Translations under genes and position numbers: made by a program
Shown: piece by piece, positions 1 to 22,362 of the stretch
Layout of the letters: every line of letters begins with the position of its first letter
Numbering within the stretch: position 1 is the stretch's first letter
Notes under the pieces: generated by a model
What the model saw: the letters and a program-made list of their open reading frames with translations, nothing else
Database searches by the model: none
Told to the model about the DNA's origin: nothing
From: a virus
Reading direction: 5' to 3' (one strand)
DNA: 22,362 nt
Virus record (IMG/VR): IMGVR_UViG_3300041409_000273
Coordinates: 1 to 22,362 of that record

Positions 1-1106
1 TCATGGTGGGCCCGCACCCGCGCAAGACGCTGGACAACGGCCGGCCGGTCCCCCTCATCACCCCGGAGCACCCGCGGCAAGTGATCGTAGAGACCGACCC
101 GGCTACGGGCGAGCGTCTCATCGCGCTCAAAGCCTACTACGACTCGATCAACCGCGTCGGTAAGGCCCTCGTATTCATCAAAGACGTGGGCTGGTTCGAG
201 TACCAGACCGACCAGCGGGGGCCACAGTCTCGCCTGCCGTGGGGTGCTGGCAACTGGGAACGACGCACCGATCACCCAATCGAGAACTACCGAGTCCCCA
301 TTGTTCCCTTCACCTGCCAGCCGGACATGGCCGAGGACCCTGAGCCGCTCTTCGCTAAGATCATCGACATCCAGGACCGCATTAACCTCACGGTCCTCAA
401 CCGAATGACCGCAGAGCGTTACTCCGCCTTCCGACAGAAGCATGTCACCGGGCACAAGTTCAAAAAGGAAATCGACCCCGCCACCGGGCTGGAAACAATC
501 ACCAATCCGTTCGTTCCCGACCCCGGCGCGGTATGGGCTTCCGAGGGCGCTCAAACACAGTTCGGAGAGTTCTCACAGACCGACCTGATGGGCTATCTCA
601 AAACGTCCGAGCACGACATTCGCACGGCGTTCGTCCTAACCCATACCCCAGCATACTACATGCCGGGGGACCTGATCAATATCGCGACGGATACCGTGGT
701 AGCGCTAGACACCAACCACGTGTCCATGGTCCAGGAGCATCAAGCCAATTTCGGCGAATCCAGCGAGGAAGTCTACTCCCTTGCCGGCGAGATCGCCGGG
801 AGTGACGTCAACTTCGACACTGCCGAAGTCCGGTGGAAGGACCCCCGTCAGCTCAACCCTGCGGTTGTCGCGGACATGGGAACCAAGAAGATCAGCATGG
901 GCTACCCGCTCCCGCTGGTCGCCGAGGACATGGGCGAGTCGCCGGCTCGCGTCGGCCGCCTACGTCAGGAAGTCGCCCGGCAAAGGCTCCTATCCCAGAC
1001 CCCGACGCAGCTACCGAATAACAACCCGGCCGGAGGGTCAATAAATGGATCCTCAGGAACTGCTAATCCTCCAGTACCTGGCGGCGCAGGCAGCGCTACG
1101 GGCTAA
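1..1106 (+). CDS. Phage portal protein, 5' end missing
   Basis: The portal is a dodecameric ring at the capsid vertex through which DNA is packaged and ejected. It nucleates head assembly and later joins the neck. The frame is open from the first base; 367 residues follow the first ATG at position 3, against roughly 450-500 in SPP1-gp6-like portals, so I take that ATG as internal and the real start as upstream. Visible family traits are the segment PLFAKIIDIQDRINLTVLNR (about residues 115-134), which resembles the long helix of the portal stem region, the later wing/crown part, and a disordered Pro/Gly/Asn-rich C-terminus. The order portal, MuF, scaffold, capsid supports the call strongly. 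The last 62 bases overlap the MuF gene in another frame. Confidence 0.88.
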   Translation, partial: MVGPHPRKTLDNGRPVPLITPEHPRQVIVETDPATGERLIALKAYYDSINRVGKALVFIKDVGWFEYQTDQRGPQSRLPWGAGNWERRTDHPIENYRVPIVPFTCQPDMAEDPEPLFAKIIDIQDRINLTVLNRMTAERYSAFRQKHVTGHKFKKEIDPATGLETITNPFVPDPGAVWASEGAQTQFGEFSQTDLMGYLKTSEHDIRTAFVLTHTPAYYMPGDLINIATDTVVALDTNHVSMVQEHQANFGESSEEVYSLAGEIAGSDVNFDTAEVRWKDPRQLNPAVVADMGTKKISMGYPLPLVAEDMGESPARVGRLRQEVARQRLLSQTPTQLPNNNPAGGSINGSSGTANPPVPGGAGSATG

Positions 1107-1938
1107 TCTGCTGAACATCACTCTGGGGGTATTCGACAACCTGGACGATTACCGTGACGCGAATGCAGCTCTGTTCGCTGAAACGGTAACGCCCATCGTT
1201 GCCGAAGCTCAGCTAGAGATGTCCGATCTCACTGCTGCCTATCTGGCGGAGCAAATCGCCCTCATGTCGGGCGAAGATCTGTCGCTTCCGCCGGCTATGT
1301 CGTTCGGCACAGACTACCGCAACGGTACAGACCCGATGCAGGTATATCTACGCCCGTTTTCACAGATCTATAAAGACCTGGCGGACGGCAAGCCGTTCGA
1401 CAAGGCTCTAGAGGCCGGCCGTAACCGAGCAGAGTCCATCGTAAGCACAGATCTGCAGCTCGCTAAGCGTCAGACGGCCTACGAGCTCATTTCAGAGAGC
1501 GGCACGGTGCAGGGCTACCGCCGAGTTTTGACGGGTGCCGAGAACTGCGGACTGTGTGTAGTCGCGTCTACCCAGCGTTACCATAAACGCGAGCTCCTAC
1601 CAATCCACCCGGGTTGCGATTGCGCAGTCGCACCCATCCTCGGCCACGAGGACCCTGGACAAACTATCAATACCGCCATGGTCGGTGGTGAGTCCAAACT
1701 CGTCGGCACGACTAAATCTGGAGCGCGGATCTACGCGCCCCACACCCTCACCGACTCCGGTGATCTACTGGAGCCGGTACACAACGCGATTCAAGATCGG
1801 TTCGGCGTATCCGACAGGGGCGCACGAGCCATCGATTATCGCAAGGTTCTGACTGTCCACCAGCACGGCGAACTAGGCCCGCTGCTGACGGTCAAGACAC
1901 ACAAATTCACTGGCGAGAAGGACTTGCCAGGGAAATAA
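1045..1938 (+). CDS. MuF-like minor head protein
   Basis: This 297-residue protein is an SPP1-gp7/MuF-type minor head protein, which is packaged with the portal and thought to act in early DNA ejection. Actinophage annotations often call it capsid maturation protein. The N-terminal part is helical. Residues about 155-200 carry the diagnostic cysteine/histidine cluster: ENCGLC (C168, C171) and HPGCDC (H188, C191, C193), a probable metal site. A C-terminal extension of about 100 residues contains EHGELGP-like HQHGELGP and KTHKFTG, familiar from actinophage homologues as I recall them. The start ATG has GGAGG at 1032-1036, 8 bases upstream, inside the end of the portal gene, which suggests translational coupling. 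No protease active site can be recognised, so a maturation-protease label would be by analogy only. Confidence 0.85.
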   Translation: MDPQELLILQYLAAQAALRANLLNITLGVFDNLDDYRDANAALFAETVTPIVAEAQLEMSDLTAAYLAEQIALMSGEDLSLPPAMSFGTDYRNGTDPMQVYLRPFSQIYKDLADGKPFDKALEAGRNRAESIVSTDLQLAKRQTAYELISESGTVQGYRRVLTGAENCGLCVVASTQRYHKRELLPIHPGCDCAVAPILGHEDPGQTINTAMVGGESKLVGTTKSGARIYAPHTLTDSGDLLEPVHNAIQDRFGVSDRGARAIDYRKVLTVHQHGELGPLLTVKTHKFTGEKDLPGK

Positions 1939-1988
1939 CACGAGCCGACACGGCGCGTGGTCCGTCACCCGACAGGGAGAATCGTACA

Positions 1989-2600
1989 GTGAGCAACCGA
2001 ATCGGCCGCATTCCGCCCAAGACCATCCTCGGCTACCGCAAGAACGGCAAGCCCATCTACCCCATCGCGGGTGGCAGCTCCGCCGAGGACGAGGCCACCG
2101 CTGCCGCTGAGGCCGCGGCCAAGCAGGAAGCAGACGCCAAGGCGGCTGCCGAAGCGAAGGCCAAGGAGGATGCGGAGAAGGACTGGAAGGTTGAGGCCGA
2201 GAAGTGGAAGGCCCTTTCCCGAAAGCATGAGGACACCGCAAAGGCGAACGCCGCCGCGAAGGCCAAGCTCGATGAGATCGAGAAGGAAAAGCTTTCGACG
2301 GAAGAGCGTCTCACCAAGGAGCGCGACGAAATGCTAGCAGAGCTCACCAAGTTCAAGGCGCGCGAAGTTCAGGTAGCGGCTGCTCTTGCCGCCAAGCTGC
2401 CCGCCGAGCTGCACGAGTTCGTCACCGCTGCTGACCCCGAGGCCGCCAAGGCTCAGGCTGAGAAGCTCGCCAGCACCCTCAAGCCGACTGGCGCGGGTGG
2501 CACCGGGGCGCCGCCCCAGGGTTACCAGGGCGCGCGGGGTGCCAGCACGCCGTCCCTCGACTCCGGTCGTGAACTGTACGAGGCATCGAAGAAGAAGTAG
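1989..2600 (+). CDS. Capsid scaffolding protein
   Basis: Scaffold proteins fill the procapsid interior, direct correct capsid shell assembly and then leave. This 203-residue protein shows the usual composition: after a basic N-terminus, residues about 28-130 are almost wholly Ala, Lys and Glu in heptad-like order, predicting a long coiled coil. It ends in a flexible Gly/Thr/Ala/Pro part and a basic tip (SKKK), a common capsid-contact feature. It lies between the MuF and decoration/capsid genes, the usual scaffold position. The start is GTG with GGGAG at 1975-1979, 9 bases upstream. No sequence motif proves scaffold function, so the call rests on composition, size and position. Confidence 0.85.
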   Translation: MSNRIGRIPPKTILGYRKNGKPIYPIAGGSSAEDEATAAAEAAAKQEADAKAAAEAKAKEDAEKDWKVEAEKWKALSRKHEDTAKANAAAKAKLDEIEKEKLSTEERLTKERDEMLAELTKFKAREVQVAAALAAKLPAELHEFVTAADPEAAKAQAEKLASTLKPTGAGGTGAPPQGYQGARGASTPSLDSGRELYEASKKK

Positions 2601-2632
2601 TCACCACACAATCTCCCTGAAAGGGATCAATC

Positions 2633-2992
2633 ATGGATCTTACGCTTAGGACTGTGTCCTACGGGGTCGACAACCTGACTTGGTTGGGTTCGCGAGAGGG
2701 CACCGACACTGCCCGCTCCATCACCCTCAAGTCGAGCGCCGTCCCCCGCAATGCCGACAACATGGTGCCCTCCGGCACCCCGCTGAAGGCCAGCTCTTCC
2801 GGTGGCACCTACGAGCTGTGGACCACCGGCGCCACCCTGGCCGGCTTCCTGCTCACCCCTCAGAAGGTCGTGGACACCGCCGTCAACGTGGTTGGTCCGA
2901 TGATCGACCGCGGCCGCATCGTCGGCGCTAACCTGCCCACCGCCGTCGACACTGCTGGGCGCACTTCCGCCCCGCGGTTCATTTTCGTCTGA
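2633..2992 (+). CDS. Head decoration protein (lambda gpD-like)
   Basis: This 119-residue protein resembles the small beta-rich trimeric decoration proteins that stabilise the expanded capsid (lambda gpD family). Visible traits are a Thr/Val-rich N-terminal arm, a VPSGTPLK turn near residues 44-51, which matches the conserved P-x-G-T-x-L start of the gpD fold, and a GFLLTPQKV segment near residues 70-78. It sits directly before a gpE-type capsid gene, as gpD precedes gpE in lambda. The ATG has GAAAGGGA about 8 bases upstream. It could also be called a capsid stabilisation protein, with the same meaning. Confidence 0.8.
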   Translation: MDLTLRTVSYGVDNLTWLGSREGTDTARSITLKSSAVPRNADNMVPSGTPLKASSSGGTYELWTTGATLAGFLLTPQKVVDTAVNVVGPMIDRGRIVGANLPTAVDTAGRTSAPRFIFV

Positions 2993-3008
2993 GAGGCGTG
3001 AATAACTA

Positions 3009-4028
3009 ATGGATCTCGTCACCGATCTCGTCACCCCCGCTGAGCTCACCGGCTATGCCCGCGCGGCTCAGGCGGACCGTCCGGAGAACCAGCCTTCGCT
3101 GGCGCAGCACCTGCCGGACCAGTTCATTAACGACCTGAACTTCAGGTTCAGCCGCGGCGGCGGCGCCCTCACCGAGGTTGCCACCTACCGTGCATACGAC
3201 GCGGAGAGCCCCCTCGGCTCGCGCGAGGGTTTCTCGACCGTCACCGGTCAGCTCCCCCCGCTGTCCCGCAAGATGCGCCTGTCCGAGTACGACTCCCTGG
3301 TTCTGCGTAACGCCACCGCCGAGCAGCGCGATCTGCTCCTGCGCGACGCGGTGCGCCTTACCCGCCAGATCGACGCTCGCCTTGAGGTCGCTCGCGGCGA
3401 CGCTCTGGTTAACGGTTCCGTCACCATCGCGGAGAATGGCGTTCAGGCGTCGGTCAACTTCGGCCGTCGTGGCGACCACTCCGTCACCGCCGCCATCCTC
3501 TGGTCGGACGTCACCGGCACCACGCCGGGCACCGACGTTTCCGCCCCGATCGATGACCTGCTTGCGTGGCAGGAGGCGTACACCTCGCACAATGGCATGG
3601 CACCGGGTGTCATCCTCACCTCGAACCGCGTCCGTAGCGCCCTCCAGCGCCACCCGCAGATCAAGGCCGAGGTTTCCCCCAACGCTACGTCCAAGTCGGT
3701 CAGTATCAACGACCTGAACGGGTTCCTCAACGCCTACGGCTTGCCGTCGATCGAGACCTACGACGTGCAGTTCAGCACCGGCCGGGTTATCGCGGACAAC
3801 AAGCTCCTGTTCCTCCCCGGTGTTGCCGCGGACCTGGGAGCCACTCTCTGGGGTACGACCCTGGAGTCTCAGGAGGCCGACTACGGCATCGCTGAGGGCG
3901 GCTCCCCCGGTATCGTCGTGGCTGCGTGGAAGACCCGCGACCCGATCGCTCTGTGGACGCACGCCGCGGCGATTGGCCTGCCGATCCTGGGTAACCCGGA
4001 CCTCTCGTTCGTCGCCACCGTCCTCTGA
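3009..4028 (+). CDS. Major capsid protein (lambda gpE-like family)
   Basis: This 339-residue protein should form the hexamers and pentamers of the icosahedral head. It fits the Phage_cap_E family: size near 340, an N-terminal PSLAQHLPDQ region, the stretch PPLSRKMRLSEYD (about residues 81-93), a central helix with LRDAVRLTRQIDARLE, GVILTSNRVRSAL in the second half, and a C-terminus ending in a conserved-looking beta segment (GLPILGNPDLSFVATVL). The neighbours (scaffold, decoration, neck genes) agree. The ATG has only a GAGAGG sequence at 2991-2996, about 12 bases away, a rather distant ribosome site for an abundant protein. The first codons contain a perfect 12-base tandem duplication giving DLVTDLVT. 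Confidence 0.92.
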   Translation: MDLVTDLVTPAELTGYARAAQADRPENQPSLAQHLPDQFINDLNFRFSRGGGALTEVATYRAYDAESPLGSREGFSTVTGQLPPLSRKMRLSEYDSLVLRNATAEQRDLLLRDAVRLTRQIDARLEVARGDALVNGSVTIAENGVQASVNFGRRGDHSVTAAILWSDVTGTTPGTDVSAPIDDLLAWQEAYTSHNGMAPGVILTSNRVRSALQRHPQIKAEVSPNATSKSVSINDLNGFLNAYGLPSIETYDVQFSTGRVIADNKLLFLPGVAADLGATLWGTTLESQEADYGIAEGGSPGIVVAAWKTRDPIALWTHAAAIGLPILGNPDLSFVATVL

Positions 4029-4044
4029 CATTAAGGATTACGAT

Positions 4045-4266
4045 ATGGCGAAGCTCAAGTCCACCGTTTACGTGATAAGCGACGCTGGCGAGGTTTGTGT
4101 CTTCGGCCCCGAGTCCGAGGTCCCTGCCTGGGCTCAGGAGAAGATCACCAACCCCGAAGCCTGGGAAGAGGCCCCCGAAAAGGCTGAATCCGAGGCTTCT
4201 GAAGAGGCCCCCAAGAAGGCCGAAGCCAAGCCGGCTCAGCGCCGTAGTTCCGCTAACAAGGAGTAA
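4045..4266 (+). CDS. Small protein with acidic, Ala/Glu/Lys-rich tail downstream of capsid gene
   Basis: A 73-residue protein of unknown function. Residues 1-35 look like a small beta-rich domain (STVYVISDAGEVCVFGPES), followed by a trypsin-site-rich tail of Ala, Glu, Pro and Lys ending QRRSSANKE. The frame stays open upstream to 3820, but that part lies inside the capsid gene. The ATG at 4045 has AAGGA at 4033-4037 and follows the capsid stop by 16 bases. Its plan of a short N-terminal domain plus Ala/Pro/Glu tail is matched by the gene at 6532, which follows the major tail gene. It occupies a place where many actinophages have a small unnamed head protein. A role in head assembly is inference from position. 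Confidence 0.75.
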   Translation: MAKLKSTVYVISDAGEVCVFGPESEVPAWAQEKITNPEAWEEAPEKAESEASEEAPKKAEAKPAQRRSSANKE

Positions 4267-4268
4267 CC

Positions 4269-4688
4269 ATGGCGACAGAGTACGCGACTGTCGGGGATGT
4301 TGAGGCCCTCTACGGCCAACCCATTCCGACGGCCCGAATCCCCTACGTTGAGGCCCTCTTGCGCTCCGCGCACGCGCGCCTTTACGCACGGGTACCCGCT
4401 ATCGACAGTCGCGTCTCTGCCGGCAAGGTCTCCGCGGACATCGTCCGTGAAGTAGTCATCGAGATGGTGTTGAACGTCCTGCGTAACCCGCAGGGCGTCA
4501 CCCAAATGACCACCGCCACCGGCCCCGTAAGCTCCAGCATGTCCTTCAGTGCCGCAACGAGCGGACGAATGATACTCACTGATGAGCTCCTTGAGCTCCT
4601 CGGCGAGCAGGGCGACAGTGCTTACACCGTGACCCTGATCGATGACGGCCTTATTGACCCGAGGACGCCCGATGTACCCCTTTGGTGA
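4269..4688 (+). CDS. Head-tail adaptor protein (gp15/gp19-like connector)
   Basis: This 139-residue mostly helical protein fits the first neck ring that docks under the portal (SPP1 gp15 / HK97 gp6 type; Phage Gp19/Gp15/Gp42-like family). Supporting traits are the N-terminal ATVGDVEALYGQPI (about residues 5-18), the helix VEALLRSAHARLYARVP, the helix VSADIVREVVIEMVLNVLRN with a following NPQGV turn, and a C-terminal GRMILTDELLELLG segment. It is the first gene after the head cluster, the expected position. The ribosome site AAGGAG at 4257-4262 overlaps the end of the preceding gene. The last 17 bases overlap the next gene. Confidence 0.8.
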   Translation: MATEYATVGDVEALYGQPIPTARIPYVEALLRSAHARLYARVPAIDSRVSAGKVSADIVREVVIEMVLNVLRNPQGVTQMTTATGPVSSSMSFSAATSGRMILTDELLELLGEQGDSAYTVTLIDDGLIDPRTPDVPLW

Positions 4689-5010
4689 GACGGTCACCGT
4701 GCGCCGTTGGGGTATCGACAGTAAGGACGAACGCGTCCTCCTCAGCACGCACACGATCACCGACACATTCTCCGCCCCCCGCTCGGCCACGTCTACGGAC
4801 ATGTCCATCACGAGCACCGACCGAGCTTCTACAGTCGTTGTCGGCCGAACACTGTACGCCCCGTACGGCTCGGACATCGAAAACGAGGACGAAATCCTCT
4901 ACTCGGATGGCGAAATCTTCTGGGTGGATGGCGACCCGTTCAACTGGTTCAATCCGTACGTAAATCTCAAGGCCGTATGCGAAATTAGCCTCGTTCGAAA
5001 GCGGGGTTAG
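4672..5010 (+). CDS. Head-tail stopper protein
   Basis: This 112-residue beta-rich protein is likely the stopper that closes the channel below the adaptor and keeps packaged DNA in (SPP1 gp16 class). The call rests mainly on order (adaptor, this gene, gp10-like, terminator), size and a beta-barrel-like pattern: GETVTVRRWG at the N-terminus, a DGEIFWVDGDPFNWFNPY segment near residues 80-97, and a short basic C-terminus. An ATG at 4642 gives ten extra residues but has no ribosome site; the ATG at 4672 has GAGG at 4661-4664 and yields MYPFGETV, a typical N-terminus. It overlaps the adaptor gene by 17 bases. Confidence 0.72.
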   Translation: MYPFGETVTVRRWGIDSKDERVLLSTHTITDTFSAPRSATSTDMSITSTDRASTVVVGRTLYAPYGSDIENEDEILYSDGEIFWVDGDPFNWFNPYVNLKAVCEISLVRKRG

Positions 5011-5011
5011 T

Positions 5012-5353
5012 ATGGCGAGGTATAGACACGATTTCCGCGAGTTCAACAAATTCATGAGCGGCCCCGAAATCAAGCGCGTCGCTCGTGATGTAGCGGAAAA
5101 AGGCGCGCAGTACCTCCGAGCTGAAGGCCCGGTAGGTCCCGATCCAGACCACGAGAAGTACCGAGAGAACATCGAAGTCGACACGGAGATTCGTACCGTG
5201 CCTGCCGAGAAATCCGGTATGGGGCCGCGGCAAGTCGGGCTCATCGTAGCAAACGTATCGCATGCTGCATCGTTGGAATTCCCAAATAAAAACAACCCAA
5301 ACCCGCAGCAGCCTATGCGCAAGATGATCGACTATCTGACCGGGGGTGACTAG
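5012..5353 (+). CDS. Tail completion / neck protein (HK97 gp10-like)
   Basis: A 113-residue protein in the position of the HK97-gp10-like tail completion protein, which joins the tail to the head. The N-terminus is basic and aromatic (MARYRHDFREFNKFM), followed by helix SGPEIKRVARDVAEKGAQYL. The middle gives the typical pattern VGLIVANVSHAASLEFPN (residues about 73-90), where similar proteins carry A-x-x-x-E-x-G near the end, and finishes with MRKMIDYLTG. It starts one base after the previous stop, with a weak GCGGGG ribosome site, so translation may be coupled. Its stop overlaps the next GTG by one base (TAGTG). Confidence 0.7.
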   Translation: MARYRHDFREFNKFMSGPEIKRVARDVAEKGAQYLRAEGPVGPDPDHEKYRENIEVDTEIRTVPAEKSGMGPRQVGLIVANVSHAASLEFPNKNNPNPQQPMRKMIDYLTGGD

Positions 5354-5730
5354 TGGAACTACTCCCCGTGTTCGAGGACGCAGAAGATGTCGCCTACGAT
5401 CTTTTCTCAACCGTAGGACCGACAACTCTCGCTACCCCGAAGGACATCGTACCCCCGCTCATAAAGATCCGCCGTGTATATGGCACTTCCACCTATTTCG
5501 AAACTACTCCTCGCATCGAGGTGCAGTGTTTCGCCGATACCCGCGCGAGCGCATCGCTCATGGCGCGCCAGTGTCAGCAAGTTCTCTTGGCAGCGCCGGC
5601 ACGGGGCTACCACGGAGTATGTATCGATCGAGCATGGACCGAGTCCGACCCGATCTATCGCGATTACGGAGTCCCCGGACTCTATCTCTACGTCGCCACG
5701 TACCGGATGGAGTACCGCCGGTCCCGCTAG
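5353..5730 (+). CDS. Tail terminator protein
   Basis: A 125-residue protein in the tail terminator position (lambda gpU / SPP1 gp17 class), which caps the tail tube when it reaches its final length and docks to the head. It starts with GTG sharing a base with the previous stop. Family-like traits are an N-terminal helix around FEDAEDVAYDLFS, the strand PPLIKIRRVYGTSTYFETTPRIEVQCFAD with alternating strands and helix (SASLMARQCQQVLLAA), and a C-terminal strand YLYVATYRMEYRR. It is the last gene before the major tail protein, which fits. Remote similarity only; order carries much of the weight. Confidence 0.72.
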   Translation: MELLPVFEDAEDVAYDLFSTVGPTTLATPKDIVPPLIKIRRVYGTSTYFETTPRIEVQCFADTRASASLMARQCQQVLLAAPARGYHGVCIDRAWTESDPIYRDYGVPGLYLYVATYRMEYRRSR

Positions 5731-5747
5731 TTCACCACCCTCCGATT

Positions 5748-5799
5748 CAGCCCCCAAGGGGCTGTACATCTTACACAGCCCATCGAAAGGGGCATCCCC
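5748..5799 (+). promoter_or_regulatory. Leader of major tail gene with alternative hairpins
   Basis: The 69-base gap before the major tail gene holds three inverted repeats. A 7-bp stem CAGCCCC/GGGGCTG with a three-base loop spans 5748-5764. The GGGCTGT part (5759-5765) can instead pair with ACAGCCC at 5775-5781. A third hairpin GGGG-CAT-CCCC at 5789-5799 holds part of the GAAAGGGG ribosome site just before the GTG at 5800. The first two cannot form together. The first could be a weak terminator or RNA-processing signal; no U-run follows. A regulatory role is inferred from structure only. Confidence 0.4.
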
Positions 5800-6459
5800 G
5801 TGTCCGTTGAAAGCATTGCCGCGCGTCAGTCTAAGCTGATCCGCAAGGCGCTTGACGCCGTCATCCTGATCGGTCCGAACGACGCGACTCCGGTCGCCTC
5901 CATCACCGCCGGAGCCACTCGCGAGCTCGCCACTATCCCGGCCGCCTACCGCTCCCTCGGCCACCACACCGAGGACGACGGCATTAACTGGAGCCGCGAC
6001 GTCAACACCGAAGAGGTGCGCTCGCATGGTTCGCAGGAGCCCACCCGTCGGGACATCACCAGCGACGTTACCGGCCTGCACGTCATCGCCCAGGAGACCA
6101 AGGCCCTGACCCTGGAGCTCTTCCACGGCGTCGACCTCTCCGCTGTCACCCCGGCCGCGACGACCGGCGAGATCGCCTTCAATCGCGCCCGCGTCGCCAG
6201 CACCCGGTACTTCCGCCTGCTCGCGGTTTCGCAGGATGGCGAAGGCGACGACCTCCTGTACTTCGCTCGCTTCCTCCCCCGCGTCAGCATCACCGACTTC
6301 GCTGAGCAGGCTTGGACCAAGGGCACCGAGCTCCAGTACGACTTTACCTTCACCGCCTACGTCGACGGTGACTTGGGCTACGCCATGCGCGAGATGTGGG
6401 GCGGCCCCGGCATTACTGCGCTGAGCGAGGACATGGGCTTCACCACCCCCACCCCGTAA
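5800..6459 (+). CDS. Major tail (tube) protein
   Basis: This 219-residue protein should stack in hexameric rings to form the tail tube. Size, position just before the chaperone genes and a beta-rich pattern agree with the lambda gpV-like fold. Visible traits are a long loop-rich N-terminal half (ELATIPAAYRSLGHHTEDDG; SRDVNTEEVRSHGSQEPTR), the strand-helix pattern ITSDVTGLHVIAQETKALTL near residues 86-105, and LLYFARFLPRVSITDFAEQ (about residues 150-168) followed by the closing strand LQYDFTFTAYVD. It starts with GTG behind GAAAGGGG at 5785-5792. An abundant protein of this type usually has its own expression control, and the structured leader may provide it. Confidence 0.88.
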   Translation: MSVESIAARQSKLIRKALDAVILIGPNDATPVASITAGATRELATIPAAYRSLGHHTEDDGINWSRDVNTEEVRSHGSQEPTRRDITSDVTGLHVIAQETKALTLELFHGVDLSAVTPAATTGEIAFNRARVASTRYFRLLAVSQDGEGDDLLYFARFLPRVSITDFAEQAWTKGTELQYDFTFTAYVDGDLGYAMREMWGGPGITALSEDMGFTTPTP

Positions 6460-6464
6460 TTCTT

Positions 6465-6519
6465 GGTGGGGGCGCGTTTCTAGGGTGGTGACGCGCCCCC
6501 ATCTTCCCCAACCACCCTA
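6465..6519 (+). promoter_or_regulatory. Strong hairpin and possible H-type pseudoknot after major tail gene
   Basis: A perfect 10-bp inverted repeat GGGGGCGCGT (6468-6477) / ACGCGCCCCC (6491-6500) follows the major tail stop by 8 bases and extends to about 13 pairs over 6465-6503 if one G-U pair is allowed. Its 13-base loop contains TAGGGTGGT (6481-6489), which is fully complementary to ACCACCCTA at 6511-6519, just before the CTGGAG ribosome site of the next gene. This allows an H-type pseudoknot. It may be a terminator or 3' stabiliser of the tail-protein mRNA, or a control on the downstream small gene. No U-run follows, so intrinsic termination would be weak. Confidence 0.5.
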
Positions 6520-6531
6520 CCTGGAGTTCAC

Positions 6532-6765
6532 ATGCTGCACGAGATCTACGAGTCCCCCCGCGGGATCAAGGTCGTCGCCTACACGCCGGCTGAGGTCAAC
6601 GACTTCGTCAGCTGGGGTTACAAGAAGGTCGACGAGGAGCACGCTGGGGAAGCCCCCGAGGCTCCCAACCCCGAGGTGCCCAGCGCCCCCGAGGCGTCTG
6701 TCGGCAACGAGGCCCCCGTACCCACCAAGGCTGCCAAGTCGGTTCGCCCGCGCTCCGCAGAGTAA
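6532..6765 (+). CDS. Small protein with Ala/Pro/Glu-rich tail after major tail gene
   Basis: A 77-residue protein of unknown function. Residues 1-36 form a compact-looking start (MLHEIYESPRGIKVVAY, then VNDFVSWGYKKVDE); residues 37-77 are Ala, Pro, Glu and Val rich and end in a basic KAAKSVRPRSAE. Its ATG has CTGGAG 6 bases upstream. The plan resembles that of the 73-residue protein after the capsid gene (N-terminal small domain, low-complexity acidic tail, basic end). It lies between the major tail protein and tail assembly chaperone genes. Possible roles are tail decoration or assembly aid; neither is shown by the sequence. Confidence 0.75.
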   Translation: MLHEIYESPRGIKVVAYTPAEVNDFVSWGYKKVDEEHAGEAPEAPNPEVPSAPEASVGNEAPVPTKAAKSVRPRSAE

Positions 6766-6807
6766 CCCCGCTCTACCAACCACCCTAACCAGAACAGGAC
6801 ACACATC

Positions 6808-7131
6808 ATGACCAAGAAGCTTCGCGGCTGGGACTCCTACGTCGCTGACGCCAAGAAGGAGCCCCTGCTCCTCCCGCTGTCCAAGAGCGAGACCGTCACG
6901 ATCAACTTCCCCAGCAAGCGTCAGATCTCGGCCTTCAACGAGGGTCGACGGAACGGCGACATGGACGCAATGATCGTGGCTTTGCTGGGCGAAGAGGCTG
7001 GCACCCGCGTTATCGAGCTGTCCGAGGACGCTCCGTTCAGCGTGCTTGACGAACTTCTCATCGATGTTGCCGAGGAATTCGACCTCCTCATCCCCGGGGT
7101 GACCCGGCAGGGAAAAGAGGACGAGAAGTAG
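6808..7131 (+). CDS. Tail assembly chaperone, short form (gpG-like)
   Basis: This 107-residue protein is the short, in-frame product of the tail assembly chaperone locus (lambda gpG equivalent). Such chaperones bind the tape measure protein and help the tube polymerise around it, but are absent from the finished tail. The N-terminus is basic (MTKKLRGWDSYVADAKKE), the middle has PSKRQISAFNEGRRNGDM, and the C-terminus is acidic with GEEAGTRVIELSEDAPFSVLDELLIDVAEEFDL, typical of actinophage homologues. It is directly before the long tape measure gene. The ATG has an AGGA ribosome site about 10 bases upstream. A heptanucleotide slippery site lies 13 bases before its stop. Confidence 0.88.
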   Translation: MTKKLRGWDSYVADAKKEPLLLPLSKSETVTINFPSKRQISAFNEGRRNGDMDAMIVALLGEEAGTRVIELSEDAPFSVLDELLIDVAEEFDLLIPGVTRQGKEDEK

Positions 7132-7610
7132 ACCCTAACTGGGGTAACGAGCTCCAGCGCCTAACGGAGCTCATCGAAAAGTTCGGGGAGGAGATCGAGT
7201 ACGATCTCTTCGAAAAGGGTTGGGATCTTTTGGATTACTTCCGAGGATCCCGCCCTTTCTCCCAGCTTCTCCGAATAATCTCTCGCCTCCCACCGGAGTC
7301 TCACTACAAAGCCGCGTACGCGGATGACGACGAGATCGCCGAGATCCTTTTCAGTATCGGATTCGGCAAGGAAGACGGTCCACCGGGTCCCCCTCCCATC
7401 GTCGGGTACAGCTCCATTCACGCCAAGCTAGACGACATCGCCGATCAAATCGGCTCGTTCTCTACCTGGTACATGAACTCGAAAACCAACGGCAAGGCTG
7501 GCCCGTTCCGCCGCCGGCCTCGCCCCATAGGGGCCCTTCAGCGACGAGTCAAACAATCTCGCCTCGCGAAGCTAAATGACCTCGAACAGAGGCTCCTCGG
7601 AAATCGGTAG
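6808..7610 (+). CDS. Tail assembly chaperone, -1 frameshift fusion product (gpGT-like)
   Basis: A -1 shift at G-GGA-AAA joins 6808-7116 to 7116-7610 (base 7116 read twice), giving 103 + 164 = 267 residues. The second part reads RGREVDPNWGNELQRLTE directly after the slip and then LIEKFGEEIEYDLFEKGW, DYFRGSRPFSQLLRIISRLP and SHYKAAYADD, matching the pattern of downstream chaperone domains: a W near the join, helical leucines, then R-x-L-P-x-E-S. This domain recruits the tail tube protein in the lambda model. The -1 frame has no good start of its own: the TTG at 7230 would cut off the conserved helix. The extension ends 12 bases before the tape measure ATG, rich in Arg/Lys. Confidence 0.88.
7110..7116 (+). 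other. -1 ribosomal slippery site GGGAAAA
   Basis: The bases G GGA AAA in the zero frame fit the X-XXY-YYZ rule for simultaneous tRNA slippage by -1, and resemble lambda's GGGAAAG. The zero-frame stop follows at 7129-7131, and the -1 frame is open from here to 7610. Downstream lie a short ACCC/GGGT stem (7132-7135 with 7142-7145) and a 7-bp GAGCTCC/GGAGCTC stem (7149-7155 with 7166-7172). The second is about 33 bases away, farther than usual for a stimulator, so their role is uncertain. Confidence 0.88.
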
Positions 7611-7622
7611 GAAAGGTGGGCT

Positions 7623-10600
7623 ATGGCAGACTACACGGCCGGCTCCGTTGAAGTCGTAGTCATCCCATCTTTCCGCCGCTTCAAATCCGATATGGCCGCC
7701 GCCACACGGAGCCTTGGCGACCTCCCTATCAACGTCAAGGCCGATGCGGACATCTCGAAGGCCAAGGCCAAGATTGACACCCTCGCGGCGTCCAAAAATG
7801 CCGCGGTTGTGCAGGTGGACGCAGACATCGCCAAGGCTCGTGCGAAGATTGCCGAGCTCGAAAGCAGCCGCGGCACCGCCAAGATCGACGTTGACGCTGA
7901 AGTAAGCAAGGCTCAGGCTCGGATCGACGCTCTCACCGCTCGGCGAGAAGAAATCCTCGTCCGAGCGGATGCGGATACCGCGGTAGCCCAGGCCAAGATT
8001 GACGCCCTGCATGCGCGGGGCAACGGGTCCGTCACCACTAAGGTCAATCTCGACACCTCCAGCGCGGACTTCTCCCTATCTCGCCTCCAGCAGAAGATCG
8101 GGGCTATCGGCCTCGCGGGCGGACTCGGAGCGGCTCTAGCCCCAGGCGCACTCGGCGGAGCCATCGGCGGTATCGGTGCTCTCGGAGGCGCGCTTCCCGG
8201 CGTTGTCAAGGCGCTCACCACCTACAAGACCTCGCAAGACCAGGCATCCACCGCGGCAGAGGCCGGCTCTCGTTCCGCCGCGTCCATGGCCAACGCAGCT
8301 CACGCGCAGGCTGTCTCCGTACGCAATGCGTCCGACGCAATCGACACGGCTCGCCGCAACCAGGCACGCACCGCCGCGGACACGGCACGAGCTACGGCCG
8401 ATGCGGAACGCACCGTCGTAGAGGCTGAGACCCGCGTCAAGGAAGCCCACCAGGGCGTCACCGACGCCGTCAAGGAAGCTACGCAGGCCCGGCAGGATCT
8501 CGCGGATCGAGTGGCCGGCTACGCCGTCACCGAAGAGGGCGCGAGCATCTCCCTTGCCCGCGCGATTGAGCGCGAGACCAAGGTCAAAAAAGACGAGAAG
8601 GCTACTGATCTCGATCGCCGCGAGGCAGCTAACGCTGTCGCTGAGGCGCAGCAGCGCCTTGCCGATGTGCAGAAGGGTCGTGCCAAGGACACCGCCGCTC
8701 TCAACGACCTCGACAAGGCCGGGATCGAAGGCTCCAAGCAGGTAGTAGCGGCGCGTAAGCAAGAACAGCAGGCGGTAACCGCCCTGCAGTCCGCCCAGCG
8801 TAATCAGGCTGTCGTAGCGGAGACCTCCCGCCGCCAGCAAGAGGACGCGGCTATCGCGGTAGCCAAGGCCCTCCAGGGCTTGCAGGACGCGCAGTACAAG
8901 CAGGCCGAGGCGTCCGTCAGCACCACCAAGGCTGCCGACAAGTACAAGGAAGCCCTAGACAACCTCTCGCCCGCCGGACGCGCATTCGTCCTAGACCTCA
9001 TTGGGATGAAGGACGCCGGCCACCAGTTCGCGCTGACCATGCAGGGCGCGACACTCCCAGGATTCACCCGATTCTTGGACGGTGTGCACGCGTCCTCTGA
9101 CCGCCTCACCGCGGGCATGGGTGCCGTAGGAAACTCGATCTCGGACGTCGGAGATAAGGCTGGCGCGCTCTTCAAGAACCCCGTTTTCCAGGGGCGCCTT
9201 GAAGAGAGCATGAGGAACTTCGTACCGGTAGTCAATTCAGCCGGCGACGGGGTGGTAAAGCTCACCGATCGAGTCGTTACCTTCGGCGCGCAAAACGGTC
9301 AGATCATGACCTCCACCGCGGATGCGGTAGACTCCCTGTTCGGTGGTGTAGTCAAGTTCTACGACGGCCTTCAACCGCACGTAGACGGCGTATCAAAGAC
9401 AATCGAGTCTCTCGGTAAGATCACCGAGAGCATTGCCGGCGGGATCGGCGTTCTCACAGGTCAAGTCGCCTCTGGGTACGGCAGCATTGGAAACAAGGTT
9501 GCCACCACGATCGATGAGATCATCCATAGCGTTACGGACTTCACCTCGACCGCGATCCCTTCATTCGCGAGTGGCGTTGGTGTCATCACCGATGCACTCC
9601 GCATGCTCAATAGCCTTCTCAGCCCTTTTATGGGATTCCTGGGCGGGGTGGGTGGCACGATCGCCGCTAGTCTCCTGGCGTTAAAGCTGTTGTCCGGAGC
9701 AATCGGCGGTGTGGTCGGAGCTCTCTCTCGGATCAACCCCGAAAGCGTTGCCGGCAGGCTGGAGAAGTCTCGCCTCGGCAAGGCTCTCTCGGATACCGGT
9801 GATGCGGCTGACGGTGCGGAGCGCAAGGTCTCCCGAGTCTCCTCCACCTTTGGCAAGATGGGGAGCGCAGCTCTCAGCGCTTCCAAGTACATCCCGCTAC
9901 TCGGGGTCGGAATCGCTGCTGCCTCAGAAGGCTTCAGCAACGCAGCCCCGGGCGCCGATACTCTGGCGCAGAAGATCCTTCAAGGTGGCACCGCCGCCGC
10001 TGAGGCACGCGACAAGATCGCAGAGCACACCAAGGGCCTGAGCGAAGCAAGCCTCGCCAATAAGATTTTCGGTGCGTCTCAGGACGAGGTCAACGCGGAG
10101 ATCCAAAAGCAACTTGCCGCAATGACCCCGCTCGAACGGGCTCAGCAAGCCGTCACCGCCGCACGCAACGACCTCTCGCAGGCCGAATCGCGTTACGGCG
10201 CTAACTCCTTCCTTGCACAGGACGCCGCGCGCAATCTCGCCACGGCTACCACCGCGCTGAAGGACGCCCAGTGGGCGGCCGAGCAGGCCACCAAGTCGCA
10301 CGCCGACAAGATCCAGGACCTCCAGGACGCAATGCTCCGCACCGCGGGGGGTGTCCTGGGCTACCAGAGCGCGATGCAGTCGGTGAAGCAGGCTCAGACC
10401 GACCTCAGCACTGCCGTCGGTCAGTACGGCGCTACGAGCGACCAGGCTCAGGCCGCACAACTACGCTACCAGCAATCACTGTTGGACAGCGTCACCGCGG
10501 CCGGCTCCCTCTCGGATGCGCAGACTGCCGGACTAGCCCCGTCTGTCCAGCAGGCCGCGCACACCGACGCGATTAACCGCCAGTTGGTCATTCTCGCCAC

Positions 10601-13040
10601 GCAAGCCGGCGGGGTTCTCCCTCCGATCCTACAGGGCATGATCAACCAGATGGACAGCAACGCCATCGCAGCGATGGGCGCCACTGTTCGAGTCGACGAG
10701 CTCGGCAACAAGATCGTCACCATGCCTGGTGGAAAGGAACTGAAGTTCCCGACTGACGCCCCAGAATCCAAGAAGCGCATCGACGGTCTCGCGGATTCTG
10801 TGAACAAGGTCGCGGACGCTTACGGCCGATGGTTCACCAACTACATGGACATCATTAATGCCCCGGTTCTCCAGCCGGGTCAAGGTGGTGTATCCGGTGG
10901 ACTGAACCCGGGCATCCCTGGCATGGGTACTCACGCCACTGGTGGTTACATCGCGGGTCCTGGATCCGGTACGTCCGACTCCATCCCCGCGTGGCTGTCC
11001 AACGGTGAGTTCGTCGTCAACGCCAAGGCAACCGCCGCCAACCTCCCGCTTCTCCACTCGATCAACGCCCAGCGCTTCGCCAAGGGCGGTCGAGTCGGAT
11101 ACGCGGACGGTGGCGCGGTACTCGCCCCAGTCGCAACGACAACTCCCGGAGCGACGCCGGCTGCTGGACTGCCGATCACGCCTGAAGAGGCCGCTGCTCT
11201 CACCGATGCGGTCACCGTCCTCCAGGCAGCCATCACGGCACTGAACACCGTGGGGCTCGTCCCTCTCTGGAGTCAGCTCACTACCTACACGATCCCCAGT
11301 TTGCAGCTCTTCGAGCTCCACACGGGGACGCTGGCGGTACAGTCGATTCTCGCGCTCGGTGCGCAGCTCCCGCCGCTCCAAACCGGCTACACCAACACCG
11401 CGAACATCGTCACCTTCTCCTTCCAGCGCATGACGACTTCTGCGGGTCAGACGACCTCGCAGATCATGGGCTACTTTGGGACGACGCAAACGGGTCTGAG
11501 CAACGTCGGTCTCGCGTTCTCCAACACGGCTGACTGGGTTACGTCCTCGTGGGCGCGCATCCGCGCGGCCGCCGCGGACCCGGTTCGATGGGTTCTGCAG
11601 AATCCGTTCAACGCCGGCATTATCGCTGCATGGAACCAGCTTGACGCGAACTTCTCCATGGGGAAGCACGTCAACCCGATTCCAATCGGCTTTGCCACCG
11701 GTGGTTACGTCTCTGGCCCCGGGAATGGCACCTCGGATTCAATCCCGGCTCGCCTTTCCAATGGCGAGTTCGTGGTTCCCGCAGATGTCACCAAGCGCGC
11801 TCTTCCGTTCCTGGAAGCCCTGCGCCGCGGTGACGCTGAGGCATTGCAAGCCACTGGCGCTCGCGGCTATGCCACGGGTGGTCTTGTCGCGGATACCGGT
11901 TCACAGATCAACGCAGCCATCTTCCGCGCAATGCAGTTCGCCAAGGACCAGAATGGCAAGCCCTACATTTGGGGTGGAGTAGGCCCGATCGGTTACGACT
12001 GCTCTGGCTACATGTCCGCAATCACGAACGTGCTCCGGAACGAAGCCCCATACCGCCGCCTCGGCGTAGCGGCTTCCGCTCCGTGGCCCGGATTCGTTCG
12101 CGGCTTGTCCTCCGCATTTGCCATGGGCTCAAGCAGTGGCCACACTGCGGGTACTCTGAACGGCGTCAACGTCGAATCCGGCGGGTCCCACGGAAACGTG
12201 GCATTCGGCGGGCCGGCCGTAGGCGCAGATCACCCCCAGTTCCCGGTCAAGAGCAGCCTTCCCGTGGTGGGTGGGCAGTTCGTACCGGGCGGTGGAGGCG
12301 GATTCGATCCGCGCCCGATGATCCAAGCGGCTTTCGCGGACACCGGTCGCATGATCGATCGCATCCCGACACTGTTCCCTGGCAATCTGATGGGCGAGCA
12401 ATCCGGAAAGATCGCCTCGCAGGCTTCGACCAATGTCCAGAACTCTGCCACCAACCAGCTTCTCGCGGCTCTCTCCGGAGGCGCTGGCGGTGCGGCCGGC
12501 AGTCCTGAGGTCATCGCCGCGGTGCGCACGGTTGCAGCCAAATATGGCTGGAACTCCGGCCCGCAGTGGGACGCCCTCTCGCGACTGATCAGTGGCGAGT
12601 CCGGCTGGAACCCCGGAGCTGCGAATCCTACCAGCAGCGCCCGCGGCCTCTTCCAGAAGATGACGTCCGTACACGGGCCTATCGAGCCGACGCCCGGAGG
12701 TCAGGCAGAATGGGGTCTTGGCTATATCAAGGGCAAGTACGGAGATCCGATCTCCGCTTTCTCTGCCTGGGATAGCCGCTCCCCCCACTGGTACGACGAA
12801 GGTGGCGTACTTCCCCCGGGCCACGGTACGTTCTACAACGGCACCGGCAAGGAAGAGTACGTTCTTACCAACGAGCAGTGGAAGGCCGTCTACGCCGCGG
12901 CGGAGAGTAACTCCGGCTCCGGTGGGCAGTTTAGCGGCAGTCTGTACCTGGATAACGGCGCATTCCTGGGCGCAGTGTCTGGCGTAATTGAATCTCATGA
13001 CAACGCAACCGGTGACCACATGTCCCGTTACCGAGGATAG
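7623..13040 (+). CDS. Tape measure protein with NlpC/P60-like and lysozyme-like domains
   Basis: This 1805-residue protein sets tail length and leaves the tail during DNA entry. Residues 41-141 hold four tandem repeats of about 25 residues (DADISKAKAKIDTL type). A Gly/Ala-rich hydrophobic stretch at about 158-195 is followed by long Ala/Gln/Lys-rich coiled coil (about 215-450). Further hydrophobic segments lie near 665-700 and 760-780. Residues about 840-950 contain two similar A-x2-DLS-x-A-x3-YGA units. Two copies of a GPG-GTSDSIP-LSNGEFVV unit occupy 1105-1132 and 1358-1385. Then come an NlpC/P60-like peptidase domain (IWGG..YDCSGY, C1460; H1507) and a lysozyme-like transglycosylase domain (GESGWNP with E1659; SSARGLFQ). 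These would open peptidoglycan during infection. Ribosome site AAAGGTGG is upstream. Using about 1.5 angstrom per residue, tail length would be about 270 nm. Confidence 0.95.
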   Translation: MADYTAGSVEVVVIPSFRRFKSDMAAATRSLGDLPINVKADADISKAKAKIDTLAASKNAAVVQVDADIAKARAKIAELESSRGTAKIDVDAEVSKAQARIDALTARREEILVRADADTAVAQAKIDALHARGNGSVTTKVNLDTSSADFSLSRLQQKIGAIGLAGGLGAALAPGALGGAIGGIGALGGALPGVVKALTTYKTSQDQASTAAEAGSRSAASMANAAHAQAVSVRNASDAIDTARRNQARTAADTARATADAERTVVEAETRVKEAHQGVTDAVKEATQARQDLADRVAGYAVTEEGASISLARAIERETKVKKDEKATDLDRREAANAVAEAQQRLADVQKGRAKDTAALNDLDKAGIEGSKQVVAARKQEQQAVTALQSAQRNQAVVAETSRRQQEDAAIAVAKALQGLQDAQYKQAEASVSTTKAADKYKEALDNLSPAGRAFVLDLIGMKDAGHQFALTMQGATLPGFTRFLDGVHASSDRLTAGMGAVGNSISDVGDKAGALFKNPVFQGRLEESMRNFVPVVNSAGDGVVKLTDRVVTFGAQNGQIMTSTADAVDSLFGGVVKFYDGLQPHVDGVSKTIESLGKITESIAGGIGVLTGQVASGYGSIGNKVATTIDEIIHSVTDFTSTAIPSFASGVGVITDALRMLNSLLSPFMGFLGGVGGTIAASLLALKLLSGAIGGVVGALSRINPESVAGRLEKSRLGKALSDTGDAADGAERKVSRVSSTFGKMGSAALSASKYIPLLGVGIAAASEGFSNAAPGADTLAQKILQGGTAAAEARDKIAEHTKGLSEASLANKIFGASQDEVNAEIQKQLAAMTPLERAQQAVTAARNDLSQAESRYGANSFLAQDAARNLATATTALKDAQWAAEQATKSHADKIQDLQDAMLRTAGGVLGYQSAMQSVKQAQTDLSTAVGQYGATSDQAQAAQLRYQQSLLDSVTAAGSLSDAQTAGLAPSVQQAAHTDAINRQLVILATQAGGVLPPILQGMINQMDSNAIAAMGATVRVDELGNKIVTMPGGKELKFPTDAPESKKRIDGLADSVNKVADAYGRWFTNYMDIINAPVLQPGQGGVSGGLNPGIPGMGTHATGGYIAGPGSGTSDSIPAWLSNGEFVVNAKATAANLPLLHSINAQRFAKGGRVGYADGGAVLAPVATTTPGATPAAGLPITPEEAAALTDAVTVLQAAITALNTVGLVPLWSQLTTYTIPSLQLFELHTGTLAVQSILALGAQLPPLQTGYTNTANIVTFSFQRMTTSAGQTTSQIMGYFGTTQTGLSNVGLAFSNTADWVTSSWARIRAAAADPVRWVLQNPFNAGIIAAWNQLDANFSMGKHVNPIPIGFATGGYVSGPGNGTSDSIPARLSNGEFVVPADVTKRALPFLEALRRGDAEALQATGARGYATGGLVADTGSQINAAIFRAMQFAKDQNGKPYIWGGVGPIGYDCSGYMSAITNVLRNEAPYRRLGVAASAPWPGFVRGLSSAFAMGSSSGHTAGTLNGVNVESGGSHGNVAFGGPAVGADHPQFPVKSSLPVVGGQFVPGGGGGFDPRPMIQAAFADTGRMIDRIPTLFPGNLMGEQSGKIASQASTNVQNSATNQLLAALSGGAGGAAGSPEVIAAVRTVAAKYGWNSGPQWDALSRLISGESGWNPGAANPTSSARGLFQKMTSVHGPIEPTPGGQAEWGLGYIKGKYGDPISAFSAWDSRSPHWYDEGGVLPPGHGTFYNGTGKEEYVLTNEQWKAVYAAAESNSGSGGQFSGSLYLDNGAFLGAVSGVIESHDNATGDHMSRYRG
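7743..8045 (+). repeat. Four tandem 25-residue repeats at tape measure N-terminus
   Basis: Residues 41-141 of the tape measure consist of four units of 25, 25, 25 and 26 residues. Each starts D-A-(D/E)-(I/V/T) and continues with A-x-A-(K/R)-I-(D/A)-x-L, then a short linker and a strand-like end (VVQV, KIDV, ILVRA, TTKV). At DNA level the period is about 75 bases but copies have diverged, so this is an old protein repeat and not a recent DNA duplication. Similar VDAD-type repeats are known at the start of actinophage tape measures. Confidence 0.8.
10935..11018 (+). repeat. Tape measure internal repeat, copy 1 (GEFVV unit)
   Basis: Encodes a 28-residue unit, residues 1105-1132, running from ATGGYIAGPGSG through TSDSIP to LSNGEFVV. 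The second copy is at 11694-11777, with four changes in 28 residues. A more distant third unit (EGGVLPPG..GTGKEEYVLTNEQ) lies near residues 1722-1760. Comparable Gly-rich units are common in the C-terminal parts of actinophage tape measures. Confidence 0.8.
11694..11777 (+). repeat. Tape measure internal repeat, copy 2 (GEFVV unit)
   Basis: Second copy of the 28-residue unit, residues 1358-1385 (ATGGYVSGPGNG, TSDSIPARLSNGEFVV). Between the copies lies a segment of about 225 residues with predicted helices and aromatic residues. The unit ends about 75 residues before the NlpC/P60-like cysteine C1460. Confidence 0.8.
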
Positions 13041-13049
13041 GAATCGAAT

Positions 13050-13799
13050 ATGAGCTACGAATTTCGGGACGGTCAGGACTACCTGTACGGCGCGCTCGAC
13101 CAGCCGGCAGCCCTGAATGCCACTACCCTCACGTCCTCTGCTTTCGTGGAACTCCCGACGGGGTACTCCCCCGCCGCTAACGGTACGTACCTGCCGCTCG
13201 TGCTGCAGGACCCCGTTAACCGCCAGTTCGAGATCGTGTGGGTTACCGGGCATTCCACCGGGTCCAACACCGTTACCGTTGTTCGGGGCAAGCAGGGTAC
13301 GACGGCTCGCCCGTGGGGAGCCGGCTCTCAGTTTGAGAGCTCCCCCACGGTGCGGGACGTCCTGCCCGTTCTCCTCTCCACCGCTCTCCCCTCGGACGCG
13401 CACTTTGGCGCCCGGGTGGCGCGGACGGACAAGAAGGACGTTGTCGAGAAGACCCTGTACGGTTGGGGCCCCAGCGTGGGCGCGGGTCTCGCGAGTGACC
13501 AGCACAAGAACATGTCCGCGGTCGTGGTTCCGGACGGAGCTCCGATCCTTCTCCGTGCGGGCTCCAGCCCGACCACCTACACGACTTCTGCCCAGGGCAA
13601 CTTTTCCCTGGTCTACAAGACGCCGTTCCCCAACCGGACCCTCGCTATCAACGTGATCTCTACGGCGTACGCGGCCAACGGCCCGTTCGTCTTGTTCGAG
13701 CAGCGTGCGGATGGGTGTAGTCTTACCGCTCTCGACTCCGCGGGGAACCGGCTGGTCAATACCGTTATCAGCATTAACTACATCGCATTCGGCTGGTGA
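13050..13799 (+). CDS. Minor tail protein, possible fibre-type C-terminus
   Basis: A 249-residue protein behind the tape measure, where actinophages place distal tail or minor tail proteins. The N-terminal half has EIVWVTGHSTGSNTVTVVRG (residues about 66-85), then QGTTARPWGAGSQF, a pattern found in small tail-tip proteins that begin fibres. The C-terminal half (NFSLVYKTPFPNRTLAINVI... ending SINYIAFGW) resembles the gp53-like C-terminal fold of tail fibres, which often ends in I-x-W-x-A-x-G-Y; this is a weak match. The ATG has AGGA at about 9 bases, 9 bases after the tape measure stop. It is followed without a gap of more than four bases by the next minor tail gene. Confidence 0.65.
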   Translation: MSYEFRDGQDYLYGALDQPAALNATTLTSSAFVELPTGYSPAANGTYLPLVLQDPVNRQFEIVWVTGHSTGSNTVTVVRGKQGTTARPWGAGSQFESSPTVRDVLPVLLSTALPSDAHFGARVARTDKKDVVEKTLYGWGPSVGAGLASDQHKNMSAVVVPDGAPILLRAGSSPTTYTTSAQGNFSLVYKTPFPNRTLAINVISTAYAANGPFVLFEQRADGCSLTALDSAGNRLVNTVISINYIAFGW

Positions 13800-13803
13800 C
13801 GCG

Positions 13804-15222
13804 ATGTCGTGGGCTAACGGCTCGTACGGCCGTCTCCCGTACGCGGGTGGCAAGTCGGTAGAGGCGTCGCCACCGGCAGGGCAACAGGAGCTACCTCCCC
13901 CCATCCCGGGCGGCACCCGTCGTTGGACCTATCGGCCTAACCGAGTCCGCGCATGGGGTGTCCGGGCCTGGGGCGGAGGATCTCCCGACACGAGCTACCC
14001 CGGTGGCGGAGTGTCAATACTACCCCTCACCGACCGAGGCGTCATGCGCGTTGCGGCCTGGTGGCCCTACGCGCCAGCACTGCAACTCATCCGCATCCAT
14101 CCGGACGGATCTCGGTACCCGGTCCGCAACGCCTTCTCCCTCGAAACCACGACGGAGACCCGTACCAACTGGGCAACCAACCCGTCCATGGAGCAGGGAC
14201 TCAACGGCTACGTACCCGACGCCGGCAACCCTACGCTGGAACGCGTGGTGCCGGGAGTGGTTGAGGGCGACAGCTACCTTCGAGCCACGGTCGCGGCCGC
14301 CGGTAACGACGGAGTCACCGTACCCAACTCCCTCCCGGGTGGCCTGGAAGTCACAATAGGCTTCGATCTCTTCCTTCCGGACCCCGCCACCTCTTTTACC
14401 GTCCGACTCAACTGGGTAGATGTAGAGGGATTGGCTCTTGCGCCCGTTAGCGTCCAACTGAGCGCTAACGATATCAACCGGTCTGTGGGGCAGTTCAACC
14501 GCCAGGTTGCCCACCTGCAGACCCCAAGCGGAGGATTCTCCGCAACGGTAACTCTCATTGCCGGCGGCATCGCAGCGAGCAGTTACATCGCGCTCGACAA
14601 AATCACCGCGGAGCAGGGGCAGACAAGCGGCACCTACTTTGACGGTGACACTCCCGGAGCGACGTGGTTGGGTCTAGAGGACTTCTCGGCCTCCGCCCTT
14701 GCACCAGTGATAACCGTAGACGATGGGGAATGCCCGTTCGACGTCTCGGTAACCTACGAGCTCTCGAATCCCGCCCCTGCCGGCGGTACGATGTCGTCCG
14801 CTCCGAGTGTCCTGTACTCGGACGACACGACGTGGCTGACGCATCCCAGCGATTCGACGAATCCGATTCGGGTTATCGTTGACTCCGTTCCGGTGCTAAC
14901 TCGCAAGGCGAGACAAGGGGTTTTCGAACCAATCGGCACCGAGTTCCCGGTAGTCGTATCCGAGCGAACTCGAAGCTCATACTCGGGAGAAATTGATTTC
15001 TGGGTAGTCACTCGCGAGGAGCGAACTCGGTTGCGCGACCTCTTCGAGGACATGCAGCCCGTATTGCTGCGGGCCCCGGCGGATTATGGCTACGACGATA
15101 ACATGTGGCTGTCCCTCGGCGATCTACGCGAGGACCCCAAGAACAGAATCGCCCAACAGGGCACGCGCATGATCTCGGCACCCTTCCGCCAGGTCGCGCC
15201 GCCCGATGAACTAACCCTGTAG
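13804..15222 (+). CDS. Minor tail protein with carbohydrate-binding-like domain
   Basis: A 472-residue tail-tip protein. The N-terminus is Gly/Pro/Trp rich with a repeated RxWGVRAWGGGS-like stretch. Residues about 118-285 form a jelly-roll-like domain starting TNWATNPSMEQGLNGY and ending AEQGQTSGTYFDGDTPG, the pattern of CBM4/9-like sugar-binding domains in phage tail proteins. The last 190 residues (YELSNPAPAGG, WLTHPSDSTNPIRV, RTRLRDLFEDMQPVLLR) resemble the distal region common to actinophage minor tail proteins. The frame opens upstream at 13705 inside the previous gene, but the ATG at 13804, four bases after its stop, is the only start consistent with packing; its ribosome site is weak, so coupling is likely. 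Sugar binding on the host surface is inferred. Confidence 0.75.
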   Translation: MSWANGSYGRLPYAGGKSVEASPPAGQQELPPPIPGGTRRWTYRPNRVRAWGVRAWGGGSPDTSYPGGGVSILPLTDRGVMRVAAWWPYAPALQLIRIHPDGSRYPVRNAFSLETTTETRTNWATNPSMEQGLNGYVPDAGNPTLERVVPGVVEGDSYLRATVAAAGNDGVTVPNSLPGGLEVTIGFDLFLPDPATSFTVRLNWVDVEGLALAPVSVQLSANDINRSVGQFNRQVAHLQTPSGGFSATVTLIAGGIAASSYIALDKITAEQGQTSGTYFDGDTPGATWLGLEDFSASALAPVITVDDGECPFDVSVTYELSNPAPAGGTMSSAPSVLYSDDTTWLTHPSDSTNPIRVIVDSVPVLTRKARQGVFEPIGTEFPVVVSERTRSSYSGEIDFWVVTREERTRLRDLFEDMQPVLLRAPADYGYDDNMWLSLGDLREDPKNRIAQQGTRMISAPFRQVAPPDELTL

Positions 15223-15233
15223 GGGGACATACG

Positions 15234-16340
15234 ATGTGGCCACTATCGACCCCCGCCCTGGTAGCCCTTGGCCAGTCGCACTCCGTTGCGTCTAGGGTTA
15301 CCATCTACGGGCCCACCTACGGATCCCGCACCCTCCCGATCTCCGGTGGCACCATCACCGTGGATTCGAACAGCATGGTCCGCCGCACCGGCACCATCAC
15401 GGTGGACCCGCGGCTATGGCCGAAATCTCCGACCGATCTTCTGGCGCCCTATGGCTCCGTCGTCCAGGTAGAGCGCGGCGTTGTCATCCCGGGCGTAAAG
15501 GAGCCTGAGTGGGTACCGGTGGGCCTGTTCTCCCTCGATGAGTCCTCCCGCACCCGCGACGCCGGCTCCCGCTCAGAGGTCAGCGTCAAGCTGGTCGATG
15601 CCGCGGCCCGCGTGGCTGACGACCGCTTCGACGCACCCGTACAGACAACCCGGGGAGCTACTGCCCAGTCCGAGATAATCCGCCTCGTGCGGGAGACTCT
15701 CGGCCTGAGCTACCCCGTGATCGATCTAACAACCTCCTCGACCCCCGCCGCCGTCATCGAGATCGACCGCGAGCGGTGGAAGGACGGCATCGAGAAGCTC
15801 GCCGACTCGATCGCCGCGGAGGTGTTCTTCGACCCTCAGGGAGTCCTCGTCATCCGGCCACAGCCCACTCTGGGCTCTGACTACGTATGGCAGGTCAAGA
15901 CGGGCCCGGGTGGCAACATGCTCACCCGCAAGGACGTCATGACCCGCGACAAGGTGTTCAACCGGTTCGTTGCCTCTGGGCAGCGTAGCGACGGAACGCC
16001 CCCGGTCCGCGGCGTGGCGATCGACAGCGACCCGAACAGTGCCACTCGCTACGGCGGCCCGTTCGGCAAGAAGCCTCGGTTTTACTCCTCGGCACTCCTC
16101 ACCACTGTGGCGCAGTGCGAAGAGACCGCGGCCGCCTACCTCGCACGGATCAAGGGCATCGCTGCTCAGGTAGACCTGGACGCGATTGTCAACCCCGCTC
16201 TCGACGTGGGGGACGTTATCCTGGTCGTGGACGACGGAGTCATCACTCGGCACATCATCGATCGGCTGACCATCCCTCTCGGCGCGGATGGCGTGCAGCA
16301 GATCACCACCCGTTCCGACGACCTCCCCGCGGAGTCCTGA
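15234..16340 (+). CDS. Minor tail / tail hub protein (DUF5047-type)
   Basis: A 368-residue protein with the pattern of tail hub proteins related to gp27 of T4. The N-terminal part (GPTYGSRTLPISGGTITVDS, about residues 27-46, then TITVDPRLWP) fits DUF5047. Then comes a domain with GVFSLDESS-like GLFSLDESSRTRD, a helix EIIRLVRETLG, and a second domain with RERWKDGIEKLADSIAAEVF and GVLVIRP, characteristic of the hub fold. The C-terminus (LDVGDVILVVDDGVITRHII) is a barrel-like end. The ATG at 15234 has AGGGGG at about 8 bases upstream. The order distal tail, hub, small OB protein agrees. The stop overlaps the next ATG (TGATG). Confidence 0.8.
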   Translation: MWPLSTPALVALGQSHSVASRVTIYGPTYGSRTLPISGGTITVDSNSMVRRTGTITVDPRLWPKSPTDLLAPYGSVVQVERGVVIPGVKEPEWVPVGLFSLDESSRTRDAGSRSEVSVKLVDAAARVADDRFDAPVQTTRGATAQSEIIRLVRETLGLSYPVIDLTTSSTPAAVIEIDRERWKDGIEKLADSIAAEVFFDPQGVLVIRPQPTLGSDYVWQVKTGPGGNMLTRKDVMTRDKVFNRFVASGQRSDGTPPVRGVAIDSDPNSATRYGGPFGKKPRFYSSALLTTVAQCEETAAAYLARIKGIAAQVDLDAIVNPALDVGDVILVVDDGVITRHIIDRLTIPLGADGVQQITTRSDDLPAES

Positions 16341-16588
16341 TGAAGACGCGTGAAGCAGTCCCCGAGTTACTCAACCGCCGGCTCGCCGGCCTGCAGAAGA
16401 TGGGCGTGGTTACCGCCACCACCGTCTCAGGCTACGATGGTCGTGTAGCGGTCACGGTGGACGGCTCCAGCATGAACCTCGCTCGCTTAGCCAACTACAC
16501 TCCCGTCGTCAATGACGTCGTCATCATTCTAGCGCTCATTCCCGGATCCTGGATTGTTCTAGGTAAGGTCATGGGGCAAGCAATCTGA
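16340..16588 (+). CDS. Small OB-fold-like tail-tip protein
   Basis: An 82-residue protein that starts with the TGATG overlap after the hub gene. After a helical N-terminus (REAVPELLNRRLAGL), the rest has beta strands: GVVTATTVSGYDGRVAVTVDGSS, then LANYTPVVNDVVIILALIPGSWIVLGKV. This spacing (V-x-V-x2-DG, N-D-V-V, then W-I-V-L-G-K) is that of the small OB-fold domains found in baseplate and tail-spike proteins (as in gp5/gpV-like). Position after a hub protein supports a role at the tail tip. The upstream open frame from 16115 is a shadow of the hub gene. Confidence 0.65.
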   Translation: MKTREAVPELLNRRLAGLQKMGVVTATTVSGYDGRVAVTVDGSSMNLARLANYTPVVNDVVIILALIPGSWIVLGKVMGQAI

Positions 16589-16598
16589 AGGGCACGAA

Positions 16599-17006
16599 AT
16601 GACCTTACGCACTACGAAGGTACATCGTACCCTATCGATCTTGATATACGCTTTCGTAGCAGGCGCCGGTGCGTCTGCAGTCGCAATTCCCCCCGTCTCC
16701 ATGAGAGAATCTTCGGCTCACATCATAGTGATTCTCTGGTCCCTCCTCATGTTCGGCGGGGGTCTCGCGGGCCTCTACTCTTCGATTACGGATAACATCC
16801 TACCCGAGATGGTGGGCATACCTGCCCTACTAGGCGCCGTGATGGTGTTTCTAATCGTACTCGCATCGAGGATATTCGCAGTCGGGGTTAGGTACTCAGG
16901 GGGCTCTGTTGTACTCACACTATTGCTGCTCTCCTTCTCTGGGCTACTGTTATTGCGTTTCTTCGAGCTGCGAAGTTTGACTAACGCAGTGGGAAGAAGG
17001 AAGTAA
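16599..17006 (+). CDS. Four-helix membrane protein, lysis region
   Basis: A 135-residue protein with four predicted transmembrane helices, about residues 12-32, 42-64, 70-92 and 100-122, separated by short loops, a basic N-terminus (MTLRTTKVHR) and a basic C-terminus (VGRRK). It begins the lysis region between the tail tip and the endolysin. It may be a holin-like or antiholin-like protein, but I cannot assign a family. The ATG follows AAGGGCACGAA, and its stop overlaps the next ATG by one base (TAATG), so the three membrane genes are probably co-translated. Codon use is similar to its neighbours, though with more rare A/T-rich codons (ATA, TTA) than the tail genes. Confidence 0.75.
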   Translation: MTLRTTKVHRTLSILIYAFVAGAGASAVAIPPVSMRESSAHIIVILWSLLMFGGGLAGLYSSITDNILPEMVGIPALLGAVMVFLIVLASRIFAVGVRYSGGSVVLTLLLLSFSGLLLLRFFELRSLTNAVGRRK

Positions 17007-17308
17007 TGGACGATCTCATTCCCGCAATCACCGGGGGCGGAGTCGTTGGGGCAATAGCCGCGGTAATCTTGGGAATAATAAAGGCCGTTGACGTATACCG
17101 TAAGACCGGCCACACTAAAGAGACCGACATACTAGCCCAGCTCACGAACCAAACCGTATCGGCGTACGATCGCAACAAAGAGTTAGAAGCGCGCCTAGAC
17201 AAGTTGCGCGAACGGTTCGATGACGCAGTAGACCAAAACGGAAGACTCCGTCACCTCCTCTACGTCAATCGCATCGAGATCCCTCCCGAACTTGGGGACA
17301 CACCATGA
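17006..17308 (+). CDS. Membrane protein with coiled coil, possible holin partner
   Basis: A 100-residue protein with an N-terminal transmembrane helix (TGGGVVGAIAAVILGIIKAV, about residues 9-28) followed by a charged helical region with heptad-like leucines (ELEARLDKLRERFDDAVDQNG, residues about 59-79) and a short tail. This arrangement resembles small phage membrane proteins beside endolysins, sometimes annotated as holins. No family is certain. It starts in the TAATG overlap with the four-helix protein and ends in an ATGA overlap with the next gene, indicating coupled translation of three membrane genes. Confidence 0.72.
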   Translation: MDDLIPAITGGGVVGAIAAVILGIIKAVDVYRKTGHTKETDILAQLTNQTVSAYDRNKELEARLDKLRERFDDAVDQNGRLRHLLYVNRIEIPPELGDTP

Positions 17309-18057
17309 GCACCACCGAGCCCGCAACCCAAGAGCTGATAGACCGGTACAACAAAGCGGTCAGCGCTCGTAGGCGAGGCAAGTGGTTGAATATTTGCATA
17401 GCTGTGTTCGTTGCTATCACCCTCTCCGCTTTCGTCGTCTCCTTCTTTGTAACGCAGGCCGTAAGCGAGGCAACCAGCGCGAACACCGCTGCGTTGTCCT
17501 CGCTACGCCAAGATCTCAAGACGGTTTGTCGCCAAGCCGATGCGAACAAGCTCCCGACGCCAGAGCAGGACAAGTGCTTCCGCGCGGAGGCGAATCTCCC
17601 TCCCCAATCGGCACCGAGCACCCAGGCCACTCCGAGTCAGCCGGAAGTCAGTAACGATCAGCTCCTCACGCTCATTCGCGGTGTGCTCGCCACCCATCCC
17701 CCGCAGGACGGGCACACCCCCACAGCCGAAGAACTTCTGGCCCTCATCCGTCCCTTAATTCCGGCGCCGGTAGCGGGCAAGGATGGGACTCCGGGGGCTA
17801 CGCCTACAGACGAACAACTTCTCCGATTGATCCGGAGTGTCTATAACGAAAACCCGCCGGCAGACGGTAAGGACGGAGCCCCTGGGGCTACAGGCGCCAC
17901 TGGCCCCACCGGCCGCGGGATCACATCCCTGACGTTCAAGAGCTCTGGGGGTTCTTGCACTGGTGTGGTGACCTACACCGATGGCGCGCAGGACACATTC
18001 CCGGCCGGCGACGCTGCTTGTCCCGGCTCCACTCCGACGACATCCCCCACCGAATAA
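17305..18057 (+). CDS. Single-span membrane protein with collagen-like and LL-x-LIR repeats
   Basis: A 250-residue protein with a basic short N-terminus, one strong transmembrane helix at about 27-49 (LNICIAVFVAITLSAFVVSFF) and a large outside part. After a Gln/Pro/Thr-rich linker, a short motif occurs three times: LLTLIR (L120), LLALIR (L144) and LLRLIR (L172), each followed by a Pro-rich PPxDG-type turn. GKDGTPGATP and then six collagen-like Gly-x-y triplets from G188 follow. The C-terminal domain (ITSLTFKSSGGSCTGVVTY...AACPG) has two cysteines that could form a disulphide. The ATGA overlap with the previous gene, and the endolysin 10 bases downstream, place it in the lysis unit. Function unknown: it could be surface-exposed or a periplasmic lysis factor; that is inference. 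Confidence 0.8.
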   Translation: MSTTEPATQELIDRYNKAVSARRRGKWLNICIAVFVAITLSAFVVSFFVTQAVSEATSANTAALSSLRQDLKTVCRQADANKLPTPEQDKCFRAEANLPPQSAPSTQATPSQPEVSNDQLLTLIRGVLATHPPQDGHTPTAEELLALIRPLIPAPVAGKDGTPGATPTDEQLLRLIRSVYNENPPADGKDGAPGATGATGPTGRGITSLTFKSSGGSCTGVVTYTDGAQDTFPAGDAACPGSTPTTSPTE

Positions 18058-18067
18058 GAGGCAGCTA

Positions 18068-19012
18068 ATGGCTCGCGGCATAGACATCTACGCAGCGTAT
18101 CAGAGAGTTACGGATTGGAATGCACTCCGCAACCACGTAAGCTTCATGTACGTTAAGCTCACCGACGGCGGCGGCCGTGCCACTACCGACAGCAGCCACC
18201 TCGTCGCTGGCGCGAAGAGCGTCGGGATCCCGGTGGGCGGCTACCACTACGCGCAGTTCTCCCCTTCCCCCGAGGCTCAGGCGAACGTCTTCATCGACTG
18301 GGTGAAGCGTACCAGGGCGACCGACCTCGTCCCGATGCTGGACCTTGAGGCGCCCTTTACCCCCAACGGCACCGCTCGGGACTTCGGCATCCGATTCTGT
18401 CGTAGAGTGGCCGCTCTCGGGTTCAAGCCGGGCGTCTACATGTCCGACTCCTTCGCCCGCGGCGTCCGCCCGGACCAGTGGGACACGAACCCCGTAATCT
18501 GGATTGCGCGCTACGGCGCCAAGCCGGCTTACGGCGGCCGGTACGACATCCACCAGTACAGTAGCTCCGGGCAGGTTCCGGGTATTGCTGCGAGCGGTGT
18601 GGACATGAACGAGTCGTACACAAACAATCACTTCCTCAAAGCTGGAGATGCAGACATGCCCCTGAACAACGACGACAAGGCTTCGATCGATGCCATTGTC
18701 CGCGAGGCTATCTACGGGCGTAGTGGCTCGTGGTACAACCCCCGCTTCCGCAACAACGAGAACTATGCTCAGGTCATTCACGCAATTGCCGCTGACGCTG
18801 CCGCCACTCGTCAGCTCATGCTGACTAGCTCTTCGGCTTCCGCTCAGGAGATCGCCGAAGCCCTTAAGCCGGGTCTTGCGTCCGCCGTCCTCCCCCTCGT
18901 GCAGGACGCGGTTCGTCAGGCGCTGGGTTCGGACAACGCTGCTCAGGCAGACGAGATCTCCAACCGAGTCGTTGACCTCTTGGGTCAGCGGATTGTAAAT
19001 CCGACTGCATGA
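18068..19012 (+). CDS. Endolysin, GH25 lysozyme (N-acetylmuramidase)
   Basis: This 314-residue endolysin cuts the beta-1,4 bond between N-acetylmuramic acid and N-acetylglucosamine in host peptidoglycan at the end of infection. Residues 1-190 are a GH25 domain: GIDIYAAYQ (D6), FMYVKLTDGGG near 28-38, GIPVGGYHYAQF near 54-65, the catalytic pair D92-L-E94 in MLDLEAPF, and D179 in GVDMNES. The usual TEG-type motif is here TDG. Residues 197-314 form a helical C-terminal domain beginning MPLNNDDKASIDAIV, known from actinophage endolysins and probably for wall binding or multimerisation. The frame opens earlier at 17981, inside the previous gene; the ATG at 18068 has AGAGGCAG upstream. No signal peptide is present, so export needs a holin. 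Confidence 0.92.
   Translation: MARGIDIYAAYQRVTDWNALRNHVSFMYVKLTDGGGRATTDSSHLVAGAKSVGIPVGGYHYAQFSPSPEAQANVFIDWVKRTRATDLVPMLDLEAPFTPNGTARDFGIRFCRRVAALGFKPGVYMSDSFARGVRPDQWDTNPVIWIARYGAKPAYGGRYDIHQYSSSGQVPGIAASGVDMNESYTNNHFLKAGDADMPLNNDDKASIDAIVREAIYGRSGSWYNPRFRNNENYAQVIHAIAADAAATRQLMLTSSSASAQEIAEALKPGLASAVLPLVQDAVRQALGSDNAAQADEISNRVVDLLGQRIVNPTA
18656..19012 (+). CDS. Possible internal translation start in endolysin (C-terminal domain alone)
   Basis: An in-frame ATG at codon 197 lies exactly at the start of the C-terminal domain and has GGAG at 18644-18647, 8 bases upstream, as good as many true sites here. Translation from it would give a separate 118-residue protein with the same C-terminal domain. 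Internal starts of this kind are known in other endolysins, where the small product joins the full-length enzyme. In this phage it is only a prediction. Confidence 0.4.
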   Translation: MPLNNDDKASIDAIVREAIYGRSGSWYNPRFRNNENYAQVIHAIAADAAATRQLMLTSSSASAQEIAEALKPGLASAVLPLVQDAVRQALGSDNAAQADEISNRVVDLLGQRIVNPTA

Positions 19013-19025
19013 CGAAAGGGTATAC

Positions 19026-19238
19026 ATGCTCGCTCGTTTCCGTAAGGCCGTAGCCGCCGGAGTTGGCGGCCTCACTCCCCCCGCCGTTGTTGGTCTCCTG
19101 GATCTCTTCGGAGCGCATATCAACAACGGAACTGCCGCCGTTCTTATCGGCATTCTCTCCCCCATCTTCGCGGTCGGTGCTACCGTCGCCGCGAAGCCCA
19201 ATGCCGACGGTGCCGTAACTAGGCCCCCCGTCGTCTGA
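19026..19238 (+). CDS. Holin candidate (two hydrophobic segments)
   Basis: A 70-residue protein with a basic amphipathic start (MLARFRKAVAAGVGG), a first hydrophobic stretch (LTPPAVVGLLDLFG), a short turn with NNGT, a second hydrophobic stretch (AAVLIGILSPIFAVGATVAA) and a short tail beginning KPN. This is the size and plan of small actinophage holins that release the endolysin through the cytoplasmic membrane. It starts 13 bases after the endolysin stop behind GAAAGGG, and is the last gene before a hairpin terminator candidate. Which of the four membrane proteins here triggers lysis cannot be told from sequence, but this one fits best. Confidence 0.75.
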   Translation: MLARFRKAVAAGVGGLTPPAVVGLLDLFGAHINNGTAAVLIGILSPIFAVGATVAAKPNADGAVTRPPVV

Positions 19239-19244
19239 TTCACC

Positions 19245-19277
19245 CGAAGGGGCCGTCACATGTTGGCGGCCCCTTCG
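19245..19277 (+). terminator. Perfect 11-bp hairpin closing the lysis region
   Basis: CGAAGGGGCCG (19245-19255) and CGGCCCCTTCG (19267-19277) form a perfect 11-bp stem with an 11-base loop, starting 6 bases after the holin stop. It separates the lysis genes from the fibre genes, as a terminator would. The right arm is followed by ACCACCCCCATCTTA, with no clean U-run, so it may rather be a partial terminator, an mRNA stabiliser or a processing site. An ATG occurs inside the loop but has no open frame of interest. Confidence 0.65.
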
Positions 19278-19317
19278 ACCACCCCCATCTTAGCATTCAA
19301 TAAAAGGAGTGTGGCCC

Positions 19318-20499
19318 ATGGCGTTACCAGCCGACCTAGGGCAAGTCGACGTCATCGGCACCTACGTAACCTACAACGGCCGACCCGTTACCGGAGTCGT
19401 GGAATTCACCGCCGCTACTCGCGTCGTTTCCAGCGCCACCCACACCGCCGTTCTCCCTGAAAAGGTGATCGGCACCCTCGACTCCACTGGCGCCCTCAAA
19501 GCCGAAGACGGCACTGCGACGCTCAAGCTCCTGGCCACGGACGACGCAGACGGCACTCCTGTCGGCTGGACCTGGGTGGTCACCGAGAAGTTCACCAACG
19601 CCACGGGTCGCGCTCCGTTCAATCTTGCCACCCCCCTCGCGAGCTCGCCGGTAGACCTCCCCTCCGCAGCTCCCGATACTCCCGCCGTCGTACCCGGCAT
19701 CACGGCAGTCACCCGTGTCAACAACAAGCTCCCGAACGCCAGCGGATTCGTCACTCTGGTCCCCTCGGATATCGCCAGCACCTTCCCCTCCAGCCCTCAT
19801 ACGCACCCGACCTCGGATGTTACGGGCCTCTCCGCGGCTCTCAGCGCTAAGGAAACCGCTGGCGCAGCCTCGGCCGCCGTGTCCGCCCACGAAGCAGCCG
19901 GCGATCCGCACCCGCAGTACAACACCACGGCCGAGGGCGACGCTCGCTACTCCCCCATCGCGCACTCGCACCCAATCGCGGGCGTGACGGGCCTCCAGGC
20001 AGCTCTGGACAGCAAGGAAGCATCCGGCGCCGCAAGCTCCGCTCTCTCCGCCCACCTGGCCACCTCAGACCCCCACCCGCAGTACCTCACCGCGACGGAG
20101 ACAAACGGCCTCTACGCCCCGGTCGCCCACTCGCACAACTCGGCGGACATCTTCGGGACCCCCCACACTGCGCAGTTCTTCAGCACGGGGGTGGCCGCGG
20201 TAAAGACTGGCACCTTCCCCTGGTACAACGACACCGGCCGAACGCTGGTGATCAAGTCGGTCCGCGCCTCGGTGGGCATCGCACCCAGCGGGTCATCCCT
20301 CACGATCACGGTCGCGAAGAACGGCGCCACGCTCTCCGGAGTAAACGCCTCGATCAGTGCTAACACCCGCACCGCGAAGCAGACCGTCGCGGATGTGCCG
20401 GTTGCGGATGGCGACTACCTCACGATCAACATCACGGCAATCGGCTCCACCACCCCCGGCACCGATCTCGCTGTTCAGATTACTTTGGCAGGTGCGTAA
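19318..20499 (+). CDS. Tail fibre / minor tail protein with HxH repeats
   Basis: A 393-residue fibre-type protein. Residues 1-115 are a beta-rich N-terminal domain (VIGTYVTYNGRPVTGVVEFT). From H161 two exact-length repeats of 55 residues occur, each starting H-x-H-P, then VTGL-x-AAL-x-KE, SAH...DPHPQY and ending at a Y-(S/A)-P-(I/V)-A, followed by a third HSH. Such HxH units can coordinate metal along a trimeric fibre. The C-terminus (TGVAAVKTGTFPWYNDTG, VGIAPSGSSLTITVAKNG, GSTTPGTDLAVQI) is the common phage fibre-end domain. The ATG at 19318 has AAAAGGAG 8 bases upstream; a GTG at 19309 overlaps that site and is rejected. The stop overlaps the next ATG (TAATG), so the two fibre genes are probably co-translated. 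Confidence 0.85.
   Translation: MALPADLGQVDVIGTYVTYNGRPVTGVVEFTAATRVVSSATHTAVLPEKVIGTLDSTGALKAEDGTATLKLLATDDADGTPVGWTWVVTEKFTNATGRAPFNLATPLASSPVDLPSAAPDTPAVVPGITAVTRVNNKLPNASGFVTLVPSDIASTFPSSPHTHPTSDVTGLSAALSAKETAGAASAAVSAHEAAGDPHPQYNTTAEGDARYSPIAHSHPIAGVTGLQAALDSKEASGAASSALSAHLATSDPHPQYLTATETNGLYAPVAHSHNSADIFGTPHTAQFFSTGVAAVKTGTFPWYNDTGRTLVIKSVRASVGIAPSGSSLTITVAKNGATLSGVNASISANTRTAKQTVADVPVADGDYLTINITAIGSTTPGTDLAVQITLAGA
19798..20127 (+). repeat. Two 165-base coding repeats (55-residue fibre unit)
   Basis: Two tandem units, 19798-19962 and 19963-20127, encode 55 residues each with no length change; a partial third starts at 20128. Shared residues include H1, H3, V8-T9-G10-L11, A13-A14-L15, K18-E19, S29-A30-H31, D36-P37-H38-P39-Q40-Y41 and Y51. 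The DNA is similar but clearly diverged. Confidence 0.85.
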
Positions 20500-22362
20500 T
20501 GGCGTCGGTGGTCGGCACTACCCCCACAACCCAGGTCACGACCGCCGTCACCACCACGGGGACCGCCCTTACGCTCGCGAAGCCCACGGCCCTCGCGGAT
20601 GGGCACTACATGGTGGCGGTTGTCAACAACTCGAACAGCGCGCAGACTTTCACCGCCCCGTTCGGATGGACCGAGCTCGCCCACCTCGACCTCGGACGAA
20701 ACTTCCGGATCTTCGGTAGGTACGTCCTCACCGCGGCGGACGAGGTTGCGACAAGCTACACCTTCACCGCCAGCGTGGGGGGCCGGAATGCCGGCGTCCT
20801 GTTCCTGGTGTCCGGCGTCAGCTCGGCTAATCCGTTAGACGTGGCCTCGTACTCTACGACGACTACAGCCGCTACGGGTCTCCAGGTTCCCTCTCAGACC
20901 CCCACCGCCGGCAACGACGTCCTCGTCTACGCCGCGGTGGCGTTCCACAACGCTGGAGCGGTCACGTTCACGGCGCCCGCCGGCATGACCCTTGCCGCTC
21001 AGGTGGCAACCGCCACTACCGGCAGCACGTCCAGCATTGCGGTGGCCACGCAGGGCCTCAATACCCCGCCGGCCGCGACAGGCGTCAAGGAGTCCACCGC
21101 CACGCCGGCAGCTTCCGGCGGCCAGACGGCTTTCATGATCACGCTACGGGACGGCTCCTACACTCCGCCGCCTCCCGAGGTGCACGCGCTGATCCTCGGA
21201 GCTCCGGCTCCGAACACCTTTCGAGGAAGCGCGCACATCACCAACGCCACCAGCGCAGCGATCGTGGTATCAACGAGTGCCGATCTGTCGTCCCCGACCA
21301 CGGGCCCGACGGCCACCGTCGACTCCCGCGGGTACGCGCAGATGACGGCCCCGACGTCCCTCCTCCCAAACACCTCGTACTACTGGGGTGTCAAGCTGGA
21401 CACGACCGTGATGACCTCTCTCATCGGCACGGTTCGTACACTGCCGGCCGAGGGTGCCGCATCGTCATTCTCGTTCCTCGCGGCGAGCTGCGCACGGACG
21501 AACTCCAACCAACCCGTCTTCGACTCGATGCGCCAGCGCACGGGCGTCACGGGCAGCCGCGCAGCGTTCTACGCCATGCTCGGGGACATGCATTACGGGG
21601 ACCTTGCCGACAACGGCAACGCTACGCTTGACGCTAACTACAGTCTGTACCAGACCTCCGTGTTCGGACAGCCTCGTCAGGCTCAGTTCTACCGGGAAAT
21701 CCCCCTCGTCTACATGCCGTCGGATCACGACTTCGGTGGCTCCAACGCAGACAAGAACAATCCCAACGGGCCGTTCTTCCAGCAAGCGTACCGCGGAATC
21801 TTCCCGCACTACGACCTAGTCCCAGACACCAACGGAGACGGAGCCGGCGTTTACCACAGCTTCGGAGTGGGCCGAGTTCTGTTCATCGTCACCGACGGCC
21901 GAAGCTACATGTCTAGTCCGCTAGACACCGACGGTCCGGCCAAGACAAAGCTCGGAGCTACGCAGAAGCAGTGGCTCAAGGATCAACTAGTGCGTACCGA
22001 CTACCCCGTGAAAATCTGGTTCCACGAGGATGGTTGGAATAACGCCAGCACCTGGGAGCCGGCCACGCCGACTAACAGCGCCGCGGATGACACCTGGTCT
22101 GGGTACAACACCGAGCGGTTCGAGATCGGTAACTTCATCCAGGAAAATGGCGTCAACATGTGGTACGTGCATGGTGATTTCCATGCACTCGCCGCGGACA
22201 CGGGTGTAAACAACATCTGGGGCGGATTCCCGCTCGTGTGCTGCAGTCCGATCGACCAGACCACCTACGCCGGCAACGGCGTGTGGTCCGAAGGATACTA
22301 CCCGAACCCCTCATCGAGCACGACGTTCACCCAGCAGTACGGGTGGTTCGACGTCATCGACA
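20499..22362 (+). CDS. Tail-associated protein with PhoD-like metallophosphatase domain, 3' end missing
   Basis: An open frame runs from the ATG in the TAATG overlap to the window end (621 residues, incomplete). Residues 1-225 form a beta-rich domain common in phage tail proteins (AGPFGWT-like APFGWTELAH, LFLVSGVSSANPLDV, FTAPAGMTLA). Residues about 228-322 are a fibronectin-like domain ending SYYWGVKLD...GTVRTLPAEG, as in PhoD enzymes. The catalytic part follows: SFLAASCAR (C331), MLGDMHYGD (D363, H365, D368), PSDHDFGG (D409, H410, D411), TKLGATQKQWL, FHEDGWNN (H509) and HGDFHA (H558, D560, H562). These match the PhoD-type metal-binding set, so the domain looks active. PhoD enzymes cut phosphomono- or diesters, including teichoic acids. 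Here it could degrade a host surface polymer during adsorption. No secretion signal is present, as expected for a virion protein. Confidence 0.85.
   Translation, partial: MASVVGTTPTTQVTTAVTTTGTALTLAKPTALADGHYMVAVVNNSNSAQTFTAPFGWTELAHLDLGRNFRIFGRYVLTAADEVATSYTFTASVGGRNAGVLFLVSGVSSANPLDVASYSTTTTAATGLQVPSQTPTAGNDVLVYAAVAFHNAGAVTFTAPAGMTLAAQVATATTGSTSSIAVATQGLNTPPAATGVKESTATPAASGGQTAFMITLRDGSYTPPPPEVHALILGAPAPNTFRGSAHITNATSAAIVVSTSADLSSPTTGPTATVDSRGYAQMTAPTSLLPNTSYYWGVKLDTTVMTSLIGTVRTLPAEGAASSFSFLAASCARTNSNQPVFDSMRQRTGVTGSRAAFYAMLGDMHYGDLADNGNATLDANYSLYQTSVFGQPRQAQFYREIPLVYMPSDHDFGGSNADKNNPNGPFFQQAYRGIFPHYDLVPDTNGDGAGVYHSFGVGRVLFIVTDGRSYMSSPLDTDGPAKTKLGATQKQWLKDQLVRTDYPVKIWFHEDGWNNASTWEPATPTNSAADDTWSGYNTERFEIGNFIQENGVNMWYVHGDFHALAADTGVNNIWGGFPLVCCSPIDQTTYAGNGVWSEGYYPNPSSSTTFTQQYGWFDVID

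Follow-up and report, generated by a model that had tools for sequence, protein, structure and literature searches.

A PhoD-like gene at the end of a phage tail module

The window analyzed here is the whole of IMG/VR virus record IMGVR_UViG_3300041409_000273, a stretch of 22,362 bases, and its tape measure, hub, endolysin, fiber and phoD-like genes lie on the plus strand. Its tail module contains a tape measure protein (7623..13040, assigned by PHROG) and a DUF5047 tail hub protein (15234..16340, assigned by Pfam, PHROG and relatives), and a GH25 endolysin (17981..19012, Pfam and PHROG) lies upstream of a fiber-PhoD gene pair. In this pair, a tail fiber gene (19309..20499) with a phiC31 gp49-like N-terminus, phage tail repeats and a C-terminal tip domain (phrog_27064) sits directly upstream of a predicted PhoD-like virion phosphoesterase gene (20499..22361), and the TAA of the former shares bases with the ATG of the latter (TAATG). 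The phoD-like gene opens the last frame of the window at ATG 20499 and is still open at the contig end (22361), which cuts its 3' portion after 621 visible residues. The complete homologue in its nearest relative, L038 (virus contig IMGVR_UViG_3300048995_000011, reached via a search with the window hub protein), has 671 residues, suggesting that about 40-50 C-terminal residues are missing from the window protein. The third codon position of the gene is GC-rich, like that of the rest of the window genes. The major capsid protein scores 47% to that of Streptomyces phage Samy, and the hub protein has relatives in phages of Gordonia, Streptomyces, Brevibacterium and Rhodococcus; the host is probably an actinobacterium.

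The tape measure protein also matches NlpC/P60 (residues 1445-1467) and SLT (residues 1640-1682) weakly, contains a stretch assigned to phrog_971 'endolysin', and may build a peptidoglycan-cutting activity into the tail. A protein encoded at 17305-18057, with small membrane proteins on one side and the endolysin on the other, starts with a single membrane-type segment, continues in collagen-like GxY repeats and has no Pfam or PHROG match. A tail-fiber-like protein (13050-13799) with a sub-threshold Gp53-like C-terminal match lies between the tape measure and the hub.

Family assignment and domain organization

An earlier note on this DNA had read the last gene as a phage domain joined to a PhoD-type region and had proposed a search against the Pfam PhoD family. 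PF09423 matches residues 392-567 (E 2.8e-13) at 50.1 bits, above the curated cut-off of 27, and the L038 protein scores 57 bits against the same profile. The PHROG 13624 'hydrolase' profile spans residues 8-621 of the window protein (E 8.7e-114), and the sole match in a PDB sequence search is B. subtilis PhoD (2YEQ). Together with the open frame and the predicted fold, these matches bear out the general reading of the gene, whereas some details of its domains and motifs are revised below. Megablast with the full window sequence recovered no phage DNA resembling it, and the window protein used as a direct query against viral contigs gave zero matches; relatives among viral contigs were recovered by an alignment-based scan. 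Family members are already annotated as hydrolases, phosphatases or purple acid phosphatases (PAPs), and the window gene belongs to this known but poorly understood phage PhoD-like family.

In an AlphaFold2 model built from the window protein and 20 relatives (pLDDT 85), residues 225-621 superpose on B. subtilis PhoD (2YEQ) over 368 residues at 3.0 A (Z 31.7) and on plant PAPs at a Z of about 27, and are thus predicted to adopt a PhoD/PAP fold. The protein begins with a two-sheet beta domain of phage type (residues 1-224; 20499..21170; model and fold search), continues with a PhoD/PAP-type N-terminal beta domain (residues 225-320; 21171..21458; 2YEQ alignment and weak profile scores) and ends in the PhoD-type metallophosphoesterase core (residues 321-621; 21459..22361; PF09423, model and alignment). 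The middle stretch had been described as a separate fibronectin-like domain. Because the 2YEQ alignment starts at residue 225, it is better regarded as PhoD's own N-terminal domain, the standard beta domain of PhoD and PAPs, and relatives score weakly to PhoD_N / Pur_ac_phosph_N.

The claim of a phage domain at the N-terminus is supported, in the sense of a virion-type domain. Modeled separately, residues 1-224 form a distinct domain (pLDDT 89, pTM 0.89), and its fold matches many phage proteins in BFVD; these include minor tail proteins from three mycobacteriophages (Hawkeye, Shauna1 and PP) and from Gordonia phage Beyoncage. Microbacterium phage ValentiniPuff has the same fold in a GDPD protein. 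Against PDB folds the best match of this domain reaches Z 6.4, within the noise range, with the phage Tuc2009 baseplate among the matches, and tblastn with residues 1-224 finds Streptomyces PhoD proteins only. Some relatives carry the domain in two copies (L012, L021 and L049), and others have a different domain in its place (L015 and L022). Unlike exported PhoD, nearly all members lack a strongly hydrophobic N-terminal stretch. The C-terminal '...GDTQVWP' was considered as a virion anchor and dropped: outside PhoD homologues it gives only weak matches (E 0.06-0.8) to mycobacteriophage and Gordonia proteins, some called minor tail, and a 'GWGxPL' ending on another protein of Streptomyces phage Tomas was not seen in the stretches covered (50-66 kb left out).

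A retained iron site and an altered calcium site

Rodriguez et al. 2014 (PMC4223295) report that one iron ion and two calcium ions are bound by PhoD. Its activity is abolished by C180A, D265A, N271A, N272A and D436A and strongly reduced by D207A and D266A, and Cys or Asp at the iron position marks two recognized PhoD subfamilies (PMC4223295). When 31 phage homologues are aligned to PhoD, the window protein is seen to retain C331, D363, Y366, D409, D560 and H562, all but D409 belonging to the tyrosinate-iron site (Cys or Asp, GDxxY, DxH). Cys331 (21489..21491) corresponds to the iron ligand Cys180, Asp363-Tyr366 of the GDxxY motif (21585..21596) to Asp207/Tyr210, and Asp560-x-His562 (22176..22184) to Asp436/His438, which provide a metal bridge and an iron ligand. 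These iron-site residues are conserved over the 31 homologues, the exceptions being Cys to Asp changes in L028 and Thermobifida phage P1312.

The calcium site has diverged. Within the motif SDHDFGGSN (residues 408-416; 21720..21746), Ser408 occupies the position of PhoD Asp265, Asp409 and His410 correspond to Asp266 and His267, and the Asn271/272 pair is represented by a single asparagine, N416, near Asn272. The window protein is therefore classed by its fold with PF09423 but not with the B. subtilis-type three-metal enzymes, as the two-calcium set (Asp265, Asp266, Asn271, Asn272) is incomplete. It also lacks the PAP second-metal set (His2Asp1Asn1; PMC4223295), with Asp409 and Asp560 occupying the PAP Asn and His positions and H509 not conserved in L038. 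Serine at the Asp265 position is common to the 14-row subclade of the window and most of a second clade in the tree described below, and is thus not an error of one sequence. The sampled bacterial-genome rows keep the Asp265 equivalent; the prophage-like Actinomadura loci L049 and L050 are set apart from those rows.

These results overturn the earlier statement that all visible metal motifs (GDMHYGD, SDHDFG, HED and GDFHA) are kept. Besides the serine and the halved asparagine pair, the HED motif is not conserved: His509 (22023..22025) is Gly in L038 and lies opposite Gln in PhoD, and so is not a family metal ligand. The comparison with PhoD that the note had suggested supports the fold in the model, and in the alignment the iron site but not an intact calcium site; because calcium-site ligands are altered, catalytic activity of the window protein cannot be assumed. 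A two-metal site might nonetheless be restored with the help of N416 and D411, which are conserved.

Relatives and their genomic context

Using tblastn, we identified 63 phage records, comprising 31 Streptomyces phages, 28 Microbacterium phages, three cyanophages and Thermobifida phage P1312. The PhoD protein of L038 is 58% identical to that of the window and agrees with it in domains, in its place behind a matching fiber gene with the same gene order, and in the serine at the Asp265 position, whereas it differs in being complete and in having Gly at the equivalents of H509 and H365. In the window and in L038 alike, the phoD-like gene lies in the tail/structural module. The fiber-tip domain (phrog_27064) precedes PhoD in L038 as well, and is immediately upstream of it in L012 and in the Actinomadura loci L049 and L050. 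No PhoD was found by tblastn in the other hub-sharing relatives of the window phage, and in L042 no fiber-PhoD pair was seen behind the endolysin; the pair consequently looks like an accessory cassette.

Homologues are found in structural modules of about a dozen diverse phages. The gene order in L015 is tape measure, Dit, Tal, a 492-aa protein, PhoD, a 97-aa protein and endolysin, while L022 has a baseplate wedge and a minor tail protein upstream of PhoD. Head, portal, connector or tail genes lie nearby in L018, L019, L021, L024, L025, L027, L028, L029 and L031, and in Microbacterium phages Hortus1, Dashyla and Phinky the phoD-like gene sits amid head/tail structural genes. In L019 (8395-10842), the PhoD domain is joined C-terminally to DUF6093 (PF19586, E 6.7e-32), with a head-tail adaptor gene in the locus. 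A tail position is not certain for every homologue, as some are flanked by capsid and connector genes. In the 31 Streptomyces phage records (BE-type, e.g. Tomas), the gene, where examined, sits in a group of tRNA genes at a long distance from the tail module.

Some loci carry further phosphate-related or duplicated genes. Phage contigs L019, L024 and L026 each contain two PhoD-like paralogues, close together in structural regions. Microbacterium phage A3Wally (L007 1-7884) encodes, in a region of about 9 kb, the phosphoesterase-annotated gp231, gp236 and gp238 together with gp239, a 5' nucleotidase. In P1312 (L003 12966-13961), a glycerophosphate-transferase-like gene lies a few genes past PhoD, a possible teichoic-acid link according to the P1312 authors.

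Phylogeny and selection

In a tree of 49 rows, rooted for drawing only, 38 mostly phage rows split from 11 cellular rows with support of 100/99. Four bacterial contigs assembled from metagenomes (L051, L052, L054 and L055) are placed among the phage rows. The phage-associated clade appears to stand apart from most sampled cellular PhoD. Between the window and L038, the catalytic core is 75% identical, with a dN of about 0.21 and a dS of about 1.7, the latter near saturation; identity in the N-terminal domain is 41%. These sequence comparisons indicate purifying selection on the catalytic core.

Virion evidence and published record

The homologue in Nostoc phage YongM shares 35% identity across the core with the window protein. 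This 'alkaline phosphatase D family protein' (5775..7658) was detected by LC-MS/MS with a score of 1132 and 35% coverage, ranking 7 among 32 proteins in the company of those of the capsid, sheath, tube, collar and fiber, whereas DNA polymerase scored 19 (PMC8875764). The sample was amplified, concentrated phage, the purity of which is not fully described, and the authors placed the protein under DNA metabolism (PMC8875764). In P1312, ORF22 was not detected in virions, and several other tail proteins were likewise missed (PMC4569894). For the window protein itself, we infer a location on the virion, and this inference is well supported.

Within the collection of papers that our survey covered, nothing relevant on PhoD in phage tails turned up beyond the P1312, YongM, Rowlf and auxiliary metabolic gene (AMG) papers. 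The teichoic-acid idea is not new, since such cleavage was put forward for the P1312 phosphodiesterase in 2015 (PMC4569894), and a 2024 study interpreted soil-phage phoD genes as serving phosphate acquisition (PMC10987575). What is added here is the combined case for a place on the virion, the corrections to domains and motifs, and the altered calcium site of the window subclade.

Proposed role and alternatives

We consider it probable that the window protein is a virion enzyme of a siphovirus-like actinophage, a PhoD-family phosphoesterase that cuts phosphate esters on the host surface. The protein would be carried on the particle, most likely near the tail fiber, where its N-terminal beta domain may serve in attachment or recognition and its PhoD-family core would hydrolyze phosphate esters in a host-surface molecule. 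With an actinobacterial host, the likeliest target would be a teichoic-acid-type glycopolymer, and cutting it might clear or release the receptor, allowing the tail to reach peptidoglycan and membrane. The earlier proposal of a phage tail enzyme acting on a phosphate-containing glycopolymer is thereby partly sustained by the PhoD fold, the virion-type domain, the place behind the fiber, the conserved structural placement of homologues and the YongM mass spectrometry. A reading confined to teichoic acid does not stand as well: the altered calcium site and the occurrence of the family in cyanophages weaken a simple 'teichoic acid depolymerase'. To our knowledge, the Gram-negative-type cyanobacterial hosts of YongM and Anabaena phage Elbi lack wall teichoic acid, which argues against wall teichoic acid as the single common substrate of the PhoD-like family.

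The damage to the calcium site raises an unlikely alternative, in which the protein is a receptor-binding virion protein whose PhoD-like fold is weakened or dead and which binds a phosphate-bearing ligand without cutting it. Serine at a ligand essential in PhoD, shared across the window subclade and most of the second clade, would suit such a protein, as would the replacement of His410 by Asn in Streptomyces members and by Thr or Cys in some Microbacterium members. Yet the protein keeps its iron ligands, Asp409 and the DxH pair, its catalytic core is better conserved than the rest of it and under purifying selection, and N416 and D411 offer a possible route to a rebuilt two-metal site, all of which favors cutting over binding alone.

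We regard as distinctly improbable a role as an AMG, in which an exported phosphatase would free phosphate from organic compounds for host or phage during infection. Soil-phage phoD genes have been classed as phosphorus-acquisition genes and one product, PhoD22, hydrolyzed pNPP (PMC10987575). A PhoD-like phosphatase is also listed among the virus AMGs of Atacama soil, and the Streptomyces BE phages carry their copy away from the structural module. Against this, the start of the window protein has no export-signal-like stretch, a virion-type domain is fused to the PhoD core, late structural-gene context recurs in many diverse phages, and the YongM homologue scored 1132 in the phage preparation against 19 for DNA polymerase. 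Very improbable, finally, is a phospholipase D-like activity directed at the host membrane during DNA entry or release, for while Streptomyces chromofuscus phospholipase D is in the PhoD family (PMC4223295) and a membrane target would suit actinobacterial and cyanobacterial hosts both, no membrane-binding feature was seen in the window protein and fusion to a surface-binding domain better fits outer-wall targets.

Extending the virion-enzyme reading from the window protein to its family, we tentatively suggest that the phage-specific PhoD-like clade might comprise interchangeable virion surface enzymes of siphoviruses, myoviruses and podoviruses, that a large subclade including the window gene might work with a metal site that has been rebuilt (Asp265 to Ser), and that many published phage 'phoD' AMGs might really be virion enzymes. 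Studies of soil viromes now include phage phoD genes in their tally of phosphorus-cycling genes; should many of these genes encode virion enzymes, the ecological claims based on that tally need re-reading.

Comparison with known systems

GDPD-type tail phosphodiesterases are known in Firmicutes phages. Those of enterococcal phage tails, a functional analogue, and of the Lactobacillus phage Ld17 baseplate resemble the proposed action of the window protein in being tail phosphodiesterases thought to cut teichoic acids, but belong to an unrelated enzyme family. If PhoD-type enzymes are their counterpart in phages of actinobacteria and cyanobacteria, the means by which phages enter cells would include a second enzyme class, one with unusual iron chemistry.

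Among PhoD-type proteins, the PHROG 13624 'hydrolases' of Streptomyces phages such as Tomas, Jay2Jay and Samisti12 share 37% identity with the window protein over residues 34-621, covering the N-terminal and catalytic domains, as well as the SDxD motif; they differ in having Asn in place of His410 and in the location of their gene, a tRNA array outside the tail module. The ORF22 phosphodiesterase of Thermobifida phage P1312 (PMC4569894) likewise places a PhoD core in a tail module, but has the canonical DDHD calcium motif, Asp for Cys at the iron site and a C-terminal CBM. The alkaline phosphatase D proteins of Nostoc phage YongM and Anabaena phage Elbi share the PhoD core, and their gene adjoins a capsid fiber gene, whereas they retain the canonical DDHD, lack the N-terminal domain, carry another C-terminal domain and come from phages of cyanobacterial hosts. 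B. subtilis PhoD (2YEQ) shares the fold and the iron site with the window protein, but is an exported cellular enzyme with a C-terminal cap helix and both calcium sites complete.
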